DNA of 64,000 nt from Pomacea canaliculata (lineage: Eukaryota > Mollusca > Gastropoda > Architaenioglossa > Ampullariidae). Shown in pieces: positions 1-64,000 of the stretch (position 1 is the first letter of the stretch; each line of letters starts with the position of its first letter). Under the pieces are notes generated by a model. It did not search any database. It was not told where the DNA came from and saw only the letters and a program-made list of their open reading frames with translations. The stretch spans positions 10,807,042-10,871,041 of the forward strand of contig NC_037590.1 of assembly GCF_003073045.1 (NCBI RefSeq), given 5' to 3'. The position numbers and the translations under genes were made by a program.

Positions 1-720
1 TAAACCATAATATGTCTGTCTGGACATGCAGGACTAAATATTTCTGTCACATTTCCCAAGAGACTGTAGACGCCACAACAACAACACTACGATGGAGAGA
101 CCGACAAACTATTTTAAACTTCAAAATGAGGGTTGATCGGGGAAATACGCTTTTTACGAAAGGGGAAAAGATCGTTACAAGTAAATGTTTCCTTTCCCCA
201 CAGTTTAAATATAGGTCCCGACTAACATAAGTAACAACGAGGGCTGAGTTGAGAGCGAGTGGTACCAACGAATGAGTGAGAGAAAATCATTCAGCCACCT
301 CGGCGTCCCCTGACTCTAGTAGCTACTTCCTTCTTTCCTTCCGGTAATGACGTTAGCTCAGTGACGTCATGGGAATGTCAGGAACTAGTGGATTAGCTGT
401 CGGTTGTCGGCCTCGCGGCATTTGTCTTTGATGTGCTAACGGTGCGGCGCCAGGGAGGTCGACAGGTGCCCCTCCCACAGCCGTGTGATGACCGCGGACA
501 GGTTACCACATAGGGAGACAGGTTACCACAGCAGACGACAGGATGGTATCACGTGACTACTAGTCAGTGCGACCTTGTGACACAGGATGGGCGTGAACAT
601 TTGTTTTCCGGGGCTGATGAGGGTAAAGCTGTGGTCTGCGTTTTCACAGAAATCATCGTCACGATGACTGAAAACTAATGGAGGAAATAACATGCACGAG
701 AGAGAGTGTGTGAAGGGGTG

Positions 721-870
721 AGTTATAAATAGATCGTGTGAACACCAGTGTGCTATAAATAGAGCGTGTGAACACAAGTGTGTTATAAATAGAGCGTGTG
801 AACACCAGTGTGTTATAAATAGAGCGTGTGAACACCAGTGTGCTATAAATAGAGCGTGTGAACACCAGTC
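721..870. repeat. 30-bp minisatellite, 5 copies, TATAAATA in every unit
   Basis: Units start at 724, 754, 784, 814 and 844, exactly 30 bp apart. Each holds TATAAATAGAGCGTGTGAAC followed by ACCAGTGTG(T/C), with only one to three differences per unit. On the minus strand one frame repeats LVFTRSIYNT because 30 is a multiple of three. Confidence 0.95.
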
Positions 871-1206
871 TGTTCAAAGAAAGTGAACATATGTCCATGC
901 GCACCACACGTTGATGTGTTTGCACGTGTACGTGTGGGTATCTCCTGAGTCCTTTTCTCGTTCCTTCCTTCGGATTATGCACGTGCGTCTTGCCCAGTTA
1001 AGAAAGAAAGGAGAGAACAAGACGCTAGGATGGGGGAATAACAGACAAAATGGCGCCCAAACGAGGTGGGAAATGCACGCACACACACACTTTATGTCCA
1101 CTTTCTTTCTCTTAAACAGAAATATTAAAAATTAACCAAAGGTCAATGTTGTTGCCTTTCGGCTGTTGAGGAATGAGGTCTTCCAGATCCTGCGGCCAGT
1201 TTGTTG

Positions 1207-1400
1207 TTTTTTTTTTTTTTTTTTGTGATGATTGCGCCCATCTCTTCCATCTGGCTGCTTTATAATTCCCAACCTTATAAAGACTCGGGCAGCCACTCTA
1301 CAACTGCGTCAACTGCGCAAAGTGCGGTGCGTCACACGGGTATCGAACCGCCTACGATTCACGTTTTCGGGTTTGGATGAAGTTGCTGTGCACGTGCTTT
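1207..1400 (-). mobile_element. tRNA-derived SINE candidate
   Basis: On the minus strand a Pol III B-box-like GGTTCGATACC (1339-1349 on plus) is followed by about 110 bp of body and then an A18 tail (T-run 1207-1224 on plus). That order is typical of a tRNA-derived SINE. The A box is not clear and no target duplication was identified, so the 5' limit is approximate. Confidence 0.45.
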
Positions 1401-2343
1401 AAAATACACTGCATAGTGGGAAGTTCACAAGAGTTTTCGTTACAATACTTTCTTCAAAATACAGCGCAATGATTATAACCTATTTATAATCGTGTGATAA
1501 ACATCCGCAGCAAGTACAGAAGAAAAGTATATATACATGGTAGCACTTACTTTACTATTTCTATCTTTATAAAAATAAGCAGCTTTGTTAGCTTTGGACA
1601 GTTGTTTGAGAGTGGTGTATAAAATCGGTGTGGTGTTTAGCTACTGGTGAAATGTATATATCTGAGACATTTGGAAGCGGAGAGAGAGATGAGGAGCACC
1701 ACGTGACCTCGGTCCAGGCTGAAGTCTCTAATTTCTCGTTTTCATCCAACGACCAGATCTTTTCTTTGTTGAATTAAAAAGAAAGAGAAAGATAACTATG
1801 ATGTTAGCTCCGTCAGTGCAGACACGCGACTCTACATTCTGCTCAAACAAGTGAAACATCAGACGTGTGATGTAGAGAAAGACACAAGAGAGAGAACACG
1901 AAGTCCTCACAGTACAGGAAAGGTCAGGGACTAAGGTCATATCACGGCGAGTCTGTCCAACCTTCGAAAAAAGAAATTACTTGTGCCTGAGGTGAAATCT
2001 GATCCCGACATTTGATTTTCTCTATCTTAATGGTGAAAGTCTTGTGCAATACGCCTGCGTGCAGGAGGGTCGACAATGTAAGGGAAGCAACCGAGACCAC
2101 CTCTAGCTACCGCTCTAAAGCCCCTTCTTAACGGGCAAACAGCATGAACCAACGTTTAGCCAGTCTTGGAACAAGTTTCTGTATATAGAAGTAGTGTAAA
2201 TTAAAAAAAAATAAATAAAGTTGTCAAACTTATTCAAACATTAGGACGGCCTTAAAGTGGAGAAGTTATCGCGCTTGAAAGTAATCGGCCAAACCTTCAG
2301 TGACGAGTAAAGTCGCACAACACATTCTTGATGTATGTATACA

Positions 2344-2711
2344 CAGTGTTGTCCATAGGAATGGGAATCCCATGGGAATCCCATGGGAAACGTCCCATGG
2401 GATGGGATGGGACGGGACAGCACACATTTGTATTTCCCATGGTAGTCGATACTTGATATTGCAAAATAAATTTACTGTTATTTCATTCATCAAGGATTTA
2501 AATCTTTCCTCTGAATCATCTATTGTATGTGAAGTAGCAGGAATTATAGAACAAAAGCCGAAAAGTGGTTTTCAGTGTTGTCCATAGGATTGTTAATACC
2601 ATGGGAATCCCATGGGAAACGTCCCGTGGGATGGGATGGGATGGGACAGGCATAAATTGCCATGGGACGGGATGGGACGGGATAGAAAAATATGTCCCAT
2701 GGACAACCCTG
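2344..2711. mobile_element. hAT-type MITE with perfect 8-bp target duplication
   Basis: Begins CAGTGTTGTCCATAGG and ends CCCATGGACAACCCTG (inverted, 14 of 16 matching). It is flanked by TGTATACA at 2336-2343 and 2712-2719. CAG...CTG ends and 8-bp duplications mark hAT non-autonomous elements. The interior is unusual: self-complementary CCCATGGG blocks and GGGATGGGATGGGAC tracts next to each end, and a second copy of the left terminus at 2573. It looks like a dimer or a nested insertion. No coding capacity. Confidence 0.85.
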
Positions 2712-3752
2712 TGTATACAGCTTCAACATTAAGAATGAATCTGAATACATATAAAAGGCTGTAACTGGGTACTGATATTTTATCATTACATAAGACTGCT
2801 AGCTAAAACCACCCAACAAGCCAAATCGTGCATCTGGCTCATCGTGACAAAGGCCTTTTATTTATTTGTTTTTTGCTTTTTGTTATTTAATTGATAGTAA
2901 GAATTTATGGCTTAGTTTTTGTTGATGGTTGTTCATCTCTCTATCCCATTGCACTCACCCAGCCACAGAAATACATTTTTCTGTCGCTCGTTCATTTACA
3001 CATGCTCCAGTTTCTACTAGACTGTTGTGACCTGCGCTTATCTTGCTCCTGTCTCCTTTATTTTATTAATTTCGGTGATCCTGGTGCGTGAATCCTTCAG
3101 AAGAGCAAGAAGAATGCACACACACCCCTCCCCTACACACTCTCTCTTTAAACAGAAGAATCCACACACTGATGCATCTGCAACAATGCGAGGAAGCAGA
3201 AGGCAGCGTCTGTTGGCAAGAACTCTGCTGGTCTGACTTCCATTGCAGAGCGACATTCAGAGTTTAAAGGACTCCCTTGTTGACATATAGAGACTAGAAG
3301 TCCTCATTAGCTCCCTATTTCGCCTAATCGTTCTGGCTTGACCTCGCTGATAATGCTTTCCCATTTTCCTACACGTTAATTTTATGTGCGCATGCGTCGT
3401 AAAAGACACGGACTTCCGGAACAGACGAAACACGCGTATGAGAAGCACAGTGAGAGCATGCATTGGTAATTCATTTATGTCATCTGAACTATCAGTCACG
3501 TGAACAATCTACACAACAGCAGCTAAACTGACATTTGTTACACAAGTAAAAGCAGCAGTAAAAAGAAGAGTACACACTAAAAGACGAGTAAGCTTACTGA
3601 CATGATCCTTCTGACCTCCCAACTGTCTCCACATTCTGACGATGCCAACGATCAATCGCAAACCCAGATCTCTAGACATTGGGTGGATGCAAATTAGCCT
3701 CCTGGTTAATGCAAACTGCTGTCTTTTTCTTTAATTCATCTCGTCCTTGTCC

Positions 3753-3771
3753 TTAAAGGGATACTAAAGGG
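3753..3771 (+). repeat. Kolobok left TTAA duplication and TIR
   Basis: TTAA (3753-3756) followed by AGGGATACTAAAGGG. The complement of the TIR, followed by TTAA, closes the element at 7338-7356. Confidence 0.9.
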
Positions 3772-3966
3772 AAAATTAAACTGCTTAGAAACTCGTAAAT
3801 AGTAGGATCAATTTGAATCTCGTCTATTTTCATGTCTGTTCATGTGAAAAAAGTTGAAGGTTTGTAGTAGAATGTTGCGTTTAAGAAGAGAAATTACACG
3901 GACTCTTTCGTCTGCTTCGACGAACTCTCGTTCTCGGTCACGTGACCTTATGACGTTTCAGTAGGA

Positions 3967-5877
3967 TTGTTTACATGTGAGACCGAACCATTCCTGCACC
4001 CGATTGCCACGAAAAAATTGGAAAAGATTCGACATTGTCATCATTTTCCGAAAGACAGATCGAGCCTTACAAAAAGAGTGTGTCATACAATAACAAGGCT
4101 CGATGCCACACGTTTGGTAGCCCAGAGAGTGGGAGGTGTTGTGCAAGCATTTTGTTGACGATCAGTGCTTTACTAGCCGGACCCGAAATGTCCGAACAGT
4201 TAGATTTGGCCTTCAAGGCACAGCTTCTGCCAGATGCAATTCCGACCATTTTTCAACACAATGAAATTTCTCGAAAAAGAATGAAGGATCTATCTGACAG
4301 ACGAGTTTCACTTGCAAACGACTACAGCATAAACAGGTCAGTGTCAGTGCTATGTACTGTTACTGTGTTTACAAAATGCACTTTTCATTATTGGTAGATA
4401 ACATTACAATATACATATATCAAAGACTGTATATATCTATAAAACAATAAACGTGTTATGTGGTACTTATAATAAGCGTGTTTCAATAGGTAAAATTCAT
4501 AGTACATGCATAATAAATGAAAATGTCAGCATCAAAACTGAAAGTGTAAAGAAATGATTGTTGAAATCCTGTCACTTGTTACATTATTTTTTTAAAAATC
4601 ATTGTTTGCTTTTATAAAATGAAATATTTTTAAATTCATATTTTTGAAAAGACAGCCTATTTGTTTATGAAATCTAAAAACAATGAAATTCATGTGAAAG
4701 GTATTTCCTACATAATGAGCTTATCAACAATAGTAGTGAAATCTATGTGCAGTACACTGCGGAAGTTAGAATTGATATTTCAACATTTGAAAATTAGAGT
4801 AATATTAATGATTGTGTTTTATGTTGGATACTGTAAAGAATTAAAAATAATAATAGCTTGATCACATGGTATAATCATACATGTTTTTATATTGTTTTAA
4901 TGTTTTGTGGAATGATTACTTTATAAAACTTTAATGTTCAGACTATAACAAGTCAGTCACAACAAACAGTTCAACTGTGCTTAAATAAAGAGGTCCAGAC
5001 CCAGATCTCAGCTCCAATCCTGAAAGGTAATGGCCACTTTTTAGTTCTTTTCTCTATTACACATCTCTTTTATCTAAAATTGGCATGAATTCCACAACTG
5101 TGCCAGATATTTCTCTTATAAGGATATTCAAGGCCAAAAATATGTGCAGTTTTAAACACTTAGATAAAAAAATAATTTTATATGGCTTTGTAAAATTTTT
5201 ATGTGGATAAATTTTTTCATAATGAAATGAAAAAGAAGGAAATTGTGTCTATAAATGTCTGCTAGGTGTGATCCTGATATTGATATGGAGTCAGAAAATG
5301 AAAAATGACACCTCAGAGTGGAATAATTCAGCAGTCGAGGAGCACCAGTAAACAAATTTATATTGCAGTTACTAACAAACAGTCAGTACTTGATAGTTTA
5401 TATCAGAACATGCTAGCACAAGAATTTAAGCTGATATTTAGCTATAAAAATGATTTATGGTTTTAACTATGATTTAGTCTCGATATTTGTCTCTAGGAAT
5501 TCTCAGAAAGATGAACTGGGCACAAATCCCTTCCTGGAAAGAAAATTTATCATTCACGAAAAAGAAGTTGGAGGAGCTGCTGAGTGTCTGCAGGCAGTGT
5601 AGCAACCCCTCTATCACAACTATAGATGAGTGTCACATAGAAGTCAAATTTATACCATATGCCAAGAACAGCTCCTGTGGCCATCATTACTCCTGGACAT
5701 CACAGCCACACTCTTTTAGGCTTCCTAAATGTTCAACCTTTGACAAGTACAAACACACATGTATCTCAAATTGTCCCACTTGGTTTATTGGAATCCATAA
5801 CTGGTGCAAGAATTAAGAAAATTATGACAAAATACATTGTTGAAACTGTTTTAAATGCTTACAGAGCAATCAAATGA
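3967..5877 (+). pseudogene. THAP-domain transposase-like gene of the Kolobok element
   Basis: The first exon region (to a GTCAGT donor after 4336) carries pieces of a THAP zinc finger spread over frames. These are HHFPKDRSSLTKRV, an LCKHFVDDQCF segment matching the Cys-x-x-His part, and LLPDAIPTIFQHNE with the AVPTIF-type end motif. The second region from about 5497 reads LEELLSVCRQCSNPSITTID and then CGHHYSWTSQP, a C-x-x-C ... W-x-SQP pattern seen in proteins that accompany THAP domains in animal transposons. A frame change then leads to IKKIMTKYIVETVLNAYRAIK and a stop. The catalytic core is not evident, so this is either an internally deleted copy or a decayed gene. Confidence 0.6.
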
Positions 5878-6845
5878 AATTCACATGCAGTGGAACTTGA
5901 GGAAATAAAAAGATTAAGCCACATGTCTGTATATTATGTGAAAGAAAGAAATCAGTTCTCACACAGTTTTCCTTGCATTGTTATTAGTTTGTAGAAAATA
6001 AAGAATGAAAGGTAAATTCAGCACCAAGTATTTCAGAAATGATGTTTGTAAAATAAAAATGTCAGATGCATGCAAGATTTGTTTTGGACATAAAGATAAA
6101 GTGTGTCCATACCTGAGTTGAACAAATAAAAGAAATTAATGTTAACAAAGGGAAGATTTTATTTTACAATTCATGTCAGATACATGATGCATCTGATATG
6201 AAGTGTGTCCAATAACTGGATTTGGATAAAATGAACAATTTTCATGATGTATAGGGAAATTTTTCTGACAATTCACTTTTAAGCTTTTACTCTACATTTT
6301 TTTATGCTTCAACATTTGTTGTGGCCATTCCTCACAATGCTCACAAATGCACCAGTCTGAAACTGTGATAAATGAATCTATGTAAATACACATTAAAACA
6401 ACAAACATATAAGTTAAAAGCACAGGCATATAACATATAAAGCAACGTCTCTGCTTGAATTCTATCCATCGTTGTTATAAAGTAAGTCATTAGTGTAATT
6501 ATTCAAACTATATCCCCCAAAAAAGGCTGCAAATAGTATTATATTAAAGTCTGTTTAAAATATTTAAATACAGATATTTCAAACTATTAATTTTTTAACT
6601 ATCCTTAGGAAAGTTCACTTAAACCAAATTATCATATACAATGTGAATATTCCGGTGTGTGTGAGGAAATAATTAGCATACCAAATGTAATTTTATTTTT
6701 TAAATACACTACGAAGTGAATTCGTCAACAACAATGCCAGTGTAAAGAGTTTGAGTGCATTATGTTTATTTTAAAGTGCTTGAAGGAAAGCATGCGTTCA
6801 CTTTCTGTTCCCGTGCACACAGTATGACTTACTTCTATAGTCCTA

Positions 6846-6873
6846 CCAGAGATCTGTCCCTACAGATCTCTGG
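6846..6873. repeat. Perfect 12-bp hairpin inside the Kolobok element
   Basis: CCAGAGATCTGT, a 4-nt loop CCCT, then the exact complement ACAGATCTCTGG. It lies about 480 bp from the right end of the element. Role unknown. Confidence 0.8.
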
Positions 6874-7337
6874 TCCTACGTACCTGCTTTGTGCTTCGAC
6901 TGCTGCAACATTTTCCTCGTCTCCGAGGATGTGCAGTCGATTGTGAGCTGATGCAAGTGGTTCAAATTGGTAAAATTGAACATTATTCATGGGCCATCTC
7001 GATAGTTAATCACTTTGGAGATCACAAATCCAACTAAGAGACACCACCGATCACTATCCTAGCAATGACCACAGACACTTCCTGTCGTTTGTGACGTCAC
7101 AAAAGACTCGTCTGCTTGACTCATCTCGGAAGCTATCGTAGATACTCGCGGAAGGACACAAGGGTCGATTTCACTGGATTTTTTCGATTTTATAAACATC
7201 GGCAACCGAAATAGTGCTAATAAGTGGTAATTAAGTGAGAAACGAATCCTTTATTTCTCCTGTATCGCTCTCGTGCTCTGTAATTCTAACTAAATCTATT
7301 TTTGAAACGTTTGACTGTCGCCACAGCCTTATCACTA

Positions 7338-7356
7338 CCCTTTAGTATCCCTTTAA
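7338..7356 (-). repeat. Kolobok right TIR and TTAA duplication
   Basis: CCCTTTAGTATCCCT followed by TTAA, an exact inverted match to the left end. The second copy of this end, near 11785-11805 in the right contig, is corrupted. Confidence 0.9.
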
Positions 7357-9857
7357 AGACATGCGGTTTCATTTCGCATCTGGACCTCGATGGTGGCGCT
7401 GCATTGACATGCAGTTTGGACCAGCACCAGAACTGAGTGCACATCGAATCGCTATAAATGTCACAATACTGAACCACTTCAAACATATTTTGGTAACAAT
7501 AGGCATGAAAAACAGTGCATTTATTTATCAGCTATGACTTTGGGGAAAATCAGATAACGGTCGTTTTGCAGTTATGGACAGTTTAACACGCAGTAAGCAG
7601 AGGCAGAGAGAATAAAAAGTATCTTAAGCGGGTTTGATTAGTGAGAGTTTTATAAACAGGACACATAGCTATTGCACGTGGTGACTGGGTCATTTTTGGG
7701 ATGTGACATGAGCTATGTATGGTTTTTTAGTTGCCACACGTGTTTGTTTTGTTTTTAGAGTGACATATTGTTTGACAAAGTGGTTAGATTAAGCTCTTTA
7801 TTTTGGTTGAAGGTGGGAGGGGGTGCAGTTATTTATTTTCTGTCGACCTGTACCGAAACGCGTATGTGACAGTAAGTGGGATGGTCAATGAATATTGTAC
7901 ATCACATTAACGACCTGTGAGATGATCTCGACTGCATCAGTACGATGAAATGGATGGGATGGTGGAAGGTGAACACAGTAAGAAAGAGATCTAACGTCCA
8001 AGGTTTGTGGATGGTGTTAACACAACTGACGAGGACCCTCGCCCTTGACCCTCCCCTCGCGACCCGACTACCTCTCGCCTGGCCAATTGTGCTTGGGTTG
8101 CCTCTTCCCGTCGCCGGACGTCGCTGTATGCACGCCCAGGCGCTGTTAGCAATCACGACCGGACACCGCGGACATGTTGCGCGAGGTTGCACAGTTGCAT
8201 TAAAGTGAGAGAGATTAGGCGGCACGGTATGTTTGGGAACTTGCCTGCCTCCCGTTGCAGCCGCGCGCAGTAATATGATGATTATAGACGGAACTGATCG
8301 ATCAGCACGCGCAAAGTCCCAGGGAGGGAGGAAAACCAGGGGAGCTGAGGAAGATGGGGGGGAGGGGTAGGGCGTGGTGGGATGAGGGCGGCAACCTCTG
8401 CTGACTGACACAACAAGGGGGCGAGAAGCACGCCGCCACGGTGCGTGGAGAACGAGGGCGATCTGTCCCCCGGTTGGAGTACCATGGTTGATTGGCGACG
8501 GCGAGTCTGTGATCCGTGGTGATGGTGGGGTCCCAGCGGAGCGCACATGGCCAGTGGTGTGGGGTATTGACTTGTGGTTTTGTGGACGGAGGTTATTGTG
8601 GCCGCAGCGTGTAAACATTTAACACAGCTCCCGTCTGGTCTCTAGGGTACGGGTCTGTTGACCATTTTCATGTCGCGCTAATTAGCGTCAAGCACGCACT
8701 AGGTGATTTTTTGGGGTCGTCGAATGGGAGAGGGGAAGATGAAAAGTGAGGGTGGAGTGTGTAGTGCCGTGGGCCCTGGGGTTCTCGGAGCTCCCTCTGC
8801 TCTCTCTCTCTTAACACATGGAGATCCTAAACGTTGTTGAATTTATTTCTTTATTTTCCTGGGGCATCTGATGTGAATGTCCGCGGGGCTTTCCTGCACT
8901 TGGGTGTGGGGTGGGTGGGGGAGATTGGGGTAGGGTGGGGATTCATCTCTCACTGGTGTCCGTTATCCTATTGTGCAATATCCTATTTTTATGTGGCAGA
9001 GTCATGGAAAGAAGCAAGGCTTAAATGGTGGGCGTAGGGTGGTTCAGCATAACGAAAAGCTGGTTGATTTCTTTCTCTCAATTAGGTAGCAAGCAGTGGT
9101 GTATCTCTTCTGCAAACAAGATTCAGAGTATATACAAGCAGGAATGACCGAGCACGACGGATGGGTCTAAATTGACTGGAGGCGCACTGTAGCATTGTGA
9201 ACTTACTTGTGAAGACCTCCTAGACAATGTGTGCCCTGGGGGACTTAGTATGAACATTCCAGTTCGTCACTGATCTTTTTGTAATGTAAATTGAGTGCGT
9301 GAGTGGCGGCTATGAACTATCCCTTATCTGTTAGGGGCCGGTTGGGTCTAGAGAACAATCATTATGAGTATCAGTGAAAGAAGTGCTCGTAGAATGACTG
9401 TGAGGAGGCGCTAACAATGGCAGTGTGCATCAGGCACTGGGCGCCCTCCCCACGACGTATTACCGGTTAAGATGGAGTAACAGTTTCTGTGAGGCGAAGA
9501 AGAGAGATGCAGGCAGACAAAGATATGTAAGTTCCTGTGGCTGATGGTGTGCATCATGGGAAGGCTTCATGGAGAGCCTTCGGAAGGTGGCCGCAGAGCC
9601 ATATGATGAGCTCTGCTCTCTTTCCCGAGCGAGTAAATCTGTAAAAAAATGTAGAGGACAACAGAGTGGAAGGGGAACGAGCAGACAACAGAGTATGCTT
9701 AGTCGTTCAGTGATCGTATAAGCAGTAACACCGAGACATCACTAAACAATTTACGTGGGGACAACAGACGACAAGGCGATAAGAGGTTAATTATTCTCAC
9801 AAAAGGTAGAGAGGTTAAAACAATCAATATTGTTGCGTCCGAGGTCACTCTTAAAAA

Positions 9858-9899
<42 letters not shown>
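9858..9899. repeat. (ATT)n microsatellite, left copy
   Basis: Pure ATT run. Its counterpart in the other contig end is 13838-13873, differing in length. Confidence 0.9.
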
Positions 9900-11478
9900 G
9901 TTGAAGTTAAAAGTTAACTTCATTGGTATTGGGAGGGGAAAAAGGTTAAAGTTAGGAATAAAGCTGTAAAAATAGGTTAAAAAGAAGAAAGAAAGAAAAA
10001 AGGAGCGTGGAGTAGTTGTTGTGTGAAATTCAGGATGAGTCACGAACATAAAAATAGCCATTGAAAGTGTGTAGATGATAGAATAGGACGTCGTTTTGTT
10101 ATTTGTTTTTTGGGGTACTAGAATCAGGGGGCTAAGGTAGGGATCAGGAGTATATGCGGAAGGATTGTATGATTGTAGTTGGGCAAGGTAGGAGGATTAT
10201 GTTTTTAGGTCTGATAGGAGTGAGTAGTGGGTCTCAGTTGAGTGTAGAGAGTAGCAGTTCGCGGACGGTGGATTTTGACGGAAAAAGAGTTGGAACAGTG
10301 GGAAATATGCTCGAGAAAAGTTTGAGAGTCGTTGTGCTAATGGGTTATTCCTGAGGTTTTGCAGTGGCCCAGCAGAGCAAACCCAGGTTTTTGCGACAAG
10401 TTTCTGGTAAAAAGCATATGGACACGCGAACAGAAGGTTGCGGGAGTATAGGTGTGTGTGGTGTGTGGGGATGTGAATGACCCAGTGAGGGATGTGTGGG
10501 GTGCGGTGCGGACACCAGACTGAAACATAGTACTGTGTGCATGTTGAGTCAGCTGCTATGTTGTTGTTGTGTTGTTGTGGAGATATATGTGTTGATGTGT
10601 TTATGACTGCTCAATGTTATTACAGCACTCGCGGAATCCATGTCATAAGTTAGTTATAAACGAGAATGACTTGTGGGCGCTGCAAAATGACGAAGGTAAA
10701 AATAGAAAAAAATTGATAGTTTTTTTCCTAATCTACTCTATAAGCCCAATTCCATTGTAGTCGGAAGTAACTGCATGCTATCAAGATAGTAAAGAAAATT
10801 AATAAGTGAGAAGAAATGGGACGGTTCTAGCTATCGACAAATAGTATAGAATGTGAAAGATGAAAAAAGATCGATGAAGGGAAGACCAGAATAGATGATG
10901 AACCAGAAAGGAATGGAGATAAAAAGTAAAGTAGGTGTCTGGTGGTGTGTGTAATGAGAGATGAGGAGCTAGAGGTGATTCTGGTCCTATGTCATAGGGA
11001 TATGGATTGTGTGTCGAGGTTGCGCGATCACACCCCGGAAGTGTGTAGACAGGGTGGTTGTGGTGGGTGGTGGGGGCAATCATGAGAGCACGGTGAGATC
11101 TCTTCCTAATCGGGAGCGATAGTGGAATGGCGCAGATGGAGCGACATGTTACTTCGTGTAATCGGCCACCCGGGTTATTTAACACAGGGCTTTTCTGAGA
11201 GTCCTACATAGTATTGTTATGTCAAAGTAGAAATGAAGATAAGATTAACACTGCATCCAAGTTCCAGAACACATAACGTGAAAACAACAACGACAACAAC
11301 AAAAGGGTCAGACTGAACAAGAAGGTTACTGCCGCCGCAGGTGGGTCAAAGGGATAGTTGCCATGCAGTGGTGTTGTGTGGTGCTGGAACCCGCTTTCTT
11401 TTTCCACACATCATTTGTTTGTGTTTCTTTCCAGAAATTTAATGCAGAACTTTTTCTTGTTCTTTTGTCGTTTTAACC

Positions 11479-11578
11479 NNNNNNNNNNNNNNNNNNNNNN
11501 NNNNNNNNNNNNNNNNNNNNNNNNNNNNNNNNNNNNNNNNNNNNNNNNNNNNNNNNNNNNNNNNNNNNNNNNNNNNNN
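11479..11578. other. Assembly gap, exactly 100 N
   Basis: 100 consecutive N, the conventional placeholder for a gap of unknown size. The flanks are redundant with each other, so real missing sequence may be zero or the gap negative. Confidence 0.98.
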
Positions 11579-13833
11579 CGGAACGGACTATCAACGGTCG
11601 ATTTCACTGGATTTTTTCGATTTTTATAACAACATCGGCAAAACCGAAATAGTGCTAATAAGTGGTAGATTATAGTGAGAAACGAATCCTTTATTTCTCC
11701 TGTTCGCTTTCGTGCTCTGTATTCTAACTTATCTATTTTCGGAATACGTGTTGACTGTGCACAGCCTATCAACTCCTGTTGCCTTTTATATCCCTCTTAA
11801 TGACAATGGCGGTTTTCAATTTTCGCATCTGGACCTCGATGGTGGCTGCATTGACATGCAGTTTGGACCAGCACCAGAACTGAGTGCACATCGAATCGCT
11901 ATAAATGTCACAATACTGAACCACTTCAAACATATTTTGGTAACAATAGGCATGAAAAACAGTGCATTTATTTATCAGCTATGACTTTGGGGAAAATCAG
12001 ATAACGGTCGTTTTGCAGTTATGGACAGTTTAACACGCAGTAAGCAGAGGCAGAGAGAATAAAAAAGTATCTTGGTTTGATTAGTGATGAGTATTTATAA
12101 CAGGACACATACTATTGCACGTGTGACTGGGTCATTTTATGTGACATGTATGGTTTTTAGTTGCCACATAGAGTGACATATTGTTTGACAAAGTGGTTAG
12201 TAAGCTCGTTTATGCAGTTATTTATTCTGCGACCTGTACCGAAAACGCGTATGTGACAGTAAGTGATGGCAATGAATATTGTACATCGACATTAACGACC
12301 TGTGAGATGATCTCGCCGATCAGTCGATGAATGGTGGGCAACACAGTAAAGAAAGAGACTAACTTCCAAGGTTATGTAACACAACTGACGAGGACCTCGC
12401 CCCTTGACCCTCCCCTCCACCCGACTACCCTCCCCTGCCACTAGGTGCTCTCTTCCCGTCGCCGGACGTCGCTGTATGCACCGCGCGCTGTTAGCAATCA
12501 CGACCGGACACCGCGGACATGGGCGGCGAGGTTTGCACATTGCATAAAGTGATATTAGGCGGCACGGAGTTTGAACTGCCTGCCCTCCCAGCCGCGCGCA
12601 GATGGATGAGCAAACGGATCGATCAGCACGCGCAAAGCCCAGCGAGGCCAGGGAGGCTGAGGAAGATGGGAGGGGGAGGCTGGGGGATGAGGGGCGGCAA
12701 CCTGCTGCTGACCACAACAAGGGCGAGAAGCACGCCGCCACGGTGCGTAAGACAGTCTGTCCCCCCGAGTACCATTGATTGCACGGCGGTCTGTGATCCG
12801 CTGGAGGTGCGGGCGCCACATGGCCAGTGGTGGTGGTAGTGACTTCACGGAGGTATTGCCGCACGTGAACATTCAACACACCCCTGTCTCTAGTAACGGG
12901 TCTGTTGACCATTTTCATGTCCGCTAATTAGCGCCAAGCACGCAACTCATTTTCGTCACAATGGGGAAGGGAAGATTGAATTAGTGGGAGTGTGTACCGT
13001 GGGCCTCTTCTCCCTCCCTGCTCTCTCTCTCTTTACACACACCAAACTTAATTTATTTCTTTATTTTCCCGCATCTGTGTGTCCGTCGGCTTCCTGCCAC
13101 TCATTCATTCATCTCTCCTTCCTATCCTATCAATATCCTATTCTTTATTCAACAGAAAAAGCAAGGCTTAAATGGGCGATTCAGCATAACGAAAGCTGGT
13201 TGTTTTCTTTCTCTTCAATCCTCTCAAACAAGATTCAGAGTACAAGCAGAATACGAGCACGACGATGTCTAATGATGGACGCACTGTACAGTTGAACTTT
13301 CTTGAAAGACCTCCAACAAGTGTCCCTGTGGACTTTTGAACTCCATTCGTCACTGATCTTTTTGTAATGTAAATGAGGCGAGTGGCGGCTATGAACTAGT
13401 CCCTTATCCTCGTGTCTACAGAACAATCATTTCTGATATCACAAAGAAGTCTCTAGATTGCTGAGGAGGCGGCTCCAGTGCCATGTCTCAGCACTCCGCG
13501 CCCTCCCCACGCGTATTGAACCGGGGAAACAGTTTCTGTGGGCGGAAGAAGACAGGCTACAAAAATAAAGTTCCTGTGCTGAGGCATCATAAGCTTCATT
13601 AGAGCCTTGCAAGGCTCCATATGTATGAGCTCTGTCTCTTTCCGAGCGAGTAAATCTGTTAAAAATGTAGGGCAAAGTGGAAGGTGGAACGAGCAGACAA
13701 AGTTCTAGTCTTCACTCGTTAACAAACACCGAGGACAACTTGACAACAACACTGCAATAAAGAGGTTAATTATTTCACAAATTAAAAAGGTTAATAACAA
13801 TAAATAGTTTTGCATTCCATCAACTCTAAAAAA

Positions 13834-13837
<4 letters not shown>

Positions 13838-13873
<36 letters not shown>
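13838..13873. repeat. (ATT)n microsatellite, right copy
   Basis: Counterpart of the run at 9858-9899, with homologous flanks. Confidence 0.9.
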
Positions 13874-13874
<1 letters not shown>

Positions 13875-14947
13875 GCATGTTGAAGTAAAATGGCAAGTAA
13901 CTTCATTGGTAGGTAGGGGAAAAAGGTTAAAGTTAGGATTAAGCTGAAAATAAAAAAGAAGAAAGAAAGTAAAAGGAGTGAGTATTGTTGTGCGCAAATT
14001 CCATAGTCACGAATCATAAAAATAGCCATTAAAGTGTGAAATAAATAACGGTTTTGTTTTTGTTTTTTTGTGGAAGAAAGCCCGCTACTGAAACAGCGTG
14101 CTACACAAATATGCAATAATTGTATGTTGGAGTAGGAATTATTTGTTTAACTGATAGGAGTAAAGTGGTCGCAGTTGAGGGAAGAGCAGGCCGACAGATT
14201 GACGGAAAAAAATTGACAGGTGGAGAAATATGCCCGCAGAAAGTTTGGAGAGCTCGTTGTGCTAATGGGTTATTGCCTGAGGTGAGTGGCCCAGCAGAGC
14301 AAACCCAGGTTTTAGCGACAGTTTCTGGTAAAACAAACACCAACAGGAGTCCATGCCCAGTGTGCCTGCACCACCAGCTGATCAATACTGTCATGTTTGT
14401 CCCTCTTGTTGTTGTGTGTTTGTTGTGTGTTTTATGTTTACTGCTCTGTTTACAGCACTCGCGAACATGCAAATTATTTAACGGATGACTTGCTTCAAAA
14501 TGACTCAAATTTTAGAGCAGAAAAATTGTTTTTTCCTTAATCTCTTACAAGCCTCTTCCATGTGGTGATCGGAAGTACTGCATGCTATCAAGATAGAAAA
14601 TAAATAAAATGAAAGAAATGGACTGCACGACAAATGAAGGAATGAAAGATAAAAAGATCGAGAAGGAAAGACCAGAATAGAGATTAACCAAAAGAAAAGA
14701 TAAAAAGAAAAATTAAGTGACAGAGTGATTCTGAGCCTGTACTATGGCGTTCCCATCACACCCCGGAAGGGTGTACAGGGTGGGCAACATGAGCCCGGTA
14801 GTCTCTTCCTAATCGACAGTGGAATGCAATGGACAGCATGTACTCGTTGTAATGGCCACCCGGTATAACACAGGGCTTCTCCTACATAGTATGTGTCATG
14901 TCAAAGTAGAAATGACAGATAAAGATTGACACTGCATACAAGTTCCA

Positions 14948-14948
14948 G

Positions 14949-14990
<42 letters not shown>
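14948..14990. repeat. (ACA)n microsatellite, right copy
   Basis: A run of AAC/ACA repeats. The homologous left-contig site at about 11285-11305 has only a short interrupted run. Confidence 0.85.
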
Positions 14991-14991
<1 letters not shown>

Positions 14992-15171
14992 TATTTTCCC
15001 CCATGTCAAACAAGCTGCAGTCAGGTGCTATTTCTGAACCCGGCTTCTTTTTTTCCACACTCATTTCTGCTTCTTGTGTTTCATTCCAGAAATTTAATGC
15101 AAGAACTTTTCTTGTTTCTTTTGTCGTTTTAACCAGTTGAGACAGTGGGATGTGACAAAAATGGACCTCAC

Positions 15172-16867
15172 CTTTTTGTGGCAGCACTGGAAGGGTACGT
15201 AGAGAAACCGAATCATGTCCTTGATCCCGCAGGTGATGGTGGACAAGCCGTTGCTGGTCATGTCTTTGAGGCTGTATCCGCTGTCCCCAGCTTCCATTCC
15301 CTGTGAATGTCGTAGTTCACTGATGACCTGCAGCAGACGTGCCTGCCCTTCCGAGGGTTTCTCATCTTGGCGAGCGCCTTGCTGCTGGAGGCTGTGAGCT
15401 TTTTTACTGTCTCGTTCTTTCCTCCTGCTCTCCTGGCGGTTGACAAGTCGGGGGACGTCTAGGTCTGTCCTTGAACTTTACACTTGATGACGGCGACGAC
15501 CGCACGGCTTTCTCCGTCACCGAATCCAAGCACCACGACACGTTTCGCCCAGAGGCCTTGGGCTGCGATGTGATCGGCGACACCATGGTGACGGAGCCGG
15601 TGCTGGTGCAGCAGGCAGTGGCCTGCACAGAGAACCCTGTCGTCCCGGAAGTGCCAGGATCTTCGTCTATGCTGGCGTAATCGACAGACGGGCGAGTCAT
15701 CAATGGGTAGTTCTCCATCGTCTCGCCATCTGATTGCCTGCCTCGGTCCGATGATGACGATGTCGCCGAGGTCAACGGCGGTGCTTCTGTTTCAGGGCCC
15801 ACACCAACGTCAACCACATCACGGCCCACAGCTACATCAGCCACTTCGCGGCCCACGCCGACGTCAACCCCTCCCGGTCTGACACGAACCGCCCCCACCT
15901 CAACTTCTTCGTCTTGCCTGAGTGATGTTGCCTTGGAAACTTTCTTGACGGGGTATTTACCAAACTGTTCAGACGTCTCCTCCTCTTCATCAGTCCGGTC
16001 TACATCACAAGGCACGGGTGGTGTGTTGGCACCGTGTTTGGACACCTGCTTACTAAAGGCGTAACGGTTCAGGTCTGCAGAGGACGTGACGGTTGACTTG
16101 AAGTCTGGCACTTCTGTGATCAACGATCCCTCGCTGACATCACTCGACACGGACTGCGCTCGCCGCTTGATTGGTGGTGATGGAAAAATGGCGGCGACTC
16201 TTCGTATCCGGCAACAAAATCGTCATCATCGGTCTTGAGGCAGATGTCAGAAAGGACGGAGCTGCTGAAGCTGGAAATGACCTCGAGGTCAGGGCAGGGC
16301 GACCCGCTGCCGTCGAATGAGAGTCTGTATAGGGACACACGTCGAGGGGGGGAGCCGGCCACGGCCACGGTGCTGCTGTGGGTCGACTCCTGTCTGCTGA
16401 CCGAGGGCTTAATCTCGCTCAGCTCTGCCGACTCTCGGTTCCTGCGCTCCGGCCTCGTTTCAGCTCCGATGATGGACTGGACCGCGGAAAACCTGTCCAA
16501 AGATATCCTTCGAAATGTCCGCACGGAGGTGGGTTTCCATCACCGGAAGACTCGTGACCCCCAGACGTGTCTGAAGGTAGTGTTGGATAGTCTTCCCCTG
16601 GTGCATGCGAGGTTGACTCCCTTGGTTTGGCTGTGGGAGGTCCCACTTCGTCGTACACCAGCTCCGGACCAAGATGCCAGGGGAAAGTGACTCCGTGGGC
16701 ACCATCTCCTTCCCTCATGCTCCCTTCACGACGCTCATCCCCAAAGCAGATTCTGTCGTAAGCCATGTTGTGAGCCCCGTGGTGTGGGTTCTCCGTCCGT
16801 CGAGGCCCTGTCCCAAATATTGTCGACTTCCCGCCGCACACGTAACGGTCCCGGCCGACGATTATGG
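15172..16867 (-). CDS. Large exon of an unrecognised minus-strand gene, frame-disrupted
   Basis: About 1.7 kb open in overlapping minus-strand frames, bounded by an acceptor (CAGTCACAG|CCATAATC) and a donor (CACAAAAAG|GTGAGG). It reads in turn RDRYVCGGKSTIFGTGP, then RISLDRFSAVQSIIG with RRVSLYRLSFDGSGSP, then MSSDVSEGSLITEVPDF with NYPLMTRPSVDYASIDE, then RLVNRQESRRKERDS, ending IKDMIRFLYVPFQCCHKK. The product is Ser/Glu-rich and mostly disordered, with an imperfect GVDVGVGREVADV-type repeat. Frame changes fall near 16510, 16150 and 15440. Because it starts only 38 bp from the low-quality contig end, consensus indels are the likeliest cause; true decay is possible. I see no domain that names it. 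The cysteine-containing hydrophobic end suggests a membrane- or channel-linked cytoplasmic region, which is a guess. Confidence 0.55.
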
Positions 16868-19800
16868 CTGTGACTGAGGAAAATGCCGGCCGCTCGATGC
16901 TGTATCAGCATACTATGGCTTTATGTCAATTCTGCTGCATGGTTCTGCAAGTCACAGACCGCGAGACGGCATCAGGGGGGGGCGCAGGCATTTATTATCG
17001 CTGTCCAAATGCCGCTAAACAATACATCAGTCAAAACTCCCTCGACTAACAACACTCTCGAGGCTGGTCCGCTCGAAAGTTGCCGTGGGACCAAGTGCTA
17101 CCCCGTGCGTCTTTCCTGATCCAACGGAGGGAGAGACGGGGTGGTGGTGGATGAGAGAATGTTACGCGTGCGCAGTCGCCCACTTCTAGAAAGCTTTGTA
17201 AGCAAGTGATATATCTGAAAAGAAATAGATTCTTACCACTGAAAACCTCGCTCGCCCCTTACCCTGTCCCCCTCTCTCTGTCGTATCAACACGCCAAGAA
17301 ACGCCGGTCGGTCGTCTGCACATTATTTTCCAGGGGAGGTAATCCAAAGGTTGCAGCAAAGTGCGGCTGTGCAAACACGAGTAATTATCACCCCCTCCTG
17401 CAGCGGACACCTGTTATCAAAAACATCGACTGCGGGGGGCACTGAGAATCCAGCTGACCATGTGTCCATACCCCCTTCTCTCTCTCTCTAATACTTCCAT
17501 CCTCCATGCCAACAGCTTAAACGATCGATGGGCTGGAGCACCAGCCTCTGACTACGGGACGGTGGATAACTTTTCAGCACTTCCCCCTACCTCCCTCCAT
17601 TGAGAATGTGGCGAACTCACAACGAGGCCAAACTTCTGACAAGGATGGTCGTCTGTGTCTCCCCGCCATCGTCCACACGGATGCCCCGGGACCAGGGCAA
17701 GTGCGTCAGAGTTGAGAAAAACAAGCCTGTTCACTTTCTTGCCCGCAGTATTTATCCACGGGCGTTCGGTGTCGAGGTGCTCACCCATGGCTCGGTGAAG
17801 GAAAGAGCAGGGGTGGGAGGGGAGGGGAGGAGAGAGAGAGGGAGGACTCAGATCAATAGAGGCAAATCTACCAGTTACAAACGGCAGCAATAGCTGCCCC
17901 GTTGTAAGCGTGCCCAAAGTCTGATCTTCCTTCTTGTGTAGCCAGCCGGCCAGCCTGCCAGCCAGCCTGCCCATCTTCTTCTGGCACGTTCCCCTAGAGG
18001 ACATTCCGTCCCACGTCGATCGAATCCTCCCAACTTGTCCCTCCCACCTCCTTCCACTTTACTACCTCTAGCGTCACGTCTGGCCGAGCTGTATTTCTTG
18101 ATCTCAGCCCACCACCACCCCAACCTCCTCCACCACCACCATCACTACCAACACTACCATCACATATTTTCTGAAGGACCAAGACGCTGTCCTTGTACGG
18201 CAGCAACTTCTGACTATCACTTCAAAGTAATGAAATATATCACAAAGATACAACAAAAAACAGTTCAATCATGCAAGATCATTTCCATGTATATAGTATG
18301 CCTCTAAACGTCTTCTTTGTCGGAGGCTGGAAAATACTTTGGCTTCGCGCCATCTCTGCTGCAGGAATCAGCCTCGATGTGCACGGTTACAGGGGCGATA
18401 AATTAATGAATGGCGGCGAGGATCTTCAAAGGCGAACTTCGGAGCAGCTTCTTTCGAAGAGTATCATTGCCGAAAGACAATCAATCAAGCCCTATAGATC
18501 GATGTATAAATACTGTATATCAATAAGGCAGTCTTATTGACCTGGTCCTTTTTTAATAAATACATATATATAATAATTTGTCCTTGGGCATCAAGCTGTA
18601 CATAAAAGGGAAAGGGTTTCCCTGACGACTGTGCCCATGGCAAGTACTGTAGTTTGGAAGGTGGACCGACAGATGCAGCATAAGGCGATCAGACATCGAC
18701 ATGTGGGTCGTGGTCCCACTTTAAAATGTGTCCATCCACGCTGATTCCCCGACCTGTGGCCAGGTTCTTTGCCTGCCAGTCACGCCGCGTGGGCCCTCGT
18801 GACTGAGTGATTGGGGCAATATCGGCGCTCGACCACAGGTCCTCGGCAGTCCGCTACACTAATCTTGGGCGTGTCTGGCAGGTCTGACAAACCTGAGCGC
18901 TCGTGCACGCCATTGATTCAAAGTGATCATTATTTTTTTCAATGTTGTCCTTCCATTCTTAACTTGCATGAATGAATGTGTGCGTGTGTGTTCGTGGTGT
19001 CTGTCACTACAGGGAGAGAAATGCAAACTAGGACAGGAGGGGCAGTAGACGGAGGGTTGTAGATATTGATGGAGGGATTGCTGCTTCCGAACGCTAAATA
19101 AGCTGCAAGCCTGATTCAGGAGAATTATTTCCGCTTTCATTATGCTTATCTCCAGGCTAGAAGCGCTGAGCTGGCTGTTTGGAGGGTCAGATGAGAGAGC
19201 CCGACCCAAGGCGTTATCAAAACGTATGCAAAGCGGGGCTACTCTAGCGCCAAATGTGCAGTTACTTCCCCTCGGCTGCTCCGTGCGCAGCTGCTAAGAA
19301 GCGGATGCACGTTTCTGCGCATGCGCTGTTCGTACACAAATCGATTGAGAAGAACGCTTCGAAACATATCTCGTCAGGAATAATAATTACGCAGAAATCA
19401 ATGTTAATTACTTGGCACCGTATAGTTACATCCTGTTTCCCGCCATGTTTCTGACAGAAAATCTCTTTGAAATGAGGAGCTCTGAAACATGGGAGCCGTG
19501 GTGATAGCAGGCGGCGGTGCCGGACCATCAGCCCCGCACGACAAGTCGGAAGATTTCCGAGATGAAGGCTACTCGTAGCTTATCGACGCAAAAGCGAAAC
19601 GGGCATAGCCGGCCATTAAAGAGGAAAAAAAAAAAGAAAAAGACATGTAATAGGTTCACGAGTGGCTTGGGGAGATGGTTAGCATGCTTGCAAATCTCTT
19701 CTCTCGCCAAAGAATATCAAGGAAAAAAATTATGGACGCATATAAACAGGCGCTGAAAAACTCCAGTTCCATGGCAACGGTACAAATAACAATTGTCACC

Positions 19801-19990
19801 CTCATGTCACCATAATTACCACCATCGTGATACTATAATTACCACCATCGTGATCACCATAATTACACCATCGTATCACCACAATTACCACCATCATTTC
19901 ACTTTACTTACCACCATCATGTCGCCATAATACCTTTATTCGGTGAACACCATCATGCCAGCACAACAACTCTAATAACCAATTACCACC
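19801..19990. repeat. Imperfect CACCAT-AATTACCAC array
   Basis: Repeated CACCATAATTACCACCATCG-like units of about 18-25 bp with drift; low complexity. Confidence 0.75.
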
Positions 19991-21481
19991 ATGTCCCCAC
20001 AATACCTCTGTGTATTTAAAACCAATTCTACTCGATGTAGTTTCGTTCAGCCAGCAGTATTTACTTTCGACCAAAGGAAAGTCCAAGGATCTTATTACGA
20101 CATGGCTCTGCTTGGCGGTAAAAAGACCGAAGGCGATATTACATCCATTTTATATCGTCTGCCATTTGCAATGCTTGATCATGCACGTGCCAGGATAAAT
20201 GGCTCTGCAATGGAATACGTTTTCACGGAATGAAGGACAGATTATCCAGTCAGCATTGGCCAGCCCCCACCGCACCCCACAGGAGCCCGTATAAACTGCG
20301 CCATTCACGAAACACCAGTCTCTCCCAACACAGGGATGGTGCCACACACACATACAGACTGTTTATCAGGCTACAAGACGGCACTAACTGAATATTGTCT
20401 ATTTTAAAACACACGATTATATTGCTGTCGTGTTTCATTGACGGAGAAATGGCAACGACGGCGACACGCATCACAAGGGTGTGTGAGCCAACATGTCCTT
20501 CTTGTCTTGTGAAACCATCTCCCACAGCTCTTCTCCCTCCCCCCACCACATCTCTCGTCTGATTTGTTATTGCATTCAGATGAAATCATGGATGAATAAC
20601 TTTGAAGAGATGGGTCGTCTGGTGCACTTCTATTTTCGAATCCCTACAATTTCTCGCTCAACCTCTTCTCTGTCCATCTATCTATCAAGCGTTCATATAA
20701 ATAAAACATTAATAAAAAGAAACTATGAACTTAAGCATGATGAAAATACAATAAACAGCTTTATATAAATACAGAAATACATTCTCTGTCTCGTCAAGTA
20801 TGTAACATTTTCCCGGACTTAGCTCCCCACTCACTCCAGCAGACCTGCAAGGATTGAATAACGGGCAATGTCCAGGGGAGAGCATCAGAACGAGGACAGA
20901 TCGTGAATCAAGAGCGAGTGCTGAGAACTGTGTTATTATCTCCCCCGTAGACTGTTGCCTGCCGAGGTCTTGGTGTCTAAGGCTTCATCGCCGAAGATGT
21001 ATGACACAGCCGTTGGTCAGCCAGGACCGTTACTTGCATTCTTCATGCTTCTCTCTGTGGCAGACACACTCGGCTGTAAACAATTTTCCTCCCAAGCGGA
21101 TGTCAGTCCCTCCCTCGGTGCTCATCTGGACAACTCTAACACACCCACAAACCGTACTAACAGACACACGGATGTCAAAGGCAGTTCTTCAGTCGACTTC
21201 TCATTCTCCAGAACAAAACAGTGTGATGGTCAATGTCTGTGTTTTGTGGACTAGATTGTTTTTAACTTTAACCCACGGAATTTCACAAACATCTCTATAC
21301 TTGTTCAGTAAATATCTTCATTATCAAGGTTTTTGCTGCATTTTTCTTTACTTGCTGATGTCTAATTGTAATTCGTTTGTTCCAAACTTATTCACAACTT
21401 TCTTGCTTGTCTATAGTTTTTGCATTTTGCATCTTCCTACTGAAAAATCCATTGATTCACTCCACAAATTGTTGACAACCC

Positions 21482-21725
21482 TTGAATGTAAACTTAAGGA
21501 CTCCTGCTATATGTGTGCACGTGTGCAACAGCATTTTAGGAAATAATTAAGGATTTCTTGCTTATGTGCATATGTATGACAACCTTTGAGCAAGGAATTT
21601 AACTCTTGCTAAGTGTGCATATGGATGATAACCTTTCAGGCTGTACTTAAAGGATTTCCTTCTAAATAAGTCTTCACATGAATGATAACCGTTTTTGAAT
21701 ATACTTAAGGAATTTCCTGCTATAT
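21482..21725. repeat. Old, diverged tandem repeat of about 60 bp
   Basis: Four to five degenerate copies of a pattern GTACTTAAGGAATTTCTTGC, then TATGTGCATATG, then GATAACCTTT. Divergence is high, so limits are approximate. Confidence 0.6.
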
Positions 21726-22548
21726 GTGTGTGCCTGTGTACGGCACTCTTCCTGTCGATGGAGGAGCTTGTTCGCGGTGGGTCAGGTCACCCTAAACATT
21801 TCCCTCGCAACAAAATGCAGGCAAGAATGAGTTCGGGCTCAGACCACTCTCTGTTTCCGTCTGGCTCTCGGGGAGAAGCAAGTTTAGTATTTCTGGTCTT
21901 CTGTGCCTGCACATTCTTCCAGACTGTTCATGCGCCATGAAGCTCGGTCATCAGATTGGTTCTGATGTATGTGACTGTACATGTATGTTGGTATACATAT
22001 ACACTCGAATCCTTGCTGAATCGGTCAACGTCTTGTGTTCACAAGTTTCTCTTCATCTAGACCTTGCCTGTAATTGGTAAAAGATATTTAAAATAAAAAC
22101 CAAAATGGAGGTAGTTCACAGAAGGGTGGGCACAGGAAGCAAGCTCCGTGCACTGGAGATTGTGGCAACATAATTCTTGTGGCAGAGAAAAGGCCCCCGA
22201 CAGACGGCTCGTTACCAGCGCCAGACATGGCTCATTAAGAAGCTGCGGACTATTTTTTGTGCAGTTACACAGATTTCTATTGTGCATGCCGGCATTGCCA
22301 ACAACTGGCAGCAGAATGATCAGGCTGTCAGGAAATTCTAACAAGGGATATCTCCTCCACAAATACATGCAACTGTACGGCAGTTTGTGCACGTGTAGTC
22401 TCCGTCCTCACGTGCGCCTTTGACTTTTCCTTCACCAGGAGATGGCGGGAAACCGGTCTAATGAACTCGCCATCTGAGACTTTCTCGTCAGCACCATCGA
22501 TTCTCCTGCCTGAAGGACAGGCATGCGCCGACAGATATCTCATGTGAT

Positions 22549-22607
22549 GAATTGATTGATTGGCTGATTGATTGATTGACTGACTGATTGACTGATTGAT
22601 TGATCAG
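22549..22607. repeat. (GATT)n microsatellite
   Basis: Imperfect GATT/GACT tetranucleotide run; no gene nearby. Confidence 0.85.
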
Positions 22608-22847
22608 CGGAGGATAATCAATCGACTGATTGGGTGGTCGATCGATACAAGCGTTTGACTAGTTTTTGTGTAGCAGAGTGTTAGTGAGAGTGTGCGCCCC
22701 ATATTAGAGAATGTTACTGCTGTCCAAAACAAATATCAGGTTTGTTGATAAGCCAGCCGCCGATTGGGGCCGCGAGTCCGGGATCGATATCACGCCGCCC
22801 TTGCCTCCCATTGTAATGTAAACTCTCGCCAGCCATGCATTGTGCAG

Positions 22848-23020
22848 CATCCCTCTTCTGGCATAGAGTCCTTCCCCATAGCTTCCTTCACTCCTCTGTC
22901 CATCCCTCTTCTGGCATAGAATCCTTCCCCATAGCTTCCTCACTCCTCTGTCCATCCCTCTTCTGGTATAGAATCCTTCCCCCATAGCTTCCTCACTCCT
23001 TCTCTGTCCATCCCTCTAGA
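22848..23020. repeat. About 53-bp minisatellite, three full copies plus a partial
   Basis: Units begin CATCCCTCTTCTGG at 22848, 22901 and 22953 and a shortened one at 23009. Unit length is 52-56 bp, with few substitutions. Confidence 0.85.
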
Positions 23021-26000
23021 CCACACTCACTCGCTCACTTACACACCTTGTATCACAGATATTATAGATAAAGCAGTGTGTGTGTTGACAACTCATCAAA
23101 ATTGACAGTTCGTAATATCTACACCAATTACAGATAGGTCCTGGAGTATGTATTGCAGGTTTATGTTTACCTGAAGCACGTGTATTGTCAAGGTTTATTT
23201 TGTCCTTTCTAAAAAGTTACCGGTGGGTTTTAAGTGAACAATACTATAGAAGAAATTATCACATGCATATATGGCACAAATAAACAAGGCAACATTATCA
23301 TTTCAGATGGTACCTATGTAAGAGGGAAAGACAGATGTAAACAAGATGCTCACCGTGCACTCACTGCCACGTGCCAAACACTCCCGCTGTGTGTTCAACG
23401 CTTTCTTACTCATTACCCTTTGCATTACTCTGCATTACCCTTTGCCAAACACACTCATCCTCAATGTGTATCCACATTTACCGACATTTGCAACAACGAA
23501 TGCGTGATAGTGACAGCATAACTGAGGGAGATAAGCGGGGAATTGAGGGGAAGAAGGAGAGGAAACAAAAAGGTGACAAGGGAGATAATGAAGCAGTTAC
23601 CTCCCACGCACTTAACCCTACGCATTATTGTCATTAGCGCCTCGCTTCTCGTAACTCATTACTAGCATCTCGTTTCTCGGCCACAACAAAAGTAATTTAA
23701 CCAAAAAAAAATCCACAGGCCATCCAGAGAGTGCTATTGTCAGCTACCACCCCCGCCAGCGTGTGTTCCATGCTCCTCCATCTAATAGTCGCCCTCCGTG
23801 TGCAGGGACCATCCAATAAAAGGCGATCCAATAAATTAGCACAGTTTATACTCTAATGACGTGTCATCACGCTTACAGCTGTTTTCAACGGCTACTGTTC
23901 TATTCACACACGTCTCTGGTCTCCATGGATGCTTCTTTTTTTTTAAAGCTGAAAACTGCGAAGAACCATCTTCCATGGTCATGTCCAATATTTCCAAGAG
24001 CATTCGCATCTTCCCCATCATCAGCACCAACACTGACTGCGAAACAGGCACAGGAGTGTATGAAGCCTTCAGCTTCAGAATGAACATTTTATGTGTCCTC
24101 TCTTGGCTCCACTAAAAGGACAAATGTCTCTGACACCAGAGAAGAGCTGGAGAGGACACAAATATTGGCCGCGGGAAGGAGACCGACTATACATCCCTGT
24201 GTTGAGCATCACGGACACCATCACGACCGGAAAAGAACGAAGGATTATGTGTATAATCAGGAGATGGTGACAGGCAAGGACAGTGGGGAAGAGAGAGAGA
24301 TGGAGCGAATGTCCTTCAGATTCACTTTTTTAAAAGTATCCCAGTTAAAAATAAATAATTAAATAAACATCATTATTCATGACAAAGAAATGTGAATGCG
24401 ATGATTTCTGTTGTATTTCCACAAAGAGCTGACTCTAATTCACCCCACGCATCGTCAGTTGGCTTTCTAATCAGTTTTTTTCTCAGGTCAAGAAGAAAAA
24501 AACGACCTTTTATTACACAGGTGACTCGTTTTCCAGGAAAGGGGACCGGAAGTGCCGCAATGGCCAAACCCACTTGACATCCATTTCATCCGCTGACACC
24601 AGTCTTGAGAGATGTCCAGCTCTCCACGGTGCTATCGATGTGAGGAACGATTGCTACGGGTGACACAAACACAATCACAAATGTACATTAAAAAAATTGC
24701 ATTTTCAACAAATGCTCTCAGAGTTTATTTCAAAAGTTTGCCATTGTTTTCTCGTTAACCTGGCATCGTTCAAGGATTGCCCTTTCTTATCAACTCATCG
24801 GGAAGTGTCCAACGGTGTTGCCTGATCTCTTCCAAACCAAGACTATTTTTTTTTCGAGGAGGTTCTGCCAGATTCCCGTTGTACGTACGTGCGGCCAGCC
24901 ATACGCGGTTTGCCAGTTTAACAGACTTTCCACCTTGGGAAAACAAAATCGTGCGAAAGAAATGAATACAAAAGTGTGGCATGGCAGTCATTGTGTGTAA
25001 GAAGAACAAATAAAGTCGCGAACGCCGGCTGCGATGCCAGCACTCTTATTATCCTGTAGCCCGCTGCTAAACTGCGGCAAGTGGGTGAAGTGCGCATGTC
25101 ATGTGGTCGGCTTCCTGTCCCTCCTGCCATCTACGGAGGGTGTCTGCTGCTGCCCGTGTCGCAGTTCCAGGCGACGGTAAAGCACATCGCGAGGAGAAAT
25201 CGCCGCCAATAAACAAAAAGAAACCGGGGGTCGATCGGGTGACACGGAGGGAGTGTAGGGGGGAGGGTCATAGGGAGTTTTGACAGGCACGTGCTGCGCG
25301 CTTTGGCTATTTGCAGAGCGGGATGCAGATGTTTGTTACGGAAATTGGTCAAGTATTAATGGACATTAGCGAAGGACTAGGAAGCAATATTGCGTGCAGG
25401 AAACTGAGTACTTCGGGGGAGCGGACAACATCATCAGAAAGGAGCCTCAACTGATGTCATGTTGATAACTAAGTGTATCACACGCTGTGTGCCTCATAGT
25501 TTTTTTTGTTTTTTTTTACTGATGTAGTACGATCACGAGCAAGAGATCGATGGAGGGAATGGAGGTCCGTGGATTCAGCTAATGCTTCTCTCCCCTACCT
25601 TCCATCTCTCACACATCCGTAGGCCTGGTAACACCCGAGTGAAAACTGTCATCTCACCTGTACTTAACACTCAAGTATCGATAACTACAGCACTGGCAAC
25701 ACCCTACGCGAGAACCGTTATCTCACGTGCACTCCACCTGTACTTAACAGTGAAGTGTCGGCGACTACGTCATCCTGTGCACTCCAGGTTTACCATCCCG
25801 TTGGCTGCGAGGTGATAACAGACTCGTCCATCCGTCAGGCATGACACACGCACACACGCGCGCACGTGATGACGGCGCTGTATCTACCGAGGGCCATCGA
25901 TAGGGCCAAGCCAGCAACAGGCGGCGTATCAATGTCAAAACACTCGTCGAACAACGAGTACTCACTCACTCACCTCCCCCACCTCTAACATAATGCAGAC

Positions 26001-26231
26001 ATAGCTAATAATCGCAGTTTTCTCCAGAGAGGCAGGAAATAAAGGACAATGATCAAAACGGAACGGACAGATAGGCTGATAGACAGACGGATAGAAGGAA
26101 AACAGAGAATGAAGAACGCAGGTATACAAGCGAATGAAAAGACGAGATGAGAGAACAGCCTATTACTTACAAGACTTGCTATCGTTAATCATTTTTCTGC
26201 ACATTGTTCGTCATCAGCCTGGTCTCCTTAC

Positions 26232-26353
26232 CGCTCTGAGGTTGAAAATCCAGGCAAAAAAGGCTTGGAGAGTTCTCCAGCACGTCTGTAGGTTATCCTT
26301 CATCACACAGTAGCACGACATTCTGATCCCTGAGCAGGTAGTCCACGTGGCAC
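26232..26353 (-). CDS. Candidate middle exon of the same minus-strand gene
   Basis: 122 nt between an acceptor (GTCTACCAG|GTGCCACG) and a consensus donor (AGAGCG|GTAAGG). Its length and phases fit exactly between the exons at 27687-27848 (ends phase 2) and 15172-16867 (needs 1 nt). That frame reads RCHVDYLLRDQNVVLLCDEG, then a TAA, then PTDVLENSPSLFCLDFQP. Another frame is fully open (TCSGIRMSCYCVMKDNLQ...FFAWIFNLRA). Either the stop is an error or decay, or the open frame is used with exons I have not found. Confidence 0.35.
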
Positions 26354-27686
26354 CTGGTAGACTAAACTAAGCTAAAGGTAGCTGGCATGTCACAAGTACA
26401 CTAACTGCGTTCTGTCCTCGGCAAGTGTTAGCTGTCTTTTCTCACATCGCAGTTAGAGGACATGATAATTTGCGTTTTTGGAAACATTGAATATCCCTTT
26501 TATCCTGGAGAAATAGCACGCTGCTTGTAAGCATGTTGTCATGGTCGGGTCTAGTCTTTAATCAAGGTCTACACCTGTTGACCACTTCCAAAAGCATTGA
26601 AAAGACACTGGAAACACACTGGCGAGCACGCATGTCCGGAAGTGTACTTTGCCTCTGCATACTGTCACACTCGTACAAACTATTAGAAACATGTCTCAGC
26701 CTCATTACTAGAAAACTATATATATATATCGTTTTCATCGCACGTATGGACTTCTTTGTCTCACAGCCTCAATAGTTCAATAACATTCCATTATTTCCAA
26801 CTAAAAGCATGGACAAGGGGTGACGAAGATATACTCCACGTAGTTTGTCCGTCTCAATCACTTTCCGCCTGGCTAAACCTGATGGATTCACAAAAAAATG
26901 TCCTCGGTTCCCTCGGTCCTGTCAGCTGTCCGCGCGCCTGCGCGTACCCAGTGTAGCTGCCAAGCGAACTGTTGGACACCAGAAGCAGACGACTCTCTCC
27001 GTCTCTGACGCTGTCTTCCAGTTGTGTCTGCCTGCCGTGGCGCCAGAAAGGCAAGAAAAGGCATCGCGGCAACCACAACGAAGCCGCCGCCCTTACTTCA
27101 GCTTATTCGTCACTCCTTCCGTCCATCAGCGTCTTCTTTACTTCTGCTTCTGAACCGTTGATTACTGCGGCTGCCACTATCTGTCACACCCACCTCTTCC
27201 CACCCGTCCTTACGAACCCTCCCTCTCCCCCCAAAAAAATGAAGGGTTGCGAGTTTGACAAGCTTTGCCACTTTCGGGTGTCTTCCGACATATGGTGACA
27301 GGTGCAGTACCCGCTCTTTGCATCAGTTGGGGTGAGGGACGCGCTTCTGACGTCAGAAGAAGTCGCATGTGGCCGCAACCATCTGCTCGCAACATTAGCG
27401 CCGCGCCGCGCCGTGCCGCGCGTCACCGGAACGGTCTGTCTTCTCCCTGATGGCGTCTGGAAGCGCACTCCACGCCCGTCCACCGAGCACCCAGTAGCCG
27501 CAGCCCTCGGCCACCCTTCTGCCACCACCCAGGCATCGATCCCAAATCAATCAGTGATAGAGAAATCGGCCTGGCTCCTTCCGCAGCTCCCTGCAATTCT
27601 TGAAACTGCATTGTCTCATACATCTGTTAACTTCCAGCAGTACATCCATTAACTAAGCAGCTCACCCGGGGTTGGCCTCTTCTCAC

Positions 27687-27848
27687 CTGACAGCCGGCGT
27701 CGCTTGTTCCCGATCGAGTTTCTTGCGTTCTGTGCGTCTGTCGAGGTAATGGCTCCACGATTCCCTCGTTTTAAACTTACTGAGACCAGCATCGTCCTCG
27801 GAGTCTCCGGTATTTAGGTGTGGCACCACACACCAGCCTCTTTGTTCT
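27687..27848 (-). CDS. Candidate exon of the unrecognised minus-strand gene
   Basis: 162 nt with a good acceptor (TCCCTTTCAG|AGAACAAAG) and donor (GCTGTCAG|GTGAGAAG). One frame is open throughout and reads GWCVVPHLNTGDSEDDAG, then KFKTRESWSHYLDRRTERKK, then DREQATPAVR. The charged, polar composition resembles a cytoplasmic linker and matches the style of the exon at 15172-16867. Family unknown. Upstream exons would lie at higher coordinates and were not found with confidence. Confidence 0.5.
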
Positions 27849-30088
27849 CTGAAAGGGAGTCAATCAATAGAAAATAAACCTTGATCAGCGAGTCAACCAT
27901 CCAGCTAAAGCCAAAGTTTTCACCGGAGAGATTATCCGACCCTTGTACCCAGAAGGATATTTTGTTCTCTTTTTGTTTCCCTTTCTGTTCATTCCCTTTC
28001 CGCGGCTTGATTTATGGGTGGCGACTTGAGTTGCCTGTAGTCGGCTGATTGTGCTGGAGGATGTTGAAAACTCTGCTGTCGTCTTTGATCAGCCTTGTCT
28101 CATAAAATGAGTGCAATCATTTATTTTGATGTTTAAAAACCTGATGATATCAATTGGAGCTGGCGTCGGGCTAGACGGGTTGATTTTTAGGTTTATAAAG
28201 CAGCTCTTCTTTCCATATTAACCTTCTTTTATATCTATAAAGAAATCGGGGTGGGGTGGGGGAAGAAAAAGCGAGGTCATTGTGCTTAATTATTATTTCT
28301 TAATTAAATGCTTTTTGTTATTAATGGTTACAAATTATTACGAATAATATTTTGCAGATATAAGTCGTTGTTCGCCTTTTCCAGCCACCGCTTGCCTGGA
28401 CACTTTTCGTCTCGTTTCTCGACGTCCACCTCGTTAATACCTGCAGTTTGACTCAGGTAACCTTAAATTAGATATCTAGCAGGTGTTACAACTCAAACTG
28501 CAGTTAAACGTGTATCCATATTAGAGAAGATAATAGGTGAGAGGCAGCTTCGCGCGCTCGTGAGTGTGTGTGTGAGAGAGAGACGTTGATTAAAGTTAAG
28601 CAATTAACAATTAATGCTAATGTGGGAATTCAAGCTCGACAATGCCCAAAAAGCGCCACTCTTCTCAAAGTCACTTTCTTTATAAGATCCCCGAAGCAAC
28701 TGAAACTTCCATTCAAAGTAATACCTCGTGCAAATAGGAAACGAACAGTCAGTTAACCCGCCGTTAAAAGCCACCTCGAGAGATCTCGACTGAAAGTTCA
28801 CCGAGAAAAAAGAAGGCAAAAAGTTAGTCAATGATAGACTATCTGCGGAGCTAAACTTGCGACCGGTAGCCAAAACCTTTCCATCACTAGAATTATTCCC
28901 AGCCCGTCTTCGCAATTACCACCATTAAAGAAACAGTGAAGTCCCGGGTTAAGATTGATGCTATTGCTGGCCTGTCTTTCCCTTGGCAAGTCTCCTGCAC
29001 TTTTACCCTGTCTTCACAGCCAAGCAACTCTCCCTTCGTGAAGTCGATAGAAAACTTCTACTCTCTCTCTAGTAATGAACTGTCGAGGTTTTGAGTTTGC
29101 TCGTGTGTTCGTGGTCTTGCGGGATAGAAAGAGCAGGAGGAGAGAGAGAATGCTTCACGGAGGTACAAAGAGTACTCAGGTGTTCATTGGCACCAGTCAT
29201 TCAGAATGAAGCAAGGTTGCGTGCGTGTCACGTAGCACGCCTACTCAGATCATGTCATTAAATAAAGACAAGAACCTGGGAAAACAATCAGTACCTGCCA
29301 GGAAAAAAAATGAAATTAAGCAACAGAAATGCAACGACTGCATCCTGACCCAACAATAAACCTTAACCACAATCTGAAGCTGGTTGCTGCAATAGACTGC
29401 AGGGGTTCATGGCGAATTGTTTCATGGAAACATACGGGAGGGGCAGTGCAGTGAACACAAAGAAGGATTCCTAAAATCATTGTAAACAACCATCCGAGAT
29501 ATCATCCGCAGATAAATGCATATTCGTAAAAACTGCGGCAAAGACTTTTGATAGAGTAATGATTATGAAATTACTGCAGTGGCGATCTGGTCTTTAGTTC
29601 AAGTACACATGTGTCCCTTTCTGTAAAAATTTCCCTTTCTAAAATGCTGTACATGCTGTAGTATTTCTTTCTAACACAACTGCATCAAAGTGCATTAGTG
29701 TCTATCTTCCGTCAGCTTCACTTCGAAATTTGCAGATATCTATAAACTTGATAATATATATATGAGACAGAAATAGAATCTGGCTTTCTTGCTGTCTGAT
29801 ACAGATGCAGCTCCAGCAGCTGCAGCAGCGACGAAAGAAAACAAGAAAAAGCACAAGAACAATAAAGGTGCCATGAGCTGAGAAATATTGTCTAAGACAA
29901 GACGGATGGAGGAGGGCGCCATGTCATTATAAGGTGTCCAATACTATTTATGCTTCTTTCTGCAGCTTGAGTCTGTTTTGTACTTCAGGACACACACGCA
30001 CGCATGCACGCACCCACACATGCCTGTCTCCCTCTCTATGATATGCAAACAAATGCACGCGCATGCAAGTGTGAGCTTCATCTCTAGC
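27849..30088. other. No gene supported
   Basis: A minus-strand open frame at 29740-29922 has a hydrophobic signal-like run (MAPLLFLCFFLFSFVAAAAA) but no clear donor or partner exon. The rest is AT-rich with no recognised feature. Confidence 0.4.
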
Positions 30089-30652
30089 AGTCGATGGCAT
30101 GCACAATACGACTTGACAGCTGTCAAAGTCTGTCATGGGTCTCTATCGTCAGCCACTGGAATGGTTCTTCCTCATCCACAGACACAAACCTGCCTCCTTA
30201 AATACTCCATCTATAAAGTTGTATCAGTAAATGTAAGTCTGGATTTTTTAAATATATTAAATTTTAAATAAGGTAATAAAACCAAGAAATCCATGTTGAG
30301 ATAATTATATTAAAGACGAAAGACTTCTAAAATATTATATCTGGTCGTTTTCGTGTGTGCTGCCGTTTTCGTCCATCACAACTAAACAAACAAATTAGTT
30401 CGACTTGCTTTCATTTATTTGTCAGGAAAAGTCGTCTAGATTACAAGCATCCGAGGGTTTTGTAGTGAGAAAGAAAGCAGGTGGACTTATTCTCAAACGA
30501 GTGCAAAAGGAAGAGGTCGATGGCGGTCGATATAATTTACATGACGCCTATGTATACTCAGCAATGAATCCTGCATTGATAGTCAGCTCTACACTCGAGC
30601 CGACAGTCCAGTCAGTTACTAACATTACATTAGAATCCATTACTAACGGCTG
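30089..30652 (+). CDS. Possible two terminal exons of an unrecognised plus-strand gene
   Basis: An exon-like stretch 30089-30232 (acceptor TCATCTCTAG, donor AAT|GTAAGT) and another from 30425 (acceptor TTTATTTGTCAG) to a TGA at 30650-30652 join in phase 0. The first reads VCHGSLSSATGMVLPHPQ; the second reads ASEGFVVRKKAGGLILKRVQ and later NLHDAYVYSAMNPALIVSS. No family is recognised, and upstream exons were not located. It could instead be non-coding transcript or chance. Confidence 0.25.
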
Positions 30653-33355
30653 AGTTGAATATTTCACTCCTCTGTTATCTGCAATTATTCTAACCACGTT
30701 TGTGTGCTTTCAAACAATTCAAAGAAAGTTTGCTGTATTGTCACTCAGAGTAAGTCTGAGTTAAGATTATTTTGACAGACAAACTCGAACTTGCCTAATG
30801 TTATTAGTGTGCAATATGGCAAAGACTAACGAAGATATGATTTTAATTAGAGTATTACAATGATAAATGCGTACAAAAATTATGTCTTTATTAAGAAAGA
30901 TTTCGTAGGGCAATAACCCTATCAAATACAAGACCCTCTGTTCGTGATTATAAGCTTGACTTCCAAAAAGAATGAAGAACTCTTGTGAAGAGCTCCAAAG
31001 AACCGATGTTTGATGTCTGTAAAGCCCATTGAGAAGACTAGCATCTTTAAAGCGACAGAATATTCCTGCATTATGTTAAATTTCTATCCACATCAATAAG
31101 AAATACTTGTGGTTAGTCATCAAGCTGAAAATCACCAAGTTTGCTCTGCACCTACTTCTGCCTGTCTCGCAAAGTGAGAATGAAAGAAGCTTGTTTCTCT
31201 CTCTCCTCCGCCTTGCAAACGATAATAAATTATAACAATCATTTCCTTTCGACTTCTTGCTGACACTATCGCCTTAAGGCCCGTTCTTATGGTCTGCTCA
31301 CTCAGCTTGTGAGACCTGAGTTTGATTCACAGAAAGGCACATAACACGGTCTTCTCCACAAAGCGCAGCCCACAGAAAGTGCCTGTCCTTGACAGACACA
31401 GACAGGAAGCAGTCTTCCATTTGAAGGCAGCCAACAAACTGTCAACAGCAGACGACGACATTATTTCTGACCACACTTTTCAATAGCTCCAGCATTTCGT
31501 CTCCAGTTACAGACACCGGTATCATGTCCCACCCAGGAGATCCCTAAGGTTGCTGCGGGAAGAGGTCTCACCGAGGTCCAGATCCGGTCAGCGAGAAATA
31601 AGTGAGCCTCTGTACAGGGTCTGTCAGCCTCCTGTCGTTTCCAGACAGCATCATTGATAACATTGTACTATCAATGAAAAACTTGATACTTAAAGCCTTC
31701 CACCATGCAATACTGAAAGCATCTCTGGGAAAATCAATTCTTCTCGTTGCCGGCGCTACAAATCTTCCTTCAAGCAGTTAGTACAGGCTGCACGGCACCG
31801 CCCACGTCATGCCAGACTTCGGTAATCTCGCTGCCAACTGATATCAATGGCTCAAAACTCTTCCCCGCTAAAAGCACATCCAACCTTTCAAACACTGCAG
31901 CCATCAGCACGATGTCTTTTTTTTTTTTTTTAAAGACTATGTCTAGACACTGATGATTGTACCACAGGCTTGATATTTCCCTATGCTAATTAACTCCACG
32001 AGTTTGCAATTAGGGATGTGCACGATACAGCACTTGTGGCACTATAGTGTGCAGGCGAGGAACAGGGTCTCAAGCACATGATGATTGACCCTTTGATGGC
32101 TGCTCCTCCCTTCCCTTTTGCAGCTGTATGTGCACTGCATTTATTGCCTCGGTCGTAATTCCAGTTCCTTCCGTCCAGTGCTGAAAGCGTGCTAGATGGG
32201 AGCCAGATCGATCAGCAAATTACTAATGAAGCTCTGATGTAAATTCGAAATCAGAGTTAATCATGTCGATCGTCAATAGGATATGAATTTTCTGGTCAGA
32301 AAGTTGAATTAAAATATTGTTGGAAACAAATGAAGATTGTGTTTAACTCAGATACATGGTTGCCTTTTTTCAAAGTGTGCTCTATCTACTTCTCTGCCCG
32401 CCTGCTCACCAGTAAAATTATTCAGAATAATTTAGTCTAAGCGAAAGTTCAATGAGTCTAGTGATTTTAGTTGTCTCTAAATGGAAAAAAAAAATGCTCA
32501 TCGTTTTACTTACTTATTTTTTTCTGCTATTAAAGCTGACTTGTCGGGTGCTAAGCTCGTGCATAACAATGAAAACTCGTTTTCATTTTTTACCGCTGTC
32601 CTTGAGTTCACCCGTGTCTCTCGGCTGCCACCCTTCCATCCCTTCATCTGTCTTCCCTTCTCTCTCGTGTAGAGCCAGATAAGATACTATAAACCACGAT
32701 AGAATAGATGCATGTACTGTATATTTTTAATTGAGACGTTAATTGTGCAGGTGTGTGCGTGCGTGCGCATGTGTGGTGTGTGTGTGGGGGGGATGTACAC
32801 GTTACAAAAGGGTTAATACACTGTAAAGAAACTTATGGCTTGACCAAATATAGCAGAATAGTTTTTGTTGATAGCACGTGAAGGATGTTATAAATATCCA
32901 AATGGCCCCTGGCAAACAAAAAGAAAGGTTACCCAACCCTTGTTATATAACTGTTACCTATATAAATAAACTAATTCTTTCTCTCCCTCTGTGTGTGCTT
33001 TTTTAAATTGTCTTTCTAAAGTAGTTCTCGTGCTCATGAGAAAATGCTACATTAATTATTGTATATCACTTGCACTACGTTTGCGGTGGATCAATCTTGT
33101 ATAGCTGGTCGAAATCCAGACGACCTAAATCGCGTAGCTCACCAAGAAACCGTGAAGCATTCCAAAAAGTTATGTTTTGTTTACTTTATCATAAAGCAAA
33201 CTCGGTCCTAGGTATCTTTTTCCAAGGTTTTCGTTGGCTACTTTTGCCCTAACCTGCCACCTCCCTGAAGTGCTCATGCAGCCTTACCAGGGGAAACAAC
33301 TCCATAAGCGTTTCAGCACATATTAAAGGATAGCATCCCTTGAAAGTCAAAGAAC
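30653..33355. other. Intergenic, upstream of ERCC1
   Basis: No gene seen. A degenerate tRNA-like stretch (TGGTCTGCTCACTCAGC ... GAGTTTGATTC near 31288-31325) may be an old SINE. The ERCC1 promoter and 5' UTR should lie in the last few hundred bases, without an obvious TATA box. Confidence 0.4.
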
Positions 33356-36300
33356 ATGGCGGGGAAGAACAAATTTGTCATCCCATCGTTGGAAGAAATG
33401 GAAACTGCAGACCAAAAGGAAGCATCAGTATGTCTCCACCATCTCAGAAAACATTCACCTAATTAACATAGTGTTAATGATAAGCAGTAATAAAGAGATT
33501 TCATTTTAACAGCATCGGTAAGATGCAGCTGCTGGGATTAGCTGTAGCACTTCAGCAATGTGATTAAATTCTACAAATTACGCAATCATAGTGAAACAAC
33601 CTAATTTCCTCCGAAACAGAGGCACGTAGGGCCCGGGGTATGTGCCAAAAAGCAACTGTCTTTAAATCTAGGGAACGGAAGATTTTAGGTGTTTTTAATC
33701 AGTCAAATTTAGGTAATTCTTTAGGGCAGTTGTGTTTATCTACTTATGATGTGTGTCTTATCTGATCAATGTGGGAAATAATATCAAGGAATGCAGAGGA
33801 CTTATCTTTTCCAGTAGTTAAGACAATACCTTTGGTGAGGTTATTGAGATTAATCATCAAAGTCAGAATGAAAAAAATTGAGTGGTTTAAAGTTCTTTCG
33901 CATTGATTAATTTTAAACTCATGTGGAATGTTTGTAGTTGTTTTACATTACTTTGATAGGCATCTTGTCCAAAAAAAATCCTGATTTTTAAATTTATCCA
34001 TATCCAATTTGTGATTGCAGGCAATTCCTAGGCAGCTATTTAAGCCAAAAATCTCTACAGCAGTTTCAGATTCTTCAACAGAATCTGCACAGGCTGATGC
34101 TTTGAAGTCTTCTCTAAGCAGCCCTAAAAAACGTGTGTTGTCACAGAAAGCTTTGATGTCAATGCAACCACTTTCAAAACAAGTCTCACAGAAGAAATCA
34201 TCACCAACAAAGAGGGCACAATCATTAACAGCCCATGAACAAATGAAAACAATGCCTTGCAAACAGTCAGCAGTGGCTACTTTTGGTTCAAGTCATACAC
34301 TTTCAGCTGTAAATAATATCAATGGAGGTAAAATATCTCACTCAATAAATCACTTAAGATTTTACATATGTGTCAGCATAATAACTCTTTTAATATTTTT
34401 CAGTAGCCTGGAAAAGCTTTTTGTGGTTCTATATTTCTGGCACATGTTGCTTGTAATGAATGTTACTGTAAATTTAATTTACAAGATCGATAGTCTTGAC
34501 TGTGTGCTGTAGTCTAGTATTGAAAGTGATGCATCTTTCATCAACCTTCTTAATTTTCTGACAGTAACTTCAAAAGCCAGTGGCCCAGGTGAGGCTTGTA
34601 TGGCTACTGATCTATTCAATCAGGCTATAGCATCCACAGCACAAGAAACAACCAGGCAAACAAGCAACAATAAGACTGAGCAGAATTCGGGCTTTGATGA
34701 AGTTCGATTTGAGTAAGTGTCATTGTCATTTCAGTAATCCTACTTTCCCTGTACAGGACCTGCTCACTGTCGCCCATTGTAGGCAAGAGTGGCAGGCACT
34801 GTCAGCTGCCGCCTCTATCCATGTGCTCCCCACAACAACAGGTGCTGGTCAAGGAACAACTGACTGACTAATGTGCCAACAGTTGTAAAACAGTTGCCAC
34901 AAATAAACTTCAAATGTGTCACAAAGTCATGCATGTATCAGCTGATTAGTGAACCTAAATCTTGACTTTATCATTTTCAGTATTTTCTCCCTCAGCATTT
35001 GTTGCACAAAAAATGTATCATTCTTTTAGTATGGATGCCTTGTATATGTTTTATTGTCTGTATCCGCATTCATGAAGAGTATCCACATTAAATCTTTAAT
35101 CAATGTTCTTTTATTTGAGACAAAATCCTCGATCATCTACTAAATATGCAAAAGTAATAATTACACATTTTAAAAAAATATCTTGTAAGTTATGTCATAG
35201 ACTATGCTCTATGAAGTATACTTTGGTTTGACTTTTCAGTGCTTTGCCGACTCTTGCAAAACTTGGCAAAACGAACTCTTTGTTGGTCAACCCACGACAG
35301 GTACTTTTGTCTTTATAATGATGTAACAATTTTAAATATATTTATAATATAGAAAATATATTTCTTTAAAAGCTTATTTGAATGGTTACTGGCATTTTTT
35401 TAGGATTGCATAAAACATGACTAATCAAAGACAAAAGTATCTGTGTTTAAATGTAGTCATCATTTCTTCCATTTCCAATTACAAATATTACACAGTACAA
35501 CATATATTTTATTTCAGAAAGGCAACCCAATTCTAAAATATGTACGTAGTGTCCCTTGGGAATTTGGAAATATTGTTCCTGATTACGTGATGGGACAGTC
35601 CAACTGTGCTTTATTTTTGAGGTCAGTATTCTGATCATTTTTCTTTTTTATTATCATCAGTCCAATTAATGTAGTCATAATCATCAGTTTTAATTGTTCC
35701 ATTTTGTTTCTTGCCTTTCTGTTGCTCAGTAAACAGATATTTTTTTCTCTGATTGATTTGCTGTGTGTACCCAGTTTAAGATACCACCAGCTTCATCCAG
35801 AATACATACATACAAGGCTAAAACAACTGGGCCACAGCTTTGATTTACGTGTGCTACTAGTTCATGTTGATCTGGTAAGAACTATGGACCTATATTTTAA
35901 ACATTTACAACAAGTAGATATAAAATAATTTATAAACATTTGCAGCTATAAAGCCGATAAAAACATACTGTAGATAAATTTCAAAGTATGACTGGAATAT
36001 AAACTTTTGAAAAATTCTTGAAATAATTTTAAATTCTTTATTCCTTTTATATTTTAACAATTGTTAATAATGAAGGTTGGTAGTTTCATACAATGCTTTC
36101 CTGTTTGGTTCATATGTAGTCTTCTGTGTGCAGCTCATGGAGTTTCAATAACGGGAAATAAACTCTACAAATACAATTACTGTCATGTTTTGCTCTAGAA
36201 TTACACACTTTTTTAAGATAAGGCTTATGCAATAAGAGATTTTGGCATTAAAACTGTCAGAAAATTCCATTTATGTCCGTTCTTTTACATTAGTAAACAA

Positions 36301-38718
36301 GAAATGTGAGCAGTTGCACTTTCAGCAAACAGGCTGAAAGAAGGAAAAAAATAGCTTATTTAACATGTTTATAGTAAGGGGTAATCATGATAACAAGAAA
36401 ATGGAAAGAAAATAACTGATATTTCTATCGTAAAATGGGAAGAAAATAACTAGTTATAGCACTGTGTTCAGAATGATCACTTTGTACGGCAGTCCTTGCT
36501 GTTTCTGTACCTTGTGCATTTAATTAGCTGAGTTTCTTGCAGAAAGAACCCCATCATCTTGTTAAAGATCTGGCTAAAATTTGCATTTTAGCTGACTGCA
36601 CTCTCATGCTTGCCTTCAGGTATTAACTCTAAAATTAATGCCTATGATCTTTTATAAAAAAAATTAGTTTAAAGCTGATTCATTTGTGCTTGCATTAAAT
36701 AAATTTGATAAATATATGTTTTTTTTCAATGAAGTACACATGTAAGTTCCATTTTAGTAAATTTAGATTGGTAATTCCTATAACTTGATTAATTCTTACC
36801 TTTTAATTCACAAGGTTTTTTTAAAAAAAAATAAATAAATAAAGCAAGAATAAAATTACAAACTACATATCTGTTCTTTTCAGCGTAGAAGAGGCAGGTC
36901 GATATCTGGAAACCTACAAAATTTTTGAAAACAAGGCGGCAGAAGCACTTATGGAACGGACAGAGACTGATCTCAGAAACCAGGTATTATGCAAGTCAGA
37001 TGCTTACAGAGAAGATGGAATTTGAGGAATAGTGAAAATAAGGAGGTCAGGGAGGGGATAGGTTAGGATAGATGGGCAGAAGACAAAAAATTTCTGATGC
37101 AGACAGTAAATGTTTTGCCAGGTGGAAAGCCTCTAATGCTTTGCTTTCTTTGTGAAGGTCCCTAATATTTAATATTAAAAAGGAATGTTCAAATTCATTT
37201 CATAATTCTCTTCTTACCTTGCCTTTGTCTCTGTTGTAACAGTTTGCATGTTTACATATTTATTTCATGAGGCAGATCTTCTCACGTGGAAAATTGATTT
37301 TTCACTTTCAGTTGACATTCACTCTGTAATATTAAGAGAAATATAAATAAAGAGGTGTTGTCAGCATCACAACATTTCTGTATTGTAGCCTTTTGCTTTG
37401 TACATTATTCATAATGAAAATTAATGTAATGAGACTGATAATTCTCAAAATTGTTTATTTCATTTCTGCATAGATGTGAAAAGACACTAACAGGCTTTTT
37501 TAAAAGTCACTTTATAGGATTGTAAAACAAGACAATGCCTGTTGTGTCAGTGATCCTCAGTTTCTAGAAACATAGTTTGGTCAGTCAGAGCAAGACAATA
37601 TATCCACCTTGTAAAGATATAATTGTGACATTCCTTTGTCAACAGTCTTCAAATGGTAAGAATCTTAAACGTGTTGCACTTACAATGTACATTGTAGGTT
37701 TGTGACTGCCTAACAAGAGTGAAGTCTGTGAACAGAACAGATTGTGCTACCCTCATGTCTACCTTTGGAGTATGTATTACTTATGTACTATGGTGAAGCT
37801 TTCTATATAAATTATATACAGCACTGTCCTGACAGTGACAAGAGAATTAACTTGATAGCACATCTTTACTTTTCAACTTAACTTTTTACTTAACTGATTG
37901 ACAGTCTTTTTTTAAAGACATTTTTCCTCTTGTTGCCCATCAAAATATGTTTATAGATAGGATATTTGATTTTTTTTTTTTTTTAATGATCATTCTTTTC
38001 ACTTTTCTCATTTTATTCTGCCAAGTAAATATTTTTCTATTTAGTCTGTAAAACAGATTACAGCAGCCAGTGCTGAAGACCTATCATTTTGTCCGGGGTT
38101 TGGACCCCAGAAGGTTTGTTCAGTCTTCAATATTTTATAATTTCCTAATGAGAGAAACCAAGATGTTTTATAAAGATTTCAATAGTGTCTAGGAAGGCAT
38201 CATTCAGACTTAACATTACCAGATGCCAAGAACTCCATAAGCAATCTATGTAAAATAATTATGTATATGCTCAATGTGTAGTAAGCATTAAGTTTTTAGA
38301 ATTATTAGTTAATAATGTGATGCACAGAATAAGCAGAACTAAATAAGCAGAACTGAAATTTCTTCAACAGGCAAAACGACTGCATGACGTATTTAGAGAA
38401 CCATTCTTAACAGCCAAGAAGCATCTTCTTGAATCTGGTAGGTAGAATTTTCCTACAATAGATTTTCCTAGACTGTTATTTTTATCGTGTTTCTGAAAAT
38501 GACCAAGAGACATTCAGGTTTTTAATGTGTAAGAACCAGTAGAACAGATCAACTATCTTACTCCAAGGAATCAGTTAAGTTCATAGAAACACACTGTAAG
38601 ATCATACATGTTTACTTGATCTTTTTGTAAAGCTGCTTTTTTTTAATTTGTAAAATATTTTATTCTCCTTGCAGATTCTTCCTATGACAATCCTAGCCAT
38701 AGTAAGTCAGCTAGATGA
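33356..38718 (+). CDS. ERCC1: DNA excision repair protein ERCC-1 (12 exons, complete)
   Basis: Non-catalytic partner of the XPF nuclease, which cuts the 5' side of lesions in nucleotide excision repair and crosslink repair in the nucleus. I read the coding exons as 33356-33427, 34021-34327, 34565-34712, 35240-35300, 35518-35621, 35775-35874, 36543-36619, 36884-36983, 37698-37769, 38045-38113, 38371-38437 and 38675-38718. All junctions are GT-AG and the phases close to 406 residues. Family matches seen: KFVIP near the start, the central nuclease-like domain ([16 protein letters not shown], then [35 protein letters not shown]), and the C-terminal tandem helix-hairpin-helix ([31 protein letters not shown]) that binds XPF. 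Human ERCC1 is about 297 residues. The extra length lies mostly in exons 2-3, a Ser/Lys/Gln-rich, probably disordered stretch. The ATG follows an in-frame [10 protein letters not shown] start. A polyadenylation signal lies only 10 bp after the stop. Confidence 0.96.
34756..34872 (+). mobile_element. Short RTE-like LINE 3' end in ERCC1 intron 3
   Basis: About 115 bp containing GTCAGCTGCCGCCTCTATCC, CTCCCCACAACAACAGG and a GACTGACTAATG tail. It matches the 3' end of the copy at 51.8 kb. A strongly 5'-truncated LINE insertion. Confidence 0.6.
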
Positions 38719-38727
38719 TCAATTGTC

Positions 38728-38733
38728 AATAAA
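38728..38733 (+). terminator. AATAAA polyadenylation signal of ERCC1
   Basis: AATAAA lies 10 bp after the ERCC1 TGA (38716-38718). It implies a very short 3' UTR of roughly 25-40 nt. Cleavage position is inferred, not seen. Confidence 0.6.
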
Positions 38734-40059
38734 GTCAATAGCATAGAATGAATGTTAATTATGGGCATGCATGTTTATAGACATAAAAATTCAATTGTAA
38801 GTTTTAATTTATTTATTAAAAACTATTGTGGATTAAATTTTTAAATGCTGGCTTATAACATTCATTATTTATTGTAATTTATGCATTATCAAAAAATATT
38901 ATAAAGCCCTGGACCACTTAAGCTGCAGTTAAGGAGTTTGGACCCCAATCACCACGGCTTAATAGTCTTGCACTGTATATGTATATTTACATTCAAGTCA
39001 CAGTGTGTTTGCACTGGAATGAATTGTTGGCAAAGCTAATGATAATTTATGTCTGTGATAAATTGTAGCTTAATGCAAAATTTATTCACATACTTTTATA
39101 GAAATTCTAGATATCATAAAACAATAAATATCAACATAAGAATTTATTTTGTGAGTAAAGATGAATAAACATTAATTACATTCAAATAAAATGAGTCTCA
39201 GTGGAAATTTTCTGTTTTGCTATTTCCTTTGATGGCAAATTTAAAGCATTTGAAATAATAGACAGACAACACTTAGGAAGATTGTAAGCTAATTAATATT
39301 ACCTAGGTTTAGCTGCACATGGTCAGTGAAAATGATTAAGAAAAATATGGCTTTCAAGGACAACCCTGAGAGATTCGAGAGCGATAATTGTACGGAACAA
39401 TAAAGTAAAGTATTCCTGACAAGAGGATCAGAGAAGAACAGAACTGGTGGGGCAACCATCTCCAACCCAACAAGCCTCCAGGTGACAGATAGCTGTGAAA
39501 TAAGTTGGGCTTGCCCAGAAAAATAAGTAGTCACAGACCAACTGGCGGTGCTCACAGATACCAGGTAGTGTTGCTATCTCTATAGAATATCACAAGTCCC
39601 CTAGACTGGGGTCACCAGGTGAACGTGAGCACCCAAACTCTTGCAAGTCCCCAGTAGCTGAACAGAGAGGAGGAACTTTTTATAACTGCTGTGAAGAAAC
39701 CAGCTGTGATAAACTAGCCAGGTAGATGGGGCTTGACAGATTTGCAAAATCAACCTGTCTATGAAATTAACCACTCTGATCTGAAATTATATGTACTGGG
39801 CCTACTACAGGTATAAAACACAACAATGCAATAGCATTAAATGACATAACCAAAACAATCCCTCGACATGGTGCTCTACCTTTGGTCCTGCCAGGGTGGA
39901 AGAGTGCTGAGCTATTCACCTCAATGGCAGAAAGTTGTGGAATCTAGCAAGAACAATGAATATTGAAAAATCCACAATCATACCAATAATACTGGAAATG
40001 AATAATGAAGTCACTGCAGGCAAGCATGCTACTGACAATCACATCAATTTCTGGTTATT
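38734..40059. other. ERCC1-GNPTG intergenic, left part
   Basis: No gene seen. The GC-richer part 39400-39950 looks repeat-derived (degenerate, no frame), adjoining the 3' end of the minus-strand LINE fragment. Confidence 0.4.
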
Positions 40060-40865
40060 AGAGGAAGTGCATAGATAGATGCGGCAGCTGATAAGGCCAT
40101 TGTTGATACATCCCTTGTTTCTCCTCTCTGTATTCGGCACTTATAATCCTTGTTTCACATCTGTAAAGCAGGATGAGTATGAGGAACTTGTACAGATTGC
40201 ATTTTGTGGTAGACCTGGTGATTATAGCTGTGCCAGACCCTGTGCAGCCTAGCCATTGCAGCTGTTGCGATCCTGACATGTATATATGTCATGGAGCTGG
40301 CGTCTTTGGAGATGGTGGTTCCCAAGTACTGCTGACCTCTTAAAGCTGTGCTCCATTATTGTATATATCTGCTTTTCCATTGCCAATGACTGTGACTTTA
40401 CTTTTGTCAGTCATCTCCATTCCATGTTAGAACTGTCAATCTGTTGCTAAGGTCTTGCAGTTCATTTGTGCCTGCTATCAGATCGATATTATCTGTAAAG
40501 TAGTTCATCGGTGACACTGATGTGATTCTGTACTACCTTCAACATGGCTTTGCTTGGGTGGCTTATTGTTTCATAGTTCTGGCAGTTTTCTGTTTCCTTT
40601 TTTTTTTTTTTTTTTTTTTTTTTTGGAAGGGATAAGACTGCATCCATTTTTTGCATTCCCAGACTCTTTGCCACAGAGCAGTGATAGCCTTTGTTGTTTC
40701 ATCCCCACCCTGCTTGAGCAGCTCAGCTGAGACCTTCCTACCTTCAGACTGCCTGCTATTCTTTTGATCTCTTCCCATAGGACCGGTAGGTTCACTGGTT
40801 GTTTTAAAGGGTGTTGTATGGAAAGTTGTACAAGTCTTTGCAATGTTCATTCCATCAGTTGAGTA
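40060..40865 (-). mobile_element. RTE-like LINE fragment (reverse transcriptase part)
   Basis: Minus-strand frames give WEEIKRIAGSLKVGRSQ and AELLKQGGDETTKAITALWQ, then NCQNYETISHPSKAMLKVV. Further down come LIAGTNEELQDL-like and ILLYRCETRIISAEYREE pieces. These are hallmarks of the reverse transcriptase of RTE-type non-LTR elements. A T-run (40600-40623) interrupts it, and several frame changes and deletions show it is dead. The 3' end shares GGCCTT(G/A)TCAGCTGCCGC with the copies at 51.8 kb and 34.8 kb. Confidence 0.75.
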
Positions 40866-41174
40866 TGAGGAGGCTATTGCTGATGAAGTTCAGGCTCAGT
40901 TAATCTAATAATAGTCCACTATGCTAAACCAGCTAATAGCAAATCCTGTTACTTAAATTTCTTTGTGTTAATTCTGATTAAATATTGTGTTTTAGCCACA
41001 TGAACCACCAAGAACTAAGAAAGCCACATAAAACTGGAAACAAACCAAATTTATTTTATAACTTGTATTTTTATTCCCAAAATGATACATTCAGTAGTGC
41101 ATAGCAACAACGTTGGAATCAACCCACCAACAGCTTGTCTTTCAGTACATTCTTTCCATCAATGTGTGCATTTA

Positions 41175-41420
41175 TAATAATAATAAAGTGAACATATATA
41201 GCACCATATCCAGGCCCTAAGGGCAAGTTCATGGCGCTTTACAGAAACACATACATACCCAGATATATGCAACATGCAAAACTGTTGTATATTGGAATGT
41301 CATATGAGATAAAAGATATACTGCCAGAAGCTGCTCCCAGCATGCATAATCCATTTAAAAACTAATCCTGACTGCAACTGCTCCTTTCAACACAAGTCCA
41401 GTCACAGAGCTGATCTGATA
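41175..41420. repeat. Interspersed repeat with AAT-rich start (copy 1)
   Basis: AATAATAATAAAGTGAACAT, then TATAGCACCATATCCAGG...GCGCTTTACAGAAACACA. It resembles the copy at 48.38-48.57 kb (GAACATTTTTATAGTAC...AGTGCTTTACAAAAG). This is the type of short repeat with a GCGCTTTACA block common in mollusc DNA. Limits approximate; class unknown. Confidence 0.45.
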
Positions 41421-41534
41421 GGTAGAAGTCTTTTTTTGTACTTGCTGGATTGCCTACAGAATGCCTAATTGAAAAACTAAAATAAGTACACAAGCCGTCA
41501 GAAGAGAAGCGGTGCAAACTCACCGAAATAATAC

Positions 41535-41636
41535 CTTCAAGGCATTCAACTGTTTGTCTCCTTCATGAGTTGGAAATCCAAACACTTTCATACATCTTTT
41601 TAGTGTAGTGCTCAAATTCTTAGTACAGTCATTGGG
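41535..41636 (-). CDS. Possible extra exon downstream of GNPTG
   Basis: A 34-codon open stretch on the minus strand is preceded by a pyrimidine-poor AATAG acceptor-like site and followed by AAG|GTATTA. It reads PNDCTKNLSTTLKRCMK then VFGFPTHEGDKQLNALK. If not spliced it stops five codons later. Phase 0 at both ends fits GNPTG exon 7 but not exon 8. It could be an alternative GNPTG terminal exon or chance. Confidence 0.25.
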
Positions 41637-42323
41637 CTATTAAAAAAATTCTTCTTCTATAAATTGTTTAAACACTGATAATATTCAACAATGTTTTGTG
41701 CTTCTAAACAAATATAAAAATGTCCCATAGCCTTGTGGCTGTAAGAACTTTCAACATCAGTGGTTCACCATGTCTAAGGTGTGGTATGTGGAAAGTGGAG
41801 CACAGCCTTATGCTTCTGCAACCTTTATCTTCTCTGATATAATCAGGTACTTGTCTGCTAAGCAGATCCTGAGTTGGCAGAGGATTTCCTCCAACTTTAA
41901 ACCAGCAACATTCTTCTCCATAATTAAGTGCACTAGCCATCAGGCTACAAACTCCCAAAAAGCATTTTATTTATGAAAGCATGTACTTTTTCACCATCCC
42001 ACCAGAGAACAATGAAGAAGCTCACTGACAAATTTATTCATTATGAAGCTGAAAATCAGAAGAAAGGAAACAATATCCCCTACCTCCTATGAAAAAATAA
42101 AAAAAGATGAACTCGTTGGAGAGTTATGAAATAGTTGAATTGTGAGAAACATCTGTGCCATTGCCACCTGAAAATCAGACAAAATTTATGAACAGGGCTT
42201 CTGACATTATCATCTGCAATTATTTAAACTTTTTTGGTTGACATTATTCACCTGTGCTGTCTTGGGTGAATATTTTTAACGGCATCAAATTTCCTGGTTA
42301 ACACAGTAATACATTGAAAGGCT

Positions 42324-45300
42324 TTAAATAAATGTACCTTCATAAGTTGCCAGCTTCAGTCTCAGCCTCTCCATTTCTTCCTGCAAACGTCTGTATTCCT
42401 GTGGATTAAAACATGCAACATGAAAACAAAGTCTGCCAAGATGATGGTGAGATTTTATATTAAATATGTGTGACATTTTATTTCAAGAGTACTAGAAAGA
42501 ATTTTATAATTATTGTAGTGAATACTCGTGCACATAAACATCCTGAATAAAATAGCATTCAAAAGTGACTTTCGCCATTTGATTCCTTCGTCAACTAATT
42601 TGTTTTTGTAATCTATTAATTTTTGCTGCATGCTGACACATCACATGAGGTGCACATAGTTGATGAAAGCAGAAGCAAATTTTTGATCTATTAAAATGAG
42701 GATGGCTACTCACTGCAGTATTTACCTTTTCCGAGTCTTAACTGCTTGCCTATCTCAGATATCGCTATAAAGAAAAAACATAAACCAGGCCTCTCTCCCT
42801 AAAGCAACACAGTAGTTTAGGATACTGTATAACAGGCGTGTCAAACTGAGGGTCCCCCAAGGGCCATATGGGTCACGTTTGAATTGTCATGAGGGCCACA
42901 CAAAGGCAGAACCAAAAATTGCCATAATCCTTGTTTTTAAACTTTTCATGAAGGTATGAAAAAGACCCATATAAAAGAATTTATGAATCGCTACAGTGTC
43001 CTTTGTGTGGGCTACAGGTGTGTTTGCAATGGGCCCGCAGGCCGCGTATTTGACATGTCTGCTGTATAACCTGACAGGATACAACAAATTGGTAATTCAC
43101 AATTCACCAAGTTCAATCAGGCAGCTTACCTGTGTGCACTGTCCTAGAGAATAAAATTCTCTATTACGATCTTGATGTTTTTTCTCCTCTGTAGCTTTAG
43201 CCTCTTGCAAAAATTGTTGGCGCTGTTGAAGTGTTAGACGTAATCCAGCTTCTTGAAAAATTTTCTCTAAACGTTTTTTATATCCCTAGGTTAAAAAAAA
43301 GTATACTTATAAGATCAAACATCATGTTGTAAAAGTAAAATCTTCACAAAAATTGCACTAAAAACTGTTTCAAGCAAAGCTAGTACAAAAAGGAAAGATA
43401 TAGCACAAAAAAAATCAGTCACAATATACATTTTCTTTTTTCACCTTGTATGTTATTTCCAGACGTCTGTACTGCCCTTCCAAGATGTCCCATTTTTTCC
43501 TGAGATCCGAACTTAGGATAGGATAAACCAGAAGTGAATGTGGATGGCACACTAATGGAGTGCTGAATTCCATTTTATAGTGACAGGTCTGAGGTTCTCT
43601 CACACTTATTATGTCACTGGTATTTCCACATAAAAATCTAACCTTGAACAAAACAGTTATATGCAAGTAAAAAACCAGAAGTATGTTTTCAAAAACACAC
43701 TACAAAATGTATTCAATAAAAACTATAATACAACCATCATGATGTCAGTATTCTAAATTCTGGATTGCTTCTGTCCATTAACATTTTTTCTCAGGCATGT
43801 GATTTTGTGAGGAAAAAATGCTTCCACCTATATTTTAGGAGAATATGGAGGTGTTTAAAGCAATTTTAGGAGAATAGGAAGAGGTGTTAAAGGGATAAGA
43901 AGGGAATAGGGATACAACAGATATGGAGTGAAAGTCACTGTTCTGTGAAGCCATTTGGTGCCCTTCTTTCCAGTTTATTTTCCTGAAGCCCTGCCAAGTT
44001 TGCTGCTGTGGTGTGCTAGGTGCAGAGTGCTTCTATAGCGCTGTTTCTAGACAGCCATTTAGTCTTTGGTGTGTGCAATAATTATTATAATGTTAATAAT
44101 GTGAGTGCACGTCTTCCCTTTCTTAGTATTTATTTACCCTACCTTAGGGAAAAATCTTATAATTATTTAAGAAAAAACAATATCTGCATTATACTTTTTT
44201 TAATTTATACATGTTGTTTTTATACTTTAATTATTAGTTTTATTCTTCCAGTTACCTTTCAAAAACATGCAAGTGAAAAACTCATCATTTTGAAATCAAA
44301 TCTTTTTACACAAAGTTTCACAATTTAAGGATAGCTCAAGTTGAAAATGTAACTAAGTTGAAATTTGCTAACAAGGTGAATTTAAAAAATGCTTTATAAT
44401 TATGGTTAATTAGGAAAACGAAACAGTGAGACTATCAAGTAAAAGGTATTCCACTATAGCAGACTGTTACTACAATTATATAAGGTCCAGACAGCAACAA
44501 TAAATATAAATTCTACCTTGATACTCCTATGTATCTGTCCACAATCATCACCATCCTTCATTTCCATTGCAACAAAGGTGTTATTTTCAATCTCCCATTC
44601 CTGCCAAACCCTGTAAACAGATTTTTAAATTAATAATGTTTTATAGGCATTTCCAGAAGACATAAAAGCTATTGTCTTCTAACAAAATATATAGTAAAAC
44701 AAAATAATATCAAGGACCAATCATCATGTTGATCTTGACATACTGTGCAATGTACAGGTACAAAACCATTAATTTAAGCACAAAGGGTAAAAAACAAACT
44801 ATGTGCATATGGATCACATTCTCCTCTTTTCTAGCAAAAGACTCCTTAATTGTCATTAACCCCGAGCATGACTTTGGCTCAAAATTTTATGTAAACCCTT
44901 AACATTTACAGGTAACCATTTTGATCCCAGATGCAGTCTTAAGTACAAGTACCTCTCTTGATTAACTGTTTTCAAAGCATATGCTAGTAAAATGGATGTG
45001 AGACTTTTGAGACTTACTGGACTATATAAATTGTATCAGCAGTCCTTTATATGAAACTGTGTTTTATTCACAGGTACAGAGATGTGTCTGTGTTGTGTAC
45101 TTTAAAGTTCATATATCAAGTCAAAGGGCTATATGCTTGTTTAAGCATCAGCTATTCCCCCAAACTACATCCTTTTCCAGTTGGGACCATGTCATGCAAA
45201 CTGCCTTCGCCACGATGTGATGATGTTTTCTTACCCCAGAATGCCTTTGAAAGGATTCCAGTGGTATCCTTGTTCATGTTGAGTAATATTCGAGAAAGGG

Positions 45301-47087
45301 CAGAACTCGTATTTGTAACTGAAACACAATTCATATGTGATAGGGTGACAGCAATGATCGTGATGACACCAGAGGAGAAAGACACTTTATCATTTCAAGC
45401 AAACTTTTAGTAACTATAAAAACACATCAATAGTTCCTCTCACCTTTTACAATGTGTTAAAGAACAAACTCATCACTATCTATAACTAGCAAGAGTGCCA
45501 TCATGCCTCATCTCCAGATCACAAAGATGGGATAAACATTATGTTGCTGCACATCTTTCTCTCTCTCTCTTCCTCTTGCTTGCTCTCTGTCTCACGGGGT
45601 ACCCTCTGAGATGAAGCTTACATAATTTCCCTTGCATTGTAGATTTATCTGTTTGGAGCCATAGGTAACATCTTGTAATTGGTAAAATAAACATTAACAC
45701 TAAGCTGCTCCAGAACAAAACACTACATCCAGACATAGTATATGACTTTTTCATGGAAAAAGAATAGTTCTGCAAAATTGGATTAGGACCTGAAAAACAG
45801 TATTGATTTGCAAACAGCTACTCTTCCCTACTCCTTTAAAACACATTCTGCTTTAAGTATAAGATTTATGTGTTACCTTCTAATGCAGAAGGAGAATGAT
45901 GACTGGATGCACTAAACAACACTATGAAACAGCTCAACAAAGACAGGGTTAAAACTATAAAAAAAAAGTAGAGCCACTTGTTATAAATGTATTGCTTAAA
46001 AAATTACTGACTGGCATGAAGCTACAATGAATTAATTATCATTATCTTCTGATTAGAAAGAGTAAGAAAAAAAGGAAACCTACTTCTCCAGAATCTTTCT
46101 AAAACATCGTCCTGCAAGTTGCGTTAAATGGACAGGACCTGACACATTTGAAGGCTTCACTCTCATCTTCAATTTTTCTTCCTGTGCAGCCGCTGCACCC
46201 CACTGCCGATTGTTATTCATGTTGTTGAATCTAGCAAAAAAAAATTTCAATGTTTATTGTTCCCATCTCATGCATGTTGCCCATATGCTAGCAATAAGCA
46301 GTCCATAACACATCTATTTATGATTGTGTCTATGTGTGTGCCTTTGGTTATATCTATAAGCATGCAGGCCTGTGTGTAGATATGTATGTGTATGTGTGAA
46401 TACACACTTGGGCTTGTGTGGTGTGAAGTAAAAAAGTGAAAGAACCACGCAAGTCAACTAACAGATGCAGTTTGAAGCAAAACATCAGTGTCATCAAGAA
46501 CTTTTACAGTCCTCAATACACTGAACAAATATTACATAGCATTTTCATAAGTATAATTCGAAACAATTTCATTGTAAATAAACATGCTAATCATGCACTC
46601 ATGCAATTGCTTACCCATAGCTAGAGGGTTCATCCACAATTTTCATGTCAATCAGGTCCTTATTAGCTGTAACTGAACAAAGACAAAATATGAGCATTGC
46701 GAAATATTAATTATCTCTGCATGTGCACTAAACAGACTTTTCTTTTTCTGTTTGTGTTCCTCGACCGTCCCTTTATATACAAGACAAATTAAGACAGATG
46801 ATCATGACATAAGATGATCTTCTAACTTATTAGTGACCATATAACACGATTAATCTGGAAGCACTAGTAAGCAGCCAAACACGTATATGAACCCATTGTG
46901 CGTACACAAGAACACAGCTCTCTCATACAAACATTGATCTAAAACTGCTTGTAGTTTTAATGTACACAATTGTTTTAAGTCATCTAATGTGAAACGAAGA
47001 ACATTTACCTGAAATGTAACAAATATTAAGTATCTGGCATATAACCAAATGGATAATGATAAAGCTGTCAAATTGATGGCGTCTCAT
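42324..47087 (-). CDS. GNPTG: N-acetylglucosamine-1-phosphotransferase gamma subunit (8 exons, complete)
   Basis: Golgi-lumen accessory subunit of the GlcNAc-1-phosphotransferase that starts the mannose-6-phosphate tag on lysosomal hydrolases. Exons, read 5' to 3' on the minus strand: 47087-47009, 46672-46615, 46230-46084, 45318-45235, 44610-44517, 43642-43445, 43285-43130 and 42398-42324. Phases close to 296 residues (human about 305). Exon 1 encodes [18 protein letters not shown], a signal-peptide-like segment. Matches to the family: [41 protein letters not shown] (N-glycosylation site NNT), then [14 protein letters not shown] in the MRH/DMAP region. A C-terminal helical [16 protein letters not shown] part follows. 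The cysteines expected for the MRH fold are present. The last exon reads through a possible donor (GAAGGTACAT) to TAA; a longer spliced C-terminus is possible. Divergent from TSR3, with a 229-bp hAT-type MITE in the last intron. Confidence 0.94.
42833..43061. mobile_element. hAT-type MITE in the last GNPTG intron
   Basis: 229 bp starting CAGGCGTGTCAAACTG and ending CGTATTTGACATGTCTG, with TIRs matching in inverted orientation. The 8-bp duplication is CTGTATAA at 42825-42832 and 43062-43069. The interior includes GGGCCATATGGGTCACG and GGGCCCGCAGGCCGCG tracts, the pattern of the widespread 'GTGTCAAACT...GGGCC' hAT MITEs of animals. It lies between GNPTG exons 7 and 8 without touching splice sites. 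Confidence 0.88.
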
Positions 47088-47400
47088 TGTCTCAGTCTCC
47101 GTAAAAGATTATTGCTTCTGCAATTTTCGCTCCCTCCCATCGTCTGCCGTTCCAGACCAGATTACAGCATGCTGGCAATTTCACAGCAATCATTTATCTT
47201 CAAATGTAATCTCAGAAATAAGTCTAATTTAATAAATTTTAATTTTAAAGAAAAAATTATATGAAAAACCATGTCATATAAAACAGTTAGTTGTTTGTTT
47301 TTAATAATTACGACAATGCTGTTTGTGGCTTTTAAATTGAAATGGTTTCATCATAGAGAGACTTAAGCACCTTTAGCGTTAGATTAAACAGTTTAAACAA
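47088..47400. promoter_or_regulatory. Shared GNPTG/TSR3 divergent promoter region
   Basis: Only 313 bp separate the GNPTG ATG (minus) from the TSR3 ATG (plus). The interval must hold both 5' UTRs and both transcription starts unless an upstream non-coding exon exists. No clear TATA box is placed for either gene. The bidirectional-promoter reading is inferred from spacing and orientation. Confidence 0.6.
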
Positions 47401-50400
47401 ATGGGGCGGAGCAAAAAGGCAGGACGTGGGAGATCTGCTCGGGGAGGCTTTAAAAATAGTGACAGAAAAACTCATCGGTCAGAAAAGTTCAGTGATGTAG
47501 AAACAGAACTCGATGGCCTAACCGTGGCATGCAGTTCGTCATCTTCAATTGGTATGGACTACTAACAAATACAGTGCTAGATATATATATATTGCAACCA
47601 ATCATTTTCATTTGATCAAGATCACATTTTGAAACTCATTTGTTTCTCTTTAGCTTGTTTTCACTAATTTTATTCAGTCTTGTGTTTGCTTGTTACATAT
47701 TTGAATAATATTTTACAGTTTAAGAATCTTTTATCAGTATACGAGTATCAGTCTGCTCACGAACTTATATCCCCTTAATACTTAAAAACACGTCCATGGT
47801 CTGCATCTCAGTTGCTCCCCATTCATTTACAAAGCAACCTGTTCATCTGTCATATATAAGACTTGTGTCTCAGGGACAGATGAACCATTAATTCCTCAAA
47901 GTATTTCACTGGCTATGTGGGACCTGGAACATTGTGATCCACGAAAATGCACTGGGCGTAAGCTGAGTCGGATGGGACTAGTACGAAGTTTGCGACTGAA
48001 TCAGCGTTTTCCTGGACTTATATTATCTCCCATGGGCACTGTCCCAGTTTCACCACAGGACAGGTAAATAATAAAGAATTCAACGAAAAAAACAGGAATT
48101 ATTGCATTTTAAATATTTATATGTGTGTGTGTTTAATGTCATTTGTAGCAGGAATGTTTGTTTGGGACCCTCCACCCTGAAACCCCTTCTTCCCCTTGAC
48201 TTGCAGCATGAGTGATGCAAGTGACTCTAGATCAAATTATGTAGCACATGATTTTTAGTATGAGCAGTAGGCTAAATTCAGTGCAAGGATTCGTTTGCTC
48301 CATTTCCCTTATTTGAGTTGCAGAAGTACCATTGCACTATGTAAGTGTTCAAGTGGGGCATGTAGCAAAATCCTTCATGATAATATTATTATTATATAAT
48401 ATTAATGAACATTTTTATAGTACTTTTCCAGTGATTTGCTCAGAGTGCTTTACAAAAGTGATAGATCTATTCACATAAATGGAATCACTAACACTATGCA
48501 CCAATATTCACGTAACCACAGACATACTCATCTTTACAATAAACACACCTGCTCATACACAAGGTAAATGCCGACACACGTTATGCATTCTTTAGGTCAG
48601 AACAGGGTCACAGTGAAGTCTCTGTTATGACAAAAATGCATCTTAAGTTTGAACCTCTTCCATTTAGTTTCCCTATTTTGGGTGCAGTCAAAGTACCATT
48701 ACACTGCTTAGGTGTTCTGGTCAACTGTCAAATGACTTATTGACCTTAAAATCCCTTTTCTTTCCTGTTAATGTTTGGTAACGCACATAGCATTAGGTAC
48801 TAGAAGATAAAATGCTAGGTATTTGTAGGTAGGACTTAGATGTTGGTAGAATAGATTAAAATTGGTATGAATGTGAGTAATGCACATAAGTCCATTAAAA
48901 ATGTTACTACCCCTTTGTGTGTGAAACTGAGCATGTGTTGTATATTGGTCCTAGTTGAATAAACAAAATAAACATATAGTCCTTGGGTGAATGAATTTTA
49001 TGTCATCTTGTGCTTAGTAAGCTGAAAAGCCATTTAATCCAGATCTGAACAATGCAGCAAGGTAAAAAATGCTTTTGAAAGGTCAGCTAAGTGTGGGGGT
49101 GCAGTAGATGAAAAAATTCAATGTGAGTTAGATAAGGTAGCTTTGATCTTAGATTGGGACTTCTTTATGCAGTTTTTTTGCCATTTTGTTTTGAAAATCA
49201 TTAATACAATTTTTTTCAAATTCTTTGTGGTCTGGCATATATATAAGAACATGTTATACACTGATGTTTTAAAGATTTTTTGCATGATTCTTATAGTCCA
49301 TTACATTGTTAGCTTATAATATTATGTTCTGTGAAAGACAGAGTAACTGACCTGCCTTAAAATAAATAATATAAGAATGGATGACATGGAAATTAAAATT
49401 CCCTTCACAACATTGTTGCACAGAGATATTGTCACTTCTGGAGGTATAGCAGTCATTGACTGTTCTTGGGCTCGGCTTGAAGATACACCTTTTGGACGAA
49501 TGAAGGGAAGTCATCCTCGCCTGCTACCTTATTTTGTTGCCACCAATCCCATCAATTATGGTCGTCCTTGGAAATTGTCCTGTGTTGAGGCTTTTGCTGC
49601 AACCTTGTGGATTACTGGTAAGCTTAGGCTGGTGATTTATCTGAAACCAGGTTTTTTTACCACTTAAGCCTTACTTATCTAGCATAAATATTATTTTAAA
49701 AATATTTTATGTGCATTCACAAGCACTTTTTAATATTTTGGGGGTGTTAAGCTACAAAATCTTTTTAACTTGAAAGCATTGTGAGATGAAAAAAAATTAC
49801 AATAAGAAGTATGGTAGACCGAGTAATTTTACAGTGTCCTGTTTTTCAAGAATGAAATTTTACATTGTATTTTGACGCAGGTTATCGTGAGCAGGCTGAG
49901 TCAATTTTAGCCAAGTTCAAGTGGGGAACAACTTTCATACAGGAGAACTGTGACTTGCTTGATAGGTATGCTGCTTGCAGCACACCTGCTGACATTACAG
50001 CAGCTCAAGAGGCACATCTGCAGCAACTGCAGCATGACCATGAAGAAAACAGAGAAAAAGGTAAAAAGAGCCCAAGACACAAAGGCCTTTCTAGAAGGTT
50101 TTGAGAAATAATGTAGAGGACAATGAGTGGCTTAAACTACTTTAAGCCAAATGAGGATACCAGTCAAACGTTTGTTAGAAAGAAAGAGTCATGTCATAGA
50201 TTTGTTACTTTATGGATGTGCGCATCTCCTATCTGTCATTGACTAAGTAAGTAGCATTAAAACTTTCTAAATCATTCATTTGATTATTTTCCAGATCTTC
50301 TTTACATTGACGCATCATTGGATGTTTGTAATCCTAATCGCCCAGTACACGCACAGCACCTACAAGTCTCAGATTCTGAGACGAGAGGTACGTTTATGAC

Positions 50401-50744
50401 ACCAGCTATATACATTTCATTACATACTCATTTCCGAGTTTGATTTAAAGAAACATGTTCTTCCTTAGTCATTCAGCATAGCAGTTATGACTTCCTGAAA
50501 ATATGAATCTGAGCTTTTATTTTTTAACAGTGAAAATGAGGATACTGGTGAGGAAGAAGTTTCAAGAGACTCTGGTGAGGAAACAAATACCACAGAAGAA
50601 GATGAAGAAGAATCAAAGAAAAACACAGAATTTAATAAAGATGTGATAACTACTGATGAAGTAAGAAAAGCTGCTTTAGATGACCAGAGACTGAATAAAA
50701 ACAGCACAACAAATCAAGACATCAGGGATGAAGAGGGTACTTGA
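47401..50744 (+). CDS. TSR3: 18S rRNA aminocarboxypropyltransferase TSR3 (6 exons)
   Basis: Transfers the aminocarboxypropyl group of S-adenosylmethionine to the hypermodified m1acp3-pseudouridine of 18S rRNA, a late cytoplasmic step of 40S maturation. Exons: 47401-47551, 47874-48063, 49424-49617, 49881-50060, 50295-50387 (or a slightly longer form) and 50531-50744. Family matches: basic start [48 protein letters not shown]; the core [19 protein letters not shown] and [28 protein letters not shown]; then [20 protein letters not shown] and CNPNRP. The last exon is a long acidic Glu/Asp-rich tail ending DEEGT. Oddity: the strong donor after exon 5 (G|GTACGT) puts the last exon in a basic frame that stops early. 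The acidic frame needs the weaker GT five bases downstream (AC|GTTTAT). Identity is secure; the 3' end is less so. Confidence 0.93.
48375..48570. repeat. Interspersed repeat with AAT-rich start (copy 2), TSR3 intron 2
   Basis: (ATT)n-like start, then GAACATTTTTATAGTACTTT...GCTCAGAGTGCTTTACAAAA. Related to the 41.2-kb copy. It lies within the long intron 2 of TSR3. Confidence 0.4.
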
Positions 50745-51225
50745 GCAAGGAATGTATATATTTAGTGGACTGTACCATTCAAGTGAAGATGTATGTAAGG
50801 TGGATGAGCATGTAAACTTTGGTGCTTACTTGGTCAGATGTCATAGATTGAAAATGCTTTATACAGATATGCAGAAAAACGAAGGTTTAGGTTCATTTTT
50901 TTTTTTTTCTCTCACTCTCTAATGCAAATGGGAAAATGCCTCCAAAGTCAGTAGGGTCTTTAAAAAAAATAAAATTACTTCCACAAAGCTATTTTTTGTG
51001 TTTTGTATTTACAGAAAACAGTTAGAAAAAAAATATTTTGTATTAACACATCATATGTACAGGCTCGCTTGTTGCACTTAGTTGTATGGCTCCTTCTGTG
51101 CTTCTGTGGCTGCAATATGTTACAATAAAACATCTTCCCAGAAGGTGGAGTAGGAAAGTGGTTTCTGCTATCTGGGTAGATGTAAGCTCTCTTACAATTA
51201 TTTTGCAACTAGTGTCCTCTATCAC

Positions 51226-51915
51226 ATGCTGTTTAACACTTTCTTGGAGAACAACATGCATCATCATACCTGCATTTCGGTCAGTGGAATGTCTATTTGC
51301 AACTTACACTTTGCAGACGAAATTGATTTGATAGCAGGCACTAACGGAGAACTTCAAGATCTTGCCAACAGACAACACATGTGCAATGGAGACCAGCTTG
51401 GGAGCCACCCTCACCAAAGATGGCATATCCGCCTCAGGATCATGATAGCAACAGCAGCAATGGCTAGGACTGGACAGGGTTTGGTACAGCTATCACATCA
51501 AGTTTACTACGAAGTATAATCTGTACAAGTATCTCATAGTACCAATCCTGCTTTACAGATGTTAAACCTGGACTCTGCTTGCCAAAATGGAAAGGAGAAC
51601 AGAAAACCAGTAACTGTCCAGTTGCCACTGCATAGGACATCAGGAACCAGTACTTTTATAGTCAAGTGGTGTAAGCTGGTTTGATCTGGCACAACACCTT
51701 GTTGAAGAATGTATTTCAAAGTATCTTGGAGAGTGGTTGATGCCACCATGATGGCCAGAGAAGAACTGGCTTACAAAGGTGAAGGAGTGAAATGGTGCAG
51801 GAGCTGTTCACTATCAACCAAAATATGCTTTGAGTAGTAGGCCTTGTCAGCTGCCGCATCTATGTGCTCCCAGCAACGACTTAGGCCAGTCAAGGGACAA
51901 ATGAATGAATGTAGA
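51226..51915 (+). mobile_element. RTE-like LINE 3' fragment
   Basis: Reads FADEIDLIAGTNGELQDLAN and LRIMIATAAMARTGQGLVQ, then further pieces in other frames. It ends in GTCAGCTGCCGCATCTATGT and a GAATGAATG tail. Same family as the minus-strand copy at 40.06-40.87 kb, 5'-truncated, with multiple frame breaks. It lies between TSR3 and SOSS-B. Confidence 0.75.
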
Positions 51916-52969
51916 TGTAAGCTCTGCTTCATGCAAAGGTCCAAATAGAAGGATTGTCTCACAGTAAACAATTCATCACATTTTGCAGATTTTTTTCCCC
52001 TTTTAAATTAGTAGGGTTTTTTTTTAATATTTAAAAGAAAGGTGAATAACAGAAGTTGCAAAAATGTCGTATAAAGTATGGTAGCACTCTTGTCTGTGAC
52101 ATTTACAGTAATCCACTTGTATAAGTGTTAAAAACCGATACTACCAATGTGAGAAATCTGCACCACTGACAAGCAATCAATCAGTTTAATTATAGCATGA
52201 CCAGGCATGTGACTACAATGAAATAATCTGGCTTTGAGAAGCCTGTCTTAAAAAGTGGGGAAAATTCACTTCAGACAGAAATTGTTCATCATTATGTGGA
52301 GTAGACTAACTGAATAAACAAGCATGAAACATACCTTGCAAAAATGTATGAGCTATAAAGTATATTAGCACCACTGAGATGTTTTCAGAAACAGTATCAA
52401 ATGAAATCCAAGCTACAGAAGCCTGGTCAGTTTTTTTTTAACACAAAGTTGGCTGTAGACTCTTAATACAAAAGAATGCATTCTTCACTTCTGATGACTG
52501 TTATCTTGGTTAAATATGAGCACTGAGGATAGAAAAGCCTGAGAAGAACATTGTCCATGAAGTCAGATCCACTACAGAAATATGACCATATTTATAAGTA
52601 TGATTTCCAACCTTTCCAGGGTCATACTCCCTGGACAAAACCATGTACCTGATTTTTCCAACTTTTCATGTCTAATAAATTTAAATTTATGTGAATATAG
52701 CTGCCATAGTGACCATCAGAGGCTGGTTGGCATGCTTACTGTTCGCCCAGCTCAAACACTAAATTCTTATTCCCCCACCACCTCTTTAATCATTTGTATT
52801 TACACCAGTGTTTCCAAACACCGTCTCTAGCTTGTACACCATCACAATGATTCATACTGTTGTCAAGACACGGCATATATATACAAGGACTGTAGTCTTT
52901 ATACTTAATGGGAAAGGCTGGTGAAATAATAAGATTGGCTTAAATACATGGATGACGATGATTTCAAAC

Positions 52970-53260
52970 AGCTAGAGGTGACAGAGCTGAAGGGTTTGTG
53001 GAAAATTGCTGTGAAGACATAAAACCGATAAAAGAGCTTGGCGCAGTCCCCAGTAAGGGACCAGACACTCGCCGTGAGGGCCTGCTGCTCTCTTTTGTTT
53101 TATTGCCTGAGAAAGCTGCACACCTCGTTCTCATCGATAACAAAGGGAATGCAGGGGCTGTACGTGGCTGTAAGTGGTGTGCGGCCCCGATCAAAGCGAC
53201 ATTAGAACTCATTCAGCAGATGAAGTCCCTCTCGGTTGGCGTTATAGTTTTTTTGTAGCC
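52970..53260. other. GC-richer open stretch, unclassified (possible repeat)
   Basis: An island of higher GC in AT-rich intergenic DNA, open in one plus and one minus frame. The plus frame reads DIKPIKELGAVPSKGPDTRR, later HLVLIDNKGNAGAVRGCKWC. No family recognised. The sharp composition change suggests an inserted repeat or a decayed gene fragment. Confidence 0.3.
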
Positions 53261-54014
53261 AGGGGCCCTCACCTATAGTTTGTCCTACTTGAGCATCTGG
53301 CGGTAGAAGCACGAAAGTTCTACATACATCAACGATCTGATATCTTTAAATTTAAACGAACATCAACAGAATGGGAATGAGATTTATTACGTGAGCAGAG
53401 TATCAGAAAATTAGTATAAGCCGTTTAAGTGAATTGAAATCATGATAATGAGCCATTCCCCAACGTTTTTGTGCGGCTTCCTGGTCTGCGTTTCAAAATT
53501 TAAGTTCTTAATCTGTTATTTTCACTTGCACCCTTCGTGACTATATACACATGCAAGGGAGGCTACCTACTTCGCGTTCGCCGGATGTAAACTGTGACAA
53601 TGAGACTAGAGCTTGGTGGGCAAAATTCAATCCAAATATGACGAGAAAGAGCACAATTTTCCATCGTTTTTCAGTTCTTGTGACTTATTAAAAGCAAAGG
53701 TATCGCGTTTTCTAAGTTAATAACATTATCAACCTTATCTCAAGAGCGTCATGTTTCGCTGAGAGAATTTGATTCGATTCTCGAATACGCATGACTTCAA
53801 TAACAAACCAACCGTGAATAAGTGGTTTTCTGTGGCTAAACCGTTTCTTTTGTCCATGTTTATTTTTATTTGTGATTTCCACTTTAATAAAATTGTGTTC
53901 ATAATGTTTGCTTTCTATTTTGTTTCCAACTTCAGGCTTGAAAAGTCCACAATATCACAAGCTCAAATCGAGAACTCGGGGATAGTTCATCTGGAAACTT
54001 GATTCCAGATCAGC

Positions 54015-56907
54015 ATGACAGAACCACAGTTTACCTACCTTAAAGATGTTCGTCCAGGAATGAAAAATCTAAACATTATTTTCATTGTAATTGAAATAGG
54101 TATGGTAATAATGTTTTACAAACTCATTCTGTGCACAGTGCTTTATTCCAGATGCATATGCATCCAACTATTCTGTGGTATTGCATTAACTTAAGAAAGA
54201 GAATACTGACATGCATACGTTAATTGACAGTACAGTTGAAAGACTGTATTATAAAGCAGCTCTGGTTACCACACTTTTAAAATGCCCACATTAATTGTAA
54301 AAACTAAAGTTTCCTGGCTGTAGTCACACAGTGGGTATTGTTGCATACATCTAGGTTGACTCTGCCAGGATGTAAGAGCTCTTAAATTGTTGATGGTGTA
54401 AAAGGCATTTATAGTACTGGAAAGTATCCTCTATGGAGAGCAGGATTTAAGACTATCTGTAGTAATTTTTTGTAGTTGATATTGAGTCACAACATCTGTT
54501 ATAGCATTGCCTTATGATTTCAGGCAAACCAAACCGCACGAAAGATGGCCATGATGTACGTACAGTGAAAGTGGCAGACAAAACAGGCTGCATGAATGTT
54601 TCAGTCTGGGATCAAATGGGAGATGCCCTGCAAACTGGTGATATATGCAAATTTTTGAAAGGGCAAGTACTTCAGTGTTTGTGCATGAATGTTTGCATCT
54701 GCATGTCATATCAGTTTATGAAGTCATATTAATTAGTTGCACTTTGAACTTTAAAATTAGTTTTTATGGATATAGTGACTGTACAGGAAAGAAATAGAAC
54801 CTCAAAAATAAATGATGATGATGGTAATAAGAAACTTGTCCCTTTCAGATCTGAAGCAGCAGTTTTACATATATGCCTTAAATGATAATAGCAAGGAGAT
54901 AAATTCTATTAGTAAAGGCCTGATGCACACAAAAGTATTAAATATTATTTTGAATAGAATAGTTAGCTCTCAAAGTAAGAATAAACAAAAACTTAGAAAG
55001 TTTAAATTTGTTGAAATTGATGGTCTGTGCCAGTGGTGTTGCATTTAAAAAAGGTTTTTCTTGTCCAGATATGCATCTTTATGGAAGGGCTGCTTGACAC
55101 TGTACACAGGAAAAAGTGGAGAAATTTGGAAGATAGGAGAGTAAGTACTTAACTGAAGGTTATGATCAATTTTATAACTAGACTCAAAGTCATTCTGTGG
55201 GTAAAAAATAAGCTAGATTCTCTTTTTAATCTCAAAACTGTTTGTCTCTAGTTTCAGTTTGGGCAGCCCAACACTTCCTGAAATGTAATTGATTTCCCTT
55301 AAGAAGACTGTTAGATGTAAAGACTATTTTTTCTGTTAGCAGTTGAGAAAGACAGCCTGTATAGATGCCACATAATTCCTTATATAAAGTATCATCTACT
55401 TTCTGTGCTGCATTTTTTCCAGATTTTGTTTGCAGTTTTCAGAGCAGCCTAATTTTAGTGAACCAAACCCTGAATATAACGTTCCAAAAACAGTAAGTTT
55501 ATTTTTGAAGTTTTGTAGGATTCTTATTTTTTAATTTATATAGCTTAGAGCCTTCTACATAAACATATACTTTGTTTCAAATGTTTAACTGCACATCTTC
55601 ACAAACGTTTAATGTTTAAGAATGGTAGTAAGAAATTATTTGGAAGCAGCATAGATGCCTGCATATACTTCATATCTGAAACAAGCTACATGACTTTTAT
55701 AAAAATATGACACATCTAAAAATACTATTAAAAATAGACATGTTTGTTTCTATTTACAAAAGATAATTTATTTAATCATTTTCATAAAAACAAAAATTTA
55801 AATCCGAGGGCAAATTGCACAACTTAATTCAAACGACCAAGTTTAACTCTTTTATTACAAGATATTTTCCAAAAAAATCCCAAAATGACATCAGTTTCTC
55901 CTGTTTTAGTCATGGAAGATTTGTGAAGGTTTATGTAAAGTGAAGGTATTTATTCAATATTTTTGAACAGTAATGAATTAAGCTTTGACATAAAATCATA
56001 CAAACATTGTCTTTAACAATATAAAACTATCTGCAGGAACAAAGTGGAAACCCAGCTCCACTAACGCATGCACCACCATTAGAGGGTGGGGAGAGTGGTG
56101 CAAACAGTAATGTTCAGGGTCCCTCGCCACATCGTCCTTCTTCCAATACAGGTGAGTATAAGACGCCAAGAGCAGAATTTTCTCTCTATAGCTATACAAC
56201 TGGAAAGGGACGCCCAGAACTGGATCCGATGGCGGGGTGTGGTTGCAGCCCTATGCTCCACTGGGGGCGAATAGGAACAAGAAGCTATACAATGCATTTT
56301 ATACTTATAGAATTCATTCTATAGCTATGCAATTCATTCTATACGTATATAATACATTTATACAATTCTATAAGTATAGAATGGATTCTATAGCTACACA
56401 TTTTATTCTATACTTATAGATTGCATTCTATAGTTATATATTTCATTATATACTTATAGAATGCATTCTATAGTTAGAGAGAGAAAAACTTGGTAAAAAC
56501 CAAAGGATTTCATTTATACTATACTCAGAAATTGCTATTCATTTTATATATACAATTCCATTCTGTGGATACGTAATGCACTCTAGCTATACATTTCAAT
56601 TGTATACTCATAGAATGAATTATATAACTACAGAGTTGAAACGAAATGCATACGGAACGAAGCTGGCTCATTTGTATGAAGGGGCAAGAAAGTCAAAAGA
56701 TCTTTCTCATGCTAACCCCACCCTACTCGAAACAAAGAATCTTTTTCTTTTTCTGATCATTGTTGATGGTCTTTTGAAAGGTAGTTTTACTCTGCAGGTC
56801 CTGGGAATGGCAATGCATTTGTGCAGCGAATGCCGCAACCACCACTTCTGGGAGGTCAGGGCAGGGGACAAGGCCGTGCCTCCCAAGTGCAGCGTCCACG
56901 CAGATGA
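54015..56907 (+). CDS. NABP1/2: SOSS complex subunit B (single-stranded DNA-binding OB-fold protein; 6 exons)
   Basis: Nuclear ssDNA-binding subunit of the SOSS complex, acting in double-strand-break signalling and repair. Exons: 54015-54099, 54524-54662, 55069-55140, 55423-55492, 56037-56151 and 56798-56907, with phases closing to 196 residues (human SOSS-B1 211). OB-fold matches: [63 protein letters not shown], then [14 protein letters not shown]. This is followed by a Pro/Gly/Gln/Arg-rich tail as in the family. Intron 2 starts GCAAGT rather than GT. The exon boundary between KG and YASLW and the required phase force this GC-AG reading. Vertebrates have two paralogues; a single invertebrate copy is presumed pre-duplication. 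It is convergent with beta-catenin. Confidence 0.95.
56284..56635. repeat. AT-rich palindromic minisatellite in SOSS-B intron 5
   Basis: About ten diverged copies of a unit like TTCTATACTTATAGAATGCA alternating with ATTCTATAGTTATA, so neighbouring units are near inverted complements (TATAGAAT / ATTCTATA). Copies are dense to about 56480 and reappear near 56520-56635. Likely a cruciform-prone simple array; no coding value. Confidence 0.75.
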
Positions 56908-57789
56908 CACCTTGGATGAATTAAATATCTCAAAATTTAAATGTGTCCATCATTTTGATTATGAAAGAAAGTTGTGCTAGTGTAGTGGTTGAGTGCATAA
57001 AACAACACAAATGATCAGGCAATGAATAATGCAACAAGCGTTTTACATTACATCTGTTTTTTGCATTTGTTAAAAATAATTTTTTACTGTTTTTCAGGGT
57101 AGAATTATTAAAGTAGTCCATTACTGCTTTAGAAGTAGAGGTGACATACTCATAATCAATTAAAATACATAGATGTAAAACATTTTGTAAGATTTGAACA
57201 GACTGTTCACATGCTGATATTATGTATAGGGAAATTTAATATTTCAAAATTATCAGACTGTCCATTTTCAAATGCACATCTTTCAAGATATTTTCTTGTT
57301 TATAGACCCTTAAACAAAGGCAGCTCCTGTCCCTTGACTTGATTATTCGAGTGAAGATTACTACAAAGCTCTATAATATACACAACATAAACATCTCTAC
57401 ACCTTAACAGTGCCGAAGTAAAAATTGACGGTCTTGCCAACTTCTGTTGTGCTCTGTGATGGCATCCATAACAATGACTATACAACTGTGATCATCATGT
57501 GGAAATAGGAACTGTAAACTATTGACCATGAAGTTTTTAAAAAACTGACTTTAATGGGGAAGACACACCTTCCTACTGGTATCCCAAAGGCATGCAAATG
57601 GATGTGTAGCAATTAATAGCTTTTTATGTACACAGTAGCTGTTCCTCGTTTAAATCGTATCAGCCTATTAAAAAATGTCCCTATATTTAGTAGTCATAGT
57701 CCATGCTGTCATGTCACAAAATCTTGCAAAAGACTTGCTTTACTAGAACTGAAAAGTCATCGTTAACTAAACACAAACATCTCGAGCAC

Positions 57790-58804
57790 AATTAAGGTTT
57801 TAAAAAATCTTTATTAAGATGAACATGCACCGTCTACAAAAGAAAACCATCCCAGTCAATGTTAGCCGATGGACATGCCAAGTCAAAATAAATGGCTATT
57901 TGCTGACTATTAAAATGGGCGTAAAAATTATTACAAAAAAGATTGGTATATACAGGAAGGATAGCATTAAACAGCCTTCTCTGCTTGTCAACTCACTTTG
58001 GCTACCTCAAATCCTCTGCATCCAATTTTTATATCTCGACATAAATACAGATGCATGCAGCAAATCACCCTCTCCCTTCCCATCCACTATCCACAATAAC
58101 ACTGCTAGTAGACAAGAAAAATGACCAGAGTTCTAGATGTGAACTATTCACAGGTTTTGTGCAATGAAATTTATTTTGAAAAAGCTTGTTGATCATCAAA
58201 TAAAAATCTGGCAAATAAATGCATCAATATCAGAGATTACTTGTAAGGAGCTTCCAAAAATGACGATTTGATCTTTATCCTCAAGGATCAATGCAATAAA
58301 CTTACAATGAATTCTTTTTATCAAAGTGGGCAGGTTTAATATTGTTTGAACTGAAATTGGTCCAAGTGTCCATCAAAGGCTCAAAAGAAAAAAAAAAAAT
58401 GAAGGAAAATGCAATTAAAAAATATTATATATCACACGCATGCACACACACACAACAGATATGATCAAATTGGGGATACACAACCTTGACCTACCCACTT
58501 GCAGACTGTAAATATGGACAGACGCAACAATACACAATTTTTATGTGCGGTACTAAGACACGCACGCACACACAATCAGTGGGTATAGAACAAATACAGT
58601 TAACCCTGTCACCAATCACCAAGGTCCGAGTGGTTTATACAGTGGGAAGGGGTTGCGGGCAATATGTTCTGGACCAGTTTTTGAGGACGTGCATGATTTA
58701 TTTCTAAAAATGGATGTACTTGTGGCTGTGATATGATTGCTACTAGGTGTTCACAAACAACATTTAACAGCTGTTCCATTTTGGAGTGAAGTTGACGTAT
58801 CACT
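57790..58804 (-). other. CTNNB1: Beta-catenin 3' UTR (inferred)
   Basis: About 1 kb of AU-rich sequence follows the beta-catenin stop on the minus strand. AATAAA signals on that strand appear near 58165 and again near 57808-57814; the latter would give a UTR of about 1 kb. The exact cleavage site cannot be seen. Confidence 0.5.
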
Positions 58805-63076
<4,272 letters not shown>

Positions 63077-63811
63077 CTGCAAAAGCAAAAATGTGAAATG
63101 ATTTGGTTTTAATTTCAAGAAGATAAAAAATAATACAAATTATATCCTAGCCCTCTTTTATGAAACTTTGTAAACGGAGGAAGCTAACAAAACCTAACTG
63201 CTTTAGGTAAGGTAAGATGTTCTTTTGCAACACCACCTATCAGGTGTGACCACGTATTCAAAAAAAAAAAAAAAGCCATTTACAGCTAAAATCTTTCTGT
63301 TTGTGCCTTACATTTAAGGTCAGGAGGATACTATTAAAGTTAAACATCCTTTTATCTTTTAACATATGTTTGGAATATTTTTAAGGATGGCTTTTCGTCA
63401 CATACCAGTCCATGCCTCCTGTGTTTTTCAGAGGGTTTAACCTTTTGGTGGCTCGTGGACTGAAGGTGTATGTTGAATGTATGAAAACATTAAATGGAAA
63501 GTGTTAACAGTGACAGAAAGTGTGTAGTGAACACAGATCACAGGTAGGTTTTGGCCGGTAAGTGTTGTGAAATTTTACACAGGCCCAAGATACCGAGAAA
63601 GGAAGAGTGACATTTCTGTGTAGTGAAAGGTACAGTCGATCGACGTTGGATACGGAAGTAGACGAGGCATGACATCATTCTGTGTATTACTTCTGGAATT
63701 GTATTAGAACTTACGTAAGTTGGAGGTTGTAAACATATGAGAAAGATCTATGAATTGAAGAATATACTTTAGACATTGTAGTATAGTGTAACCTCGAATT
63801 ACACGTTTTAA

Positions 63812-64000
63812 GTGTATGGACTGAAAGAGTTGGAGCTCTACTGGATGAAGAAGAACCGCCTCCCAGGAGCTGTGATCAATGGGAGTTTGGTTCAGTATTC
63901 AGCAGCAGTGGGCTAGGAGCTCCGTGCTGTCACTGTGGATTACCTCCCCTGCGACCCCAGGAACCGCCTGACCAACACAGCCAGTGTGTATGTTATTCGT
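63812..64000 (+). pseudogene. Coding-like segment with one in-frame stop, running off the window
   Basis: The plus frame from 63812 reads VYGLKELELYWMKKNRLPG, continues VINGSLVQYSAAVG, meets a TAG, then reads ELRAVTVDYLPCDPRNR to the edge. Composition and codon use look protein-coding, and the one stop suggests a decayed copy, a repeat-borne exon or a sequence error. It lies opposite beta-catenin, inside or near an intron of that gene. I do not recognise the family. Confidence 0.3.

Follow-up and report, generated by a model that had tools for sequence, protein, structure and literature searches.

In the stretch of Pomacea canaliculata DNA analysed here (the window, 64,000 nucleotides, C1:10807042-10871041), two similar blocks of several kilobases stand on either side of a run of Ns, which raises the question of whether the snail carries a tandem duplication at this place or whether the assembly has written one sequence twice. 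The apparent tandem repeat is, as we read the sequence, almost certainly an unmerged overlap of contig ends, an assembly artefact in the form of a false duplication where two contigs were joined into a scaffold; as such it is no biological feature and belongs to a known kind of assembly error. On this reading about 3.5 kb on the longest chromosome of the public reference would be present in two versions, one of them badly damaged, with spurious repeats, false copy-number calls and poor read mapping as possible effects.

Geometry of the two copies

The sole N run of the window is 100 long and divides the locus into the following parts:

7149-11478, + strand: left copy (L), the final 4330 bases of the left contig, aligning end to end with 11579-15134
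11479-11578, no strand: 100-N scaffold join; the N run itself is seen, its fixed size is deduced from the assembly totals
11579-15134, + strand: right copy (R), the initial 3556 bases of the right contig, aligning end to end with L

The first-pass annotation had described two collinear copies in the same orientation around the gap, the left one about 770 bp longer, and both ending at an identical point. End-to-end alignment confirms this arrangement: the global alignment of L and R reaches a score of 4780 with 3313 matches, compared to 753, 756 and 796 for three mononucleotide shuffles of L, and the measured difference in length is 774 bases. The common end point is likewise present, with GTCGTTTTAACC occurring twice on the + strand of the window, at 11467 and 15123, and ending at 11478, the edge of the gap, and at 15134. 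As our own criterion for an unmerged overlap we had chosen homology exactly up to both contig ends, and the homology indeed extends to the final base of L, directly before the N run, and to the initial base of R, directly after it. The start of R falls inside a repeat element, and L carries the same element further upstream.

The geometry would be identical if the locus were a true tandem duplication, ~3.5 kb long and of very recent date, as both arrangements read X-U-gap-U'-Y. Being such a duplication would then have made the locus hard to assemble, the assembly would have broken exactly at the junction, and the noise in L would be that of a real but poorly sequenced second copy. The high identity of the two copies where both are clean (see below) would also suit a young duplication. 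However, the break would have to fall on the very base of the junction, and the noise would have to be limited to those sides of the contigs that face the gap; we consider this course of events very improbable.

Differences between the copies and their polarity

The evidence on how the copies differ, and on which of them departs from the genomic sequence, comes from the following parts of the locus:

7159-7334, + strand: dispersed-repeat copy in L, whose 177-bp core served as a ruler (99.4% to the core); the element continues upstream of 7149
7398-7613, + strand: 216-base stretch, clean in both contigs and identical to R 11845-12060
7630-11420 (boundaries approximate), + strand: insertion-rich, G/T-biased noisy part of L, with 906 extra bases in 363 events
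11579-11849, + strand: noisy head of R, where the dispersed repeat is present in truncated form (89.2% to its core, matched at 11592-11771); 239 matches, 6 mismatches, 9 extra bases in L and 26 in R
14773-14841, + strand: R stretch with a diverged homologue on C6 (81% over 69 bases), used to polarise extra bases

The alignment of L and R contains 485 indel events and 101 mismatches (27 transitions, 74 transversions). With four different choices of gap costs, the mismatches number 101, 126, 46 or 0, and indels clearly outnumber them under every alignment setting tried (mismatch range 0-126). The dense small indels noted earlier are thus real, but they are lopsided, L having 916 extra bases in 372 events and R only 142 in 113 events. 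The description of two noisy copies holds in that noise is present, while its evenness does not: most errors lie in L, the noise in R is concentrated in the first ~270 bases, and the two copies have an exact run of 216 bases in common. Downstream of the noisy head of R, the zone from 11850 to 12073 is clean in both copies, all 223 aligned bases agreeing (0 mismatches) with a single 1-base indel, an extra base in R. Between R 12074 and 15070 there are 2792 matches, 94 mismatches, 906 extra bases in L and 111 in R, and the final zone, R 15071-15134, has 59 matches, 1 mismatch, 1 extra base in L and 4 in R. On L, the noise begins at ~7.62 kb and continues towards the gap, except that the last ~60 bases of L agree well with R.

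The base composition of the insertions in L constitutes a strong strand bias. The 906 extra bases at 7630-11420 comprise 438 G, 255 T, 165 A and 48 C, so that on the + strand 48% are G, 28% T, 18% A and 6% C (G+T = 76%). GC skew is correspondingly 0.292 for L 7630-11478 and 0.033 for its counterpart in R, compared to a range of -0.114 to 0.089 elsewhere in the window (97 overlapping 3.8-kb windows). Locally, L has gained ~0.30 bases per R base, and its total difference amounts to ~0.37. At face value, a comparison of single-base extras with their neighbours (53 of 203 equal to a neighbour, 88 expected) does not show homopolymer-type insertion in L; we give this test no weight, because the placement of gaps in the alignment biases such counts.

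Two sets of related sequences outside the locus indicate which copy is wrong in which place. The start of the L/R homology lies within a dispersed repeat, and the 43 matches listed for this repeat comprise 3 at the locus and 40 elsewhere. In the 16 outside copies that we fetched, the best-scoring of these 40, the 177-base core is identical throughout, which suggests a recent spread of the element in the snail. L differs from this core by one 1-base gap only, while R departs from it by 5 mismatches and 12 gap openings, so that R is the noisy copy at the head of the right contig. Towards the other end, the diverged homologue on C6 matches R with 57/70 identity and one gap, and no match of it to L was obtained at E <= 0.01; within the 69 bases that this test spans, the extra bases therefore belong to L. 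Judged by these comparisons, each contig is noisy on its gap-facing side, with the exception of approximately the last 60 bases of L.

Long pieces of L and R show 76-81% identity by BLAST, a value that could be taken as a measure of age if the copies were an old tandem duplication or members of a diverged repeat family at 75-80% identity. This explanation deserves practically no credence, as the copies differ by indels instead of substitutions, and as 100% identity over a run of 216 bases contradicts such an age; nor did a genome search reveal another full copy. With the ruler repeat left out, R as query retrieved, besides its own sequence, two pieces of L and the C6 fragment; L as query retrieved two pieces of R besides its own sequence. 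Outside the ruler repeat, these searches with L and R thus returned no third full copy, which is no proof of a single copy, because simple repeats and very common words were skipped.

The earlier statement that no reading frame is kept was nearly right: antisense open reading frames of 238 and 208 residues in the two copies have one stretch of 85 alignment columns in common, at 53% identity. Neither had a Pfam match at E <= 1, and searches of the whole window gave no Rfam hit at gathering score and, with ARAGORN, no tRNA.

Probable origin of the duplicate in the assembly

The genome searched has 440,159,624 bases in 24 records. Record C24, with 15,707 bases, yields proteins recognised as mitochondrial when it is translated with the invertebrate mitochondrial code. 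The public reference is Pcan_SZ, GCF_003073045 (name as in PMC11417965), and Liu et al. 2018 (PMC6129957) give for P. canaliculata 440,071,717 assembled bases in 745 contigs, a scaffold N50 of 31,531,291, an N90 of 23,662,357 and a mitochondrial contig of 15,707 bp. With these figures, 440,159,624 - 440,071,717 - 15,707 leaves 72,200, or 722 x 100, and placing 745 contigs in 23 nuclear records requires just 722 joins. From these totals we infer that every join consists of 100 N, one such join having been seen here, and the same arithmetic would put the joins of like kind in the assembly at about 722.

In the published procedure, PacBio reads were assembled with SMARTdenovo, single base errors were corrected by Pilon on the basis of Illumina reads, and LACHESIS was used for scaffolding; alternative contigs were removed only if they were shorter than 200 kb and mostly alignable at > 80% (PMC6129957). 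As described there, this filter was limited to whole contigs < 200 kb, and overlaps of a few kilobases at the ends of larger contigs would consequently be left untrimmed. In the sequence of events that we propose, two neighbouring contigs probably both end in one and the same piece of the genome, ~3.5 kb long, and these ends would have been too noisy for their overlap to be recognised; Hi-C scaffolding would therefore have put the contigs next to each other, separated by a spacer fixed at 100 N, so that the piece now appears twice. The noisy parts would represent long-read sequence with thin coverage and hardly any polishing, and the snail itself would possess one copy only. Overlapping ends left unmerged would explain the extension of homology exactly to both ends, the start of R within a repeat and the excess of indels, and equally the noise on the gap-facing sides and the perfect agreement where both contigs are clean. 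The first-pass annotation had likewise proposed overlapping, unpolished contig ends, and the geometry, the indel-dominated spectrum, the gap-facing noise, the identity in the clean zone and the published method all support its proposal. The quality of L speaks against the overlap reading: its difference of ~0.37 lies above the read filter (error > 0.2) given in PMC6129957, and L would need to come from an exceptionally poor part of a read whose average error was low enough for this filter. Nor is L a typical raw read: its ~0.30 insertions per R base contrast with the insertion-poor profile of one real raw CLR data set, for which a table in PMC5964698 lists insertions at 2.9%, deletions at 8.8% and substitutions at 5.0%.

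Both ends most likely derive from one haplotype. Copies on one scaffold, an assembly gap between them (here the 100 N at 11479-11578) and read errors that leave the copies un-collapsed resemble the homotype false duplications of Ko et al. 2022 (PMC9516828), a class that is defined there by read depth and k-mer content, whereas our comparison covers the assembly sequence. Judged from the assembly, the L/R differences have the character of sequencing errors, in that they are dominated by indels, biased in base composition and error-like in comparison with the outside copies. It is conceivable, if rather unlikely, that the two ends stem instead from different haplotypes and that part of their difference is real allelic variation, in which case the locus would still be an artefact, of another sub-type. 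With copies next to each other on the two sides of a gap, and in a genome that is heterozygous, the locus would resemble the heterotype class of PMC9516828, and heterozygosity in P. canaliculata is put at 1-2% in PMC6129957. The noise-free zone, moreover, comprises only 224 bases of R, and allelic differences elsewhere would be masked. In contrast to the heterotype class, however, the 223 aligned clean bases contain no allelic differences, where 2.2-4.5 mismatches would be expected at 1-2% (chance of none ~0.11 to 0.01), and most of the difference lies in indels, those in L being biased in base composition.

Other contig ends and the rest of the window

With regard to base skew as a candidate general mark of noisy contig ends, 8 of 21 contig starts have a GC skew in their first kilobase outside the background (68 1-kb windows, range -0.181 to 0.183), but several of the 21 are visibly telomere-like or tandem repeats. 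The starts of records C20 and C8 carry CTAACC-like tandem sequence, possibly telomeric. The start of C16 is also skewed; apart from itself it is most similar to a place on C3 (71%), among numerous hits to repeats. The unplaced 46-kb record C22 has a second copy of its start (C22:1-8713) on the reverse strand of C2 (44790000-44799500). Here, C22 2198-8713 aligns with 6255 matches, 81 mismatches and 368 indel events, and C22 15-1662 with 1500 matches, 45 mismatches and 226 indel events; in the latter part, the extra bases are 78% G+T in C22 and 80% A+C in the reverse-complemented strand of C2. A G+T insertion bias like that of L is thus also present between C22 and C2, and this pair may possibly be another undetected duplicate, similar in kind but not at a gap.

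Pieces of a beta-catenin gene occupy 58805-63069 on the - strand of the window. The open reading frame at 60462-61100 (- strand) matches PDB beta-catenin chains at E 2.3e-81 and the Pfam Arm repeat, and we take those at 58805-59119 and 62809-63069, by look only, to be further exons. In a GC-rich stretch (15404-16524, - strand), two overlapping antisense open reading frames encode 248 and 134 residues, and no Pfam hit of theirs reached a curated cut-off. A tandem array with a 20/40-base unit, TATAGAATTCATTCTATACT, is found at 56283-56480.
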